60,729 nt of DNA from Brevinema andersonii (GTDB lineage Bacteria > Spirochaetota > Brevinematia > Brevinematales > Brevinemataceae), in NCBI RefSeq assembly GCF_900112165.1, contig NZ_FOKY01000005.1, positions 1 to 60,729 on the forward strand. Reading direction: 5' to 3'. Both the position numbers and the translations under genes were made by a program. Under the pieces are notes generated by a model that worked only from the letters and a program-made list of their open reading frames with translations, made no database searches and was not told where the DNA came from. Below, piece by piece: positions 1 through 60,729 of this stretch (positions within the stretch are counted from its first letter, which is position 1; every line of letters starts with the position of its first letter).

Positions 1-705
1 TGATTTTCTCTTGAAGTATTTTTATCAACTCATATTTTTGTCTAACTGAGCATTCTGCTCTTTACCAAACTCTTGAATAACAAAGATATCCGCAACAATG
101 ATATCTCCTCCACTCATTTTAAGATTCTGCATCTATTTTAAATTTCTTGATTGACTGTTCCAAATACATCCCCACGCTTTTTCCAAAAAACACCAGGACT
201 CCATCATATTTGTAGAAGTCAAGTTACTGATACAAATTTCGTTATTAATTCCGGCGGCTCTTTTATGTGAGAGTAACAAATAGAGTCTACACTATATATT
301 CCGTACTGACAGAATTCGAAACCTTGCTGTGAGTTAAAAATGCCTCATCATTACGGAGTAACCTTGACAGCTTCCAATAAAAACTAATAGAAGCCGAATA
401 TAAAACGAATCCCACTGCACAGAAATAACCAATGCACAAAACACCTCTACATTAAATATTATACCTATACCGCACCGTCCCCAATATTGATGAGACTCAA
501 ACTAGCAGTATTCTCTACCCAAATCCAATCCCTAATTCTTCATTCTTACAATAGAATAAAACAGCTGATCTTGAATTTATTTTGTTTACGGTATACAATA
601 AAACTGAGATAAACACTTATAAAAAACTGTATAACCCATATAAATAATGAGTTAATGAAAAAACTATTGAAAGTTAAACTGTCTTAGAAAGACTAATAAT
701 GGTAA
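1..705. other. Decayed, apparently non-coding region
   Basis: No convincing gene is visible. All frames are interrupted by stops. The longest stretch noted near the left edge is a 35-codon minus-strand frame ending at 25 that I do not recognise. An ATG at 655 is in the frame of the downstream alkD remnant but is followed by four in-frame stops (685, 694, 697, 703), so this may be the rotted amino terminus of that gene. The region looks like a graveyard of lost genes between the window edge and flaB. Confidence 0.5.
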
Positions 706-1437
706 AAAATCAAAGAGTTATTAATAAAACATGAAGATCCAGAAACAGTATTATGGAATTATAACTATATGAGACAGCAGTTTAAGTTTTATGGAGTTCC
801 AATCATACGAAATGAGATTTTAAAACCTATTTTCAAAGAAAGTAAAACAATAACTACAAATACATTGATTTCGATTATATTTGAACCAGCCTATGGAGAA
901 TATTGAGAAGAACTATATACAGCTATCGATCTAATAATTCATAATTATCGGAAATTTTCATACGAAGAAATAAAAGAATTATCCGGATTAATAGAAATAT
1001 CTCCATGGTGGGACAGCGTAGATAAAATACAAAAACCTTTTTCATTATGGACGAGAATACATCAGGAATTTTTGGAAGGAACACTCTTATATTGGAATCA
1101 TGAGGAACTATTTTGGTATAAGAGAATAGCAATTATTGTGCAATTGCGCTGGAAAGAGAATACAAATACTAATTTATTATCACATGTGATCTTAGACAAT
1201 AAAAATTATAACGAATTCTTCGTTCAAAAAGCTATAGGATGGATTTTAAGAGAATACAGCAAAACTAATCCTGATTGGATATACAATTTTATTAACATTC
1301 ATTCTCTCAAAATTACAACAAGAGAAGTTTCAAAAATATCTGAAATCCTAACATCCAGTTCTTCTTCAACAGTTTCTTACATAAACACCAAATCGAAAGT
1401 TATTTTTCTTACAAAATATCAGGCATTCACAATATAA
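706..1437 (+). pseudogene. Broken DNA alkylation repair gene (AlkD-like)
   Basis: The frame resembles AlkD-type HEAT-like-repeat DNA glycosylases, which remove alkylated bases. Seen in order are a segment reading NYMRQQFKFYGVP, as in the amino-terminal family signature, then WWDSVDKI, matching the helix with the catalytic Asp, then LFWYKRIAIIVQL with the conserved Arg, and then FFVQKAIGWILREYSKTNP, a strong family signature. The frame is cut by an in-frame TGA at 904-906 and has no start: the codon at 703-705 is TAA. Only 1072-1437 remains as an intact ATG-initiated stretch (121 codons). TGA is a normal stop elsewhere in the window, so recoding is unlikely. The family assignment is fairly sure, and loss of function is likely. 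Confidence 0.8.
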
Positions 1438-1460
1438 ACAAATTCTTTTTAAAAAAAAAC

Positions 1461-1487
1461 TAAACTTTCTAAAGAGACAACCGAAAA
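1461..1487 (+). promoter_or_regulatory. Sigma-28-like promoter of flaB
   Basis: TAAACTTT (1461-1468), 11 nt, ACCGAAAA (1480-1487). Against the enterobacterial FliA consensus TAAAGTTT-N11-GCCGATAA this is 7/8 and 6/8. It lies about 60 nt before the flaB start, and fliA is encoded in this window at 30973-31770. Assignment is by eye. Confidence 0.7.
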
Positions 1488-1546
1488 TAAATTTAGATAC
1501 ACGGAAGTATCATATTAAATAAATTATTACATCACGGAGGATGTGT

Positions 1547-2419
1547 ATGATTATCAATCACAACATAAACGCGATTTTTGGTAATCGCCAGTTGTTTAAT
1601 CAAGGCGTAGAAAACGCCAAAACGATGGAAAAATTATCTTCTGGCATGCGGATTAATCGCGCTGGAGATGATGCATCAGGATTAGCGGTTTCCGAGAAAA
1701 TGCGCACTCAGATCCGCGGTTTGAACCGGGCTAATCAAAACGTTTTAGACGGTATTTCATTCATTCAAACTACAGAAGGATATCTTGCAGAAACCACTAA
1801 TATTTTACAGCGTATCCGGGAATTAGCAATTCAGTCAGCTAACGGTATTTACACCGATGAAGACAGGGGATACATCCAAGTAGAGGTTTCACAAATGGTC
1901 GACGAATTGGATAGAATCGCATCACAAGCTCAGTTCAATGGTATGAAAATACTTTCAGGGCTTTTTGCGAAGCCAACCGCTGAAGCAGAACCTCAAGCTT
2001 CCATGTGGTTCCATATGGGTGCTAATATGGATGAACGTGAAAGAGCTTATATTGGTACAATGAACTCTCAAGCATTAGGTTTGAAGTCTCCTGTAGGAGC
2101 ACCGGAAACAGCATCTTTTATTTCTTTGAGCACGCAGAACTCAGCTAACTCGGTTATCGGGTTGTTGGATCAAGCATTAAGAAAAGTAAATGCTCAACGT
2201 GCTGATCTTGGTGCTTATCAAAATCGACTTGAGTCGGCTTCACGTTCTATCATGACAGGATATGAAAATCTGCAAGCATCTGAGTCACGCATTCGCGACA
2301 CAGACATGGCAAGAGAATCAAGTGCTCACGCTCGAAATCAGGTAATGATGCAAGCCGCCAATGCAATGCTCGCACAAGCCAATCAACAACCACAATTAGT
2401 TTTATCATTACTTCGTTAA
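1547..2419 (+). CDS. flaB: Periplasmic flagellar filament core protein (flagellin FlaB)
   Basis: This is a flagellin that assembles the core of the periplasmic flagellar filament. The 290-residue protein starts [14 protein letters not shown] and carries the spirochaete D0/D1 signature [22 protein letters not shown] near residues 30-50. [24 protein letters not shown] segment lies around 120-140, and the carboxy terminus ends [17 protein letters not shown]. The length matches FlaB of Treponema (about 286). An upstream in-frame ATG at 1541 abuts the GGAGG at 1536-1540, so the start at 1547, with 6-nt spacing, is preferred. It is a single gene, preceded by a sigma-28-like promoter and followed by a strong terminator. 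Confidence 0.97.
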
Positions 2420-2420
2420 T

Positions 2421-2450
2421 AGAAAAGAGCCTTTTAAAAGGCTCTTTTCT
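2421..2450. terminator. Bidirectional terminator between flaB and bamA
   Basis: This is a perfect 30-bp palindrome: AGAAAAGAGCCTTTT followed directly by its reverse complement. The arms are A-rich on one side and T-rich on the other, so it can act in both directions for the convergent flaB and bamA genes. Confidence 0.9.
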
Positions 2451-2457
2451 ATTAACT

Positions 2458-4902
2458 CTAAAATAATCCCTGAATTGAGAAAACGAATTCCCAAGATTTC
2501 CAAAAATCACGAGAGCCTGCAAGTTGGAAACCACCTTGATTTTTATCCCATTCTACAGGACGCGCAACATACAAACGAACCGGTAAAATAGGAATATTCA
2601 ATGCCAAACCTAAACCAAAACTCATAATATAAGGTGATTGATTCCAAGTAAAATCTGTATAATTAGCAAAAATAGCACCATAATCCCAAAATACTACAGC
2701 ACCGATAAAATTCCAGATAGGAATACGGGCTTCTATGGAAAAGTAGGATGTTGCTTCACCGCGTGCAACATAATTGAGCCAGCCACGCATTCTATATACG
2801 CCATCGAAACTCATTAAATTGGCATCTCTATAAGAAAATTTCTGCCCGATCTGAGGGAACAAAAAGCCCATATCATAATGGAATGCAAATGTCATCTGCC
2901 AAAATGGACGCCAATAGTAGTCGGCACTAAAGGTCATGTTAATAAAGTCGATATCTCCTCCCAAAGCTCCGCCGGAAAATGAGAAAAATAATGCTGTATT
3001 TAAGCCACGTGTCGGCCAAAGACCACCATCTGTATTGTTAAAACGTAGTGTTGTATAGATACTATTCTGAATTGTCCACCCAAAAGCAAGTGAATCAATC
3101 AAGTTGTTATCAATTTTCCACTGACCATCATATTTCAAAGGATTAGAGAAATTAGCATTATAATCTTTGAAGATATTCAGCTCATAACCTAAATTAGCGT
3201 TCCAGTAGACTCCAAATTGGATCCCAAAAGCCAATCCAGCACGGAAACTAAGCCTAGTGTATTGTTTTGAAGAACTGAAACTTACTAAAGTTTTATCAGG
3301 ATTTTTCTGCCAATTCAAGTCTGTACCGTCAATTATACCGTTTCTATCTTCATCGGTAGGCATATCAATGTAAATATTATTAAACACCCCTAATATCACA
3401 CTCAATGATACAGGAGAATTCAAAAGAGCTGGCTCTGTAAACGTGACCTCTCCTAACTGGCGATATTGACCATATTCAGCACGCAATGCTAATTGAAATC
3501 CACGCCCTCCAAGATTTTTTTCAGACAATTTGATACCACCACTGAAACCACTGACGGTTCCGTAGCCAAGAAGAAACTCTATCATTCCAGTTTGAGCCTC
3601 TGTAACAACAAAATCAATGTCCACCAAACCGTCCACCGTGCCTGGCGATGGCTGAATACGAACATCTGAGAAAAATTGAGTCTGCATTAATCGGTTATAA
3701 CTTTGTTCCAACTTACGATTAACATAAAGTTCACCTTCTTTCACCTGTATATAACGTTTGATAACACCAGGTAATGTTTTAGTGTTGCCACGTACATTAA
3801 TATTCTGGATATGTGCACGTGATCCTTCATAGATAACAAAAATCGTATCAACAACATTATCAGCTCTTTTTTCTTGGACTGCCGAAATATTCGCAAAAAG
3901 ATACCCACGGTCAGAATATTTTTTATAGATATCAGAGCGGATTTTTTCGACTTTTTCCTGGTCGTAAATATCTCCGTGTTTGAGAGCAACAAAATCTCTG
4001 AACTCATTGATCCCAAAAATATTATGCCCTTCAAATGCAAAAGTCCCTACTTTATACTGAGAACCTTCGGAAATATGAATACGCAAAACAATACCTCGTG
4101 TAACCTTAGAAACCTGACCTTGTTTGTTGGTAGAAACAATATCTTCAATATCCCAAGAAAAATTTGTAATCTGAGCATCTAGATAACCAAATTTTTTGTA
4201 ATAGCCGATAATCCGATCGCGGTCAGCAAGAAATTCATCTTCTTTAATGACACCATTCCGAAAAATCCACATTTTTTTCTTAGTTTGCATGACACCTTCA
4301 AGTTTTTTGGGTTTGATTTTGTTCGCACCAACAAAAATAATATCGCGTACTACTATTTTCAGACCTTCTGAAATCTCGAAAATAAGATCAAACTGACCAG
4401 GCAATTGCTTAATAGGCACTAGACGATAACTTACTTGGGCTTCAAGAAAACCTTCTTTTCGATAATATTCTTTAATACGGTATACAGCTGCTCGAGCTTT
4501 TGCTTCACGGAAGGCCGTACCTTCTTTGAAATCAATTTCCTTTTTGAGCTTGTCTGCTTTAAGCCCAGATACCCCTTGATATATTATCCGATCTACAAGT
4601 GCTTCCTCTACGACGGTAAACGTAACAATAACTCCGGTAGGTGTATTAGACAAGCTGGCTTGAACCGACTGAAATCGCTGCATTGCGTTAAGATTTTTAA
4701 TAGCAAAGTTAATATCGCGTTGAGTAAATGTATCACCAGGACGCAGCTCAACAACAGATAACGCATCGTTCTGCGAAGTAACTTTTAACCCTTGAAAACG
4801 AATTTCCGAGATAATATTATTAAGACTTTGAGAATAAACCGCCGTTGTAAAAAAGGTTAGAATTAATAGCAATTTCTTTTTTAATTTCATAATAGACAAC
4901 AT
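2458..4902 (-). CDS. bamA: Outer membrane protein assembly factor BamA (Omp85)
   Basis: BamA is the central subunit of the machinery that folds beta-barrel proteins into the outer membrane. The 814-residue protein has a signal peptide (about residues 1-25, ending VYSQ), a series of POTRA domains (about 28-430) and an Omp85 barrel (about 440-814). The last residue is Phe (IQGLF), the usual outer-membrane beta signal. The start at 4902 has GGAG 4 nt upstream; a second ATG at 4890 is possible. It is the last gene of an operon after the YhaN-like, TPR and tamB genes, 107 nt downstream of tamB. Its stop faces the flaB terminator. The pairing with tamB supports a role in barrel-protein assembly. 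Confidence 0.95.
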   Translation of the reverse strand: MLSIMKLKKKLLLILTFFTTAVYSQSLNNIISEIRFQGLKVTSQNDALSVVELRPGDTFTQRDINFAIKNLNAMQRFQSVQASLSNTPTGVIVTFTVVEEALVDRIIYQGVSGLKADKLKKEIDFKEGTAFREAKARAAVYRIKEYYRKEGFLEAQVSYRLVPIKQLPGQFDLIFEISEGLKIVVRDIIFVGANKIKPKKLEGVMQTKKKMWIFRNGVIKEDEFLADRDRIIGYYKKFGYLDAQITNFSWDIEDIVSTNKQGQVSKVTRGIVLRIHISEGSQYKVGTFAFEGHNIFGINEFRDFVALKHGDIYDQEKVEKIRSDIYKKYSDRGYLFANISAVQEKRADNVVDTIFVIYEGSRAHIQNINVRGNTKTLPGVIKRYIQVKEGELYVNRKLEQSYNRLMQTQFFSDVRIQPSPGTVDGLVDIDFVVTEAQTGMIEFLLGYGTVSGFSGGIKLSEKNLGGRGFQLALRAEYGQYRQLGEVTFTEPALLNSPVSLSVILGVFNNIYIDMPTDEDRNGIIDGTDLNWQKNPDKTLVSFSSSKQYTRLSFRAGLAFGIQFGVYWNANLGYELNIFKDYNANFSNPLKYDGQWKIDNNLIDSLAFGWTIQNSIYTTLRFNNTDGGLWPTRGLNTALFFSFSGGALGGDIDFINMTFSADYYWRPFWQMTFAFHYDMGFLFPQIGQKFSYRDANLMSFDGVYRMRGWLNYVARGEATSYFSIEARIPIWNFIGAVVFWDYGAIFANYTDFTWNQSPYIMSFGLGLALNIPILPVRLYVARPVEWDKNQGGFQLAGSRDFWKSWEFVFSIQGLF

Positions 4903-5009
4903 AATACTCCGTAATCTGTTTATTTCGAAAAAACAACTTCGAGTATAAATTATTAGAGTAATTTAACAGAATATAGTATACAAAATCTGCAGAGAAATAG
5001 CAATCTTTC

Positions 5010-8000
5010 TTAAAATCTGCGTCGGAAAGAACCTTCAAAAATAGCTTCGGTTTCAGTACCTTCTTGCTTAGCATTAACAGCAGCGTTAACACCAAGCCCG
5101 AACTGACCGACATTTCGGACGGGATAATCCCAACCTAAGCCGATTTTGTGGATTTGATTGAGAATCTGACTAGTATCAAGGCTAGAATTTTCAGGAGATT
5201 CAAAACGAAGATTATACTTCAGCTGGAGCCCAGAAATCGATGGTAAATATTGTCCCAATTCTAGTTCCGAGCCGTGGAATACGCTAATTCCTGTAGCAGG
5301 TTGCCCCAACGCAAACGAACGTGTTAAATTTCCAAGCACATCGGTTTTCACTTGCAAATTGTCGATAGGCACAACCTGTCGAATCCGCCGCGAAAGAGGA
5401 GATGTAAAGAACGCATTTTCCGCAACCCCCACTCCGCTAGCAACAATATTACCAGAATCACTAATACGCACACTAGCCGCATCACGAGCTTGAACACTCC
5501 CTAATCCTAAAAGCCCAAATAATTCCGAACGTGAACGCGACGGTACCGAACTAATATTAGCTAATTCCAAATTAGGAAGTTTACCATCAAAATCGACATA
5601 AATATCGATCTGATTGTTTTGAGCATCACGTTCGGAAGACATAGCACTTACGCGCAGCATAGGAAATACATCACCTGGCTCTCCGGAAAATGCAAGATTT
5701 CCTTTATCGATTTTTAATTCTTTATTGAGGTAGTTGATCGTACCGCGGATAATATCCACATCACCATGCACGGCTATTGTATTATCGCTGACATTTCCTT
5801 GAATTTTTATCAATTTATCAGGCTCGAAGTATAAGTCAAACAGCTGATTGAGAAATCGCGTACCTTTTCCGAGAGTAAAGTCAATATCGATATTCAAGCT
5901 TTCCATAAGCTCAACGAACGGAGAAAATTGTATGCCACTTGACGATCGTTCAGAAAGTATATCTCCCAACTCCAATCGCATATTGACATTTTCTGTGGTA
6001 AGCCGTGAAGATAATAATAACTCATTAGCAGGACCGCTGATATTGATATGATCAATAATAGTACGCCCGTTAAACGTAATAAATGGAACATTAAGTTTCC
6101 AGACAAGCATACTTAAGTTGTTTTCTACCAAGGGATCAGCAAAGAATTTCAAGTCGATACTTTCGATAGCTTTATCACGGATATCAAAAAAACCATCCAA
6201 CACAAATTGTCCCGAATTCCGAGAAATAATGGGAATCCTCGGAAACAATACTTTATTGCTTTCAATCAGAATTTTATGATTATTTGGAATCAGTACCCGA
6301 TTCCGCAGTGAACGAAGTTGCATTTCTATGTTGGAGAACGACAAATTCCCGTCAAAAATAGGATTGTCCGATGAGCCACGGGTCAAAATATGAAACCCAG
6401 CATTTCCTTTCAAACGCCGAATATCGCCACTCAGCTTTAATTTATCAAGCTGCACGGCACCGTCTAAAACAGCAGTAATAGCATTATTGGCTTCACGGCC
6501 TTCGGATTGAAGTTTTATGGCATCTGTCAGAAAGCTAGCATTCCAAAAAATCTGCCCAGCATCAAGCCCCAACACCCCAGAAAGCCCATATTTATGGTGG
6601 TCGGAAATAAAAATATATTGATTATTGTGTTCCAACACTTTCCCAGAAACCTCAATAGGAGCGCGCGATAAAAAGTACAAATTAGGTATCTTATAAACTA
6701 GTATTGAATTAGCATAATTTTTTTGATAAGCTATTTTAAGTTCCGTTTTAATGGCATTTCCGACCGCCAGAGCTCCGACAATATCTAAATTAAACCCTTG
6801 AGTTTCCTTGCGGAAAGAAATATCACTGTCAAGATTAAGCACTGCATGCCGTAAACGAAGATTTGTTACAGAAAGAAAATTTTCTTTTTTCGAGAAATTC
6901 TGCACAACAAACTGAAATGCTTCCCTTTCTTGAGTGCTTTCGAGATTGACAGAACCACAAAAATCAGGATTATTCCATACACCACCTATATTTAATTTGA
7001 GATCAGCCCATATCAATTCAGTATTGCGATTTTGAAGTCCAGACAATGGTTGAAGTACAGGAATTGTCAAAAGATCTTCAATAAGAAATTTGCGTACGTC
7101 AAAGCGGGCTTTGAAAGTATATGAACCAGTCATAAATTGCAAACTACCACCCCGTTCAAAACGAACAGCAGCCCCTAAGCCGCCATTTTCGGCAACCTTA
7201 AAATAACCATGCCCCTTAAGGATTTCGGAATCCAAACCTAAACTAAAACGGCTGAAATTCAAAATTCCATTTGTTCCCTGTGCATCAAAATCCAAAACAA
7301 CAACACGTCCGCCCAATTCCCAACTTCCCGAATGAAATGCAAATTTTTCCCATCCTTGCGGTGTGAAATTAAACTCCAAAATTCCTGAAGCATTGCCATT
7401 AACACCCAATTTACGCAGAGGATATTTTTTGAAATCCAAAACCAATGTAGTCAAATTTCCTTCTGTATCCGATATAATCGGAACTTGTCCGTCCGCCAAA
7501 CCAGAAACAGAAGTCTTATATTTATTCACCAGCACATCAACACTGATAGGAATTTTGCCTTTCATACCGAACTCGCCTGCAGCTGCTATATCTATGTATG
7601 TATTGGTACGATCACTTCTAATGTTAACAGCACCATTAAGCAGGAGGTTTTGCGAAACAAAATACAAACGCGGAACATCTATCTTATTATCTTTAAACGT
7701 AAGCGACACATCGATTTGCCTTTCTCCATCTAAAAAACCTGTCATTTGCCCGCGGACTTCGGGATTTGAATAACGATCTTTTTTGTCGATGAAAACTTCA
7801 CCGCGATACATTGATTTATCCAGCCCAAAAATAGCTAATTTTGTATTTTCCTTCAAAAAATCTCCATTTACGGAATAGGCTTTGAGATAGACATACACAT
7901 ACTCATCAAGATCAACATGAACATCCACATCATTCGAAAAACGAAGCGGTTCTATTTTCAGTCTTGAGCCATCAATATGAAAACGTGCTCTGGTATTGCC

Positions 8001-9305
8001 GATCAGACCGTTGTTCATGCGGACATTGTATGCTGTAATATCCAGAACATTCTGGCCAGGTAAAGCGACTGTTTTTGCATCAGCAGAAAACACCAGCCCC
8101 GGAAGAATAAAACGCACATTATCCAACTGCAAAGTCCCTGTAGGAAGAGGAAGCAATCCACGTCTATTTTCAAGTAACAAATCGCCGAGAATGCCGCCAA
8201 AAAAATGAGTATTAAGATTAACTAAAGCATGATATTTCTCGCTGCCCAAAGGTAGAATTTCCAAATCCAGACCGTAATTAGGATGCTGCTCCGACCAAAA
8301 TTTCACAGCTGTATACCAGTTATGGTTTTTTTTAACAGTTAACCCAAAATTCCAAATACCCGGCTTAAATGCATAATCGAGCATTTCATATTCTTCATAA
8401 TCAGCATAATTGATCCGGAAACTGCGGTTGATCGCCAGCTCAAATTGATCCTGATTCCCCTCCAAAACAAAACCCAAAGAATTGCTGCTTTGGGAAATAG
8501 TATCAAAAAGCACATCTCTACCATTGATCGTGAACGCAAGCCCTATTGTATCAGTGATGATAGGAATTCCACCAGCGTTCAAGCTATGCAGAGCTACATC
8601 CAAACCGCCTTGAGGAGCATTAAAGTTACTCAATTGACCCTTTGCTTTGAAAGCAAGCGTCGCCAAATGTACTTGATTGCTCCATACCGAACGTACACCC
8701 AAATCAGCTTTCCAATTGACTGCATTGCGTTCGAAAAGAATATTGACTTCATTGGCATCCACAAAATGCCGGAATTGCTGCAACATCCTCACTGTCATAC
8801 CTAACTGCTTCACATGCAAGTGGAAGTACATTTTTTTGATATCGAAATTTATTTTTTTATAGAAAGAGTTGGCAAAATTTTCTTTAGTTTTGTTTTTATT
8901 GTAACGCTGCTGAAGATGTTCGAGATATTCGTCAAAAGCTTTGTTATGAAATTGAAAATCAAGCGTATCAACCACAAAACTCGCAACAAACTGATCAAAA
9001 TCGCCCGTGAATAAACTCCATAACCGGTAACGAAAATAAATTCCTTTAACATTCAGAGAAATTTCATCATTAACAATAATACGAATATGCCCAATGCTAG
9101 CAAAAATAAACGGAAAATTGGAAATATGACCCAAAGAAACATATTCTGCATCAAGAGCTTGCTTGACAGCGCGTTCAATCTGAGGTCGAAATACCGTGAA
9201 TGCAATATTTAACGCACCTAACACAAAAATATAGAACATAAACAACCGAAAAATCCAGAGAAACCAAGTTTTTTTTGTGGCGTTTTTCAGAACATTCCTC
9301 CACAC
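5010..9305 (-). CDS. tamB: TamB-family translocation/assembly protein (DUF490)
   Basis: This is a large inner-membrane-anchored periplasmic protein of the TamB/AsmA-like family, thought to bridge the two membranes for lipid transport or for assembly of outer-membrane proteins. It is about 1431 residues long, with one amino-terminal membrane helix (about 15-38), a long beta-rich body and the conserved carboxy-terminal domain including a LFGLLGLGSV segment near residue 1240. No TamA-specific gene is visible, and BamA follows directly. The start is uncertain. The GTG at 9305 has no good Shine-Dalgarno, whereas GGAGG lies 6 nt before an in-frame CTG at 9290. It lies 18 nt after the TPR gene. Confidence 0.88.
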   Translation of the reverse strand: MWRNVLKNATKKTWFLWIFRLFMFYIFVLGALNIAFTVFRPQIERAVKQALDAEYVSLGHISNFPFIFASIGHIRIIVNDEISLNVKGIYFRYRLWSLFTGDFDQFVASFVVDTLDFQFHNKAFDEYLEHLQQRYNKNKTKENFANSFYKKINFDIKKMYFHLHVKQLGMTVRMLQQFRHFVDANEVNILFERNAVNWKADLGVRSVWSNQVHLATLAFKAKGQLSNFNAPQGGLDVALHSLNAGGIPIITDTIGLAFTINGRDVLFDTISQSSNSLGFVLEGNQDQFELAINRSFRINYADYEEYEMLDYAFKPGIWNFGLTVKKNHNWYTAVKFWSEQHPNYGLDLEILPLGSEKYHALVNLNTHFFGGILGDLLLENRRGLLPLPTGTLQLDNVRFILPGLVFSADAKTVALPGQNVLDITAYNVRMNNGLIGNTRARFHIDGSRLKIEPLRFSNDVDVHVDLDEYVYVYLKAYSVNGDFLKENTKLAIFGLDKSMYRGEVFIDKKDRYSNPEVRGQMTGFLDGERQIDVSLTFKDNKIDVPRLYFVSQNLLLNGAVNIRSDRTNTYIDIAAAGEFGMKGKIPISVDVLVNKYKTSVSGLADGQVPIISDTEGNLTTLVLDFKKYPLRKLGVNGNASGILEFNFTPQGWEKFAFHSGSWELGGRVVVLDFDAQGTNGILNFSRFSLGLDSEILKGHGYFKVAENGGLGAAVRFERGGSLQFMTGSYTFKARFDVRKFLIEDLLTIPVLQPLSGLQNRNTELIWADLKLNIGGVWNNPDFCGSVNLESTQEREAFQFVVQNFSKKENFLSVTNLRLRHAVLNLDSDISFRKETQGFNLDIVGALAVGNAIKTELKIAYQKNYANSILVYKIPNLYFLSRAPIEVSGKVLEHNNQYIFISDHHKYGLSGVLGLDAGQIFWNASFLTDAIKLQSEGREANNAITAVLDGAVQLDKLKLSGDIRRLKGNAGFHILTRGSSDNPIFDGNLSFSNIEMQLRSLRNRVLIPNNHKILIESNKVLFPRIPIISRNSGQFVLDGFFDIRDKAIESIDLKFFADPLVENNLSMLVWKLNVPFITFNGRTIIDHINISGPANELLLSSRLTTENVNMRLELGDILSERSSSGIQFSPFVELMESLNIDIDFTLGKGTRFLNQLFDLYFEPDKLIKIQGNVSDNTIAVHGDVDIIRGTINYLNKELKIDKGNLAFSGEPGDVFPMLRVSAMSSERDAQNNQIDIYVDFDGKLPNLELANISSVPSRSRSELFGLLGLGSVQARDAASVRISDSGNIVASGVGVAENAFFTSPLSRRIRQVVPIDNLQVKTDVLGNLTRSFALGQPATGISVFHGSELELGQYLPSISGLQLKYNLRFESPENSSLDTSQILNQIHKIGLGWDYPVRNVGQFGLGVNAAVNAKQEGTETEAIFEGSFRRRF

Positions 9306-9323
9306 TCGATGAACGCATATCTG

Positions 9324-11363
9324 CTACCTGCGTTTTACAGCAGCCTCTAACTCCAATAGAGCCCTATTATTCCGATTAAGTTTCATTCCAATCCGGAGAA
9401 ATTGTTTCGCTTTTTTGATATTGCCTTGATCAAGGTAAAACTTGGCAAGATGAGCGTAAATTTCTGTTAATTCTTTTGTTTGAAAAGGCATCATATCAAG
9501 CTCGTTTTCAACAAGCGTAAAAATACCTTGGGCTTCGCCGGCATCTCCTTTCATAAAATGCACCCATGCCCACGTATCAAGATAAGCAATATTATCCTTT
9601 TCAGCTACTGTATTTTCGATCAGAGACAAGGCTTTATCAAGATCGGCATCGGTTTGCGGGACGAATTCTTTTTGAAGTGCATACGTATATGCAAGAAAAT
9701 TTTGTGTATCAAGGCTGTCAGGATGTGTCTCCAAAACAGATTCCAAATATTGTCGCGCTTTTGCAAGATATTCACGGCAATTTCCTTGTGATATATGTAT
9801 TGCATCAACATACAAGCCCGCCGTAATATTAGCAAAACGGATAGGATCGCTTTCAAGCTGCCGCAGCACAGCAATATATTGCTGTGCCTGCATGTCGTTA
9901 TTGGAGTCCTCAGCAAGCAAAAGTTGGGCATAGAGAATACTCATAATTTTTATTTGTTGTTTTTCTTCATCGCTCAGCTGAGCAATTTGATCTTTTTTTA
10001 GAGTAAAAATTTCTTGCGGATAAAGTTTATACTGCGTCAACAGACGTCGGGCTTCAGAGAAATTTCTTCTGCCAAACTCAAGTTGAACCACAGCATACAA
10101 CAACCCCTCCCGAAAATCATCATACTTCAATCCCTGTTCGTAGTACTTAAGAGCCGATGTTTGATTATTTAGGGAATCTTCGATGTCACCCAGCATATAC
10201 AGCAGTACACCATTGGTATAGGGAAAATCATCAAGCTTAAGGTAGTGTTTTGCCAGTCCTTTTTTGCCGACACAATAGGCATCCGTACCTGCTTTAAGAG
10301 CTACGGATTTCATAGCGTCCCGCATCTGAAAACGATGTAACAGTTCGTAGTGAAGGCTGTCCAACATCCAGGGAAAATCACTGCTAACACTAAAATCTGA
10401 ATTGTTAGTGATACTTTGGAGTGCATGCTGGGTTTTACCGCGTCGGAAGTCACGAAGCAGATATGCATAAGGTGAAAGATCCGTATTTTGCGAAAGATAA
10501 AGATCCAAAGTTTTTACGGAATTTTTATCTCCCGACATCAGTAACGATCCCAAATAGATATCCAATAAATCCTGTTGCATCAGCTCGACTGGGATTTTTT
10601 CAAAAAACGTCAATGCTTTCGAAAAATTAAGAAAATATGCGTGCAAAATACCGATTTTCGCGTTTAGAAGCATATCGTAAGGAATTTCAATAAATTCTTG
10701 GCTTAAATTATATGCTAAAGTAAAATAACGTAATGCTTTTTGCTTCGAAGAGGAACTGTTCTGTGCCGAATAAATGTCGCCAAGATGGATCAAACTCTGA
10801 TAGATATAAGTTTCATTTCGTGAAGGCCCATTGATAAGTGACAATTTTTCGAAATAAGGAATTGCTTCTTCATAATTTGCAGCAGAAAGCGCAAGATATC
10901 CCAAAATATAATTAGCCATTGTGTGATTGGGATTGTATTTCAATGTATTCTCGGCCAACTTCATACCCAATTCAGCATCCCTCACTTGCCAAGCGATAGA
11001 AAGGCCAGTATCTGTGATCTGTGCGGAGTCGGGATATTTCTCGGCCAAAATCAAAATATTATCGCGGATTCCTTTGTAAGAATTAAGGACTACTTCCTGA
11101 TTTTCAGGATTTGAATTATAACTAAGAATCTGGATGTAAGCCTGATAAATCTGCATCAAAAATAATGCTAAATATTCGTTATCGGCGCCTTCCAAAACGA
11201 GCGTTTCTAACAAAAACCTGGCTTGAGCAATATCATTATCGTAATAATAATTGACAGCTTGGGAATAGATATCTTCTATCTCTTGCTGAGAAAGCACCGA
11301 TTTCTCCTGAGAATGCAAAATACCCGCCCATAAAAGCAGCAGCGCGGATAAAAAATTTTTCAT
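9324..11363 (-). CDS. Secreted TPR-repeat protein
   Basis: The product is about 679 residues with an amino-terminal signal peptide (MKNFLSALLLLWAGILHSQ) and TPR-like helical repeats along its length (for example MANYILGYLALSAANYEEAI and AHLAKFYLDQGNIKKAKQFL). TPR proteins act as scaffolds; no enzyme motif is visible. The start at 11363 is chosen because AAGGAG lies 5 nt upstream and the signal peptide follows, whereas the frame extends further upstream into the previous gene. It sits between the YhaN-like ATPase and tamB-bamA, so a BamD-like or other envelope-assembly role is possible but not shown. I do not recognise the specific family. Confidence 0.8.
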   Translation of the reverse strand: MKNFLSALLLLWAGILHSQEKSVLSQQEIEDIYSQAVNYYYDNDIAQARFLLETLVLEGADNEYLALFLMQIYQAYIQILSYNSNPENQEVVLNSYKGIRDNILILAEKYPDSAQITDTGLSIAWQVRDAELGMKLAENTLKYNPNHTMANYILGYLALSAANYEEAIPYFEKLSLINGPSRNETYIYQSLIHLGDIYSAQNSSSSKQKALRYFTLAYNLSQEFIEIPYDMLLNAKIGILHAYFLNFSKALTFFEKIPVELMQQDLLDIYLGSLLMSGDKNSVKTLDLYLSQNTDLSPYAYLLRDFRRGKTQHALQSITNNSDFSVSSDFPWMLDSLHYELLHRFQMRDAMKSVALKAGTDAYCVGKKGLAKHYLKLDDFPYTNGVLLYMLGDIEDSLNNQTSALKYYEQGLKYDDFREGLLYAVVQLEFGRRNFSEARRLLTQYKLYPQEIFTLKKDQIAQLSDEEKQQIKIMSILYAQLLLAEDSNNDMQAQQYIAVLRQLESDPIRFANITAGLYVDAIHISQGNCREYLAKARQYLESVLETHPDSLDTQNFLAYTYALQKEFVPQTDADLDKALSLIENTVAEKDNIAYLDTWAWVHFMKGDAGEAQGIFTLVENELDMMPFQTKELTEIYAHLAKFYLDQGNIKKAKQFLRIGMKLNRNNRALLELEAAVKRR

Positions 11364-11403
11364 ACATGCTCCTTGCACGGTTTTTTTCATTATAACATAG
11401 CCT

Positions 11404-13509
11404 TTAATAATAGTCACGATTTAAGTTAGTAGCTTCCAAATATGGCCCGAACAAGCTTTCAAAATAGTCATATAGGAGTTTATTATCCTGCATGGTGCAG
11501 ACAACTTGCCAGCCCTCTTGAACAAAGGCTTTCAATACATCGATAAGATTTTTACTTCGTAGCGCGTCGAAATAAGAAAATGGATCATCCAACACAATAA
11601 TTCCATCCTCTCTGCCAAGAAGTTCTTTTGCTAGAGACCACTTCAAAATCATCCAAAACTGCATACTTGCACCTGCACCTAAGGTTTCGAGAGAAAATGT
11701 ATTTCCGTGCCCATCCACAGCAAAAATTCGAATATGCTTATCTTCCAATGCTGCAACAAAGGTTTTATATTTTCCGCCAAATGTATATTGAACAATATAT
11801 TCAAAAAATGGATTTTGTAGGGTTTTTTCAAGAAGAGTTTCCGTTTTTTTACTCAAATCACCACATAAATCAACCAATATTTCAGCATAATGCCGATCTT
11901 TCGCGACCCGATCAACAACAGGATCTATTTTCTCCCGTAGATCAAAAATATCTTGGATCTCGCGGATATGCCATTCCGAAACTTCTGGATAGAAACGTTT
12001 GACAGCATCCGGATATCCGCTATCTTTGAGCTCATCAAGAATCGGTTTCAACGTACCGAAAATATTATTCTTCATTTTTTCATAATCTTTGGCTTGCTGA
12101 GATTTTTGATGAACAATATCATTTTTTTGGCGGCGAACTCGGTAAAGATCCATATAATCAAAATCAACATTATTGTTGTTTAGATAATCGCGGATATTGT
12201 TAATTTCAGCCAGAACATCACGCGGTTGATCGAAACCAAATACCTTAAACACCGTATCACGCACATTTTCCAATGTCCGGACAATTCTTGTTCTCTGATT
12301 CTCACGCGTCTCAAATAATTGCTTGCCTTTACTGCGGCGGACTTCTGCCATAATATCTCGGTATTCATCACGCTGCTCGAAGTATTTCTGCTCTAGTTTT
12401 TCGTATTCACACTGCTTTTTACCAAGCAGCTTTTCAAACTTGCGGAGGCGTGTGTCATCGGCCAAGAACTCTATACCCCAAGCATTCATCATCTCAAAAT
12501 AAAATGTTTTAAGAACAAAAAACAATCCCGATATAAAAACAACAAGTGCACTAATTTTCATAGGTGTCATTCCTATATGACGAATAGACTTGAACGCCAG
12601 ATACAAGCCCGCGACCACAAGAATAACACCAATCATTAAATTTATAAGGTTCCGCGCTAAACTATAACCATATTTGCTCAACTGTTCATGTTCGAAATGT
12701 TGTTCTTTGTTTTTGAGTCGATTTATTTCGCGTTTAAGTGCTTTTAATGCATCTTCAGTCTTCTCAAGCCGAGCACTCTTTTGAATCATAAGCTCACCTA
12801 AAGATTTATCTGAAAACGCATCATCCTGGTGCTGCTCCAACTCTTTTTTTTGATTCATCAAATCAATATATTTTTTCCCGAGATCCAGCTTGTCCATTAA
12901 ATAATAAACATCTTCCTGAGAACGCATATAATTTTCTTGTTCATCTACGGCGCCCAAAGAAGCATTCAGTTGATTGATTTGATTTTCCTTGTGATAAAGT
13001 TCCTGAGTTTCGGGAAGAATGTCTTCGAGCGCATCCTTAAACCTCAGCAGCTTGTCATGAAATGCGTTCAACCAAGCGTGCTTACCAGAACGACCTACGC
13101 CCATTGCTTTGAGAAAATTATGTTGCAACTGTCCAGAAATGTCGTCTTGACCATAAATCAAAGCTCTAACCTCGTTGTCCCAAAACTTAAGAGCTTGCTC
13201 AGGATTGTGCTGTTTTGGGGACAATTCCCCTTCCCTTACAAAAAGAAGATTCTTCAAACGCCTCGGATCATAAATATTATCAAAACGGCTAACTTGCATT
13301 TGCACCAAACTATCCGTTCCGATGTTATCCGACCATGTTTCTCCATTTGGCAGAGGATGAGGTTTTTCGAACAAGCCATGCCCCAACCAGTTAATGATTG
13401 TCGTTTTGCCTCTGTCGTTGTCGCCGATGATTAGAGTCACCGGCTTGAAATAAATATCGACATTCCGCAACGGTCCGCTTTCCCGAATCAATAAACGGTT
13501 AATTCTCAC
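11404..13509 (-). CDS. YhaN/SbcC-like AAA ATPase with a membrane hairpin
   Basis: This 701-residue protein is an ABC/SMC-type ATPase. The Walker A motif GDNDRGKTT is at residues 29-37, long coiled coils follow, and the carboxy-terminal Walker B reads GIIVLDDPFSYFD, in the manner of RecF/SbcC/YhaN proteins. Two hydrophobic helices (about 289-306 and 317-336) interrupt the coiled coil and would tether it to the membrane. The start is GTG at 13509 with GAGG upstream. It leads the operon with the TPR protein, tamB and bamA, which is odd company for a DNA-repair-type ATPase. A sigma-28-like promoter precedes it. Its function is unknown; YhaN-like is the nearest family I can name. Confidence 0.8.
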   Translation of the reverse strand: MRINRLLIRESGPLRNVDIYFKPVTLIIGDNDRGKTTIINWLGHGLFEKPHPLPNGETWSDNIGTDSLVQMQVSRFDNIYDPRRLKNLLFVREGELSPKQHNPEQALKFWDNEVRALIYGQDDISGQLQHNFLKAMGVGRSGKHAWLNAFHDKLLRFKDALEDILPETQELYHKENQINQLNASLGAVDEQENYMRSQEDVYYLMDKLDLGKKYIDLMNQKKELEQHQDDAFSDKSLGELMIQKSARLEKTEDALKALKREINRLKNKEQHFEHEQLSKYGYSLARNLINLMIGVILVVAGLYLAFKSIRHIGMTPMKISALVVFISGLFFVLKTFYFEMMNAWGIEFLADDTRLRKFEKLLGKKQCEYEKLEQKYFEQRDEYRDIMAEVRRSKGKQLFETRENQRTRIVRTLENVRDTVFKVFGFDQPRDVLAEINNIRDYLNNNNVDFDYMDLYRVRRQKNDIVHQKSQQAKDYEKMKNNIFGTLKPILDELKDSGYPDAVKRFYPEVSEWHIREIQDIFDLREKIDPVVDRVAKDRHYAEILVDLCGDLSKKTETLLEKTLQNPFFEYIVQYTFGGKYKTFVAALEDKHIRIFAVDGHGNTFSLETLGAGASMQFWMILKWSLAKELLGREDGIIVLDDPFSYFDALRSKNLIDVLKAFVQEGWQVVCTMQDNKLLYDYFESLFGPYLEATNLNRDYY

Positions 13510-13546
13510 AATAACGCCTCATGATCTAAAATTATTCCCATCGAAA

Positions 13547-13577
13547 TTATCGGCATTATTCAGATAAAGTTTTGGTT
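13547..13577 (-). promoter_or_regulatory. Sigma-28-like promoter before the YhaN-like/TPR/tamB/bamA operon
   Basis: Read on the minus strand: AAAACTTT, 11 nt, GCCGATAA. The -10 element matches the FliA consensus 8/8 and the -35 element 6/8, with exact spacing. The -10 lies about 40 nt before the GTG start at 13509. The element is intergenic and does not overlap the divergent glgP promoter. Confidence 0.65.
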
Positions 13578-13601
13578 TTTGCCCAAAAAAGGCTTCCGTT
13601 T

Positions 13602-13630
13602 TTGACAAATGGCTCATTAAAGATTATACT
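13602..13630 (+). promoter_or_regulatory. Sigma-70 promoter of glgP
   Basis: TTGACA (13602-13607), 17 nt, TATACT (13625-13630). This is a near-perfect housekeeping promoter about 40 nt before the glgP start. Confidence 0.85.
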
Positions 13631-13672
13631 AAACTAAGATAGTCCCCAGTTCGGGTGAAGAAGGAGAAAAAT

Positions 13673-16129
13673 ATGCACATTCCTTTCGACAAAAACGTAT
13701 TCAAAGAAGCCGTGCTCACTAACATAAAAGAACGTACTGGCAAAACACCTGAAGAAGCCACATCTGAAGATATTTATCAAGCTGTCAGTGAAGCCATAAT
13801 GGCCTACATAGCGGTTGATTGGACCAATACAAAAAATAAAATTGCTGCTTCCGAAGCAAAACAAGCCTTTTATTTTTCAGCAGAATTTTTAATGGGACGG
13901 GCATTTGATAATAATATTATTAATTTTGGGTTGCAGCATGGTATTATTGAGATGCTAGAAGATTTGCATTTGGATTTGAACCTTATCGAAGATCAGGAAC
14001 CCGATGCAGCTTTAGGCAACGGAGGTTTAGGTCGTCTTGCGGCGTGTTTTCTGGATTCGCTGGCAACAATGGGTTATGCAGGTCATGGTTACGGCATTCG
14101 CTATAAATACGGCATGTTCGAGCAGAAAATTCAAAACGGCTATCAAGTAGAAGCTCCCGACAACTGGCTGAAAAAAGGTGATCCTTGGGAAGTACGGCGC
14201 GATTCGGACGCCGTTTACGTAAAATTTGGTGGCCGTGTCGACAATGTAATGGAAGATTCAGGACGGATAGGCTTCCGTCGCAATAACGCCGAAACCATTA
14301 TTGCTGTGCCGTACGATATGCCTATTATCGGTTATAAAAACGGATGCATCAATACACTACGGTTGTGGCAAGCACAAGCTCCGGAACCATTTGATTTAAC
14401 TGCTTTTAACAATGGCGAATTCGAACAAGCTGTTGTTGCTCAAAATAATGCTGAAAATATTTCACGGGTTTTGTACCCTAATGACTATTCTTATCAAGGC
14501 AAAGAATTACGTTTACGCCAGCAGTATTTTTTCACTTCGGCATCGCTGCAGGATATTATTACGAAATTTGTCCATAAATACGGAGACCATGGATGGGAAA
14601 AGTTCCCAGAAAAAGTCGCGATTCAGCTGAACGACACACATCCAGTAGTAGCAATTCCGGAATTAATGCGTTTATTCATGGATTGGAAAGGATTGGACTG
14701 GGATTTTGCATGGCAGCTCACAACTCAAACTTTTGCCTATACGAATCATACGGTGCTTGCGGAAGCACTCGAAGTTTGGGATTTGAACTTGTTCCGTGGC
14801 TTATTGCCTCGGATTTATCAGATTGTCGAAGAAATCAACCGCCGGTTTATGGACGAACTGCGCACAAAATATCCGAACGACCATCACAGACAAAGCCGCA
14901 TGAGCATTCTCGACCATGGGCAGATAAAAATGGCACACTTGGCGATTGTCGGGTCACACAGCGTTAACGGTGTTGCGAAACTGCACACGCAAATTCTAGA
15001 ACGAGAAGTTCTGAAAGACTGGTACGAATTGTATCCTGAAAAATTCCAAAACAAAACTAACGGCATTACGCCACGGCGCTGGCTTGTGAAAGCAAACCCT
15101 AAATTAACAACACTAATCGACAGTAAGATTGGAGAGTCATGGAAAACTAATCTTGACGAACTACAAAAACTTAAACAATTCATTGATGATCAATCCTTTT
15201 TGGAAGAGCTGATGCGTGTCAAACAGGAAAACAAAATTACGTTAACAAATTACATTAAATATTGGACTGATATTGAATTAAATCCACATGCTATTTTTGA
15301 CGTTCAGGTCAAACGTATGCATGAATACAAACGCCAGCTTCTAAATGCTCTGCAAATTATTGCAATGTATCTGCAACTACGGGAAAATCCGGCAATGGAT
15401 ATTTATCCGCGGGCTTTTATTTTCGGAGGAAAGGCAGCATCAGGTTACTGGCGAGCGAAAACAATTATCAAGCTCATCAACAACATCGCAAACGTTATTA
15501 ATCAGGACAACCGCATCCAAGGCAAATTGAAAGTTGTATTTGTACCGAACTACAGAGTATCGGTTGCGGAAAAGATTTTCCCTGGCGCTGATGTGAGTGA
15601 ACAAATTTCGACCGCTGGTAAAGAAGCTTCCGGCACAGGAAATATGAAGTTTATGGCCAACGGCGCAATTACAATAGGCACTTTAGATGGGGCAAATGTT
15701 GAAATTCTGGAGGAAGTAGGAGCTGAAAATTGTGTTATTTTCGGGGCAACTACAGAAGAAATTCACGAATTAAACATCAACCAAAATTATCAACCGTTGG
15801 ATTATTATCATTCTGACCCTCTGCTGAAAGACACACTTGACAGTTTGATCAATGGTACATTTACAATCGGTGAAGATGAAAATTTATTCCGTAATTTATA
15901 TGATTCGTTATTGTATGGAGTAGACGGTAATCCAGCAGATACCTATTATTTATTGAAAGATTTTGACGCTTACCGCAAAGCCCAAGGAACTATAGATCTC
16001 TTATACCGCGACCGGAATCTTTGGGCAAAAATGATGCTAATCAACATTGCCAGCTGCGGAAAATTTTCTTCTGATCGGACCATTCAGGAATATGCTGATG
16101 AAATCTGGCATATCAAACCATTAACTTAA
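13673..16129 (+). CDS. glgP: Glycogen/maltodextrin phosphorylase
   Basis: It cleaves alpha-1,4-glucan ends with phosphate to release glucose-1-phosphate, feeding stored or imported glucan into glycolysis. The 818-residue length is that of the large phosphorylase family. Visible signatures are EDQEPDAALGNGGLGRLAAC (active-site region) and, near the carboxy terminus, EASGTGNMKFMANGAITIGT, which contains the pyridoxal-phosphate lysine. The start at 13673 has AAGGAG 6 nt upstream; the longer frame from GTG 13655 lacks this. It has its own strong sigma-70 promoter and stands alone, converging on the small lipoprotein gene with a 19-nt gap. No glgA, glgB or glgC is in the window. Confidence 0.97.
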   Translation: MHIPFDKNVFKEAVLTNIKERTGKTPEEATSEDIYQAVSEAIMAYIAVDWTNTKNKIAASEAKQAFYFSAEFLMGRAFDNNIINFGLQHGIIEMLEDLHLDLNLIEDQEPDAALGNGGLGRLAACFLDSLATMGYAGHGYGIRYKYGMFEQKIQNGYQVEAPDNWLKKGDPWEVRRDSDAVYVKFGGRVDNVMEDSGRIGFRRNNAETIIAVPYDMPIIGYKNGCINTLRLWQAQAPEPFDLTAFNNGEFEQAVVAQNNAENISRVLYPNDYSYQGKELRLRQQYFFTSASLQDIITKFVHKYGDHGWEKFPEKVAIQLNDTHPVVAIPELMRLFMDWKGLDWDFAWQLTTQTFAYTNHTVLAEALEVWDLNLFRGLLPRIYQIVEEINRRFMDELRTKYPNDHHRQSRMSILDHGQIKMAHLAIVGSHSVNGVAKLHTQILEREVLKDWYELYPEKFQNKTNGITPRRWLVKANPKLTTLIDSKIGESWKTNLDELQKLKQFIDDQSFLEELMRVKQENKITLTNYIKYWTDIELNPHAIFDVQVKRMHEYKRQLLNALQIIAMYLQLRENPAMDIYPRAFIFGGKAASGYWRAKTIIKLINNIANVINQDNRIQGKLKVVFVPNYRVSVAEKIFPGADVSEQISTAGKEASGTGNMKFMANGAITIGTLDGANVEILEEVGAENCVIFGATTEEIHELNINQNYQPLDYYHSDPLLKDTLDSLINGTFTIGEDENLFRNLYDSLLYGVDGNPADTYYLLKDFDAYRKAQGTIDLLYRDRNLWAKMMLINIASCGKFSSDRTIQEYADEIWHIKPLT

Positions 16130-16148
16130 AATGTAGTTCATTAAAATA

Positions 16149-16436
16149 TTAGTTGTCCTGGAGCGCATAAAAAAATCGTACACGCATATCATAATAGTCC
16201 GAAAGAAATGACATTTGTTCCTGCATACTGGCTGAACGAAGAATTTCATTAATTTCTGCTTCTTTTTCGGCAATGCGGACGCGCATTCTTTCGGCATGCG
16301 ACGACGATGAATCGGAAGTAATCACTTGAACCGCCTCTTTAAGAAGCGCTTCATATTCGTTCAACCAGAGTTTTGTGGGAGAAGGGCCACACGATGACAC
16401 AACTAAAAGTATGCATAAAAATTTTATTTTGCCCAT
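16149..16436 (-). CDS. Small predicted lipoprotein, probable flagellar-regulon member
   Basis: The 95-residue protein has a lipoprotein signal (MGKIKFLCILLVVSSC, lipobox ending in Cys16), followed by a charged, mostly helical domain with many Glu and Arg. I recognise no family. The RBS AAAGGA lies 7 nt before the ATG. A sigma-28-like promoter with an exact -35 sits about 35-60 nt upstream, which suggests expression with the flagellar genes. It could be a periplasmic or outer-membrane component linked to motility. It is a single-gene transcript between rarA (same strand, upstream) and the glgP stop. Confidence 0.75.
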   Translation of the reverse strand: MGKIKFLCILLVVSSCGPSPTKLWLNEYEALLKEAVQVITSDSSSSHAERMRVRIAEKEAEINEILRSASMQEQMSFLSDYYDMRVRFFYALQDN

Positions 16437-16471
16437 GACGAAATCCTTTTCTAAATTAAAAGATATCTATA

Positions 16472-16498
16472 GCATCGGCGGGTTGAAAAAAAACTTTA
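16472..16498 (-). promoter_or_regulatory. Sigma-28-like promoter of the small lipoprotein gene
   Basis: On the minus strand: TAAAGTTT (16498-16491), 11 nt, GCCGATGC (16479-16472). The -35 element matches the FliA consensus 8/8, the -10 element 6/8, and the spacing is exact. The expected transcript start is about 30 nt before the ATG at 16436. Confidence 0.8.
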
Positions 16499-16518
16499 CT
16501 CTTCTTTCAAATTTTCAT

Positions 16519-17877
16519 CTAACAAAAATTGTTTGGATCATAAGGTTTTTTCGAAGTAAAACACTGACCCCAAAGATTCTCCAAACGCTCTTTGATTTTC
16601 TTCTCAAATCCTTGATCAGACGGCACATAGTAGGATACATTCTTTTCTGTGTAATTTTGACGCACAAAATGTCCAGGAAAATTATGAGGATATAAATAAT
16701 TATGTTTTTCTTGGTTGTTGGTACCAGCAATCTCGGATATTTTACGCTCATTTGCCGAAATGGAAGACTTCATAAAACACCTCGCACTGCGCAGATATTC
16801 CGGAATTTTCATCATTTTTCCGGCCCGGATATCGCTTTGGACTTTGTAAATTGACAATACCGTATTACTTTTGGGAAGCCCTGCCAAAAAAAGCGTAGCA
16901 TGTGATAAATGGAGAACTCCTTCAGGATAGCCAACATATTCGAAGCTCTCCGCACAAGCATGCACGACACTGACAGCTTCAGGATAAGCCATGCCGACAT
17001 CTTCAACTGCTGAAATTAACAGCCGACGGAAAATAAAACGTGGATCCTCACCCGATTCGATCATTACACCCAAATAATAAAGTGCAGCATCAGGATCACT
17101 ACCGCGGATGCTTTTGATGAAAGCCGAAATCACATCATAATGAGCATCAGCACTGCCGTATACGGTATCGGTTTTCTGGAGTATGGTTTCGATATCTTTT
17201 TTGGTAACTGCCGAAGCGTCTGTTTTCTTATAAGATGCAACCGCATCCAAAATGCCTAGCATTCTTCTAGGGTCCGAAGATTGCTGAATTAAAAATTCTT
17301 CAGCATCAGGCTCGATTGTTAAGTTGAGTTCTTTCAGGATGATATCTTCATGGAGAGCACGGGATAAAATTTTTTTCATATCGTTATCAGAAAGAGGAAA
17401 AAATTCAAAAATCAGTAACCGAGATCTAAGTGCTGCTTGCAGCGAAAAATAGGGATTTTCGGTTGTTGCGCCGATTAAAATAATTGTTCCTGTCTCCAGA
17501 GACGACAAAAATGCATCTTGTTTGGGCCGAGTAAAGCGATGAATTTCATCAACAAAAAGCACTGTACGACCCCCAGTTCTGCGAACCGCCCCTGCTTGAG
17601 CTAGAACTTTACGGATATCATCACTGTTCAGTGTTAAAGCATTAACTGACACGAATTCAGCATCAAGATTACTGGCAATAATGCGTGCTAACCCTGTCTT
17701 CCCCGATGCTGGCGGACCATAAAACACCATCGACTGTACCGTTCCCTCCTCAACCATGGACCGAATAATACCTCCTTTACCTGTTAGTGCTTCCTGCCCC
17801 ATATACTCGGTAAAATTGCGCGGAGCCATCCTTAAAGCCAGGGGGGTTAGAAGAGGATTTTCACTGAAAAGGCTCAT
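16519..17877 (-). CDS. rarA: Replication-associated recombination ATPase RarA (MgsA)
   Basis: This is an AAA+ clamp-loader-like ATPase that acts at stalled replication forks. The 452-residue protein carries Walker A GPPASGKT (about residues 54-61), Walker B VLFVDEIHRF and the sensor segment IGATTENPYFSL, then the MgsA-type carboxy-terminal tetramerisation region (SDPDAALYYLGVMIESGEDP). The length fits the family. Its ATG overlaps the thyX stop by 4 nt, which implies coupled translation; thyX and rarA form a two-gene operon. Confidence 0.95.
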   Translation of the reverse strand: MSLFSENPLLTPLALRMAPRNFTEYMGQEALTGKGGIIRSMVEEGTVQSMVFYGPPASGKTGLARIIASNLDAEFVSVNALTLNSDDIRKVLAQAGAVRRTGGRTVLFVDEIHRFTRPKQDAFLSSLETGTIILIGATTENPYFSLQAALRSRLLIFEFFPLSDNDMKKILSRALHEDIILKELNLTIEPDAEEFLIQQSSDPRRMLGILDAVASYKKTDASAVTKKDIETILQKTDTVYGSADAHYDVISAFIKSIRGSDPDAALYYLGVMIESGEDPRFIFRRLLISAVEDVGMAYPEAVSVVHACAESFEYVGYPEGVLHLSHATLFLAGLPKSNTVLSIYKVQSDIRAGKMMKIPEYLRSARCFMKSSISANERKISEIAGTNNQEKHNYLYPHNFPGHFVRQNYTEKNVSYYVPSDQGFEKKIKERLENLWGQCFTSKKPYDPNNFC

Positions 17878-18518
17878 TGTATTCGTTCCTCAAAAATTGC
17901 CCTCTTAAAGGGCGCATCTTTGCTCCAAGATTCAAAATATTGCAATCCGAATATATGCGGAGCATAGGAGTAAAGTTCTTTCCAAATGAGAATCATGAGT
18001 TCACGGATCTCCCACTGCGCCGATTTTGATACACGCATATCGATCACATGCAGCCATTGCCGAAAATTAGTCGTCATAACCAATGTTGTTTCCACAGCGT
18101 TCGGCAGCACAAAACGCGCATCCTCTTTTTTAACGCCCAAAGCAACCAAATGCGCATAATCTTCATTAATCCTCTGCATTAATTTTTGATATAAGTCGAA
18201 AGCTTCGTGATTGTTGGCAATTGAAGGAGGAACAACATACGGAAATTCAGCTTCGTTGACATAGCGCTGCGAACGTTGGCTGAAAGAACTCATCCGATGC
18301 CGTACCAACTGATGCGACGCTGCTCGACTGATTCCCTCTATTAAAAAACTTGCCAAACCATGCTCGAAAACCGACAAATGCCCCGCTTTAAGTAAAGTAG
18401 GCAGCATTTTTATATAAGATTCATCTGTCTGTTTGTCATGCGAATCATAGCAAACTCGCGCACTAGTCTCGCAGGTAAATTCAGCATTCGGGGAAATAAA
18501 CAGCAGTTTTATATTCAT
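17874..18518 (-). CDS. thyX: Flavin-dependent thymidylate synthase ThyX
   Basis: It makes dTMP from dUMP using FAD, NADPH and methylenetetrahydrofolate, replacing ThyA. The 214-residue protein contains the ThyX motif RHRMSSFSQRS (RHR followed by seven residues and Ser) around residues 74-84, and a TNFRQWLHVIDMR segment in the carboxy-terminal half. GGGAG lies 6 nt before the ATG. It is the first gene of the thyX-rarA unit, driven by a minus-strand promoter at 18542-18570, and is divergent from the membrane-protein gene at 18630. Confidence 0.97.
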   Translation of the reverse strand: MNIKLLFISPNAEFTCETSARVCYDSHDKQTDESYIKMLPTLLKAGHLSVFEHGLASFLIEGISRAASHQLVRHRMSSFSQRSQRYVNEAEFPYVVPPSIANNHEAFDLYQKLMQRINEDYAHLVALGVKKEDARFVLPNAVETTLVMTTNFRQWLHVIDMRVSKSAQWEIRELMILIWKELYSYAPHIFGLQYFESWSKDAPFKRAIFEERIQ

Positions 18519-18541
18519 TATTTTCTCCCATTTTTACCAAA

Positions 18542-18570
18542 ATTATAACATAAAATAAAAAAACGCTCAA
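18542..18570 (-). promoter_or_regulatory. Sigma-70 promoter of thyX-rarA
   Basis: On the minus strand: TTGAGC (18570-18565), 17 nt, TATAAT (18547-18542). It lies about 25 nt before the thyX ATG. Confidence 0.75.
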
Positions 18571-18574
18571 ACCT

Positions 18575-18603
18575 TTGCAAAAGAACTTGAACTATGCTAT
18601 ATT
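18575..18603 (+). promoter_or_regulatory. Sigma-70 promoter of the gene at 18630
   Basis: TTGCAA (18575-18580), 17 nt, TATATT (18598-18603). It is back-to-back with the thyX promoter; the two -35 elements are only 4 nt apart. Confidence 0.7.
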
Positions 18604-18629
18604 ATTAGAAATAGTCTCAAGGAGCTCAT

Positions 18630-19151
18630 GTGCGCATTTACAAGATTTTGGGATTACTGCTAACCGCATCTCCAGTTGTGATCGCCACCGATGATATTTT
18701 CTTTCCCTATTCCATACTGGGACTTACGTTATTTATTATGACTCTGATTATAGAAAAATTATGGACTATCGAATCCGTAATTGAATTTTTTTTATGGTTG
18801 GGAATGGTTTTATGTATTGTTACTTACCAGCCGCAAATTTATATAGTTTTTCAAGCATATTTTGCAATTACATGTTATATATTTCTCTCTACACGGTTTG
18901 TGAAATTTCAAATTTTGATTGCAGCCGGATTTATTTGCTCTGTCGGCATGATTTTTTCGCCAGTGCTGCATACAGCAAGTTATATTTTTTTGAGCTTTTT
19001 ATTTTTTTTAGACAAATATTCAAGTAAACTGTCAGAACAGCCACTTATTGATTATGATAATGCCGAAATGGTTATTCCAGAAACGACAACTAATGAAGAG
19101 GAGGCGGATTTTGTTATTCCAGCACCCGAAAATCAAGAAAATATGGACTAG
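18630..19151 (+). CDS. Hypothetical multi-pass membrane protein
   Basis: The product is 173 residues with about five hydrophobic segments over residues 1-135, followed by an acidic soluble tail (about 140-173). The start is GTG at 18630 with AAGGAG 5 nt upstream; the ATG at 18628 is in another frame. The family is not recognised. The 3' end overlaps the next gene by about 40 nt, so the two are probably translated together, and a shared envelope role is possible. It has its own sigma-70 promoter. Confidence 0.75.
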   Translation: MRIYKILGLLLTASPVVIATDDIFFPYSILGLTLFIMTLIIEKLWTIESVIEFFLWLGMVLCIVTYQPQIYIVFQAYFAITCYIFLSTRFVKFQILIAAGFICSVGMIFSPVLHTASYIFLSFLFFLDKYSSKLSEQPLIDYDNAEMVIPETTTNEEEADFVIPAPENQENMD

Positions 19152-20757
19152 TTTAGTCCTCGTCAGTTTTTTATTGACTCTTCATCCGAGTTATGCATTT
19201 CGGTCGCGTTTTATTGTACCGTTCAACGAACTTGAAGATGCGCTTCTCAATAACTTTGACAGTCTTTCAATCACTGAAGCAGCACTTGTTGCCAGCGGAA
19301 TCGATGCTGATTTGTATCAAACATACAGTGCAGAAATCAATCGCTGGGAAAACGATATTCGATCGCGCTTATTACCCGGAGCCAGCGAATACAAAATTGC
19401 CGAAACTATATTAGCTTATTTACATGACCATGTTTTTAAGCGTTACCGCTTATCATCCACCACTCTTCAGGAAGTATTTGAGTCCGGTGAATTCAACTGC
19501 CTTTCCGCAACAATTTTAACCGGTATTCTACTACAGCATTTCGGCATCGAAACAAAAGGTATTGTGCTGCCAACGCATGTTTATATTTTTGCCGTGCTCG
19601 ATGGAAAAAACACCGAAATCGAAAGTACCATCAAACAAGGATTGCTCATTGCTCAGGATAAAAAATTGCAGGATCAGTTTAACGGCCTGACAGGCTTCAG
19701 CTACGAAAACAACAAGAGAAAAATTGTAATTTCCTGGTCGGAAACGACAGGACTTTTATACTCCAACCGTTCTTACTTCGATGCTCAAAAATCACGATTC
19801 AAACAAGCGTTTCAAAATATGATGAAAGCCCAAGTCCTGCTTGCCAGCGCACCCAGCGAAGAAAGCAATCTGACAGCTGGCTATTTGAATTATTCTTATT
19901 ATGTCTTCAAACAAGAAGACCGCCCGCTGCAGGATTATTTGTATGCATTGGAGGTTCTCGAGGAAGGCATCAGTCGCTATCCGCGTTATAATGTGCTTAA
20001 AGGCAATTATTTTCAAGGAGCTAACCTCGTTTTGCAGCGCATGATTATGAATAACTTGACCCCTGATCAAATTGACATTTTTATGGCAAGGTCACAGCAG
20101 CACCTTTCGGCAAAAGATTTTGAAAAATTTAACTACAACCGCTATTTGCGTGAAGTTTTATATTATCTCCGCACTAAAAAAGACCTGACTAATGCTCAAA
20201 AAGCACTCCTGAATATGTGGCAACAAAATCCAGACGCAACGGATGTAAAAAGTTTAATTCAAGAATTTAGCTATACACTTGTGCAGGCAGATTTGAAGAA
20301 AAATCAATCCGGCCGGATTGATAGTGCTGTCTTATCGGCTTTAGCACCGTTTCCTGCAAAGTTGACTCAAGAATATTTAAGTGGATATTATTCGGAGGTC
20401 GCACGAAAGTTGTTTTCGCGTCAAAATTTTACCGAAGCCGTTGCTACGATGGAACAAGGCCACAACCAATTAGGAGCCCACAAACTGATCATAGAAAACG
20501 GATTTTTCTATGCAGTCAATGCTGCACAGCATTTTCTAGATCGTGAAGTGTACGAAGAAGCTTTGAAGTTCTACCAAAAAGCCACCTACTTCAAAAATAA
20601 TCCGCAAGTATCAGGAAATATAGCAATCCTTTATGAAAAACTTGCTCTCAATGCCCTTGAAAATAACAATAAAAAATCTGCGAAAAAGTGGCTAGATGAA
20701 GGATTAAAATTCTCCCCTAACAACAGACGTTTGATTATTATTGCAGAAAAAATGTGA
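19111..20757 (+). CDS. Secreted transglutaminase-like/TPR protein
   Basis: The product is about 548 residues. A signal peptide spans about residues 1-30 (SLVLVSFLLTLHPSYA). A transglutaminase-like fold follows: FNCLSATIL with Cys130 and THVYIF with His156 are the likely catalytic pair. TPR-like helices fill the carboxy-terminal half, ending in a repeat reading KKSAKKWLDEGLKFSPNNRRL. The start is set at TTG 19111 because GAGGAGG lies exactly 6 nt upstream (19098-19104). ATG codons further upstream (19048, 19093) lack a ribosome site and would spoil the signal peptide. The substrate is unknown. Confidence 0.78.
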   Translation: MLFQHPKIKKIWTSLVLVSFLLTLHPSYAFRSRFIVPFNELEDALLNNFDSLSITEAALVASGIDADLYQTYSAEINRWENDIRSRLLPGASEYKIAETILAYLHDHVFKRYRLSSTTLQEVFESGEFNCLSATILTGILLQHFGIETKGIVLPTHVYIFAVLDGKNTEIESTIKQGLLIAQDKKLQDQFNGLTGFSYENNKRKIVISWSETTGLLYSNRSYFDAQKSRFKQAFQNMMKAQVLLASAPSEESNLTAGYLNYSYYVFKQEDRPLQDYLYALEVLEEGISRYPRYNVLKGNYFQGANLVLQRMIMNNLTPDQIDIFMARSQQHLSAKDFEKFNYNRYLREVLYYLRTKKDLTNAQKALLNMWQQNPDATDVKSLIQEFSYTLVQADLKKNQSGRIDSAVLSALAPFPAKLTQEYLSGYYSEVARKLFSRQNFTEAVATMEQGHNQLGAHKLIIENGFFYAVNAAQHFLDREVYEEALKFYQKATYFKNNPQVSGNIAILYEKLALNALENNNKKSAKKWLDEGLKFSPNNRRLIIIAEKM

Positions 20758-20764
20758 GGTTCTT

Positions 20765-21430
20765 ATGAAATTTAAAGCTGTTATTTTCGATTTGGACGGC
20801 ACATTGGTTGATACTTTGCAGGATTTGGCCGATTCCGTCAATGAAGCTTTGCAACAGTTAAACTTACCTCAACACTCCTACGAAGAAATCCAAAAAAAAA
20901 TAGGATATGGTATCACAGAACTCATGATATCATGTCTTCCAACCAAACAGCAAAAAAATACAAAAATATTAGGACAAGCCCTCGAACTTACGGCAGAAGC
21001 TTATTCACGTCGTTGGATGCTGCATTCATGTTTATATCCGGGAATTGTGCATCTTCTGGATCAACTGATGTTGAAAAAAATACCAATGGCTATTCTATCA
21101 AACAAGCCAGAACGCTTTACACAAGAAATGTGCAGTTTGTTATTAAAAAAATGGGATTTTGTGTATATATCAGGAGGTAGAGATGGCTTTCCGCTCAAAC
21201 CCAATCCTTTGACGGCGCAGAATATCATCTGCTATTTCAATCAAATAGACCAAAATATCGGTACTGATATTGTTTTTGTCGGCGATGGTGATACGGATAT
21301 TCAAACTGCTATTGCTGCAGGCATCACACCTGTAGCGGTTTTGTGGGGATTTCGATCGCAAGAACAGTTAAAAAAGGCAGGTGCTTCTTATTTCATTAGT
21401 TCTCCTGCCGAGTTATTAGATTTTTTCTAA
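20765..21430 (+). CDS. gph: HAD-family phosphatase, phosphoglycolate phosphatase-like
   Basis: This is a haloacid-dehalogenase phosphatase of 221 residues. Motif I is FDLDGTLVDT (nucleophile Asp and general-acid Asp), motif II is AILSNKP, and motif III/IV is FVGDGDTDIQTAIAAGI. The closest function is dephosphorylation of 2-phosphoglycolate; another small phosphosugar (Gph/PpaX/YsaA type) is possible. The start at 20765 has GAGG 5 nt upstream and follows the previous stop by 7 nt. Its 3' end overlaps the convergent acpS stop by 15 bp. Confidence 0.85.
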   Translation: MKFKAVIFDLDGTLVDTLQDLADSVNEALQQLNLPQHSYEEIQKKIGYGITELMISCLPTKQQKNTKILGQALELTAEAYSRRWMLHSCLYPGIVHLLDQLMLKKIPMAILSNKPERFTQEMCSLLLKKWDFVYISGGRDGFPLKPNPLTAQNIICYFNQIDQNIGTDIVFVGDGDTDIQTAIAAGITPVAVLWGFRSQEQLKKAGASYFISSPAELLDFF

Positions 21431-21787
21431 CACAATCACTGCCGAAGCATATTCTCGAGTGTGAGCAAAACTAATAAAAATATCTGGCATTCCTAAATTA
21501 CACCAAAATTCGTGGGTAACACCATGTAACTGGACATTTGGTTTTCCTGATGTATCATGAGTCACTTCAATTTCATTCAACCGCAAAACTCCACTTCTCA
21601 AAGCTTTATAGGTAGCTTCTTTCACACAAAACCGTACAGCCAACCTTTCCCAAACATTTTTGGATTGAAAAGAATAATCTAATTCTTCTTGAGTGAAAAT
21701 TCGCAGTAATTTTTGCCTAGAGTGGCTACTAAATAATTTTTTTATACGAGCAACATCAACAATATCCGTACCTATTCCTATGATCAT
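21416..21787 (-). CDS. acpS: Holo-[acyl-carrier-protein] synthase AcpS
   Basis: It transfers 4'-phosphopantetheine from CoA to acyl carrier protein, activating it for fatty acid synthesis. The 123-residue protein has the family start MIIGIGTDIVDVARI (metal-binding Asp) and the motif FCVKEATYKAL with the conserved Lys-Glu. The start at 21787 is preferred over the in-frame ATG at 21802 because AGGA lies about 6 nt upstream and it matches the family start. A promoter lies at 21813-21841. It converges on gph with overlapping coding ends. Confidence 0.95.
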   Translation of the reverse strand: MIIGIGTDIVDVARIKKLFSSHSRQKLLRIFTQEELDYSFQSKNVWERLAVRFCVKEATYKALRSGVLRLNEIEVTHDTSGKPNVQLHGVTHEFWCNLGMPDIFISFAHTREYASAVIVLEKI

Positions 21788-21812
21788 ATTTTTTCCTGCC
21801 ATATAGACTTAT

Positions 21813-21841
21813 ATAATAAAGCATCTATTAGGTCCTGTCAA
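21813..21841 (-). promoter_or_regulatory. Sigma-70 promoter of acpS
   Basis: On the minus strand: TTGACA (21841-21836), 17 nt, TATTAT (21818-21813). Confidence 0.75.
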
Positions 21842-21895
21842 ATAAAAAATAATTTTCCATTTTGTTAAATTTTAGCAAGAAAAATCCCGAAATAT

Positions 21896-21925
21896 TTGAC
21901 ATAAGGGTCTGCTCTTTAATATATT
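21896..21925 (+). promoter_or_regulatory. Sigma-70 promoter of the cysteine-insert sigma factor gene
   Basis: TTGACA (21896-21901), 18 nt, TATATT (21920-21925). The expected transcript start is near 21932, which places the strong AAGGAGG at 21930-21936 at the very 5' end of the message. Confidence 0.65.
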
Positions 21926-22003
21926 CAACAAGGAGGACAAAAAATCAAAATCAAAGAGCATGATAGGAATTGGGACAATCAATTAATATCAGAAGGAAAG
22001 ACC

Positions 22004-22918
22004 ATGAATTACAAAGGAGCTGCTAAATCTTCAGAACAAAAATACTATGCACCGAATAGTATGTCAACATATTTAAAGGAGATAGATGCTATTCCACTGC
22101 TAAGCCGTGAAGAAGAACAAGAATTAACCAGTAGTTTCGGCACTTGCTGCCAGGTTTACTTGAGAGAAAATCCTGCTCATCAATTATGCAGCACCTGTAC
22201 AGCTATCAAAGAAAAACTGATTATTTCCAATTTGCGTTTTGTTGTATCCGTAGCAAAGAAATATCAAGGCAACAACTTATCGCTTGCGGACTTAATCAAC
22301 GAAGGGAATCTCGGATTACTGATGGCTGTTGACAAATTCGACCACACATTAGGATATCACTTCATTTCATATGCTGTGTGGTGGATTAAGCAGTCGATAA
22401 TGAAAGCAATTTCGGAAAAGTCGCGTATGATTCGTCTACCGATGAACAGAACTAACGAATTATTCCGGATCGCCAAATTTATCGATAAATACTCCAAAGA
22501 ATTCGGAACCAAACCTTGTGAAGCATTGATAGAAAAAGAACTAGGCATCAATAAAACCGAAATTAAAAGAATTTTGGATTTAGCCAGTGGTCATACAGCT
22601 TTAGAAGGATTAGTAACAGATGACGGGGAGTTTGATTCATTCCATATTAATATCCCGGAATTTCAGAGTCCAGAGCACAATATTATCCAATTATCTCTTT
22701 CAAACAATATCCACAGTTTACTGGATGTCCTATCTGAACGAGAACGATTTATTTTAATGAAGCGTTTTGGTTTGGATGGAGGCGATTGTTTATCGTTATC
22801 CAAAATCGGAGAATTATTGGGACTCACCAAAGAACGTGTGCGTCAATTAGAAAAGCATGCGCTTGAGCAAATAAAAACAATTGCTCAAGAAAGCCAAATG
22901 ATACTGTATTTCAATTAG
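22004..22918 (+). CDS. Group-2 sigma-70-family sigma factor with a four-cysteine insert
   Basis: This 304-residue sigma factor lacks region 1.1. It has region 1.2 (MSTYLKEIDAIPLLSREEEQEL), region 2 (NLRFVVSVAKKYQGNNLSLADLINEG, then YAVWWIKQSI), region 3, and region 4.2 (SKIGELLGLTKERVRQLEKHAL). Between regions 1.2 and 2.1 it carries about 15 extra residues with Cys48, Cys49, Cys62 and Cys65 plus His59, a possible zinc or redox site. It is RpoS/RpoD-like rather than flagellar. The ATG at 22004 has AAGGA 6 nt upstream. The frame stays open upstream to an AAGGAGG-preceded ATC at 21944. It is monocistronic, with a strong terminator following. Confidence 0.9.
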   Translation: MNYKGAAKSSEQKYYAPNSMSTYLKEIDAIPLLSREEEQELTSSFGTCCQVYLRENPAHQLCSTCTAIKEKLIISNLRFVVSVAKKYQGNNLSLADLINEGNLGLLMAVDKFDHTLGYHFISYAVWWIKQSIMKAISEKSRMIRLPMNRTNELFRIAKFIDKYSKEFGTKPCEALIEKELGINKTEIKRILDLASGHTALEGLVTDDGEFDSFHINIPEFQSPEHNIIQLSLSNNIHSLLDVLSERERFILMKRFGLDGGDCLSLSKIGELLGLTKERVRQLEKHALEQIKTIAQESQMILYFN

Positions 22919-22929
22919 GACTTTATTAT

Positions 22930-22979
22930 TTATTATAAAAAACAGTCTCTTTAGTTAAAGAGACTGTTTTTTATAATAA
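22930..22979 (+). terminator. Rho-independent terminator after the sigma factor gene
   Basis: Two 24-nt arms (22930-22953 and 22956-22979) are perfect reverse complements around a GT centre, with the core ACAGTCTCTTTA and an A-rich/T-rich base. It ends the sigma gene transcript just before the frr promoter. Confidence 0.92.
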
Positions 22980-22981
22980 AC

Positions 22982-23010
22982 TTGACCAAAGTTTTTTTTC
23001 AAAGTACAAT
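22982..23010 (+). promoter_or_regulatory. Sigma-70 promoter of frr-uppS-cdsA
   Basis: TTGACC (22982-22987), 17 nt, TACAAT (23005-23010). It begins immediately after the upstream terminator. Confidence 0.75.
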
Positions 23011-23044
23011 AATAAGAGCTTATTTAAGAAAAAGGAGAGTGGCT

Positions 23045-23605
23045 ATGACCCCAGAATATCAGGCTTTTAAAAAAAACGCTCAAGAAAGCATGGATAAAGC
23101 AATTTTATTTCTAAAAGACGAATTCAACAGACTCAAAGCTGGCCGAGCCAATATTGTCATGGTAGAAGATATTACATTTGAAGCTTACGGTCAGCACATG
23201 ACGATTAAACAAGCTGCAGCTCTATCAGTCCCGGACACTCATCAAATTGTGATCGAACCATGGGATAAATCACTTCTCAAAGACATCGAAAAAGGCATCC
23301 ATAATACGGGACTTGATTTTTCGGTAACAAACGACGGAAAAATTCTCCGTATTAATATCCCTCCACTTACAGAAGACAGAAAAAAAGAACTTGTCAAATA
23401 TGCGAAAGGCATCGCAGAAGACGCAAAAATAGTCATTCGTAATATGCGCCGAGATATCAACAATAAATTAAAAGAACATTCCAAAGAAATCAGCGAAGAT
23501 GATATTCGTAAGGAATTAGATAAAATTCAAAAAGAAACAGATAATCATATTGCTTTAATTGAAGAAACAATGAAACAAAAAGAAAAAGATATTATGGCTA
23601 TTTAG
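23045..23605 (+). CDS. frr: Ribosome recycling factor
   Basis: With EF-G, it splits post-termination ribosomes. The 186-residue protein matches family length. It shows SMDKAILFLKDEFNRLKAGRAN near the start, VTNDGKILRINIPPLTEDRKKE in the middle, and a helical carboxy terminus. The start at 23045 has AAGGAG about 8 nt upstream; the longer frame from TTG 22982 overlaps the promoter and is not coding. Its TAG stop directly abuts the uppS ATG. The order frr-uppS-cdsA is widely conserved, though pyrH and tsf are absent here. Confidence 0.97.
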   Translation: MTPEYQAFKKNAQESMDKAILFLKDEFNRLKAGRANIVMVEDITFEAYGQHMTIKQAAALSVPDTHQIVIEPWDKSLLKDIEKGIHNTGLDFSVTNDGKILRINIPPLTEDRKKELVKYAKGIAEDAKIVIRNMRRDINNKLKEHSKEISEDDIRKELDKIQKETDNHIALIEETMKQKEKDIMAI

Positions 23606-24304
23606 ATGGATCAAACTGTTCCTCGACATATAGCAATTATTCCTGATGGGAACCGCCGATGGGCTAAAGCGCATAACTTAACATCAGCCCAAGGTCATGA
23701 AGCTGGTTTTCTTGCTCTAAAAAAAATTCTTGAAGAATGCCGCGATTCCGGACCCGAAATTTTAAGTTTTTATGCCTTTTCTGTCGAAAATTTTAAACGA
23801 AGCGAATTAGAAATTAAAAATCTATTTAGCCTCTTAGATAAAGTATTAAAAAATTTCGTACAAGAACTACAACAACAAAATATCAAATTAATCATTACCG
23901 GATCTCGCAAAGAGCTGCCATCCACACTTACCAAAAAACTTCATCAGGCATGCCAGGAATGCTCAACAGGTAAATTTATTCTTAATATTTATGTTAATTA
24001 TGGGAGTCAACAAGAAATAGTTCATGCAGTACAACAAGTTGCTCAACAATGTTCAAACGATACCTTACAGCCAGAAGATATTACTAAAGAATTATTTGAA
24101 ACTTTCATTAACCCTCATAACTTGCCACCTGTTGACTTACTTATTCGTACATCCGGTGAATATAGAATCAGTAACTTTCTACTATGGCAATGTGCTTATA
24201 GTGAATTTTTATTTTCATCCAAATTATGGCCAGATTTTACGCCGGAAGACTTCCAAAATGCCCTCATAGAATTCAAAAATAGAAATCGACGGTTTGGCAC
24301 ATAA
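23606..24304 (+). CDS. uppS: Undecaprenyl-diphosphate synthase (isoprenyl transferase)
   Basis: It condenses isopentenyl diphosphate units onto farnesyl diphosphate in cis to make the lipid carrier for peptidoglycan and polysaccharide. The 232-residue protein has IPDGNRRWA with the catalytic Asp near residue 14, SFYAFSVENFKRS, and the carboxy-terminal signature RTSGEYRISNFLLWQCAYSE. Its ATG follows the frr stop with no gap, so translation is probably coupled; cdsA follows after 27 nt. Confidence 0.96.
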   Translation: MDQTVPRHIAIIPDGNRRWAKAHNLTSAQGHEAGFLALKKILEECRDSGPEILSFYAFSVENFKRSELEIKNLFSLLDKVLKNFVQELQQQNIKLIITGSRKELPSTLTKKLHQACQECSTGKFILNIYVNYGSQQEIVHAVQQVAQQCSNDTLQPEDITKELFETFINPHNLPPVDLLIRTSGEYRISNFLLWQCAYSEFLFSSKLWPDFTPEDFQNALIEFKNRNRRFGT

Positions 24305-24331
24305 CATTTAATTTTATAAAAAGGATTTTTT

Positions 24332-25168
24332 ATGATAAAACGATGGTTGACAGCTCTTATTGGTATTCCTGTCACACTTTGGGTCATTATGACAGACATC
24401 GGAAATGGATTTCCACTATTTATTACTGTATTACTTACAGCATTACTGATCAACATTGAGATCGCATCAATGGCAAAAAATAAAAAACATACCTATTCTT
24501 TTTGGCTAATCAATATGATTATTCCTATAGCACATGTTTTATCATACTTAAAAGCTATTAATGCCATTAATTTCACACAATGGGCTGTAGGACAAATATT
24601 TATATTCTTTTTTCTATTTTATGCCACGATCAGCAAAAATCTTAGCAATACCAATAACTATTCAGCAGCTTTTGAAACACTAGGGTTCAATTTTATTGCC
24701 TATACTGTACTGATTTTTATGCTACCTCTCTTCATTATTCTTAAAACAATTGCTCCTCATGCTATTGCATTGATTTTATTATTTACATTTTGTTGGGTTA
24801 GCGATGCTGCTGGTTTATTTACAGGTATTTTGTTCGGCAAGCACAAACTTACTATGCTTCCCAGTAAAAATAAAACTTTAGAAGGATTTATAGGATCCTT
24901 TATCATCAATTTGCTGTTGAGTGTTCTGTGTTTTTATGTTCAAGGATTATTATCTTTTCCATTCCACTGGTCTATATTAAAATGGCTAAGTTTCGGATTA
25001 TTAATGAGCTTTGGATCAAATTTTGGGGATCTTACTGAATCATTAATTAAAAGATGGACTTCCGTTAAAGATTCAGGAACATTATTACCCGGGATGGGGG
25101 GCTTATTTGATACTATTGATAGTCCTATTTTTGCGGCACCTATAGTTTGGTTATTTTTCAGTTTTTAA
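24332..25168 (+). CDS. cdsA: Phosphatidate cytidylyltransferase
   Basis: It makes CDP-diacylglycerol from phosphatidate and CTP, at the start of phospholipid synthesis in the inner membrane. The 278-residue protein has about eight membrane segments. The family signature is at the carboxy terminus: KDSGTLLPGMGGLFDTIDSPIFAAP, with the metal-binding Asp residues. SDAAGLFTGILFGKHKL and SKNKTLEGFIGS occur in the preceding loop. AAGGA precedes the ATG by 7 nt. It is the last gene of the frr-uppS-cdsA operon and converges on the rnpA-yidD gene, 87 nt away. Confidence 0.96.
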   Translation: MIKRWLTALIGIPVTLWVIMTDIGNGFPLFITVLLTALLINIEIASMAKNKKHTYSFWLINMIIPIAHVLSYLKAINAINFTQWAVGQIFIFFFLFYATISKNLSNTNNYSAAFETLGFNFIAYTVLIFMLPLFIILKTIAPHAIALILLFTFCWVSDAAGLFTGILFGKHKLTMLPSKNKTLEGFIGSFIINLLLSVLCFYVQGLLSFPFHWSILKWLSFGLLMSFGSNFGDLTESLIKRWTSVKDSGTLLPGMGGLFDTIDSPIFAAPIVWLFFSF

Positions 25169-25255
25169 TTTCTTTTATATAAGAATAATACAGCATAGCA
25201 ACATTTGGAATTTCAACGAAATCTTCAGAAAATATTTTAAAAAGATATTTAATTT

Positions 25256-25888
25256 TTATCTTTGTTGCTTATTTTTAGGTTTTGGAATAGGATTATACCC
25301 AAAACTACCAAAAGGATGGCATCGTAATAAACGTCCTGTAATTAAATATAATCCTTTAAAAAATCCATGCACACGCAATGCATCTAAAGCATATCCAGAA
25401 CAACTAGGTCGAAAACGACAAGCATTAGGTAAAAACTTTGATAGATATTCCTGATAGAATAAAATAATAAAAAAGATAACTCTAGTGATGAAAGACATTT
25501 TGATACTTGGAATTGCTTCTTTAAGAGATAGTCTGCCTGTTTTGTGCATTAAAAGAAAATAATAATCGCTCAAGAAATAAAAAAACTGTTTCAATTCAAA
25601 ATAAAGGTCTTTTTTGCACTGAAAAGGTCGTATTTGCCTAATTAAAACTTTAACAGAACATATTTTTGTTTGGCAACGGAAAGTTTCTCTAATAATTCGT
25701 TTTATATAATTACGATAAACAGCATTACCAAATTTTCTAGATACTATGATCCCTAATTTTGGATAATCATATACTATTATCTTCAAAACAAAAAAGCTTC
25801 CATCGAAACAGAAACCTTTATTGAAAAATTCTTGAAATTCTTTTTGAGAGCAAATTCGATAGTTTTTACTATAAATACAATTTTTCAC
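25256..25888 (-). CDS. rnpA-yidD: Fused RNase P protein component and YidD membrane insertion factor
   Basis: One uninterrupted 210-codon frame joins two proteins. Residues 1 to about 112 are RnpA, the protein subunit that helps RNase P mature tRNA 5' ends; the family signature SRKFGNAVYRNYIKRIIRETFR is at about 50-71. Residues from about Met131 are YidD, an amphipathic factor assisting YidC-mediated insertion, with LFYQEYLSKFLPNACRFRPSCSGYA and LLRCHPFG. Both halves are full length, and a short linker replaces the usual stop and start. The frame begins with GTG at 25888, 12 nt after rpmH, with only a weak ribosome site. An internal start at Met131 could also make free YidD. No yidC follows. 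Confidence 0.9.
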   Translation of the reverse strand: MKNCIYSKNYRICSQKEFQEFFNKGFCFDGSFFVLKIIVYDYPKLGIIVSRKFGNAVYRNYIKRIIRETFRCQTKICSVKVLIRQIRPFQCKKDLYFELKQFFYFLSDYYFLLMHKTGRLSLKEAIPSIKMSFITRVIFFIILFYQEYLSKFLPNACRFRPSCSGYALDALRVHGFFKGLYLITGRLLRCHPFGSFGYNPIPKPKNKQQR

Positions 25889-25900
25889 TATGCTAAAATA

Positions 25901-26035
25901 TTAAACAGTTAAACGAACACGACCTTTTGCACGACGACGGGATAATATAGCTCTACCATGGCGATCAGCCATTTTTGCCCTAAAACCGTGTTTTCTTGCA
26001 CGTTTAATTTTGGATGGATGCCAAGTGCGTTTCAT
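25901..26035 (-). CDS. rpmH: 50S ribosomal protein L34
   Basis: The 44-residue basic protein begins [20 protein letters not shown] and ends [12 protein letters not shown], which is diagnostic of L34 of the large ribosomal subunit. It lies 23 nt downstream of the tRNA-Phe gene and 12 nt upstream of rnpA-yidD, all on the minus strand. There is no room for a separate promoter between the tRNA and rpmH, so all three are probably co-transcribed. The usual dnaA neighbour is absent. Confidence 0.97.
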
Positions 26036-26058
26036 GATTTACTCCACTAAAAATAACT

Positions 26059-26131
26059 TGCCGAAAGGCGGAATCGAACCACCGACACGAGGATTTTCAG
26101 TCCTCTGCTCTACCTACTGAGCTATTTCGGC
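26059..26131 (-). tRNA. tRNA-Phe (GAA)
   Basis: This 73-nt cloverleaf on the minus strand has acceptor arm GCCGAAA paired with TTTCGGC, D arm GCTC...GAGC, and anticodon stem GAGGA/TCCTC with loop CTGAAAA, giving anticodon GAA. The T arm is CGGTGGTTCGATTCCGCC-like with the TTCGA loop, and the discriminator base is A. CCA is not encoded. It heads the transcript carrying rpmH and the RNase P protein gene. Confidence 0.97.
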
Positions 26132-26145
26132 ACATATAGTCAAAC

Positions 26146-26174
26146 ATTATAACATCACTCTAAAAAAATGTCAA
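26146..26174 (-). promoter_or_regulatory. Consensus sigma-70 promoter of tRNA-Phe/rpmH/rnpA-yidD
   Basis: On the minus strand: TTGACA (26174-26169), 17 nt, TATAAT (26151-26146). All 12 bases match consensus. The transcript would start only about 8 nt before the mature tRNA 5' end. Confidence 0.9.
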
Positions 26175-26191
26175 GATTTTATAAAAAATCT

Positions 26192-27250
26192 TTATAATTT
26201 TAGTTCATTAGCTACTTTATCAATTATTTTTATAAATTCTTTTGACCAAAGTGATTCGGTACCAATTGCTTCTAACATCCCTTTATCAGCATACTCTGCA
26301 ACTCGTGGATCCAACGGAAGTGATGCTATTTTTTCAATTCCATGCTTCATTAAAAACATATCAAATTCAACATTTTTTGGATAAAGTTCGATTTGTTCTC
26401 CGCATTTCGGACAAACAACCATTCCCATATTGCTGATCATCCCTAAAATAGGAACATGAAATTTTTCAAACATAGAGATACCTTTAACTGCATCTTCAAG
26501 TGCAACCCCTTGCGGTGAAGATACAGCCAACAGCCCATCCAACGGCAAACTTTGACCAACTGCAATAGGAATATCGCCGGTTCCTGGTGGCATATCAAGC
26601 ACTAAAACATCATACTCTTCCCAAAGCGTATCTTCAAAAACCTGCTTCATAACACCATTAGCAATAGGTGCCCTCCATACTAAAGGAGCATCAATATCCG
26701 GGACCAAAATGCCGACACTCATCATAGAAATGCCGTCTTTTTCAGCAGGAACAAACTTCTCACCAAATACACTGACTTTATCACGCAGACCTAAAATTCT
26801 AGGAACGCTTGGGCCATAAACATCCAAATCAATCAATGCAGTTTTAAGATTTTTATCTGCAAGCCTACGTGCTAATTCAACAGCAATCGTTGATTTTCCT
26901 ACCCCTCCTTTTGTTGAATAAACAGCAATAATTTTTTTAAATTTTTTTAAGATGTCTTCCCGAATAAAATTTTGTAGCGTTTTTTGAGGAGGAGGTGCTT
27001 TTGAAAGTTCGCCCATAGATCTGTCCGTAACACTGACAAATACTTCGATATGCTCCTCACGAAATGCTTCTTCAACAAGGCTGCGTAGATTTTTTTTCTC
27101 TTCGGGAGAAGCTTGAGGTATAACAAGTCTGAACTTCATAGTATTATTTTCAACAGCTACCCCTTCAACAGATGCAACTTGATCTAGAGATTTTTGACTT
27201 TTAGGATCAATGATGCTACTCAAAACTGCTAATATATCTTGTTCTTTCAT
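26192..27250 (-). CDS. mrp: Mrp/NBP35-type P-loop ATPase, iron-sulfur cluster carrier
   Basis: This is a scaffold or carrier for delivering Fe-S clusters to apoproteins. The 352-residue protein has an amino-terminal MIP18/DUF59-like domain (about residues 1-90), then the deviant Walker A STKGGVGKST (about 112-121), DLDVYGPSVPRILGL and LDMPPGTGD, and a carboxy-terminal CPKCG (CxxC) cluster-binding motif. The length fits the family. Its ATG overlaps the TGA of the upstream glycosyltransferase by 4 nt, so the two are coupled in one operon. Confidence 0.93.
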   Translation of the reverse strand: MKEQDILAVLSSIIDPKSQKSLDQVASVEGVAVENNTMKFRLVIPQASPEEKKNLRSLVEEAFREEHIEVFVSVTDRSMGELSKAPPPQKTLQNFIREDILKKFKKIIAVYSTKGGVGKSTIAVELARRLADKNLKTALIDLDVYGPSVPRILGLRDKVSVFGEKFVPAEKDGISMMSVGILVPDIDAPLVWRAPIANGVMKQVFEDTLWEEYDVLVLDMPPGTGDIPIAVGQSLPLDGLLAVSSPQGVALEDAVKGISMFEKFHVPILGMISNMGMVVCPKCGEQIELYPKNVEFDMFLMKHGIEKIASLPLDPRVAEYADKGMLEAIGTESLWSKEFIKIIDKVANELKL

Positions 27251-28371
27251 AAATAATCCTTGCTATGAAATTCTTTAAATTTTTTGTCAATGAATGCTTT
27301 CATTTCTTCCTGAAAACGGCAGATAGAAAATTTTTTACTATATTCCGCTACTTTTTGCGGATCAAATCGGTCTTCATTATGTTCAAATTCTTGTACTGCT
27401 TGAGTAATCGCTTCAGCAGTCTGCGAATAAAAAAATATTCCTGTAACACCGTTTTGAATTGTTTCGCAAGCACCCCCCACACCGTAAGCAATTACAGGTG
27501 TACCTAAACTTTGAGCTTCAACGGGCATCAAGCCAAAATCTTCTTCTGCAGCAAAAATAAATGCTTTTGCTTTACCGATAATACTCATCAACTCAGAATG
27601 CGGCTGATACCCTAAATATGAGATATTTTCAGCCTTATTGGCAATACGGCGTACTTTTTCAGAATCAGGACCATCGCCTAAAATAATCAGTTTTTTATCA
27701 GGCATTCGGGCAAAACTCTCTGTAATGAGCAGAATATTTTTGTAAGGAACATGGCGCGAAGCCGCTACAAAATAATTTTCTTTATCTGTATATACTTTTT
27801 CACTCAAATTAACAGGAGGATAAATTACTTCTGCATCACGACGGTAGATTTTATGGATTCGGTTTTTAATAAAATGAGAATTCGCAATATAATAATCCGG
27901 TCGAAAACTTGACACTATATCCCACTGCCGCAGTCCATGAAAAATATGTTTCGTATACTGCTCTAAAAGCCATGGAAATTTAGCTTGTTTCAGATATTCA
28001 TGGGTCAAATCCCAAATATAACGCATCGGCGTATGTACGTAAGAGATATGACAAGTTTTAGCATCAGTTAACACCCCCTTTGCTACTGCGTGAGACGATG
28101 ATAATACAACATTATAGCCCCGCATGTCGAATTCTTCTATAGCAAGCGGAAATAATTGAGGTATCTTACGGTAAATCTTCCGGATAAAAGGACAATGCTG
28201 CAATGAGCTGTTAATAATTTTTGCATCCTTCAAAACAGTACGAGAAATGCTTTTAGGATCGCTGAACAAGGTATAAATTGGTGCCTGAGGATATAGCATA
28301 TACATTTGCTCGAGGACGCATTCGGCACCTCCCATGGTTACCAGCCAATCGTGCACTAATGCGGTTTTCAT
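27247..28371 (-). CDS. Glycosyltransferase family 4
   Basis: This 374-residue GT-B glycosyltransferase begins MKTALVHDWLVTMGGAECV. It contains the GT4 nucleotide-sugar site IILGDGPDSEKVRRIA and the EDFGLMPVEAQSLGTPVIAY segment, whose acidic residues hold the donor. The acceptor and product are unknown; envelope polysaccharide or glycolipid is likely. The start at 28371 has GGAG 6 nt upstream, whereas the longer frame from 28392 lacks one. A TTGAAA-17-TATAAT promoter lies upstream, and mrp follows by overlap. Confidence 0.88.
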   Translation of the reverse strand: MKTALVHDWLVTMGGAECVLEQMYMLYPQAPIYTLFSDPKSISRTVLKDAKIINSSLQHCPFIRKIYRKIPQLFPLAIEEFDMRGYNVVLSSSHAVAKGVLTDAKTCHISYVHTPMRYIWDLTHEYLKQAKFPWLLEQYTKHIFHGLRQWDIVSSFRPDYYIANSHFIKNRIHKIYRRDAEVIYPPVNLSEKVYTDKENYFVAASRHVPYKNILLITESFARMPDKKLIILGDGPDSEKVRRIANKAENISYLGYQPHSELMSIIGKAKAFIFAAEEDFGLMPVEAQSLGTPVIAYGVGGACETIQNGVTGIFFYSQTAEAITQAVQEFEHNEDRFDPQKVAEYSKKFSICRFQEEMKAFIDKKFKEFHSKDYL

Positions 28372-28401
28372 TTTTTCTCCAAATATTTTCATTTTTTACA
28401 A

Positions 28402-28434
28402 AAACAGCCTATAATATTATAGAATAACTGTTTT
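28402..28434. promoter_or_regulatory. Nested inverted repeats in the ymdB/glycosyltransferase divergent promoter region
   Basis: AAAACAG and CTGTTTT flank a perfect 14-bp palindrome, CTATAATATTATAG (28409-28422). The palindrome includes the minus-strand -10 TATAAT (28421-28416), whose -35 TTGAAA is at 28444-28439 with a 17-nt spacer. It could be an operator or simply two overlapping -10 elements facing opposite ways. Confidence 0.5.
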
Positions 28435-28470
28435 ATTTTTTCAACACAAAAAAATTTCTAAGGAAAATTT

Positions 28471-29367
28471 ATGCAAAAAATCCCTCAAAAAAATGCAAAA
28501 AATCTTAGAATTGTTGCATTTGGAGACATTGTCGGATCGGCTGGCCGAGCTATTATTAAGCAATTAGTACCTGAAATCAAGCAGCATTGGCAGCCTGATA
28601 TTATTATCGCTAATGTAGAAAATGCTTCACACGGATACGGACTCACCCCCAAACATGCCATAGAACTTCATAATTTCGGTATTGATCTGATGACTATGGG
28701 AAATCACACTTGGGATAAGCATATTTTGTGGTACACTATTAAAAAATTTCGGTATATTGCACGCCCACTTAATCAGACCAGAGAAACACCCGGTCAAGGA
28801 TATGCCATACATGCTACGAAGTTTGGTAATTTTGCTGTTATTTCCTTGGTAGGACGTTTTTTTATGAATCCAGCAAATTGTCCATTTCATGCGGTTTTTG
28901 ATATGATAAAAGATCTACATAAACAGGGCATAAAAATGATTGCTGTAGACATTCACGCAGAAGCCTCAGCAGAAAAGCAAATTATGGGCTACTTTTTGGA
29001 TGGAAAAGCCAGTATTGTCTGGGGCACACATACCCATGTACAAACCGCAGACGACCATATACTCCCCAAAGGTACTGGCTATTTGACTGATCTTGGCATG
29101 ACTGGAGCATTGGAATCTGTTTTAGGATTTGAAATCGAGCCAGCACTCAAGAAAATGATTTACGGCGAACCCAACCGCATGCATCCTGCTACAAAAGGTC
29201 CATTGATAGCGACGGGATTAATTGCCGATATCAACCCGTCCTCCGGCAAAACAAAATTCCTGATGCGATTTAAAGAAAAATTAGATCCTATCCCCAATTT
29301 AGTAGAAGAAAATGCTGAAAAAGATCATATCATTCGAACAGATATGGAAAAAGAAGCGGAGTTATAA
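28471..29367 (+). CDS. ymdB: YmdB-family metallophosphoesterase
   Basis: This is a calcineurin-like phosphodiesterase of the YmdB/TIGR00282 family; in Bacillus this family hydrolyses 2',3'-cyclic nucleotides and affects biofilm and motility choice. The 298-residue protein shows the metal-ligand motifs AFGDIVGSAGR, NVENASHGYGLT, MGNHTWDKH, VDIHAEASAEK and WGTHTHVQTAD in the expected order, then DLGMTGALESVLGFE. It carries about 10 extra basic residues at the amino terminus. AAGGAAAATTT precedes the ATG. Its TAA overlaps the next gene's ATG. Confidence 0.95.
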   Translation: MQKIPQKNAKNLRIVAFGDIVGSAGRAIIKQLVPEIKQHWQPDIIIANVENASHGYGLTPKHAIELHNFGIDLMTMGNHTWDKHILWYTIKKFRYIARPLNQTRETPGQGYAIHATKFGNFAVISLVGRFFMNPANCPFHAVFDMIKDLHKQGIKMIAVDIHAEASAEKQIMGYFLDGKASIVWGTHTHVQTADDHILPKGTGYLTDLGMTGALESVLGFEIEPALKKMIYGEPNRMHPATKGPLIATGLIADINPSSGKTKFLMRFKEKLDPIPNLVEENAEKDHIIRTDMEKEAEL

Positions 29368-29714
29368 TGCCAAACAGTAAAAATATCTATCAAAATTTAG
29401 AACATAGACTGAATTTATTTTTTATTTTCAGTAAAAATCCTGCTACCCAAAAATTAATTCCTGAATTGGCAATACAAACGATCAAAGATAGCTATGTATT
29501 TATTTTCGGAGAGTCTATTATTCATAACAGCTTGAAACTTATGGAGTTAATGGATATTTTATTAACAACAGAGGAAAAAAAACTACTTTACTATTTAGAA
29601 TCATCGCTGCGTAGCGCTAAAAAATATGAAAAATGCACAGAAAATTTTGATATTTCTGTGTTAACAAGCATCATAACAAAATTGCAGAAATATCTTGTCA
29701 AAAATAAAGCGTAA
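29367..29714 (+). CDS. Hypothetical protein downstream of ymdB
   Basis: This 115-residue, mostly helical, lysine-rich protein has no signal peptide or membrane segment. The ATG overlaps the ymdB stop (TAATG), with GGAG 5 nt upstream, so it is translationally coupled to ymdB. The family is not recognised. Its last two codons form part of the 5' arm of the structured element at 29709-29847. Confidence 0.7.
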   Translation: MPNSKNIYQNLEHRLNLFFIFSKNPATQKLIPELAIQTIKDSYVFIFGESIIHNSLKLMELMDILLTTEEKKLLYYLESSLRSAKKYEKCTENFDISVLTSIITKLQKYLVKNKA

Positions 29715-29847
29715 GGCAGTTGTGTGGGTCCTTAAAATAAGTTCGAGCACCGCACTATAACTCGCGATTCTCCAAATAGGAGAAGCATCTTTATTATAGA
29801 TAAAGCCGCTCAGCAATAAGGTGTCAACCCCACGTTATGCCTTACGC
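29709..29847. ncRNA. Candidate structured RNA or large hairpin between convergent genes
   Basis: Hand folding of the plus strand gives nested stems. GCGTAAGGCA pairs with TGCCTTACGC (29709-29718/29838-29847). GTGGG pairs with CCCAC (29724-29728/29829-29833), extendable by two wobble pairs. CCTTA pairs with TAAGG, and GAGC with GCTC. Two local hairpins close inside: TTCTCC/GGAGAA (29768-29773/29779-29784) and CTTTAT/ATAAAG (29789-29794/29800-29805). The outer arms touch the stop codons of both flanking genes. No T-run follows, so it is not a standard terminator. The class is unknown; the length is short for 6S RNA. Confidence 0.5.
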
Positions 29848-29848
29848 G

Positions 29849-30304
29849 TTAAATGCGGGGGAAAAACCAAATAAAACGAATCGGCAACAAAAAAACATCC
29901 ACTAACTTGTCCAATGCGGGAGAATTATCAATAGGATAAAAAAGATCCCAGAAAAACACTACATAAGAAATAAAAAACCAAGCTTCTATCAACGCTACAA
30001 AACAAGCAAATATACGAGATGCTTTAGAAATACGTTGATAACGGTCATAACTTTGACGTTTGAAAATAGGTGTAAGAATAATATAAAACAGTATTGTGCC
30101 AATACATGCAATATAATAACTAATTTGAGTTGATTGAGGTAGAAGCACATAGCCTAACCTTATTGCTGTCCCTGCAAGAACTAAGGATAATAATAAAAGA
30201 GCCAAACGCTTAACAACTTTTTGCATACCTTGATAATATGCACGCGTTATAAAAACACTAAAAAGTACACTTAAAACAAATAAAGAAATCCAAAACCAAT
30301 TCAT
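29849..30304 (-). CDS. Hypothetical four-helix membrane protein
   Basis: The product is 151 residues with four or five hydrophobic segments (about 3-19, 33-55, 62-79, 97-121) and a short carboxy terminus ending in PRI. Its overall shape recalls CvpA-type proteins, but I see no diagnostic motif. GTGAGTTATT precedes the ATG. It is divergent from ptsH and converges on the structured element at 29709-29847. Confidence 0.7.
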   Translation of the reverse strand: MNWFWISLFVLSVLFSVFITRAYYQGMQKVVKRLALLLLSLVLAGTAIRLGYVLLPQSTQISYYIACIGTILFYIILTPIFKRQSYDRYQRISKASRIFACFVALIEAWFFISYVVFFWDLFYPIDNSPALDKLVDVFLLPIRFIWFFPRI

Positions 30305-30339
30305 AATAACTCACAAATTTTTGAATAAAATATAAATAC

Positions 30340-30366
30340 TTATAATTTTCTATTTTTTACCGATAA
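30340..30366 (+). promoter_or_regulatory. Possible sigma-28 promoter of ptsH
   Basis: ACCGATAA (30359-30366) matches the FliA -10 consensus 7/8 and lies about 33 nt before the ptsH start. The -35 side is poor (TTAT or TATA, 14-15 nt upstream). A sigma-70 promoter could overlap it. Confidence 0.4.
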
Positions 30367-30398
30367 AATATATAAATTTATCCCTGTTTGAGGTATTT

Positions 30399-30665
30399 GT
30401 GATTAGTCAAGAGATAAACATACTCAATCGTTACGGAATTCATGCTCGTCCATCATCGATGATAGCAGATCTTGCAGAAAATTTTCAAAGTACTATTATT
30501 TTTGAAAAAGATGGTAAAACAGCTAATGCACGAAACATTATGAACTTAATTCTATTGTCTATAGAACCCAATTCTAAAATCACGGTACATATTAACGGAC
30601 CTGATGAAACAAGTGCCTTAAAAGCTCTTATTGATCTTATCGAGGTACGTCGTTTTGATGAATAA
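30399..30665 (+). CDS. ptsH: Phosphocarrier protein HPr
   Basis: This small phosphocarrier is charged on histidine by enzyme I and passes phosphate to sugar enzymes II or to regulators. The 88-residue protein has GIHARPSSMI with His15 in the standard position. At position 46, where Firmicutes-type HPr has the regulatory Ser, it has Asn (ARNIMNL), so phosphorylation by HPr kinase is not expected. The start is GTG at 30399 with GAGG 5 nt upstream. No enzyme I or enzyme II gene is near. It ends exactly where the convergent hpf gene ends. Confidence 0.92.
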   Translation: MISQEINILNRYGIHARPSSMIADLAENFQSTIIFEKDGKTANARNIMNLILLSIEPNSKITVHINGPDETSALKALIDLIEVRRFDE

Positions 30666-30965
30666 TCAATGTTTATGATGATCTGTGATTTTACTATGCT
30701 TTTTTCGTATTTCTGCTAAAACTTTATCTAAGGTCTGATCAATAGATGTTTCAACTACTTCGGCATGAGCAGAAGCAAAAAATTCCCCTAAATCGCTGGT
30801 AACATCACACTCTGTTTTAAATTTCACATGTTCCTTGTGTACATTCACATAAATATGATGAATTCTATCGGCAAAATGAACTAATTTTTGTTCTGCTTTT
30901 TGTTCAATAAATTGTCTTAATTCTGGAGTCATCTCAAATTGGTGTCCTGCGATGATTATATTCAT
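30666..30965 (-). CDS. hpf: Ribosome hibernation promoting factor (short form)
   Basis: It binds the 30S subunit to inactivate or protect ribosomes in slow growth. The 99-residue protein is the short HPF/YfiA type, with MNIIIAGHQFEMTPELRQFIEQKAEQKL and the carboxy-terminal repeat TLDKVLAEIRKKHSK. It lacks the long-form dimerisation domain. GAGG lies 5 nt before the ATG. It follows fliA with a 7-nt gap, so hibernation factor and flagellar sigma factor share a message. Its stop directly abuts that of ptsH. Confidence 0.93.
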   Translation of the reverse strand: MNIIIAGHQFEMTPELRQFIEQKAEQKLVHFADRIHHIYVNVHKEHVKFKTECDVTSDLGEFFASAHAEVVETSIDQTLDKVLAEIRKKHSKITDHHKH

Positions 30966-30972
30966 AATTACC

Positions 30973-31770
30973 TCACTTAGTTTCTTTTTGGATTTTATCC
31001 AAACGTCCTCTCAATCGCATGATCGCCTTCGTATGTAGTTGCGATACTCGAGATTCTGTTACAGCTAAGATACTACCAATTTCTTTTAAGGTCAATTCTT
31101 CATAATAATAGAGAATTAATACTTGTTTTTCGCGATCTGGCAGTTCTGTAATAGCATGGGCAATTATTTTTTTCAATTCTGTGCGTTCCGCCAACGCATT
31201 GGGATTTGAAACACTAACACTTTCCAAAGTTTCTTCCATAGACATAGGAGAATTGTCATTACCGTCATTCATAAGCCAATTTTCATCCATGGACACTAGT
31301 GCATTAGTACCAACCCTCAAAAGTTGCTGATGAAATTCTTCTACTGAAATTCCCATCGCGGCAGCAATTTCATCATCTTTTGCAGATCGACCTAACTTCA
31401 ACTCTAACTGTGAAATCGTACGTTCGATTTCTTTAGCTTTTTGACGTACCGAGCGTGGAAGCCAATCAATATTTCTCAACTCATCAAAAATAGCACCACG
31501 AATCCTTGTAACAGCATATGTTTTAAATTTAATATCACGATTGAGATCAAATTTATCAATAGCATCTATTAAACCAATCACTCCAAAGCTAACAAGATCT
31601 TGAAAATCAACCGAAGATGGAATATTCACCATAACACGTCCAGCAACATATTTAACTAGCGGAGCATATTTTTCAATAAAATAATTTCGGATTGTCCGGT
31701 CTTTCGTGCTACTATATTGTTCCCAAAGCTGTTCTTCCGTAAATCCGGCTAAATGTTCATATCCTTTCAC
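30973..31770 (-). CDS. fliA: Flagellar sigma-28 factor FliA/WhiG
   Basis: It directs RNA polymerase to late flagellar promoters. The 265-residue protein has region 2 (YAPLVKYVAGRVMVNIPSSV, DFQDLVSFGVIGLIDAIDKFD and KFKTYAVTRIRGAIFDELR), region 3, and region 4 (YYYEELTLKEIGSILAVTESRVSQLH), typical of FliA/WhiG. The start is GTG at 31770 with only a weak ribosome site. Sigma-28-like sites elsewhere in the window (flaB, fliK, 16472, 13547) are its likely targets. No anti-sigma flgM was found. It is co-transcribed with hpf. Confidence 0.97.
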   Translation of the reverse strand: MKGYEHLAGFTEEQLWEQYSSTKDRTIRNYFIEKYAPLVKYVAGRVMVNIPSSVDFQDLVSFGVIGLIDAIDKFDLNRDIKFKTYAVTRIRGAIFDELRNIDWLPRSVRQKAKEIERTISQLELKLGRSAKDDEIAAAMGISVEEFHQQLLRVGTNALVSMDENWLMNDGNDNSPMSMEETLESVSVSNPNALAERTELKKIIAHAITELPDREKQVLILYYYEELTLKEIGSILAVTESRVSQLHTKAIMRLRGRLDKIQKETK

Positions 31771-31847
31771 TCAATAAGCCTTCCGACAATTTTAACCTAA
31801 AGATAGGTTTTTATATTCTATATTATTTCTTAATTTTTAGCAAATAA

Positions 31848-32399
31848 TTATTCTTTTTCGTCCATAAGAACTTTTCGGGCCGCCATGGCACCTTCTTTAG
31901 GGGTAACTCTGACAGTTCTGTTCCCAGCTTCAAAATTGAACATACCATCAGCTCCAATCCTCATAGAATTACTTTGATTATCTAGAATCTCTTCGGCATC
32001 AGAAGAAAAATCCGTTTCCAAAACCGGTACTGTAGAAACTAGGTCAATAAATTCTTTACTGCTAGAATCTTCAAAATTCAGATCTTCCTCATTAACCGGA
32101 AATTTTTTATACAGTTCATCAATAGTCAAATCTTCATCATCTTTTGGTATAATATACTCTGTACGTTCTGCTGTTTCCTTTGGGAAAAAAATACTTTTTA
32201 ACTCCTGTTCTGAAAAGAGAGCTTGAAGCATTTTAATAAGAACAGCCCACACTAATAAAAACAAAATCCCACCTAATAAAGAGCGTTTCAGTATAACTTG
32301 TATACTTTGATTATTTAATAAATTAAGAAAAAAAATTAGCAGAAAACCAAAACCAAAAAACATCGCACTTACGGTACTTTTTATCAATCGTAAAAACAT
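31848..32399 (-). CDS. Hypothetical membrane protein upstream of fliA
   Basis: The product is about 183 residues with two amino-terminal membrane helices (about 10-27 and 41-60), an acidic cytoplasmic middle (about 75-150), and a carboxy-terminal stretch reading GNRTVRVTPKEGAMAARKVL. The start at 32399 has GGAG 5 nt upstream, whereas the longer frame from 32447 overlaps the intergenic gap. Its place between tldD and fliA suggests a flagellar or envelope role, but no family is recognised. Confidence 0.7.
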   Translation of the reverse strand: MFLRLIKSTVSAMFFGFGFLLIFFLNLLNNQSIQVILKRSLLGGILFLLVWAVLIKMLQALFSEQELKSIFFPKETAERTEYIIPKDDEDLTIDELYKKFPVNEEDLNFEDSSSKEFIDLVSTVPVLETDFSSDAEEILDNQSNSMRIGADGMFNFEAGNRTVRVTPKEGAMAARKVLMDEKE

Positions 32400-32458
32400 A
32401 ATCTCTCCATATTTCAAAGTATAACATAATTTTTTACAAAATTGCAATCAAATAATCT

Positions 32459-33808
32459 TTAGCCGATCAAAACATTATCAATCAAGAGATGCGGACTGCC
32501 TGTAGAAACGGGTAAGCCATTTTGACCAGCTTTTCCACAACCGCCCAAACCGCCATGATGTTCAAGATCAGAACCAATACCGATAATATTTTTCATCGTA
32601 GTAAATAGATTACCCGACAACACAACATCACGGATCAATCCCGTGATTTTTCCTTTTTCTACCTTATATGCATACGCAGCCGAAAATGTAAACATTTCCA
32701 AATTAGTCATTCCTCCTATCATATCGCATGCATAAATTCCATCCCAAAGCTCTTCCAACAGCTCCTCAAACGATCGAGAACCGTTCTCTATATAAGTGTT
32801 AGTCATTCGCGGAATGGGCACATAAAAAGGGGAAAGTGCCCGACCATTGCCAGTAGGTATAGTATTCATTTCTTTAGCAGTCAGCCGCGACTGTAAATAA
32901 CAGGAAATTTTACCGTTTTTAAGAAGTTCTCGACGGGCAGCTGGTACCCCTTCATCATCATAAGGACACCAGCCTGCCAAATGACTCTGACGACCGTCAT
33001 CAACAATAGTTAATTCTTCTGTTCCTAATATTGTGCCTAGCTGGATTTTTTCTAAAAGTTCGGGATTGTCGGCAAGGAAATCAGCTTCACTCATATGACC
33101 AAAAGCTTCATGAGCAAATACCCCTGCTAAATTAGGATTCAGCAAAACACGATAAGTCCCCGATTCTACTTTAGGTGCCTTAACAAGATCTCGCACACGT
33201 TTTTTGACAGCATCTATTTTTTCCTCACAGTTTTTAACAACTTCCATGCCACCGTATGTACCTTCAGAAAAATACGCATGCTGTAGTGTCAAACCTTGTT
33301 TAATAGCCGCTGATATACTCATACCAGTAAAATGCTTCTTTTGAAGAATATCCGATCCCTGAGAGTTAATATATAATTTTTCTACCGTATAATTTTTAAA
33401 TTCGACGCGTGTCGAATCAAACACATCATCCCAAAGCAAATCGTGAATACTGCGTGTAAAATGGTATTTTTCCTCTAGGGTCAGATTATCAGGACTTTCA
33501 AATGTTTGATTTTCGATATCGTCACAAATAACAGAAGTATCCGCTAAAAAAGTGTTCTGATCTCCCACAACTTGACAGCTTTCTAAAGCTCTTTCAATAG
33601 CACCGGACCAATTTTCATCATTGAACGCACAAAATCCAAGAGCCCCTTTATAGGAAATCCGCACCGAACCCGCCGAACATAAAGTATTAACCGCCTTTTC
33701 GACTTCTCCTTTGGATATCACAACAGAAGATCCATATGTATTGGCATACCGAGCTTCGATAGAATCTGCAGCAGTAGAATGGATAATATTTTTAATATGT
33801 TTACGCAT
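32459..33808 (-). CDS. tldD: TldD/PmbA-family metalloprotease
   Basis: TldD works with PmbA (TldE) to degrade or trim unfolded or modified peptides. The 449-residue protein has the zinc motif HEAFGH (HExxxH) within FAHEAFGHMSEADFL, followed by GTEELTIVDDGRQSHLAGWCPYDDEGVP. The carboxy-terminal half contains GNGRALSPFYVPIPRMTNTY and GGLGGCGK. The length fits TldD. No pmbA partner is in the window. It follows miaB with a 9-nt gap. Confidence 0.93.
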   Translation of the reverse strand: MRKHIKNIIHSTAADSIEARYANTYGSSVVISKGEVEKAVNTLCSAGSVRISYKGALGFCAFNDENWSGAIERALESCQVVGDQNTFLADTSVICDDIENQTFESPDNLTLEEKYHFTRSIHDLLWDDVFDSTRVEFKNYTVEKLYINSQGSDILQKKHFTGMSISAAIKQGLTLQHAYFSEGTYGGMEVVKNCEEKIDAVKKRVRDLVKAPKVESGTYRVLLNPNLAGVFAHEAFGHMSEADFLADNPELLEKIQLGTILGTEELTIVDDGRQSHLAGWCPYDDEGVPAARRELLKNGKISCYLQSRLTAKEMNTIPTGNGRALSPFYVPIPRMTNTYIENGSRSFEELLEELWDGIYACDMIGGMTNLEMFTFSAAYAYKVEKGKITGLIRDVVLSGNLFTTMKNIIGIGSDLEHHGGLGGCGKAGQNGLPVSTGSPHLLIDNVLIG

Positions 33809-33817
33809 TATCTCTTC

Positions 33818-35134
33818 TTAAACGAGCTCTCCAATCGTGATTGCTCCGCGCGTTTCTTGAATTCTAACTCTTGCTAGCTTACCGATCAAATCCCAAGCTG
33901 ATAGTGTTGCACACATCAAATTATTATGCGTCCGCCCCACATATTGTTTGATTCCGGATTCGCTCTTAAGACTATATTTGGATTCACGGTCAAATAAAAT
34001 GGTATATTCGCACCCTTGGTGCTTTAACAGTTCTTCAGCTAAGATTTGACGATGTTTTTTCACCAAAATATCCAACCGCCGTAATTTTTCTTTTTCAGGA
34101 ACCTGACCTTCAAAATGCTCTGCAGGAGTATTGGGTCTGGTATTGTAGCGGTACATGAACGCTTCGTTGAAACGAATCTCCGTAAACAAATCCATTGTTT
34201 CTTCGAATTCTTGTTCTGTTTCGCTCGGGAATCCAACAATAATATCCGTAGACAAAATAATATCCGGACGTATTTCGCGGATTCTTGCAATTTTCTCAAG
34301 ATAAAGTTCACGAGTATAACCTCGCTTCATTAAACGAAGCACTCGATTACTACCTGCTTGAAACGGCAGATGCAAATAAGGCATAATATTAGGATAAGCA
34401 TTCATTAATTCAACAGTTTCATAGAGAAATTCTTTGGGATGAGCCGTCAGGAATGTAATCCTTTGAATACCCGCTTGCGATGCAACAGCTTCCAAAAGAT
34501 CTGGTAAACGTTTATTTTCATAGCAGTAAGTATCTATCGTCTGTCCCAAAAGGCACAATTCGATCACACCATCAGCCGCCAATTTTTTCGCGTTGTCGAC
34601 AATATCTTGAAATGGCCGATTCTGCTCGAGCCCGCGCACATGCGGTACAATACAGTAGGAACAATGCTTGTTGCAACCATGAGAAACAGGTAGAAATGCT
34701 TTGAAGGGAAACTCTTTTGATGGAGTAGCTGGCATAAAAGAATAGGCTGCTCCAAAGCCCAAACTTTCCGTCCTTGCATCAAGATCGTCAAGGTAGTCAA
34801 TCACCGCATCTTTATTGTATGTACCCCATACAATACTGACAATATCAGCAAAACGTTTCTGAACATCAAGCCCGATATTTTCGCTCATACAACCCATAAG
34901 AATAACTTTCAAATCATGATCCAGTGAACGATTCAAAGCACGGTAAAAACCTAAACGTCCTTCGATACGCTCCTCAGCCGTCAAGCGTACAGAACACGTA
35001 TTGATAATAACAAAATGAGCATTTTCTGGATTATCCACTATTTTATGCCCACGAGCTTTGGCCTTGTCCGACAATGATGATGCTTCTGATAAATTCATTT
35101 GGCATCCATAGGTTTCGAAATATATATTCGCCAT
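33818..35134 (-). CDS. miaB: tRNA-2-methylthio-N6-dimethylallyladenosine synthase MiaB
   Basis: This radical-SAM enzyme adds a methylthio group to i6A37 of tRNAs reading UNN codons. The 438-residue protein has the amino-terminal UPF0004 domain (YFETYGCQMNLSEA, with further conserved Cys in NTCSVR and LMGCMSE), the radical-SAM CxxxCxxC in CNKHCSYCIVPHVRG, and a carboxy-terminal TRAM domain. AGGA precedes the ATG. It follows the TPR membrane protein by 20 nt and is followed by tldD in the same operon. Confidence 0.96.
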   Translation of the reverse strand: MANIYFETYGCQMNLSEASSLSDKAKARGHKIVDNPENAHFVIINTCSVRLTAEERIEGRLGFYRALNRSLDHDLKVILMGCMSENIGLDVQKRFADIVSIVWGTYNKDAVIDYLDDLDARTESLGFGAAYSFMPATPSKEFPFKAFLPVSHGCNKHCSYCIVPHVRGLEQNRPFQDIVDNAKKLAADGVIELCLLGQTIDTYCYENKRLPDLLEAVASQAGIQRITFLTAHPKEFLYETVELMNAYPNIMPYLHLPFQAGSNRVLRLMKRGYTRELYLEKIARIREIRPDIILSTDIIVGFPSETEQEFEETMDLFTEIRFNEAFMYRYNTRPNTPAEHFEGQVPEKEKLRRLDILVKKHRQILAEELLKHQGCEYTILFDRESKYSLKSESGIKQYVGRTHNNLMCATLSAWDLIGKLARVRIQETRGAITIGELV

Positions 35135-35154
35135 AACTAATCCTTATATAAAAT

Positions 35155-36294
35155 TCAATACGGCAGTAACCGTTCCGCCTTGATGATAACTCGGTTATCC
35201 TTAGTCAACCCCTGCAATGGACCAATTACTGTGATTTTCATACCGTTGTTAAGCTCATGAAATCCAGAAGCCTCGACCAATGCAATGCCTTCCACCAAAC
35301 CTTGATCTAGGAAATTGACTAAGAGATCAAATGTTGTTTTTTTACGGCCCTGATGATGAAGGTTCGCAACTGTCCCTTGCCATCTCAGCATGACTCCCTC
35401 ATAAACAGCAGGAGCTACCGCAATTTCTGCATAACTCGGCACATAATCAACACTGTCAGGGTCAGGATCAGGAATAAAGCTTTCTAAAATGCCAACTCGT
35501 TCCTTAACAGCCAATGCTGCATTAGATGCAAGAAGTTCATTTGCCAATATGCGCGCTTTATTGTAGCGTTTTGCAGAAATTGCTGTCTTTAAGTCTTCAA
35601 ATTTTCTAATAATAATTTGTTCGTTCAGCACAATACGGAAATTTTCACGCGCATTAACAATATCGGTGATTCCTTTAATACTGACCTGCGTGGCAGGTGA
35701 TAAAGCATTGGCACGGTTAATAAGATTGGAAGATAAAGCTGCGTTGCGGATTTCCGGATAAAATAAAATACCTAAGCTTATCATCAAACCTGCGCCAATC
35801 CATATTAAATGGACTCCCAGCTGATCTGTTGTACTGCTCAACCACTTTTTCAACGAAAAACCCGAATTTGGTAATGTAATCTGTAGCAAAGGGATTAAAG
35901 GAATATTTTTCGCTAAATCGGGATTTCCTATTTTGCGGACCTTTTCCAGAGTATTTTTAAGCAACGGAGAATCAACCCTATCTAGGGCATCTAATAAAAT
36001 ATCGATCCCATAATCAACTTGTCCCTCATGAATAGCAATCAAAGCAAGAGCATTATAAATTTCTGGATCATTGGCATTAATCCCAACGGCATCCGAAAGA
36101 TAAGAACGAGCTTCACCGTACTGACCTTCCAGAAAATATAAAAAACCCTGCCCCTTAAGTGCCATAAAATCGTAAGTATTTTTTTCCAGAAGCTGCGACC
36201 ATTCCTGGCTAGCTGTTTTGTAATGACCTTGAACAAACGCTTCGATCGCTTTACGATGAACTTTCGGAGCTGATCCTTTGCTGAGAATCCGCAT
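35155..36294 (-). CDS. Membrane-anchored TPR protein
   Basis: The 379-residue protein has TPR repeats at about residues 15-120 (for example AVGINANDPEIYNALALIAI), a single membrane helix at about 162-182, and a soluble carboxy-terminal domain of about 190 residues that includes a beta-rich end (GMKITVIGPLQGLTKDNRVI). The topology suggests that the TPR part is cytoplasmic. GGGAG lies 6 nt before the ATG. It is the first gene of the operon with miaB, tldD, the 183-residue membrane protein, fliA and hpf. The exact function is unknown. Confidence 0.75.
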   Translation of the reverse strand: MRILSKGSAPKVHRKAIEAFVQGHYKTASQEWSQLLEKNTYDFMALKGQGFLYFLEGQYGEARSYLSDAVGINANDPEIYNALALIAIHEGQVDYGIDILLDALDRVDSPLLKNTLEKVRKIGNPDLAKNIPLIPLLQITLPNSGFSLKKWLSSTTDQLGVHLIWIGAGLMISLGILFYPEIRNAALSSNLINRANALSPATQVSIKGITDIVNARENFRIVLNEQIIIRKFEDLKTAISAKRYNKARILANELLASNAALAVKERVGILESFIPDPDPDSVDYVPSYAEIAVAPAVYEGVMLRWQGTVANLHHQGRKKTTFDLLVNFLDQGLVEGIALVEASGFHELNNGMKITVIGPLQGLTKDNRVIIKAERLLPY

Positions 36295-36318
36295 ATTTTT
36301 CTCCCAAATCTTCCTAAT

Positions 36319-36347
36319 ATTATAAAATATTTAGACAAGAAATTCAA
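36319..36347 (-). promoter_or_regulatory. Sigma-70 promoter of the TPR-miaB-tldD-fliA-hpf operon
   Basis: On the minus strand: TTGAAT (36347-36342), 17 nt, TATAAT (36324-36319). It lies about 25 nt before the ATG at 36294. Confidence 0.75.
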
Positions 36348-36389
36348 ACTCTTTCCTTAAAAAATCTTCACAAAAAGAAACAAGCTGAT

Positions 36390-36418
36390 TTGACATAGTA
36401 TTTTTTTTGAGTTATTAT
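36390..36418 (+). promoter_or_regulatory. Sigma-70 promoter of the Bat-like locus
   Basis: TTGACA (36390-36395), 17 nt, TATTAT (36413-36418), about 35 nt before the ATG at 36453. Confidence 0.75.
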
Positions 36419-36452
36419 ATTATAAATTGCGTTTCTAAAAATAGGAGTCTAC

Positions 36453-37343
36453 ATGAGACAATATCTTCTACTGGCCGCGCTTGCCATAAACGCAACACTA
36501 TTGGCACAAGCGCCTCCCACCAACACCCAAGTGCAACACTCCGCCAATTTCTCCAACTTGCAGTTTGGGAAAAGCTTTACTGTCCAGTATACAATGCCTC
36601 CCGCCATTCAGCAAATTCTAGACATCGACAGCAATATCTCAGTTCAAGCAGATACTGATATTTTAATCAGCAATATGAACAGTAATAGCTTTACTGCTTA
36701 TGTAACTCCGTTTTCTTTCACCCCATACACAATGGCATCCCTTTTAATCACTGCTCTTGACACCAATGGAGATACTAATATATTTTATACGCCGGGATTT
36801 ATTATTCCTATTTCTAACGAAGCTCCTACTAACATTCAGTTAGCAGATATTGAAAAACCTTATTTTGTCTGGGATCCGCTGTTGACAATTCTGCTATGTT
36901 TTATTGTCTTAGTTATAGGACTTATTATTTTCTTATCTGGGCGCAAAAAACAACAGATTGTTCCGGAAGCCCCCAAAGAAATCATCGATCCTTTCCGACA
37001 AATGACACAAAAACTCCAAGAACTCGATGCTCGGAAAAATAATCTCACGGAAGAAAGTTATAAAGAATTTTTTGTTGAGCTATCGGAAACAGTACGCGAA
37101 TTTTTGTCGCTGACGATTATACCACTGGCCCTTGAAAGCCCCACCAAAGAAATTCTTGATACCCTAAAACAACACAAAACCAATAAAGAAATTATCGAAA
37201 CTGTCGGATTTATTATGAAAAGCACGGACCGTGCAAAATACGCCAAACATATCTTTAACCAGGACCGTATTGACCATGTTATGCAGGAAGCATTTCGATT
37301 AGCTGCGCTGGTACCTCAATCTGGAGAATACCATGAACTTTGA
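36453..37343 (+). CDS. BatD/DUF4381-like membrane protein
   Basis: The 296-residue protein has a signal peptide (about 1-20, ending LLAQA), a periplasmic beta-rich domain (about 20-145), one membrane helix (about 147-168) and a cytoplasmic helical tail. The tail (YKEFFVELSETVREFLSLTI, then TKEILDTLKQ and STDRAKYAKHIF) resembles the DUF4381/BatD carboxy-terminal domain, found next to VWA proteins in MoxR loci. AGGAG precedes the ATG. It overlaps the following VWA gene by 11 nt. It probably partners that protein in the inner membrane. Confidence 0.7.
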   Translation: MRQYLLLAALAINATLLAQAPPTNTQVQHSANFSNLQFGKSFTVQYTMPPAIQQILDIDSNISVQADTDILISNMNSNSFTAYVTPFSFTPYTMASLLITALDTNGDTNIFYTPGFIIPISNEAPTNIQLADIEKPYFVWDPLLTILLCFIVLVIGLIIFLSGRKKQQIVPEAPKEIIDPFRQMTQKLQELDARKNNLTEESYKEFFVELSETVREFLSLTIIPLALESPTKEILDTLKQHKTNKEIIETVGFIMKSTDRAKYAKHIFNQDRIDHVMQEAFRLAALVPQSGEYHEL

Positions 37344-38391
37344 AAATCCGCGTTATCTGTTTTTTTTGATTTTTATTCCTTCATATATAATTCTAAAATA
37401 CACAAAATACTACAAAAACCATGGAAAACGACCGGGATTTCCGTTTCCATGGATGCCGTTACTGAAACTGCAAAAAGATACACTGGCAGTATTTAGCACG
37501 ACAATGAATGATATTTTTCTTTTAGGATTAGTTGCAACGCTAAGTATAGCTTTGGCTCGACCTAGAGGTGGCTCAGCAATCAGTTCTGAAACAAATTTAG
37601 GAGTTGATATCATCCTCACCACAGATGTTTCCAGCTCTATGACTTACGTAGACGAACCTCCTGCCGACGCGAAACGAATTTTATATTTCGGACAGGAACG
37701 TTTCATTGACAGAAATGGAGACATCCGCAATAATGCACGCATTGAAGTAGCCAAACGTGTACTTAAAAATTATATCAACAAACAAGAATATAACCGACTA
37801 GGATTGGTTTTGTTTTCAAGTTACGCGCTGACAAAAGCACCCCTTAGTTCGGACAAAGAGCTGCTAAAAAAAATTACCGAAGAAATCGATTTCTTCGATG
37901 AGGGGGCAACAGCAATTGGTACCGGATTATTAACAGCACTTAATCGTTTACGTTATTCCACAGCTAAAAGCAAGGTTATTATTCTATTGACAGATGGTGC
38001 TAATAATGCGGGAATTGTCGATCCGATTACCGCTGCTAACGCAGCACGGGAATTGGGAGTTAAAATATATACCATAGGAATCGGAAACCCGCATGGGTAT
38101 TTGCGGCCTCTTGATTACGAACGCACTTCTTACGAACTAGTGAACAGTGTGGAATTTGATCCTGAAACTCTTCAAGAAATTGCCGACATTACCGGTGGGA
38201 AGTATTTTGAAGCTCAAAATGAAGATTCACTGCAGCAGGTGTATGATGCCATCGACAAACTTGAAAAAAGTGAAATTTCCGTGAAACGCCGCGTACTTTA
38301 CGAAGAAAAATTTAAAACATGGCTTAATATTAGTGGTATTTTGTTGGCATTATGGATTATTCTCAACAGTTTAATTATTAGAATCCCATAG
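37333..38391 (+). CDS. batA: BatA-like VWA-domain membrane protein
   Basis: The 352-residue Bat-family protein has amino-terminal membrane segments (about 5-22 and 55-75), a von Willebrand A domain (about 95-300) and a carboxy-terminal helix. The metal-ion-dependent adhesion site is intact: DVSSSM (DxSxS, near residue 98), GATAIGTGL with the conserved Thr, and LTDGANNAG with the Asp. Bat proteins usually sit with a MoxR ATPase and a DUF58 protein, which are not in this window. GGAG lies before the ATG, inside the previous gene. A DUF4340 protein follows. Confidence 0.85.
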   Translation: MNFENPRYLFFLIFIPSYIILKYTKYYKNHGKRPGFPFPWMPLLKLQKDTLAVFSTTMNDIFLLGLVATLSIALARPRGGSAISSETNLGVDIILTTDVSSSMTYVDEPPADAKRILYFGQERFIDRNGDIRNNARIEVAKRVLKNYINKQEYNRLGLVLFSSYALTKAPLSSDKELLKKITEEIDFFDEGATAIGTGLLTALNRLRYSTAKSKVIILLTDGANNAGIVDPITAANAARELGVKIYTIGIGNPHGYLRPLDYERTSYELVNSVEFDPETLQEIADITGGKYFEAQNEDSLQQVYDAIDKLEKSEISVKRRVLYEEKFKTWLNISGILLALWIILNSLIIRIP

Positions 38392-38400
38392 GAGAAATTT

Positions 38401-39360
38401 ATGCGTTACAAAAGTTGGATATTTATTGGAATTCTTTGCATTACAGGAACAGTATTTTTAATAGGAACGCGCTTGAAAAACAAGCCTAAGACAGACCCAT
38501 TAGAATTTCCCTGGTCGGAAATACGAAAAGATCATTTATTAGGAATAGAGTCTGTATTGTATCAAAAAAATAAAAAATTTCAATATAAAATCCTTCGAGA
38601 ACAAAATACATGGCATCTTGAAGAGCCTCTTCAAATAGAAGCGCTTCCGGAAAAAGCAATTTTATTGGCTAACAGTTTCTTAACAATGCAGCCTCTTGAA
38701 AAAATCTCTGATATCTCTGCTGAAGATTATAAAGCTTATGGATTTTCTGAGCCGCGTCTTGAAGTGCAAGCTATAATCAAAAACGACACTAATCAAGGAT
38801 TCATTGTCGGCACAGAAACTCGAGTAGGTAATAATTTTTACATTATGCTACTAAACCAAACAAATACCGCTTATGCGATTAGTGGAAACAGTCTGGAACC
38901 GTTTTTAGCAGGAGCTTCTGCATTGATCAACAATAATATTTTTACAGAACCTAGTGATTCAGTACAAGGGATAAAATTCCGAAACTTTCAAGGCAAAGAA
39001 ATTTTTTTCATCAAAAGGGATAATTTTTGGGTGCAAATATATCCAGAAAATAATACAGAAAAAGACTGGGGATTAAGACGGTTTATCCTTCATGCAAAAA
39101 ATTTATATTTCTATCCTCAATCAATTATTTTTTCTGCCAATCATCAACAACTGCAAGAAGCAGGAATAAACACAAATACAGCTCCTTACTTAACTTTGAT
39201 TTTTGAAGACAAAATTTCTTCCGTGTTCTTAGGCAATAAGCAAGAGAATGGTTACGCAGTTTATATCCCGACATTAAATATCTTAGCAGCTATTCCTATT
39301 GACATTGCCGATACTGTTTTCAATATTGACAGCAATGATTTTAAGATACGGCAAAAATAA
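38401..39360 (+). CDS. DUF4340-like membrane-anchored protein
   Basis: The 319-residue protein has one amino-terminal membrane helix (about 5-22) and a long soluble domain with repeated beta segments (WHLEEPLQIEALPEKAILLA and YGFSEPRLEVQAII), resembling DUF4340 proteins found beside GldG/ABC-type loci. AGGAG lies 7 nt before the ATG, and the gene follows the BatA-like gene by 9 nt. No ABC transporter genes are present, so the partner here is more likely the VWA protein. The stop abuts the next ATG. Confidence 0.65.
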   Translation: MRYKSWIFIGILCITGTVFLIGTRLKNKPKTDPLEFPWSEIRKDHLLGIESVLYQKNKKFQYKILREQNTWHLEEPLQIEALPEKAILLANSFLTMQPLEKISDISAEDYKAYGFSEPRLEVQAIIKNDTNQGFIVGTETRVGNNFYIMLLNQTNTAYAISGNSLEPFLAGASALINNNIFTEPSDSVQGIKFRNFQGKEIFFIKRDNFWVQIYPENNTEKDWGLRRFILHAKNLYFYPQSIIFSANHQQLQEAGINTNTAPYLTLIFEDKISSVFLGNKQENGYAVYIPTLNILAAIPIDIADTVFNIDSNDFKIRQK

Positions 39361-39948
39361 ATGCCTAATATTCAAGATATTTATCGTATTTTTTTGGAAT
39401 GCCCTCAAGTTAACGGTGGATTAGTATTTGATGAGGGGACTTTTATTGGCGTACTTTTCAAAAAAGATATAGAATTATTGCTTAATGAAAAAGACAATTT
39501 CATTATTGATAAAATTGTCTTTATTCCTACTTCTAAATTAGAAGAATTTCTTTTTACGGATATCCCTAAATCGCGTACGAAAATACCCTATTTTTCTCAC
39601 TCTGGAGAAGTATTAGGTACTATTTTTTATCAAGAATTCGTATCAGAATTTTTTCCCGAAGATTTCATTACGCGACTTTCTTTGTTAGATATTTTTCAAA
39701 ATTATGAACACCCTCTTTTTATAGTAAATCGATTTAAAACATTATTATATAATAACAAAGCCGCTTCTGAATTATTTCCAGAAAATATCTACGGTAAAAA
39801 AATAGGTGAAATTTTAAATCCTTTTGATATTTATTTCAATGAAAAAAAAATGTTTATCAGCAGAGGCAATCAAACTTGGCAATTATTGATTGCTCGTTCT
39901 ATTGATGAACATTTTTTCTATAATATTTATCAATTTCTTAAGGCATAA
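39361..39948 (+). CDS. PAS-like sensory protein
   Basis: The 195-residue soluble protein has an amino-terminal domain (about 1-100) of unknown type and a carboxy-terminal PAS-like domain. The latter is seen in HPLFIVNRFKTLLYNNKAASELFPENIYGKKIGEIL (two parts: strand-helix, then the KKIGEIL turn), about residues 117-155. No output domain is visible. Its ATG follows the DUF4340 stop without a gap and lacks a clear ribosome site, so translation is probably coupled. Its stop directly abuts the convergent rseP stop. Confidence 0.65.
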   Translation: MPNIQDIYRIFLECPQVNGGLVFDEGTFIGVLFKKDIELLLNEKDNFIIDKIVFIPTSKLEEFLFTDIPKSRTKIPYFSHSGEVLGTIFYQEFVSEFFPEDFITRLSLLDIFQNYEHPLFIVNRFKTLLYNNKAASELFPENIYGKKIGEILNPFDIYFNEKKMFISRGNQTWQLLIARSIDEHFFYNIYQFLKA

Positions 39949-41343
39949 TTACTCATTTCTCATTTCTGTCTGATTTTTCTTAGTTTCAATAATATTACGG
40001 ATATCATTAACAAAAACTAATGCAGCAAGCACTAATAATAATATTATACCAAAAACTTCTATTTTCGAAATAATTTCTTCCGCCAGAGGAAAACGTCCAA
40101 ACATAGCTCTTAAAACATTCAAAACTAAAGCACCACCATCTAAACCAGGAATCGGCAGCATATTGAATACAGCCAATGCTATACTAAGCATCACCATAAA
40201 CCGTATCAAAAGCACGATATTCTGAGTTTGCGCAATACTTCCTGTAATGCTTACAATACGAACTGGTCCAGAAAGATTTTTTTGAATATCAATTTTGCCG
40301 CTAAACAATTTGCTTAATGAAACTAAAATCTGGTCAATAGTAGTTTTCAATTCTCTCATACTCATACTAACTGCTTCAGGAAAATTTTTTGCTTTTTGGA
40401 AAACCAAAATCTCTTGTGGCTTTTCTGCAAGAACTCCTATCTGCCATACATTTTCCTCTTGTGACGGCAAAACATTAAGATACAAAATATCCGCCGCCCT
40501 TTCCACCTCTAAACGCAAAGGCTTACTTTGATTAGTAGCAAGAATTTCTTCTAATTCATAAAAATAAACAATAGGCTGTTGATTGACCATTTTGATTCTA
40601 TCACCCAGACGTAATCCAGCCTTAACAGCAGGACCGTCGCTTAAAATATCACCAACAACCGCTTCTTGAACCGGACGTACACCAATAATTTCAAGACCTG
40701 TATCTTTATTATTGATAGGAACAAACAAAACCGTATTCGTAATCATCCCCCGAATATAAGTAATTGTTTGATTTGTTTGTTTTGAATAGGCTAACGCTGT
40801 AGGAATATCCATAAAATGAGAAATCGTCTGACCGGAAATATTAATAATAACATCACCACTACGAAGCCCTGCAACCCAAGCCGGCGATTCTACAACATTT
40901 CCATTCATCGTAATATTAGGAGTAACATAAACTTTATTGGAAAGATTTTTTTCTTGAAAACCTACACTGAACAAAATAATTAATACAAGCAATGCAAAAA
41001 TAATATTAAAAAGACTACCGCCAATAACGGTAAGAATTTTTCCCCAAAGCGGACTATTAACTAATGCTCTAGGGTCAGTATCTTTTTTTTTGGAATTTTC
41101 ATCACCAAACGCACAAAATCCGCCAAACGGCAGCCAGCCCAACTGATAATAAGTTTCACCCCACTGAAATCCCATAATAGGCTTGCCCATCCCAATCGAA
41201 AACGTATCAACACGAATATTACACATCTTAGCCATCAGCAAATGTCCTAATTCGTGAACTGCAATCAAAATTCCCAATACAAAAACAGCAACAATAATTC
41301 CAAAAATATTCATTAATAATTGAGGAGCAAAAATAGCATCCAT
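39949..41343 (-). CDS. rseP: Site-2 intramembrane zinc protease RseP
   Basis: It cleaves membrane-bound anti-sigma factors and signal-peptide remnants within the membrane. The 464-residue protein has the zinc motif HELGH at residues 30-34, two tandem PDZ domains in the middle (around GDVINISGQ and GDRIKMVNQQ), and the second metal motif LPIPGLDGG followed by ALVLN near the carboxy terminus. Four membrane helices are expected. GGTGG precedes the ATG. It ends the operon that starts at the DUF2723 gene. No RseA-like anti-sigma gene is visible in the window. Confidence 0.95.
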   Translation of the reverse strand: MDAIFAPQLLMNIFGIIVAVFVLGILIAVHELGHLLMAKMCNIRVDTFSIGMGKPIMGFQWGETYYQLGWLPFGGFCAFGDENSKKKDTDPRALVNSPLWGKILTVIGGSLFNIIFALLVLIILFSVGFQEKNLSNKVYVTPNITMNGNVVESPAWVAGLRSGDVIINISGQTISHFMDIPTALAYSKQTNQTITYIRGMITNTVLFVPINNKDTGLEIIGVRPVQEAVVGDILSDGPAVKAGLRLGDRIKMVNQQPIVYFYELEEILATNQSKPLRLEVERAADILYLNVLPSQEENVWQIGVLAEKPQEILVFQKAKNFPEAVSMSMRELKTTIDQILVSLSKLFSGKIDIQKNLSGPVRIVSITGSIAQTQNIVLLIRFMVMLSIALAVFNMLPIPGLDGGALVLNVLRAMFGRFPLAEEIISKIEVFGIILLLVLAALVFVNDIRNIIETKKNQTEMRNE

Positions 41344-41364
41344 AATTGACCACCTAATTCAAAT

Positions 41365-42081
41365 TTAAAGTATATCCAACCAAAGACTATACATCGCTAA
41401 CGCAGCCGCAACCGAAACATTAAACGAATCCATACGCTTCGTTGATGGTAGATGAGCTTTATGAGTGCACAAAGCTTTAATACCTTTTCTAATGCCATCT
41501 CTTTCGGATCCCAAAACAATACAACTTTTTTGCACTTTCAAACCGCTTAATACTTGCTGTGCTTCACCTATCAGTGCAACAACAGAAAATCCCTCTTTTT
41601 TCATGGCATCGATCTCTGTTTTAATGTTATTCACGTAAGCCAAATTTATTTTATAAATACTACCAGCAGATGATTTAATCGTCTGAGCCGTAATACGTGC
41701 ACTATTATCCTTAGGCAATAATATCCAATCAGCTCCCAAAAGCACTGCCGAACGAATAATAGCTCCTAAATTTCCTGTATCAGTAACCCCATCTAAAATA
41801 AGAATTCTATTGAACATGCTATAATCAATATGAAAAGTCATATTTTCCGTAATAATATTCCTCGGTAAAACTATTTTTCCGGCAATCCCTTGATGCTTTA
41901 ATGTGTCTGCTTTTTTATCAAGTTCTTTCGATGCAATAAATTGAACAGGAATATTTTTCTGTTTCAAAGTTTTTCTTAATCCAGGATATTTTTCCGATTT
42001 AGCTTTATCAATCCATATTTCAGAGATATCTAAATTTTCAAGTAATGCTTCTTCGATGGAGTTACGTCCATAAATAATCAT
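41365..42081 (-). CDS. rlmB: SPOUT/TrmH-family rRNA 2'-O-methyltransferase (RlmB-like)
   Basis: This probably methylates the 2'-hydroxyl of a 23S rRNA guanosine (Gm2251 in E. coli). The 238-residue protein has an amino-terminal substrate-binding domain (about 1-75). The SPOUT knot carries the three motifs NLGAIIRSAVLLGADWILLP, VLGSERDGIRKG and FNVSVAAALAMY. The target could be another rRNA or a tRNA. It lies 19 nt after ackA and 21 nt before rseP in one operon. Confidence 0.9.
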   Translation of the reverse strand: MIIYGRNSIEEALLENLDISEIWIDKAKSEKYPGLRKTLKQKNIPVQFIASKELDKKADTLKHQGIAGKIVLPRNIITENMTFHIDYSMFNRILILDGVTDTGNLGAIIRSAVLLGADWILLPKDNSARITAQTIKSSAGSIYKINLAYVNNIKTEIDAMKKEGFSVVALIGEAQQVLSGLKVQKSCIVLGSERDGIRKGIKALCTHKAHLPSTKRMDSFNVSVAAALAMYSLWLDIL

Positions 42082-42100
42082 TTATGCCCCATTTTAAATC

Positions 42101-43300
42101 CTATTTTACCACTTCCTGAGTTTCTAAAGCTATCATTAATTCTTCATTAGTGGGCACTACAAGAGTCCGAATTTTTGCTGAAGGTGTCGAAATATCTCTT
42201 AACTTCGATTTTGACTCTTTATTAACCGCTTGATCGATCTCAATCCCTAACGAAGACAAACCAGCTGTCACTTGAGCCCGAAGTTGTACATCAAATTCTC
42301 CCATCCCAGCTGTAAATACAATAGCATCAACTTGTGCATCTAATTCTACCAAATAAGCTCCCAACATCCGACGGATATAATGTGCCATCATATCTTTAGC
42401 AAGTTTTGCTTGCTTATTACCTTGGTCAGCAGCAGCTTCGACATCACGCATATCGCTAGAAACACCAGAAACACCTTTCAAACCACTCTGTTTGTTGAGC
42501 AAATCCGAAGCTTGAGCTGGTGTTAATTTTTCTTTTTCCATAATATAAAGCACAGCCGCAGGATCCAAAGAACCTGATCGAGTACCCATCATCAGCCCTT
42601 CAAGAGGGGTAAAACCCATCGATGTGTCAATAGATTTACCATTTTTTATAGCTGCCATACTAGCCCCATTGCCAATATGACACACTATCAAATTAACTTG
42701 ATCTTGAGACTTGTTCAAAAATTTTGCTGCTTCCTGAGTTACGTAAGCATAAGATGTACCATGAAATCCATATCTTCGGATACCGTACTTCTCATAATAT
42801 TCATAAGGAAGACCGTACATATAAGCAACCGGTTCCATTGTTTGATGAAATGCCGTATCAAAAACAGCCACTTGAGGTGTCTGTGGAACAATTTTTTGAC
42901 ATGCACGTATACCCATGATATTCGGAGGATTGTGAAGAGGGGCAATATCAGATAATTTATCAAGTTCTGTTAAAACTGCTTCAGTAACAAGAGTAGGCTG
43001 ACTGTAAACTTCTCCACCATGAACTACACGATGGCCTATTGCATGAATTTCGTTCAAATCTTTGATCACTGCAGTTGGACCTTCCACTAAAGAAGCAAAT
43101 ACCTCTTTTAATGCTTCATCATGATTAGCTGCATGAATATTTTTTTCTACTTTCGGATGGGAACCATTTGTAAAACCCAAAAAAGTATCGTTAAGCCCAA
43201 TTTTTTCCACAACTCCTTTAGCCATTATCGATTGACTAGCCGTATCAAGCAACTGATATTTAAGCGATGAACTACCAGCATTAAGAACTAGAATTTTCAT
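42101..43300 (-). CDS. ackA: Acetate kinase
   Basis: It interconverts acetyl phosphate and acetate with ATP gain, the final step of acetate fermentation. The 399-residue protein has the family length and the signatures VLNAGSSSLKYQL at the amino terminus, HRVVHGGE, FHGTSYAYV and GFTPLEGLMMGTRSGSLDP. AAGGAG precedes the ATG by 6 nt. It stands between metG and rlmB; no pta is in the window. Confidence 0.97.
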   Translation of the reverse strand: MKILVLNAGSSSLKYQLLDTASQSIMAKGVVEKIGLNDTFLGFTNGSHPKVEKNIHAANHDEALKEVFASLVEGPTAVIKDLNEIHAIGHRVVHGGEVYSQPTLVTEAVLTELDKLSDIAPLHNPPNIMGIRACQKIVPQTPQVAVFDTAFHQTMEPVAYMYGLPYEYYEKYGIRRYGFHGTSYAYVTQEAAKFLNKSQDQVNLIVCHIGNGASMAAIKNGKSIDTSMGFTPLEGLMMGTRSGSLDPAAVLYIMEKEKLTPAQASDLLNKQSGLKGVSGVSSDMRDVEAAADQGNKQAKLAKDMMAHYIRRMLGAYLVELDAQVDAIVFTAGMGEFDVQLRAQVTAGLSSLGIEIDQAVNKESKSKLRDISTPSAKIRTLVVPTNEELMIALETQEVVK

Positions 43301-43322
43301 ATTATACTCCTTAAGTTATTTA

Positions 43323-45371
43323 CTACGATACTCTGGATCCTGAAGGTACATCTCCCGGATCAACCAAATATAAAATCGATTTATCATCATTAGAAGCTGC
43401 TAACAGCATTCCTTGAGACTCTTCACCGGCTAATTTAGCAGGCTTGAGATTAAAAACAATAATTATTTTTTTTCCAATTAATTCTTCAACAGCATAGAAT
43501 TCTTTAATTCCCGCCATAATTTGACGTTCTTCAATACCTACTCTAACCTTTAATCTTAATAATTTTTTAGATTTTTCAGGTACTTCAGCATGAATTATTT
43601 CAGCCACTCTCAGATCTAACTTCATAAAATCATCTATAGTAATTTCAGGTTTTGCTTCAATTTTTGGTATTTGTTTTATTGTTCGTCCAGCTTGTATATT
43701 TAATTTTCTAATTTGTGCATCAATTTCTTTATCATCTATCTTACGAAACAAAATTTCACTAGGATTCAACTTTTGTCCAGACTCCAAAAAATTTGTTGCA
43801 ATACGATCTAACCGTTCTTTTGCTAAATCTGTGGCCTGACCTAGCATATTCCATAATTTTTCCGCACTGTCAGGAATAATACTCCAAGAAGCAAACGCCA
43901 AAATTCTCAACGTGTTTAAACATACATTAAGTACTGTTTTCAAACGTTCAGGATTCGAAACACGAAGCTCCCAAGGTTTCATCTCATCAAAATAACGATT
44001 CCCTTCACGCGCAATATCCATCATTAACTTACAGGCTTCTCTTACACGATAATGTCCAAAAGCATCAAATAGCTTAGTCAACAACCCCTCCAAAATCAAA
44101 AAATGATCCTTATCACGCTGATTATAGGAAGCTTCAGGTACCAAACCGCCTTCTCTGTCAACAAATGTCAGTGTACGATTAACCAAATTTCCGTAGATAT
44201 TTGCTAATTCATCATTATTACGGCTTTGAAAGAACTTCCAAGAAAAATCAGTATCTTTCGATTCAGGGGCATTAGCAGCTAATGCATATCGTAACGTGTC
44301 TGCCGGAAAATCATTGACAGCTTCTTGGGCCCATACTGCCCAATTTTGAGAAGTTGAAATTTTTTCACCTTCCAAATTTAAATATTCGTTTGCTGGAATA
44401 TCATATGGCAAAATCCAACGATCATCATGCTGTCCCATTAAGAGAGCAGACCAAATAACTGCATGAAAAGGGATATTATCCTTCCCAATAAAATGAATCA
44501 TTCTCGTTTCAGGATTATGCCAATAATTTTTCCACAAATCAGGTTGACCAAGTTTTTCTGCCCATTCAATAGTAGATGAAATATAGCCAATTGGAGCTTC
44601 AAACCAAACATACAATACTTTATCTTGAGCTTCAGGATCATCTAACGGCACGGGTACACCCCATGATAAACTGCGTGTAATTGCACGCTCATGAAGCCCT
44701 TCTGTACGGATCCAGCCTAAAATAAAGTGGGTAACATTATCTTTCCAGTCGTTTTTAGATTGAAGCCAAGAAACAATTTTATCCTCAAAATCTTGAAGCT
44801 TCAGATACCAATGCCTAGCTTTTTTCACTACAGGCCTTGAACCTGATAAAGTACTTCGGGGATTAATTAACTCAAAAGGCGTCAAAAGCACACCACACTT
44901 ATCGCACTGATCTCCACGTGCTTTATCATAATGACACTTTGGACATTCTCCTTCAACATAGCGATCCGGCAGAAAACGTTCTGCTTGATAATCATAAAAC
45001 TGTTCCTCTTCTTTGATAAGAATATGATTATTATTAAGCAAATTAAGAAAAAATTCCTGAGATAATGCAGTGTGTAAAGGCCGAGCCGTTCCAGAAAAAT
45101 TATCAAAATCGATCCGAAATGCTTTAAATGCCTGAGCAATCTCATGATGATAACGGTCAACAACCTCTTGAGGAGTAACACCTTCGATATCTGCACGAAT
45201 TGTTATAGGAACTCCATGCTCGTCAGTGCCGCAAATATAGATTACATCATCGCCGTTTAACTTGCGGGATCGCACAAAAATATCTGCAGGGATATATGCC
45301 CCTGCTAAATGTCCTAAATGTAAAGGCCCATTTGCATAAGGTAGTGCAGAAGTTACTAAGTATCGCGCCAT
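43323..45371 (-). CDS. metG: Methionyl-tRNA synthetase
   Basis: It charges initiator and elongator tRNA-Met. The 682-residue protein has the HIGH-type motif PYANGPLHLGHLAGAY near residue 15, a zinc knuckle with two CxxC pairs (CPKCHYDKARGDQCDKC), the KMSKS-equivalent GEKISTSQNWAVW, and a carboxy-terminal EMAP/tRNA-binding domain (MKLDLRVAEIIHAEVP to the end). AAGGAG lies 6 nt before the ATG. Neighbours on the same strand are the small membrane protein upstream and ackA downstream. Confidence 0.97.
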   Translation of the reverse strand: MARYLVTSALPYANGPLHLGHLAGAYIPADIFVRSRKLNGDDVIYICGTDEHGVPITIRADIEGVTPQEVVDRYHHEIAQAFKAFRIDFDNFSGTARPLHTALSQEFFLNLLNNNHILIKEEEQFYDYQAERFLPDRYVEGECPKCHYDKARGDQCDKCGVLLTPFELINPRSTLSGSRPVVKKARHWYLKLQDFEDKIVSWLQSKNDWKDNVTHFILGWIRTEGLHERAITRSLSWGVPVPLDDPEAQDKVLYVWFEAPIGYISSTIEWAEKLGQPDLWKNYWHNPETRMIHFIGKDNIPFHAVIWSALLMGQHDDRWILPYDIPANEYLNLEGEKISTSQNWAVWAQEAVNDFPADTLRYALAANAPESKDTDFSWKFFQSRNNDELANIYGNLVNRTLTFVDREGGLVPEASYNQRDKDHFLILEGLLTKLFDAFGHYRVREACKLMMDIAREGNRYFDEMKPWELRVSNPERLKTVLNVCLNTLRILAFASWSIIPDSAEKLWNMLGQATDLAKERLDRIATNFLESGQKLNPSEILFRKIDDKEIDAQIRKLNIQAGRTIKQIPKIEAKPEITIDDFMKLDLRVAEIIHAEVPEKSKKLLRLKVRVGIEERQIMAGIKEFYAVEELIGKKIIIVFNLKPAKLAGEESQGMLLAASNDDKSILYLVDPGDVPSGSRVS

Positions 45372-45385
45372 AAAATCTCCTTAAA

Positions 45386-45703
45386 CTAGGTATGCTGCGA
45401 AATAGATTTATATACAAACAAAAACATCCATGTCCCAAGTGCCGCTGCAATAAAATTAATATCTAGTATATTGACCAACAAATGACTAAAAACAGGAATT
45501 TTATTCATCCATTGAAGAAGTGGAGTTTCAAAAAGGATATTAAAAATAAATCCGCCTAGGATACAGCCCAACATCCCAACCATAATCCCTGCTTTCACGC
45601 CACCAAAAAGTTTATTATCAAATATCCTCACATAAAGAAATCCAAAGCATACACCAAAAACTCCCATAACAGCGGTAGAGAATAAGAAATCAAAAAATTT
45701 CAT
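45386..45703 (-). CDS. Hypothetical small glycine-rich membrane protein
   Basis: The 105-residue protein has about four hydrophobic segments and glycine-rich turns (STAVMGVFGVCFGFLYV and GIMVGMLGCILGGFIF). AGAGGAG precedes the ATG, which follows the DUF2723 stop directly. The family is not recognised. It is in the operon leading to metG. Confidence 0.65.
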   Translation of the reverse strand: MKFFDFLFSTAVMGVFGVCFGFLYVRIFDNKLFGGVKAGIMVGMLGCILGGFIFNILFETPLLQWMNKIPVFSHLLVNILDINFIAAALGTWMFLFVYKSISQHT

Positions 45704-47359
45704 TTACTCCTCTTTTACTTTGTTGAGTGACTGTAATAAAACTAAAATAGCTTGATACCCAAAAGCAATAAAAAATGCATAAATTAAAAACTGTTGGATA
45801 AAAAATACTTCTTGAGTTTCCAACGATCGCGGATTAACTTCAAAGTTGATAAAATCGATAATACTCCAGAAAAAAACCAACGATGCTATTATATAATAAG
45901 TCCATTGAATAGGTTCATTTTTGAAAAAATAATAAATACCAACAATTCCTATTAATACATTAATCATGCCGAATTGACTAAAATGATATTCAATCACTGC
46001 CCAAATTTGCCCTAAAATATTGGAATAATCATCAGTACCTACAGGATATTGTTTTCTAAGCATATGATTGAAAAGAATATCTAGAGTTTGGGTATCACCC
46101 CAAGTGAGAGGTTTAGGTTCTGTAAGAGGGGAGATTGCTTTTGCCCGAAAGTAAAAATACAAATAGACTGATAAAGCAAACACAAACAACCATAATGCCC
46201 AAGTCAGTAAAAACAAAAAATTATCAACCCAATTTTTCGATGTTTCTTTAGCAAGATCATTTTTTTGAATGAGCTGATAAACTGCCATAATAATAAGTGG
46301 CATACTGGTAATAATCCCATGTGCTCCACCTAGAAAAAATACCATTCCTGCTATAACTGCTGCTAAAACAATCCAAAAAATAGCATGTAGAGCATCCTGT
46401 CGAGAACGGCTTATTGAAGCTGTATATAAAGAATTTTGAGCAACATAGAAGCTCAACCAAACTGGCCCCCCTAAGATGGCAGTCAAAATATAAGGCACAT
46501 GCTGAGGAAAAACCAAACGATAACCAGGAGGTCCAAACTCGGGAAATAATATATCAGGCTTAATAGCGGAAATAACCAATAAAAAAATAACCATAATCAC
46601 TACTATCAGTATCATAATAAGAGGAAATTTACGTTCTTGAAACTGTTTAATAAAGACAGCACCTTTAAAAGAAATAATAAGATAAATTATCGGCACAAGC
46701 ATAAAAGCCCAAGCAATAATATACCAAACAGGTAATTGGTGATTTGTAATAGAAAGTCCCATAACAAATGCAAGCAATAATGTTATACGAGGAGCCAGCC
46801 AAAGATTTTCTTCATCACGGTATGTAATTATTTCTTCATACCAGAGTGTCATCACGAAAAACATTGCTGATGTAAGACCAGCATTAAAAGCATAAACTTC
46901 GGCAATTACGGCTTGAGACCAGTGTGCTTTGGAAAATGCAAACAAAAGTGATGCAGCAACAACCGGAATATGTACCACAGGTGAAAAACCAACTACTGAT
47001 CTATTGAATCCTAATAATTTCACTAATGTCAGATAACAAAAAAGCACAGCACAAGCAGCAGAAACAGCAGAAAAAATATTTAATTTGTATCCTATATCGG
47101 GAAAACGAAGAAAAGTAAATAATTTGCCGACAATACCATAAAGTGGAAATCCTGGCGGATGGCTTGCACCCATGTTATATACAGTAGTAATAAGCTCGCC
47201 GCTATCGCCTGCTGTGACTGATGGTGTCAAAGTAAGGAAATAAATAAAAAGTGACACAAAAAATAATACACCTGCAAAAACATAATCAATTTTTTGCAAA
47301 ACATAGGGCTGATAAGCATTGGGATACAATATATTGAACAATACTTGTTGTTTTTTCAC
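45704..47359 (-). CDS. DUF2723-family membrane protein (glycosyltransferase-like)
   Basis: The 551-residue polytopic protein has about 12 membrane segments. The amino-terminal loop LTPSVTAGDSGELITTVYNMGASHPPG carries the acidic residues and the HPPGFPLY motif of DUF2723, a family related to protein O-mannosyltransferases. It may transfer a lipid-linked sugar to an envelope acceptor. The start is GTG at 47359, with GGAG 7 nt upstream; the longer frame from 47422 overlaps the promoter. It is the first gene of a six-gene operon ending at rseP. Confidence 0.82.
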   Translation of the reverse strand: MKKQQVLFNILYPNAYQPYVLQKIDYVFAGVLFFVSLFIYFLTLTPSVTAGDSGELITTVYNMGASHPPGFPLYGIVGKLFTFLRFPDIGYKLNIFSAVSAACAVLFCYLTLVKLLGFNRSVVGFSPVVHIPVVAASLLFAFSKAHWSQAVIAEVYAFNAGLTSAMFFVMTLWYEEIITYRDEENLWLAPRITLLLAFVMGLSITNHQLPVWYIIAWAFMLVPIIYLIISFKGAVFIKQFQERKFPLIMILIVVIMVIFLLVISAIKPDILFPEFGPPGYRLVFPQHVPYILTAILGGPVWLSFYVAQNSLYTASISRSRQDALHAIFWIVLAAVIAGMVFFLGGAHGIITSMPLIIMAVYQLIQKNDLAKETSKNWVDNFLFLLTWALWLFVFALSVYLYFYFRAKAISPLTEPKPLTWGDTQTLDILFNHMLRKQYPVGTDDYSNILGQIWAVIEYHFSQFGMINVLIGIVGIYYFFKNEPIQWTYYIIASLVFFWSIIDFINFEVNPRSLETQEVFFIQQFLIYAFFIAFGYQAILVLLQSLNKVKEE

Positions 47360-47390
47360 AAGAATTCTCCATAATTTAATCAATATAATA

Positions 47391-47419
47391 ATTATAGGAT
47401 GTTTGAAATAAAAAATCAA
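47391..47419 (-). promoter_or_regulatory. Sigma-70 promoter of the DUF2723-metG-ackA-rlmB-rseP operon
   Basis: On the minus strand: TTGATT (47419-47414), 17 nt, TATAAT (47396-47391), about 32 nt before the GTG at 47359. Confidence 0.75.
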
Positions 47420-47795
47420 CAATTATCTTTCGAGAAAATATAAATAAACTACAAAATTCAGTAATTATTATATGTTTAAATTTTGTCATATATTCAAGAT
47501 ATTTTGGAGTAAGATTTGACATTTGATTTTTAACTCTCTATTATAATTATGAGGAATAAACTATTATAAAATATCCTTTAATTAAAAATTAGTTGAGCTA
47601 TTTCATCAGACTAGAGACTCAAAAACTCTGATAATTCGTTACTTGAAAAATATCACAAAAATTTAAATCTGCATGATTTTAGAAAAATATAACAATAACA
47701 ACTCTTTTTTCATAAAAACGAATCCTTATACCTTATAAATATAGAATTACTTATAAAATAGAGAAATCATATTGTTTTAATTTTAGGAGGAAACA
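47420..47795. other. AT-rich intergenic region before the DUF305 gene
   Basis: No protein gene is seen. A plus-strand promoter candidate, TTGACA (47516-47521), 17 nt, TATTAT (47539-47544), would give a leader of about 240 nt. The leader contains a weak inverted repeat, ATCAGA/TCTGAT, around 47608-47633, and AGGAGG just before the DUF305 start. The long leader could hold a regulatory RNA, but I see no known riboswitch. Confidence 0.45.
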
Positions 47796-48425
47796 ATGTC
47801 TATTTTTAAATATATTTTAGGATTATTGGTGCTGCACGGTACAGCTTTTGCGCAGCATAACATGCACCAGTACAATGCAACACAAACATCATCACCTAGT
47901 CAAGTCATTCTTGATCTCATGCACAAACCCATGATGGTCCAACCTTATGCAGACACTGGAAATATCGATATCGATTTTTTATCGAACATGATGCCTCATC
48001 ATCAAGGTGCTATCGATTCCTCTAAAGAACTTCTCAAACATTCATCAAATAGCACTGTTAAAAATGCTGCTAAACGCATCATCAAAGAACAAGAACAGGA
48101 AATTAAAGCATTTAATGCCTTAATAAAAATTTTACAAAAAGAAAATGCTCCCAACATAAATGTCAATTTGAAAAAATTTGTGAAAGATGCAAAAAAAGAT
48201 ATGAATTTAATGATGAAAAACATGATGGGATTAAAATTATCACAAAACCCTGATAAAGATTTTCTTTCCGGTATGATATATCATCATCAAGGTGCCGTTG
48301 CAGCATCAAAACAAATTCTAAAATATACACAAGATTCCCGAATAAAAGAAATTGCTGAACATATTATTAAAGCTCAAGAAAAAGAAATACAAGAATTTAC
48401 CACTTTAATAAAAACACTAGAATAG
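47796..48425 (+). CDS. Secreted protein with two DUF305 domains
   Basis: The 209-residue protein has a signal peptide (about 1-19, ending TAFAQ) and a short His/Met-rich start (HNMHQYN), followed by two DUF305 units. Each has the core histidine pair: FLSNMMPHHQGAIDSSKELL at about 62-81 and FLSGMIYHHQGAVAASKQIL in the second. Each ends in a repeat like EQEIKAFNALI. The ferritin-like DUF305 fold and Met/His content suggest metal, possibly copper, binding in the periplasm. AGGAGG lies 6 nt before the ATG. It is monocistronic, with a terminator following. Confidence 0.85.
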   Translation: MSIFKYILGLLVLHGTAFAQHNMHQYNATQTSSPSQVILDLMHKPMMVQPYADTGNIDIDFLSNMMPHHQGAIDSSKELLKHSSNSTVKNAAKRIIKEQEQEIKAFNALIKILQKENAPNINVNLKKFVKDAKKDMNLMMKNMMGLKLSQNPDKDFLSGMIYHHQGAVAASKQILKYTQDSRIKEIAEHIIKAQEKEIQEFTTLIKTLE

Positions 48426-48440
48426 CATTTAAATATAAAC

Positions 48441-48486
48441 AAAAAACTGTCTATCTAAGAAAACACTAGACAGACAGTTTTTTATT
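48441..48486 (+). terminator. Terminator after the DUF305 gene
   Basis: AAAAAACTGTCTATCTA pairs with TAGACAGACAGTTTTTT with one mismatch and a 9-nt loop, ending in a T-run. It may also serve the convergent greA gene. Confidence 0.85.
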
Positions 48487-48521
48487 TATCTAATAATATA
48501 AAAATATTTGTTAAATCTATT

Positions 48522-51224
48522 TTATTCAAAATCTGCAAGTTCAATAGCAAGAATCTTAAAATTCTTGACTTCGCCATTAAATTCAAATACAACAACATCT
48601 CCTACTTTTTTATCTAACAAAGCATGTCCTAAAGGAGAATGATACGAAATAATACCTTTATCAAAATTTACAGCCCACTGATCAAGAATTTGAAAGCTAA
48701 CAATACCATCATTTTTTTCTTCTAATGTTACTTTCGTCCCTACATCGACAAAAGAAGTATCTACTTTATTCCGATCTAATACACGTGCTTGAGCTAAATC
48801 ATTTTCCAATTTTGCAAGATTGGCTTTTAATTGATCTTGTTTTTCGAGCGCAGCCTTATATTCAGAGTTTTCTCTTAAATCACCTTTTTCCATAGCTTCA
48901 CCGATCGCTAAGGAATTCTGAGGAATCTCAACGTTAATTAGGTGTTCTAAATCTTTACGTTTATTTTCATAAGATTGCTTTGTTACTAAGAAAGGATAAC
49001 GCGCTGTAATCATGGCAGCAGAAGGTTTTGCTGCTTCCAATTTAGGATATCTGTTATTCAGAGCCTTAAGAAACACATCTTTTTGTTCCTTATCAAACGT
49101 GATTGTAGAAGAAATCAATGCAAATAATGACTGTGCAGTACTCTCATCAGCATCATTTATGACCTTATTTAACAATTGTTTCTTAAAAAGAGAATCTTCA
49201 ATTTGTGTCAACAATTTTTTATTACGTCCAACCGCTGTTTTCACCCCAATCTCTGAATTTAAAATATCAATCAGTGTTACCATACGTAACACCAATTCAT
49301 CTTCTTTAACATTATGAGCAAATTCTTCCTTCATATCATCTAATGCATGACGTGAAATCCACACGAAAAGTTCTGGCTTTTCTTGAAAATGCGTTAATGC
49401 AAAAGAAAAAATATGATTAATATCTTCCCATTTATCATAGGAAACTAATTCTTGCAACATAAAACTATGATTTTTCGTTAACTGTGTCCCTAAAATCAGA
49501 TCTTTATAGCGATAAGCCCAGTCATCTTTTTTCTGCAGAAGCCGTAAAATGATTTTTTGCAGCTCAGCATCTAAAGAACTATAAAAATCAGAGAAATTTT
49601 TAATACCATTTAATATGCCAATATCAATTAAATTCTCATCTAAGGCTTCAATTTTAGCTAATTTCAACAGAGATAAAGAGATAACTTTTCGTTCCGAACT
49701 TTCACTATGAGCATTAAGAACCTCTAAGAAATAATTTTTTAATGCAGATGCAGATTTTTCATTAATATCACCGCCTCTTTCAATAAAATTCAAACAAACG
49801 GCAACTTTATTTTCAAAACTGGTTGTTTTTTTAAATCGACTGATTAATTCCTCAACAACCGAGCGTTCCGTATCTCTTAATTCAATGACATTTCTTTTTG
49901 CTAAACTAGGAACAATAGTATTGGAAAATTCCATCATTTTTTTAGCTCTAAGCCACCAACGAGCCCATTCTTTATCACTTAATAAATCAGGCACAATAAT
50001 TTCTTTTAGATCTTTTGAATTGATCGCTTCAACATCATTACTACGCATGATTAGTTCTATTACTTTTAATGGATCCTGATCTAACAATTGTCGCAACTTC
50101 TCAGGCTTTTGGTTTTTCCAAAGAAGAATATGATCTTCATCGAGAACAGTAAGCGACCGCAATGCAATCATAAGACTCATCTCATGCTCTTCTTTACCAA
50201 CAAAACTAATAATAACTTTATCTTTTTCTATTAATTTTACTTCGCCAATGCCCCAATTCTTATGATGGACAAACGAACCTGTATCAAAAGCAATATGGCT
50301 TTCGAAAAATCGAATCGCTTCACGATAAGGTTTCCAACTTTGACCTACATTAGATGCTTTTAAGTAATATTCCAATTGATGATGATCTTTGTAAATTTCA
50401 CGATAGCAGTCTTCAATAGCTTTTCGGTACTGTTTCTCAGAAGGGTGAAGCGCTACACAAAATTTTACTAAAGGCAATACTTGTTTGAACTTACCTTCCC
50501 TCATCATATTCTTTGCAACAGTATTAAATGCTAATGCAGCAACATATTCATCACTAGCAGCTTCGCGAATTTTTTTAGCAATAGCAATAACTAGTTTGGT
50601 ATCTTCCGGATATAAAATAATAATACGATTCCATAACTCTTCGATCATTTTTAGATTTCGCATCCGGATAAAACGCTCTATCGCTAAACGATAGTAAAAC
50701 ATCGCTAAATCCTTGTCTTCTGTTTCGTAAAATTCTCCTAATAGTTTTGCATTTGCTGCATCAGAACTATCCACTAAAACTAAACGTTTTCTAATATTAA
50801 ACAACGCTTCTTTATCATCCTGATTAACATAGATCTGTTCTAGTGTACGAAGAGCATATTTATGTTCACGATATGAAAGAATTTTTTCACATAAAAACTC
50901 TACTACTTTTATTTTATTATGTTCTAAAAACATCTTAATCAGCTGAGGCAGATAAGAATCGTCCATTGCTGATTCTTGTAGGGAAATAGAACCTACAATA
51001 TACAACGCTATTACGCTTTGCGGACTATCTTTGAGGTGCTCGCGGGATATTTGGCGTACATCATCCAAACAATCATTATTACGAGCACTTTCCATCAAAG
51101 CGTCTAATTCTACAAAATTTCTTACACTATAAGTATCCAAGCCTGTTTTTGTCCATTTTTCGGTATTCAATTTTTCTTGGAGATCATTTAATAATGGTTC
51201 TTTTTTGATCGATTGTTCTGCCAT
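48522..51224 (-). CDS. greA: Long spirochaete-type transcription elongation factor GreA
   Basis: GreA rescues backtracked RNA polymerase by stimulating transcript cleavage. Only the carboxy-terminal part (about residues 740-900) is GreA proper: a coiled coil with GEAMEKGDLRENSEYKAALEKQ at its acidic tip, then the FKBP-like domain with SYHSPLGHALLDKKVGD. The first about 740 residues are helical TPR-like repeats of unknown role. The 900-residue length matches the extended GreA annotated in Borrelia and Treponema. AGGAGG lies 9 nt before the ATG. It follows the gene at 51259-52260 by 34 nt. Confidence 0.92.
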   Translation of the reverse strand: MAEQSIKKEPLLNDLQEKLNTEKWTKTGLDTYSVRNFVELDALMESARNNDCLDDVRQISREHLKDSPQSVIALYIVGSISLQESAMDDSYLPQLIKMFLEHNKIKVVEFLCEKILSYREHKYALRTLEQIYVNQDDKEALFNIRKRLVLVDSSDAANAKLLGEFYETEDKDLAMFYYRLAIERFIRMRNLKMIEELWNRIIILYPEDTKLVIAIAKKIREAASDEYVAALAFNTVAKNMMREGKFKQVLPLVKFCVALHPSEKQYRKAIEDCYREIYKDHHQLEYYLKASNVGQSWKPYREAIRFFESHIAFDTGSFVHHKNWGIGEVKLIEKDKVIISFVGKEEHEMSLMIALRSLTVLDEDHILLWKNQKPEKLRQLLDQDPLKVIELIMRSNDVEAINSKDLKEIIVPDLLSDKEWARWWLRAKKMMEFSNTIVPSLAKRNVIELRDTERSVVEELISRFKKTTSFENKVAVCLNFIERGGDINEKSASALKNYFLEVLNAHSESSERKVISLSLLKLAKIEALDENLIDIGILNGIKNFSDFYSSLDAELQKIILRLLQKKDDWAYRYKDLILGTQLTKNHSFMLQELVSYDKWEDINHIFSFALTHFQEKPELFVWISRHALDDMKEEFAHNVKEDELVLRMVTLIDILNSEIGVKTAVGRNKKLLTQIEDSLFKKQLLNKVINDADESTAQSLFALISSTITFDKEQKDVFLKALNNRYPKLEAAKPSAAMITARYPFLVTKQSYENKRKDLEHLINVEIPQNSLAIGEAMEKGDLRENSEYKAALEKQDQLKANLAKLENDLAQARVLDRNKVDTSFVDVGTKVTLEEKNDGIVSFQILDQWAVNFDKGIISYHSPLGHALLDKKVGDVVVFEFNGEVKNFKILAIELADFE

Positions 51225-51258
51225 AGAGCATTGCCTCCTAAAGCAAGCTTAGATTTTA

Positions 51259-52260
51259 TTATATTGTTTGCAAGAGATTATCTAGAACTTTTTCAGATTG
51301 AAGTCCTAGTGCTTTTGCAGACTCTTCATAAGAATGAATCTGGTAAAGCATAGCAAAAAGTTCTAATACACGCCGATAAATTTGTTGGGCTCCTCCTGAG
51401 GTTTTCATCTGGTAAATATAATAGTCAAAAACCCAAAAGTACACGTTAAGTAATTGTGGAATAATAATTTCCGTAGATTCTACACCCCTTAACTCATTTT
51501 CTAAGTAAGATATTTTATCATGAAGTTTTTTATATTCGTCATAGCGCAGATTTCGCCTTATTGTAAGGCCTCCATATAAATATCCATATACTGGGACCCA
51601 ATATTTTACTTTGCTGTCCGGAAACATATCACCTTTTACAAGATCAATAATTTTAAGAATAATAGGTGATTCTATACTATCCAAATCCAAAGTATTTATA
51701 CAATTAAGAAACAGTTCATTAAAAATGATTTCTGCCAACTCAATTTTCTGAGGATCATTAACAGATTCAGAATAAATATCACCTAACAAAGTATAAACAC
51801 GAAAATCGTCTTCATCCGGAAAGCGCCCTAAAATAAACTCTAATGTCTCCACTGCACGACTGATCATACCAGACTCATAAAATGCATAAGCCAATAAAAC
51901 TAGTACTTCTTTATTAGAATTTTCACTATCACGACTGGCACGGCTAAGAAAATCAATAATTTTGTTAAATACATAACTTTTAGCAGCAAAAAACACTTTT
52001 TGATTATAAACTTTATATTCCAAACAAAATTCAACAAAATCTTCCCATTCTGCAAAAAGTTTTGCTCCTGATTTGGTATCCGTATAAGTAAAATAATCAC
52101 TCCGCTTCTGCCAAAACCGCGTAGTTTTAAGAACATCGTCTAGAATTAACGTAAGTTTGGCGTTATCGTCTATAGCAAAAGCAATTTGTTCAGCTTCACT
52201 CCAATGACCTGCTTTCAAATTCTGAAGAATGTTTTTTTCATCTTGTGAAAATTCAGACAC
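51259..52260 (-). CDS. Hypothetical helical-repeat protein upstream of greA
   Basis: The product is about 333 residues, soluble and acidic, with TPR-like helices (EVLVLLAYAFYESGMISRAV). No signal peptide or enzyme motif is seen. The start is set at GTG 52260, which has AGAGG 5 nt upstream; the GTG at 52266 would overlap the ribosome site. It has its own promoter and probably shares a transcript with greA, whose amino-terminal extension is also TPR-like, so the two products may interact. Confidence 0.7.
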   Translation of the reverse strand: MSEFSQDEKNILQNLKAGHWSEAEQIAFAIDDNAKLTLILDDVLKTTRFWQKRSDYFTYTDTKSGAKLFAEWEDFVEFCLEYKVYNQKVFFAAKSYVFNKIIDFLSRASRDSENSNKEVLVLLAYAFYESGMISRAVETLEFILGRFPDEDDFRVYTLLGDIYSESVNDPQKIELAEIIFNELFLNCINTLDLDSIESPIILKIIDLVKGDMFPDSKVKYWVPVYGYLYGGLTIRRNLRYDEYKKLHDKISYLENELRGVESTEIIIPQLLNVYFWVFDYYIYQMKTSGGAQQIYRRVLELFAMLYQIHSYEESAKALGLQSEKVLDNLLQTI

Positions 52261-52296
52261 AGGCACCTCTTTAATAAACTTCTCACACTAATTTAG

Positions 52297-52325
52297 ATTA
52301 TAAAGAATCTTTTCAAAAATAGCAA
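52297..52325 (-). promoter_or_regulatory. Sigma-70 promoter of the 51259-52260 gene and greA
   Basis: On the minus strand: TTGCTA (52325-52320), 17 nt, TATAAT (52302-52297), between the slt stop and the GTG at 52260. Confidence 0.7.
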
Positions 52326-52345
52326 GGTTAATAAAAAAAATTATT

Positions 52346-54559
52346 TTAATAAAACAGTACACCAAACGTAGGCAACATATTTAAGGAACGCCCTTCATAG
52401 ATAAGCGAATAACGATGGTAACTTTCAATGACTTTTTTTACATAATTCCGAGTCTCACGGAATGGATGAATTTCCACAAGCTCCCAATGATTTTTAGGCA
52501 TATAGGATTTTTTCAGCTGGCTGACTGTTGTCGGTCCTCCATTATATGCAGCAAGCGCCGGCAGCAATCCCAAATTCTGGATATTATCGTACAAATAGCT
52601 AGTGCCTAACATTACATTAATCTTAGGATCATAAATATTATAATTTTTAGTATCTGGTAGAACTTTTTTAGCTACAAATTGAGCTGTCGTGGGCATCAAC
52701 TGCATGAGCCCGCGGGCTCCCACTTTAGATCGTGCTTCAGGTTTATAAAAACTTTCTGTACGGATAATCGCATAAACAAGCCCTTCATCGACATTATGCC
52801 CCAGCGACGATAATGCAATGGAAATATCATCCTGATAAGGCTTCGGATAATAAGCCTGAAGAGCATCTCTACCAATACTGGCACTAAATTTGCCACGCAC
52901 AAGATCGCTGCGCTGGGCATAAAGATTTCGAAATCCTGGATGCTGCTGCCTATCCAAATAAAAACTGCTCAAAACCCTGTCTTGCTCAAAAGGATTATTG
53001 ATCCCATCATGAAACAACACACTGCGAGCACCGTCTTCTAAGCCTAATGTCAAATAAGCATCACTGAGAAGTTTGACGGTTTTGCTAGGCTCTTTTTTGG
53101 AAGATGCGGAAATCACGCCCTCAGCAATAAGAATTTTTTCTGCCTGCCCCCGTTCGAGATAGGTACCAATATGATGCATTAAAGTTGCATAACGAATACG
53201 GTTTTTTTTATCTTTATAAATATTTTCTTTCATACGGACAAGATATTTTGTTCGGGAAGGAGGTGATTTTTCAAAAACTGTATTAATCAGTTCATAGGAT
53301 AAAATCCCAAAATATGTTTCCGGTTCGCGAGCAATGACTTCGCCAAGCAGAGTCACACCAGCATTAGTATTGCCCTGCTCTAAATGAGCATATGCTAGCC
53401 AAAAATTGATATATGAAGAAAAAAAACCATCCCACATTTTAGCACGGGCAGGCTCAAGATGTTCAACAATCTTATCATAACGCTTAAAGGCTAAAAAATT
53501 CCTGACAGCACGTTCAGAGTTCGCCACCAAATATTTATCTTCAAGCTCTCCTTGAAGGTATTCTGCAAACAAACGATCAACATGTTCAGCATTGTAGGGA
53601 GCTTTTTGTGAGCCTCGGTAAGCATACAAAGATTTATTAAACATGCGGCCTCTCGTACGAGAATGATGACGCGCACTGTAAAAATCAAGATATTCAACTA
53701 CATCATTATTATCAGAAACATTTTTTAGAAGATGAACCAAATAATGCTCCTGATCTTTCAAACGCTGGCTCCATTCCATGAGAAGATCAAAATTAGGAAC
53801 TTCCCGCTGAATTCTTATTTTCATGAATGATATCACCTTAGAAAGTTGATTATAATTCAAAAGATGCTCAATAAGACGGTCGATATCTGAGAGTTCTACT
53901 TTATTATCCAGTATCGTAAGAATCCGCAAACTCGTAGATGCATCACGAAGCTGAACAAAACCATTCTCCATCAAATAATGCATAGCAAAAGATGCTTCAT
54001 CTTGAGATATCTCTTCAGGATTTTTTAACACAACTGAAACAAATTCACGTAGTTTTGGAGAAAAATTTTCAGAATGCTCTTGAAAAACCTTACGTACCAC
54101 TGCTGGATTGCCACTACGAAAACCTTGGTCCAACAAAACACGCATAGCATCATCACGGATAGCCTTGCATGATGATTCGCGAATAACATTTTCCAGATTA
54201 GAATAAGAAACAGGCCGTATACCTAGATTATAACGCATAACAGCCTGATAAATTTTTTGCTGGCCCTCTAAAAACGGCGTATCAGGCTGCATCCGATTCA
54301 AACGCGACAGCAAACGGCGGTAAAGATTGATCCGCTCTTCAGGACTCGAAGGAAGTTTTTGATAAAGTTGAATAATATCAAAAAATTCTTCTATCATACC
54401 AGGATTTTCCTGATTCAAAAGACAAATTTCCGATTCAACAGTCAAATTTTCTTCCGCTTCGGGAAAAACATCTGATGCACTTAATACAACTCCAACATAA
54501 GACAATACTAAAACTATATAAAAAAACGTGAATTTCTTAGATTGCCTTGCAAATTTCAA
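52346..54559 (-). CDS. slt: Soluble lytic transglycosylase Slt
   Basis: It cleaves peptidoglycan glycan strands, leaving 1,6-anhydro ends. The product is about 737 residues: an amino-terminal signal segment (FTFFYIVLVLSYVGVVLSA), a long helical superhelix (about 60-570), and a carboxy-terminal goose-lysozyme-like SLT domain. The SLT domain shows IIRTESFYKPEARSKVGARG with the catalytic Glu, GLMQLMPTTAQ and ALAAYNGGP. The start is set at TTG 54559, with GAGAGG 6 nt upstream; the TTG at 54607 gives a worse signal peptide. It lies 59 nt after trxB. Confidence 0.9.
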   Translation of the reverse strand: MKFARQSKKFTFFYIVLVLSYVGVVLSASDVFPEAEENLTVESEICLLNQENPGMIEEFFDIIQLYQKLPSSPEERINLYRRLLSRLNRMQPDTPFLEGQQKIYQAVMRYNLGIRPVSYSNLENVIRESSCKAIRDDAMRVLLDQGFRSGNPAVVRKVFQEHSENFSPKLREFVSVVLKNPEEISQDEASFAMHYLMENGFVQLRDASTSLRILTILDNKVELSDIDRLIEHLLNYNQLSKVISFMKIRIQREVPNFDLLMEWSQRLKDQEHYLVHLLKNVSDNNDVVEYLDFYSARHHSRTRGRMFNKSLYAYRGSQKAPYNAEHVDRLFAEYLQGELEDKYLVANSERAVRNFLAFKRYDKIVEHLEPARAKMWDGFFSSYINFWLAYAHLEQGNTNAGVTLLGEVIAREPETYFGILSYELINTVFEKSPPSRTKYLVRMKENIYKDKKNRIRYATLMHHIGTYLERGQAEKILIAEGVISASSKKEPSKTVKLLSDAYLTLGLEDGARSVLFHDGINNPFEQDRVLSSFYLDRQQHPGFRNLYAQRSDLVRGKFSASIGRDALQAYYPKPYQDDISIALSSLGHNVDEGLVYAIIRTESFYKPEARSKVGARGLMQLMPTTAQFVAKKVLPDTKNYNIYDPKINVMLGTSYLYDNIQNLGLLPALAAYNGGPTTVSQLKKSYMPKNHWELVEIHPFRETRNYVKKVIESYHRYSLIYEGRSLNMLPTFGVLFY

Positions 54560-54618
54560 GGAAAACCTCTCATTTGTTTTAAATGATATTACTACAAAAA
54601 GACTCAATTCGGCAAATT

Positions 54619-55548
54619 TTAAGCGTTAAAGGTTTCAAGGTAGTGGGTGATTGCATAGGAAACTTTTGCACCGTCTCCCACAGCAACAGCAACCTGTTTG
54701 ATAGCATTGCGGCAACAGTCTCCCGCAGCAAAAGCGCCGGCAACATGAGGAATACGTCCGGCAGAATCTACAGAAATAAAACCATCTTTTTCTTTATATG
54801 ATTCATCAAGCCAAGAGGTATTAGGATCAAGACCAACATAAAGAAAAACACCATCTACTTTTTTTTCAAAAAGCGAATTATTTTTAACATTTTTCAAAAG
54901 AAGTGTTTCCACTGTTAAGGAGCCTTTAATTTCTTCGACGACTGTATCAAATAAAATTTCTATTTTCGGATTGTCAAGAACTGCTTTTTGAATAAATTTT
55001 TCAGCTCGGAATTCATCACGCCGATGAATGATAAAAACCTTAGCAGCAATTTTACTGAGAAAAATCGACTCTTCCAACGCTGAATTACCACCCCCAATGA
55101 CAGCAACAACTTTGTCCTTATAGAAAGCACCATCACAGACCGCACAAGTCCCAACACCACGCCCAAAAAAATGATCTTCACCCTTGACTCCTAACCTTTT
55201 AGAAGCTGTACCTGTCGCAATCAGAATACTTTTTACCTGATACGAAGCGTTGGTGCCAGTTGTGATTTCAAATAAATTATCATATTTTGAAAGCCATACT
55301 ACATTATCGTAGACAAATTCAGCATTAAAACGCTCGACTTGTTTACGCATAAGATCAGCCAATTCCATACCATTAATTCCCTCTGGAAATCCAGGATAAT
55401 TATCAATCATATGAGTCAGTGCTGCTTGTCCACCTGCTGCAAGTTGCTCGAAAAGACACACACGATAACCAGCTCTCGCAGAATATATGGCAGCAGTCAT
55501 TCCTGCAGGCCCAGCACCGATAACGGCTAAATCTACTATATTTTCCAT
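54619..55548 (-). CDS. trxB: Thioredoxin reductase
   Basis: This FAD/NADPH enzyme keeps thioredoxin reduced. The 309-residue protein has the FAD motif GAGPAGMTAAIYSARAG near residue 11, the redox pair CAVCDG, the NADPH motif VIGGGNSALEE and the second FAD motif AGAFAAGDCC. The start at 55548 has GGAG 7 nt upstream, better than the TTG at 55560. It has its own promoter between motB and trxB, so it is probably separate from the flagellar operon despite being on the same strand. Confidence 0.96.
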   Translation of the reverse strand: MENIVDLAVIGAGPAGMTAAIYSARAGYRVCLFEQLAAGGQAALTHMIDNYPGFPEGINGMELADLMRKQVERFNAEFVYDNVVWLSKYDNLFEITTGTNASYQVKSILIATGTASKRLGVKGEDHFFGRGVGTCAVCDGAFYKDKVVAVIGGGNSALEESIFLSKIAAKVFIIHRRDEFRAEKFIQKAVLDNPKIEILFDTVVEEIKGSLTVETLLLKNVKNNSLFEKKVDGVFLYVGLDPNTSWLDESYKEKDGFISVDSAGRIPHVAGAFAAGDCCRNAIKQVAVAVGDGAKVSYAITHYLETFNA

Positions 55549-55572
55549 AAAATACTCCAAAATACAAATTAT

Positions 55573-55602
55573 ATTATAATAGATGCCAAGCTATAAAATC
55601 AA
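55573..55602 (-). promoter_or_regulatory. Sigma-70 promoter of trxB
   Basis: On the minus strand: TTGATT (55602-55597), 18 nt, TATAAT (55578-55573), about 25 nt before the trxB start. Confidence 0.65.
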
Positions 55603-55608
55603 GCGGTA

Positions 55609-56352
55609 TTAACGATCCCTATCCACAGAAACATAAATTTCTACACGACGGTTATATGCACGACCTTCAGGAGTATCGTTTGACTCGATTGGCTCGAATT
55701 CGGCACGACCTTCAGCATAAAAACGTTTGGGATCCAAGCCAAAATCGATCAAATAACGGACGATTGTCGAAGCTCTTCCGGTAGAAAGTTCCCAATTGCT
55801 CGGGAACCTCTGAGCCAGTGCCGAACCTGGAATAATCGCACCTCTATCGGTATGTCCGATCACTTCTAATCGACTGTTTATTGGGCTGTCGAGAAGCGCA
55901 AATGCAACCTTCCGCAAAATTTCGACACCTTCTTCATAATCGATTTGAGCTGAAGCAGGCCGAAAGAAAAAATCACTCGCCAGCGTAATTTTATAACCTT
56001 TAGTGGTTTCATCGATTCTGACTTTTGTCGATTTAATTTCTGGTTTCAAGAGATCAGAAATTTTTTGTATTTCTTTCGCAAGACCTTTACCGTACGTATT
56101 AGATGGCAAACTTTCAACTGTAGAACCCATTTCCACTAAAACACCAGGCGTTAAGGTACTACCGCCTTCAAGCTTGTTTAACGAACCATCAAACGCCGAT
56201 AAAATCAATTGAATCTGCTGACCAGGAGGAGCTTGAATACCCATGAGAGCAACAAAAAATGTAAGCAGCAACGTAACCATATCACCATAAGTATTCATCC
56301 AAGCCGGAGAACCGGGAACACATTTTGGGCATTTTTTTTCACCTTCAGCCAT
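55609..56352 (-). CDS. motB: Flagellar motor stator protein MotB
   Basis: It anchors the stator to peptidoglycan and forms the ion channel with MotA. The 247-residue protein has a short cytoplasmic start with CPKC, one membrane helix with the essential Asp (TYGDMVTLLLTFFVALMG, Asp24), a linker, and a carboxy-terminal OmpA-like domain (EVIGHTDRGAI, NWELSTGRASTIVRYL and NRRVEIYV). GGAG precedes the ATG. It is the last gene of the operon; fliL and fliM, which follow motB in other spirochaetes, are absent here. Confidence 0.97.
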   Translation of the reverse strand: MAEGEKKCPKCVPGSPAWMNTYGDMVTLLLTFFVALMGIQAPPGQQIQLILSAFDGSLNKLEGGSTLTPGVLVEMGSTVESLPSNTYGKGLAKEIQKISDLLKPEIKSTKVRIDETTKGYKITLASDFFFRPASAQIDYEEGVEILRKVAFALLDSPINSRLEVIGHTDRGAIIPGSALAQRFPSNWELSTGRASTIVRYLIDFGLDPKRFYAEGRAEFEPIESNDTPEGRAYNRRVEIYVSVDRDR

Positions 56353-56361
56353 ATGGGTCTC

Positions 56362-57132
56362 CTAATCTTCTGATTCGGCACGCCGATCGCTGGCTGACAA
56401 GAATGAGTTCAAACGTTCACGTAAGATAGCTGGGTTATCACCCGCTTGAATTGACAACACGCCTTCAAGGATAATTTCTTTCATCATGACTTCTTCAGCA
56501 TTGAAATTATTAAGTTTTGCGGCAATCGGAATACAAATCCAGTTTGCTAAAATCGAGCCGTAAAGAGTGGTAATCAAAGCCACAGCCATTCCTTTCCCCA
56601 AGGCAGACGTATCGGCAAGATTTCCTAACAGAGCAATTAGTCCGACTAATGTCCCTATCATCCCAAAAGCAGGTCCATAAGCTCCCCAATCGGCAAAAAT
56701 TTGAGCATAAGCTTGATGACGTGCATCGAGTTTGTCTAATTCATTATACATAATACGTTTTACAACTTCAGGATCGGTACCATCGACAACCAATCGAATT
56801 GCTTTTTGAAGAAAAGGATCGGGGATTTCGGCAACATCATCTTCCAAAGAAAGCACACCTTCTTTACGAGCCTTTTCGCCAAAAGTCAGCAACGTATCAA
56901 TCAAAGGGGCTAGTTCTGTATTAGGTTGTTTCATTGCAATCGAAAAAAGCTTGCCGATTTTCTTAGTACGCTCCCAAGGATTTGCTAAAATTGTAGCGCC
57001 CGCAGAACCGCCCACAGTAATAAGAATAGAGTTTAAATCCCAATACGGAGCTAAAGTACCAGCCGATAAAAACATTCCACCGAACATCAGAATCGCACAA
57101 ACAACCAATCCAATAATTGAACCTCTTTCCAT
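56362..57132 (-). CDS. motA: Flagellar motor stator protein MotA
   Basis: With MotB it makes the ion-driven stator that turns the rotor. The 256-residue protein has four membrane helices and a cytoplasmic loop between helices 2 and 3. The helix-3 motif GPAFGMIGTLVGLIALL contains the conserved Pro, and helix 4 reads GMAVALITTLYGSILANW. AAGGAG precedes the ATG by 7 nt. It lies 1 nt after flbD and 9 nt before motB. Confidence 0.97.
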   Translation of the reverse strand: MERGSIIGLVVCAILMFGGMFLSAGTLAPYWDLNSILITVGGSAGATILANPWERTKKIGKLFSIAMKQPNTELAPLIDTLLTFGEKARKEGVLSLEDDVAEIPDPFLQKAIRLVVDGTDPEVVKRIMYNELDKLDARHQAYAQIFADWGAYGPAFGMIGTLVGLIALLGNLADTSALGKGMAVALITTLYGSILANWICIPIAAKLNNFNAEEVMMKEIILEGVLSIQAGDNPAILRERLNSFLSASDRRAESED

Positions 57133-57133
57133 G

Positions 57134-57373
57134 TCAACTCTCCTTCTTCCTAGGATTCAGAGAAACATTAGCTCCAGCATGTACTAAAGCTTTATAAATG
57201 CTACCGGCTAAAAAATTGGAAAATTTTCTTTCCAAATCTTGGGGACTTTCTTTAACCAAAAATTTTTTTCCGGAATTGAAAATAACAACGGTATCCGGAG
57301 TTTGTTCGATGGTTTCGATCAGTGCTGGATTGAGAAAGATTTTAGTATCGTTGAGTCTGGTAACCTCTATCAT
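57134..57373 (-). CDS. flbD: Flagellar protein FlbD
   Basis: This small (79 residues) conserved protein is found between flgE and motA in spirochaete and Clostridia flagellar operons. Its role is unclear; it may bind motor or export components. It begins MIEVTRLNDTKIFLNPALIETIEQTPDT, diagnostic for the FlbD family. AGGAG lies 7 nt before the ATG. It lies 12 nt after flgE and 1 nt before motA. Confidence 0.93.
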   Translation of the reverse strand: MIEVTRLNDTKIFLNPALIETIEQTPDTVVIFNSGKKFLVKESPQDLERKFSNFLAGSIYKALVHAGANVSLNPRKKES

Positions 57374-57385
57374 GAGACACTCCTA

Positions 57386-58759
57386 TTAACGTTTAAGGTT
57401 GAGGACTTCCTGCAGCATATTGTCGCTGGTAGTGATCACACGTGAATTCGACTGGAATCCTCTTTCAGTTACAATCATATCAGTAAAAGTTTCGGAAAGA
57501 TCAACATTTGACATCTCAAGCGCACCAACTATCAATTTACCGCGACCCATAGTACCCGCTTCTCCAATCGATGCCATTCCGGAATTGTTGGACTCGGCAT
57601 AAAGAGAAGTTCCTTGTTTTTCAAGGCCCATAGGATTTGTAAATACCGCCAAAGCTACTTGACCCAAAGGACGACGTACCCCATTATCCATAACACCTGT
57701 AATAAGTCCACTTTCATCGATGAGAAAACTTTCCATATATCCCATGCCATTGCCGTTTTGTTCGTAAGCTTCTGTGGTAAATCGGGACGCAAATTGAGTA
57801 ATAGTATTCTTTACCGAACCAGCTTCACCAAGATCCATGTTAAATGTTTGTGTCGTGCCATCCGGGTGGTCGTATGTAACAATCGCAGAAATAGAGCCTT
57901 CGGCATCCGTATCACCAGCTTCGCCAGCTGCTTCTGTAATTGCTGCCAATGTGCCATTCGTATTAAATGTCAAATTAAGCGCATTATTCGTATCAAGCTT
58001 TGCTGTACCAACGCTCACACGGATATTTTCAATCTTGTTGCCATCCTTATCAGTCATTGTAAGAGCCATGTTCCATTCATTCAATGCATTTCTCTCAAAA
58101 GAACTCGATAAACGCCATGGATTTCCATATGGATCAAAAATATCAATCGAAGTCCCATGAGTAGCTTGAACGCGTTCAGCAGCTGTTGCATTAGCATCAA
58201 GAATCAATGCATTCGCATTAAGGTTGGAACGAAATTTTACATTACGGGTTGCTTGAGCTTCTACTTTCTGCCCTTGTTCAATCTTTAAATCACCCACAGG
58301 AGCAGATGTGTCAACAACGTACTCGCCAGTTGGGAAAAGCTCTGACTGCCAACCTTGAACGCGCAATCCGCTGGAATTCACTAGAGTACCGTCACGGTCT
58401 ATCATAAAATTACCGTTCCGCGTATAGAAAGTATTTTCGCCATCTTGCATCACATAAAATCCTTCACCAGTAATCGCCAAATCAGTATTTTTCCCTGTTG
58501 TCTGCAACGAACCTTGAGTCATAATATTGTCAATCGACGCAACAGCCATCCCTAAACCGACTTGTTTCGCGTTGATACCACCACGGTCTTCATTAGGACG
58601 CGCTGCTCCAGAACTCATCTGCGATAAAATATCTTGAAATGTTACCCGGCCTTTCTTAAAACCTGTCGTATTAACGTTAGCAACATTATTTCCTATAACA
58701 TCCATGCGAGTTTGATGATTTTGAAGCCCGGACACTCCTGAATATAACGATCGTACCAT
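57386..58759 (-). CDS. flgE: Flagellar hook protein FlgE
   Basis: It forms the hook joining motor and filament. The 457-residue protein has the amino-terminal rod/hook signature SLYSGVSGLQNHQTRMDVIGNN and the carboxy-terminal TDMIVTERGFQSNSRVITTSD helix. The whole protein has no cysteine. Lys165 is present, but position 178 is Ser (VKFRSNLN), where Treponema denticola FlgE has the Cys that forms the lysinoalanine crosslink. GGAG lies 7 nt before the ATG. A (TTTAG)3 repeat separates it from flgD. Confidence 0.96.
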   Translation of the reverse strand: MVRSLYSGVSGLQNHQTRMDVIGNNVANVNTTGFKKGRVTFQDILSQMSSGAARPNEDRGGINAKQVGLGMAVASIDNIMTQGSLQTTGKNTDLAITGEGFYVMQDGENTFYTRNGNFMIDRDGTLVNSSGLRVQGWQSELFPTGEYVVDTSAPVGDLKIEQGQKVEAQATRNVKFRSNLNANALILDANATAAERVQATHGTSIDIFDPYGNPWRLSSSFERNALNEWNMALTMTDKDGNKIENIRVSVGTAKLDTNNALNLTFNTNGTLAAITEAAGEAGDTDAEGSISAIVTYDHPDGTTQTFNMDLGEAGSVKNTITQFASRFTTEAYEQNGNGMGYMESFLIDESGLITGVMDNGVRRPLGQVALAVFTNPMGLEKQGTSLYAESNNSGMASIGEAGTMGRGKLIVGALEMSNVDLSETFTDMIVTERGFQSNSRVITTSDNMLQEVLNLKR

Positions 58760-58789
58760 AATTTTTCTCCAAGAATATTTTTATTTTAT

Positions 58790-58808
58790 TTTAGTTTAGT
58801 TTAGTTTA
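58790..58808. repeat. Short tandem repeat (TTTAG)3 plus TTTA between flgD and flgE
   Basis: Three full TTTAG units and a partial fourth lie in the 53-nt gap between flgD and flgE, about 30 nt before the flgE start. No promoter -10 accompanies it. Confidence 0.7.
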
Positions 58809-58812
58809 TTTT

Positions 58813-59280
58813 TTAATTTCCAGCTGCAACCAGCATATTTTTGACTTGAGTAATATCTTTAAAAGCAATTTCCTGACCGCCAGATTTCAGAAAACTCAAC
58901 CCGTCACGCATAAGAACAGAATCCACAATTCCCGAACGTTCAAAACCTGCAGCATCAGTCCAAGAAATTTCTTTACCGACAAGAGAGACACTCTTAGTGA
59001 AATCGAATTCTTTAGTAAATTTCGTCAAATTTTCAGCAACAGCACTCATTTGCTTCAGCGACGTAAACTGTGCCATTTGTCCAATAAATTGTTTATCATC
59101 CATTGGCTTGGTAGGATCTTGTGTTTTCAGCTGGGTCACTAAAAGAGTTAAAAAATCTGCTTCTTCAAGTGTATTTTTGCTGACTATTTTTTGTTTTTCT
59201 TTGAGTTGAGAATTAAATGCGTGTGACTTTTTCTCTAAAATTTGTTTTTGAGCAGTATTCATTTCTGTTGACAATACCAT
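58813..59280 (-). CDS. flgD: Flagellar hook assembly protein FlgD
   Basis: It caps the growing hook so that FlgE can add. The 155-residue protein has the conserved FLTLLVTQLKTQDPTKPMDDKQFIGQMAQF segment (residues about 43-72, as two overlapping motifs) and the short carboxy-terminal domain ending VKNMLVAAGN. It lacks the longer FlgD tail of enterics. GGGAGG lies 5 nt before the ATG. It lies between fliK (29 nt) and flgE. Confidence 0.95.
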   Translation of the reverse strand: MVLSTEMNTAQKQILEKKSHAFNSQLKEKQKIVSKNTLEEADFLTLLVTQLKTQDPTKPMDDKQFIGQMAQFTSLKQMSAVAENLTKFTKEFDFTKSVSLVGKEISWTDAAGFERSGIVDSVLMRDGLSFLKSGGQEIAFKDITQVKNMLVAAGN

Positions 59281-59309
59281 ATTTCCTCCCTGCCGTAGCA
59301 GCCCTGTTT

Positions 59310-60551
59310 TTAAACCGTATAATCGACTATTGTATCAAGCACTAATCCATTTGAAACTTTATTTTTTTGTTCTCCAGAACCTAAGCGGATAGCTTTGTAT
59401 TGTGTTGAATCCTGCAATTCATCTTGTTCTTGAAAAGCTCCCCCATCCAGCTGAACATCAACACCTGCTAGCATTATCCCAGCTTCTGCCAGCGACTGTC
59501 TAAGGTTATCCAGATTTTGCTCAAAAAAGAAACGAGCCTCTTGAGTACCAACAACAATTTTTCCGCTCATAATCCCATCTTCAATGCGGAATGACAACTT
59601 CATATGCCCCAACTCCGGAGGTGTTAGTTTCATTTTCATCTCGCTGTTGCCCTCCTGAAGCGTAATAAATGATTTAGCAGCAACATTTTGCATCATAGCT
59701 TCAACTTGAACACGCGAAACAGGTGAAGAAAAATTCTCATACGCACGCTGCACACTAGATATCAATCGCGATTGTGAAGGTAGTTCTACGGTATTTTCTC
59801 CTAAAACAGGAATCTGATTTTCATACAAAGCTTCTAACACTAAAGGATCATTTATTTCTTTTATTTTCTGAGGTTCTACACGGTTATCTTTAACAAAAAA
59901 AACAGACTTTTCATCATGCTGTTTATCCTCATATTCTAATATTCCTGATATGAATTCTAATTCATTATTATCAGCGAAAGTTTCCGATATCGATGATTCT
60001 TCTAACGGAGATAAAAGTGTAATATTTTGTGTATACACATCGTTCGCCTTTTGAATCATTTGCAATAATATATTTTGTTTTGGATCATTCTCTTGAAAAA
60101 AAGAAATATCCAAATTATTAACTACAAAAGCTAAATAATTTGCAGAGAAAAAAATATCGTCTTCCAATTCACCTTTTTGAGAAAATTCCTTTAAAGACTG
60201 ACTAACAAAATCAATCATATTTTGAGACCACTCCATAAGTATTTCTTCATCTAGCACCATAATATTATCTTCAACAGTTTTCAATATATCCTGAATATTA
60301 GTTAAAAGTACTTTTAATGGATCTATTTTTGGTGATTTTGGAAACAATTCTTCTATATTAAAAAATTCCTGCTCAAGATTATCCAGTTGTTCTAAAATAT
60401 CTGAATATTTAAGATCATTCTCTACAATTTGCTGGTCCTTTTGCATTTTACCGATCATTTTATCGAAATTATGGGGCTTACTAATATTATTTTTCAAAGA
60501 TGGTCCATGGGAATTATGATCCCTTACTGTTAATGATATCGATTGTACCAT
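59310..60551 (-). CDS. fliK: Flagellar hook-length control protein FliK
   Basis: It measures the hook and switches export from hook to filament proteins. The product is about 413 residues: a variable, low-complexity amino-terminal part and a conserved FliK carboxy-terminal domain (LTPPELGHMKLSFRIEDGIM and FFEQNLDNLRQSLAEAGIML). The start at 60551 has GAGAGGG upstream; the longer frame to 60641 crosses the promoter and a poly-T stretch and is not coding. It is the first gene of the operon in this window, preceded by a sigma-28-like promoter. Confidence 0.88.
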   Translation of the reverse strand: MVQSISLTVRDHNSHGPSLKNNISKPHNFDKMIGKMQKDQQIVENDLKYSDILEQLDNLEQEFFNIEELFPKSPKIDPLKVLLTNIQDILKTVEDNIMVLDEEILMEWSQNMIDFVSQSLKEFSQKGELEDDIFFSANYLAFVVNNLDISFFQENDPKQNILLQMIQKANDVYTQNITLLSPLEESSISETFADNNELEFISGILEYEDKQHDEKSVFFVKDNRVEPQKIKEINDPLVLEALYENQIPVLGENTVELPSQSRLISSVQRAYENFSSPVSRVQVEAMMQNVAAKSFITLQEGNSEMKMKLTPPELGHMKLSFRIEDGIMSGKIVVGTQEARFFFEQNLDNLRQSLAEAGIMLAGVDVQLDGGAFQEQDELQDSTQYKAIRLGSGEQKNKVSNGLVLDTIVDYTV

Positions 60552-60593
60552 AGATAAAAACCCTCTCACTAAATAAAAATAAAGCTTAAATAA

Positions 60594-60620
60594 ATATCGG
60601 AATAAAAAAAAAAAAATTAA
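60594..60620 (-). promoter_or_regulatory. Sigma-28-like promoter of the fliK-motB operon with a 13-A/T spacer tract
   Basis: On the minus strand: TTAATTTT (60620-60613), 11 nt, TCCGATAT (60601-60594). Each box matches the FliA consensus 6/8 or close. A run of 13 A on the plus strand (60604-60616) covers most of the spacer and part of the -35 box. The -10 lies about 45 nt before the fliK ATG. Confidence 0.6.
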
Positions 60621-60729
60621 GCACATAAAACAAAATTTCATAATAAAGAATGAAAATAGATTTAATCAAATAATAGAAAATAAAAAAAGTATTAACTAAC
60701 CTTAGATAAGATAAAAATTTAAAGATTCT
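60621..60729. other. AT-rich sequence at the window edge
   Basis: No gene is seen between the fliK promoter and the window edge. The sequence is very AT-rich and may be the intergenic region before the fliK operon. Confidence 0.4.

Follow-up and report, generated by a model that had tools for sequence, protein, structure and literature searches.

A likely new sigma-28 regulon member, a Rad50-like ATPase gene upstream of tamB and bamA in Brevinema andersonii

The DNA studied is a window of 60,729 nt, the complete contig NZ_FOKY01000005.1 of Brevinema andersonii, whose draft genome comprises 1.5 Mb in 39 contigs. Genes for a Rad50/SMC-like ATPase, a TPR protein, TamB and BamA follow one another in this order, divergent from a gene for a carbohydrate phosphorylase (Table 1). 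The order had been proposed in an earlier note on this DNA and was borne out by the open reading frames, the domain matches and the family comparison. Comparisons within Brevinemataceae were carried out with three genomes (G001, G002 and G003; four with that of B. andersonii), of which G001 and G003 are close to each other. When more relatives were sought in genome contigs, only the same members of the family were recovered. The block in which the phosphorylase gene diverges from ATPase-TPR-TamB-BamA and flaB converges on bamA is intact in G001 and G002, and the arrangement in G003, split over two contigs, agrees with it. Each of the four genomes has one gene for FliA.

Table 1. Genes and promoter-type elements of the window discussed in the text.
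Feature	Position	Strand	Remark
flaB sigma-28 promoter, CTAAACTT-12-ACCGAAAA	1460..1487	+	reference site, same window
Gene 4, BamA	2458..4902	-	TIGR03303, 418 bits
Sigma-70-type promoter before bamA (predicted), TTGCTA-17-TATACT	4975..5003	-	counterparts at 17 bp in G001, G002, G003
Gene 3, TamB	5010..9305	-	PF04357
Gene 2, TPR protein	9324..11417	-	probable real start ATG 11363
Sigma-70-type promoter before TPR gene (predicted), GTGACT-17-TATAAT, extended TG	11389..11417	-	own genome only
Gene 1, Rad50/SMC-like ATPase (AAA_15/AAA_23)	11404..13509	-	likely sigma-28 target
Shine-Dalgarno GAGG	13517..13520	-	7 nt 5' of GTG 13509
Sigma-28-type promoter (predicted), AAAACTTT-11-GCCGATAA	13547..13573	-	-35 13573..13566, -10 13554..13547
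Phosphorylase sigma-70-type promoter (predicted), TTGACA-17-TATACT	13602..13630	+
Carbohydrate phosphorylase (glycogen phosphorylase)	13655..16129	+	divergent; neighbour retained across family
FliA/WhiG-type sigma-28 gene	30973..31770	-	cognate sigma factor

The intergenic region before the ATPase gene carries the sigma-28-type element that the earlier note had reported, with a -10 matching the FliA consensus at 8/8 positions, CGA core included. The -35 agrees with TAAAGTTT at 6/8 positions and the spacing is exactly 11 bp. Against the site, its -35 is mismatched at T-32 and at the position-5 G, which are important at the aer promoter of E. coli; in the -10 of FliA promoters mutation of the CGA core abolishes activity (PMC2859248). 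The distance from the end of the -10 to the start codon of the ATPase gene is 37 nt. This GTG start is supported by the Shine-Dalgarno sequence and by the ATGAGGC-GTGAGA leader/start arrangement, which is kept in the three relatives and is thus common to all four genomes.

Counts of plain consensus matches were obtained for the whole 1.5 Mb genome. Nine sites have at most two mismatches, and with up to three mismatches 60 sites are found, as against 46 for the reversed pattern used as control. The consensus behind these counts is that of E. coli; the family's own late flagellar motif is a better yardstick. Raw consensus counting was rejected as a test of the site, being too weak to decide, and a bare match is unremarkable. 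A matrix was built from 18 late-flagellar sites of the family (fliD, flaB, mcp orthologue groups from four genomes, fliN/fliY and flgN), with the candidate excluded. The sites give the Brevinemataceae motif [CT]TAA N17 CCGA(A/T)A, with spacing as in E. coli.

With this matrix the ATPase site scores 16.6 and ranks second of the 219 upstream regions sampled in its own genome, a sample that covers about 17% of the genome, includes the window and is enriched for motility loci. Only flaB, itself a member of the training set, scores higher. Dinucleotide shuffles of the intergenic region attain 16.6 in 0.075% of cases (P 0.00075), and a score of 16 was not reached by any upstream region in a set of 2190 shuffled ones. 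Sites of comparable score also occur inside genes, some 7 of them scoring at least 14 in 227 kb of coding sequence. When the upstream regions of the ATPase genes of B. andersonii and G001 were shuffled jointly, P was 0.0001 or less.

The fairest test was considered to be the scoring of 53 orthologous pairs of genes from B. andersonii and G001 by the upstream regions of both members. Ten pairs stand sharply apart at the top (sum at least 19.9, the next 14.6) and consist of flaB (two), fliY, fliD, flaA, three mcp genes, the ATPase gene and a spoIID-like gene. With TCGA-type mcp sites in the matrix the ATPase pair ranks third; without them it ranks fifth.

The ATPases of the relatives are only 36-38% identical to that of B. 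andersonii, and CGATA is present at the upstream position in four of four genomes. The -10 reads GTCGATAA in G001, GTCGATAC in G003 and GACGATAA in G002, with CGATAATT retained in three genomes, and the -35 is degenerate in all three relatives. Taken singly, the relatives give shuffle P values of 0.002-0.02 (G001), about 0.04-0.05 (G003) and about 0.11 (G002). Conservation of GCCGATAA in close relatives, to which the earlier note had looked, is thus seen for the core CGATA in three of three; the first C of CCGA is replaced by T or A in each of them. Loss of this C is probably tolerated because the same change occurs at mcp sites of the relatives and at FliA-bound sites of E. coli, the CGA core being decisive. 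Two mcp orthologue groups have CCGATAA in B. andersonii as against TCGATAA, TCGATAC or GTCGATAT in the relatives, and GTCGATA-type -10s also precede mcp genes there, an argument that is partly circular as the mcp sites were themselves assigned by position and resemblance. The FliA-bound sites of E. coli include GACGATAA (fliC) and others with GTCGATAA (PMC4183435). Distant relatives of the ATPase in other families of the order (20-22% identity) lie in unrelated neighbourhoods, and a convincing sigma-28 site was not found before them.

The pair of octamers could still be a FliA-like site of the kind expected in 1.5 Mb, as the nine genome-wide matches would allow, with the ATPase gene transcribed from a sigma-70 promoter; a TATAAT does lie farther upstream on the same strand. 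Such a chance likeness appears improbable in view of the rank obtained with the family-trained matrix, the joint conservation with G001 and the CGATA shared by all four genomes. Moreover, a competing sigma-70 site of any strength is absent from the upstream region in B. andersonii (best P 0.3). Sigma-28 control of the ATPase gene is, on these grounds, likely.

The promoters of the genes downstream were analysed in the same genomes. Between TamB and bamA, in a gap that measured about 90-110 bp in the genomes for which its length was taken, TTGnnn-17-TATA(A/C)T lies at the same place in four of four genomes, the counterparts being TTGATT-17-TATACT in G001, TTGAAA-17-TATAAT in G002 and TTGATA-17-TATACT in G003. 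The matches are singly modest (shuffle P 0.01-0.12, with a different site slightly better in G001). Recurrence of the same element with the same 17-bp spacing in every genome makes a convincing case for a predicted sigma-70-type bamA promoter. Another candidate of this type sits just 5' of the likely start of the TPR gene, from which the protein begins with the signal-peptide-like MKNFLSALLLL. Elsewhere in the order, in the other families sampled, either bamA follows its neighbour almost without a gap or a sigma-70 site of the TTGACC type precedes it, and no sigma-28 site of comparable strength was seen before bamA. No paper tying bamA to FliA was found in the literature.

The earlier note had taken the sigma-28 site to drive the whole operon, so that outer-membrane assembly would track flagellar expression. 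The same-strand genes with small gaps between them, the lack of a terminator-like site between the ATPase and TPR genes and a sigma-28 site that looks real and is conserved would all suit a main promoter at this place. The reading is nonetheless unlikely, since a sigma-70-type promoter is predicted in the TamB-bamA gap of all four genomes and another before the TPR gene here, and since in G005, G008 and G012, three genomes sampled from a single different family within the order, bamA follows TTGACC-17-TACAAT and not a sigma-28 site. By the sequence evidence, bamA does not appear to depend on a distal sigma-28 promoter for want of its own. Sigma-28 input into the operon therefore stands for the ATPase gene, on the score and position of the site, the cognate FliA and the conservation, and is not upheld for TamB and BamA.

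Alternatively, the conserved block, CGATAATTAAGATAAG in relatives, might be no -10 but an operator, or a binding site for some other protein, that serves the divergent phosphorylase gene as well. This would fit the retention of the divergent gene pair and the sister-genus conservation extending about 10 bases beyond the -10, but is very improbable, as the element of B. andersonii has a matching -35 at the correct spacing, flaB too shows conservation downstream of its -10, and TCGATAC is also found before mcp genes with no phosphorylase gene beside them.

These results suggest a genuine sigma-28 promoter that would place the ATPase gene in the late flagellar (class 3) regulon of Brevinemataceae, with bamA transcribed mainly from its own sigma-70 promoter, and we consider this combination probable. 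FliA, late in flagellar assembly, would bring the polymerase to the site and lead to expression of the ATPase gene. The transcript would begin about 6-7 nt past the -10, leaving a leader of about 30 nt to the GTG. Since a terminator-like site is absent between the ATPase and TPR genes, some read-through into the TPR gene, tamB and bamA is possible; sigma-28 may thus add read-through but does not appear to be what drives bamA. As bamA has a predicted ordinary promoter of its own, the flagellar switch probably does not control the assembly of the outer membrane.

The ATPase has a Walker A-like GDNDRGKT, an LDDPF and a long coiled coil, flanked by N- and C-terminal halves that match Pfam AAA_15/AAA_23, the C-terminal half also matching that of Rad50 (E 3e-5). 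In mid-protein, a long region predicted to be helical includes two hydrophobic segments, at about residues 288-306 and 319-337. The protein presumably resembles the YhaN-type membrane-anchored ATPases. An AlphaFold model of the protein had a pLDDT of 64, too low to be of use in searching for similar folds. A reading of the protein as part of a defence system was rejected, the matches being just weak and to shared ATPase domains. A role in the envelope or in chromosome tethering during motile growth is speculation.

Other sigma-28-type sites were noted in the course of the analysis. The gene for a SpoIID/LytB-like protein (L168, 18392-19513, +) has TCAAGTTC-13-ACCGATAA at 18338-18366, and its G001 counterpart (L175, 6221-7330) has TTTAGTTT-13-GTCGATAT. 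Strong sites precede the gene for a 274-aa protein without a family match (L167, 12678-13502, -; CTAAATTT-12-TCCGACAA at 13542-13569, 39 nt upstream) and that for a LamG/fibronectin-type-III protein (L166, 9942-11540, +; at 9894-9920, 21 nt upstream). Within the window, a moderate site, CTTATAAT-12-ACCGATAA, lies 32 nt upstream of the HPr gene (30399-30665, +), and a weaker one 110 nt upstream of the gene for a second sigma-70-family factor (22004-22918, +), for which RpoD-related group 2 models are closest. In mcp groups C and D (L139/L141, L151/L152/L153/L150) several presumptive sigma-28 -10s of the sister genus read TCGATA as against CCGATA here, a drift at the level of the genus.

A published flagellar regulon for Brevinemataceae was not found in the literature, and a sigma-28 promoter motif of the family is now defined from sequence. 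The membrane Rad50-like ATPase and the SpoIID-like protein are two non-flagellar, envelope-type gene products whose genes group with that motif and with the flagellar regulon. One can imagine a flagellum-timed pulse of read-through over TPR-TamB-BamA that supplements a constitutive bamA promoter, boosting envelope assembly alongside the periplasmic flagella, with the ATPase and spoIID-like genes as envelope-remodelling members of the regulon; we regard this extended scheme as tentative and on balance doubtful. Were read-through into tamB-bamA to be demonstrated, the timing of flagellar genes would be tied in an uncommon way to outer-membrane assembly, and this in a bacterium that carries its flagella inside the envelope.

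Among known systems, the ATPase gene's domain relatives are the YhaN-/Rad50-type ABC ATPases, with which the protein shares the Walker A-like N terminus and the Rad50-matching C-terminal half; its coiled coil is likewise broken by two hydrophobic segments. Unlike in those systems, an SbcD/YhaO-like nuclease was not seen beside the ATPase gene in the Brevinemataceae genomes. In Borrelia burgdorferi, whose BAM-TAM genes include those for BamA (BB0795) and TamB (BB0794) (PMC13382580), tamB and bamA are consecutive by gene number, as they are consecutive here in another spirochete. B. burgdorferi is without sigma-28 according to PMC11607428; B. andersonii, in contrast, has this factor, and has TPR and ATPase genes 5' of tamB. 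The mapped flaB2 promoter of Treponema denticola has a -35 TTAA and a -10 CCGATAA (PMC9481697). The ATPase site resembles that promoter and those of E. coli fliC and tar (PMC4183435) in its CCGATAA-type -10, its TAA-type -35, its spacing and the presence of a cognate FliA. It differs from these class 3 promoters in being predicted from sequence and in the gene served, which codes for a membrane Rad50/SMC-like ATPase and is not among the genes known for flagella or chemotaxis.
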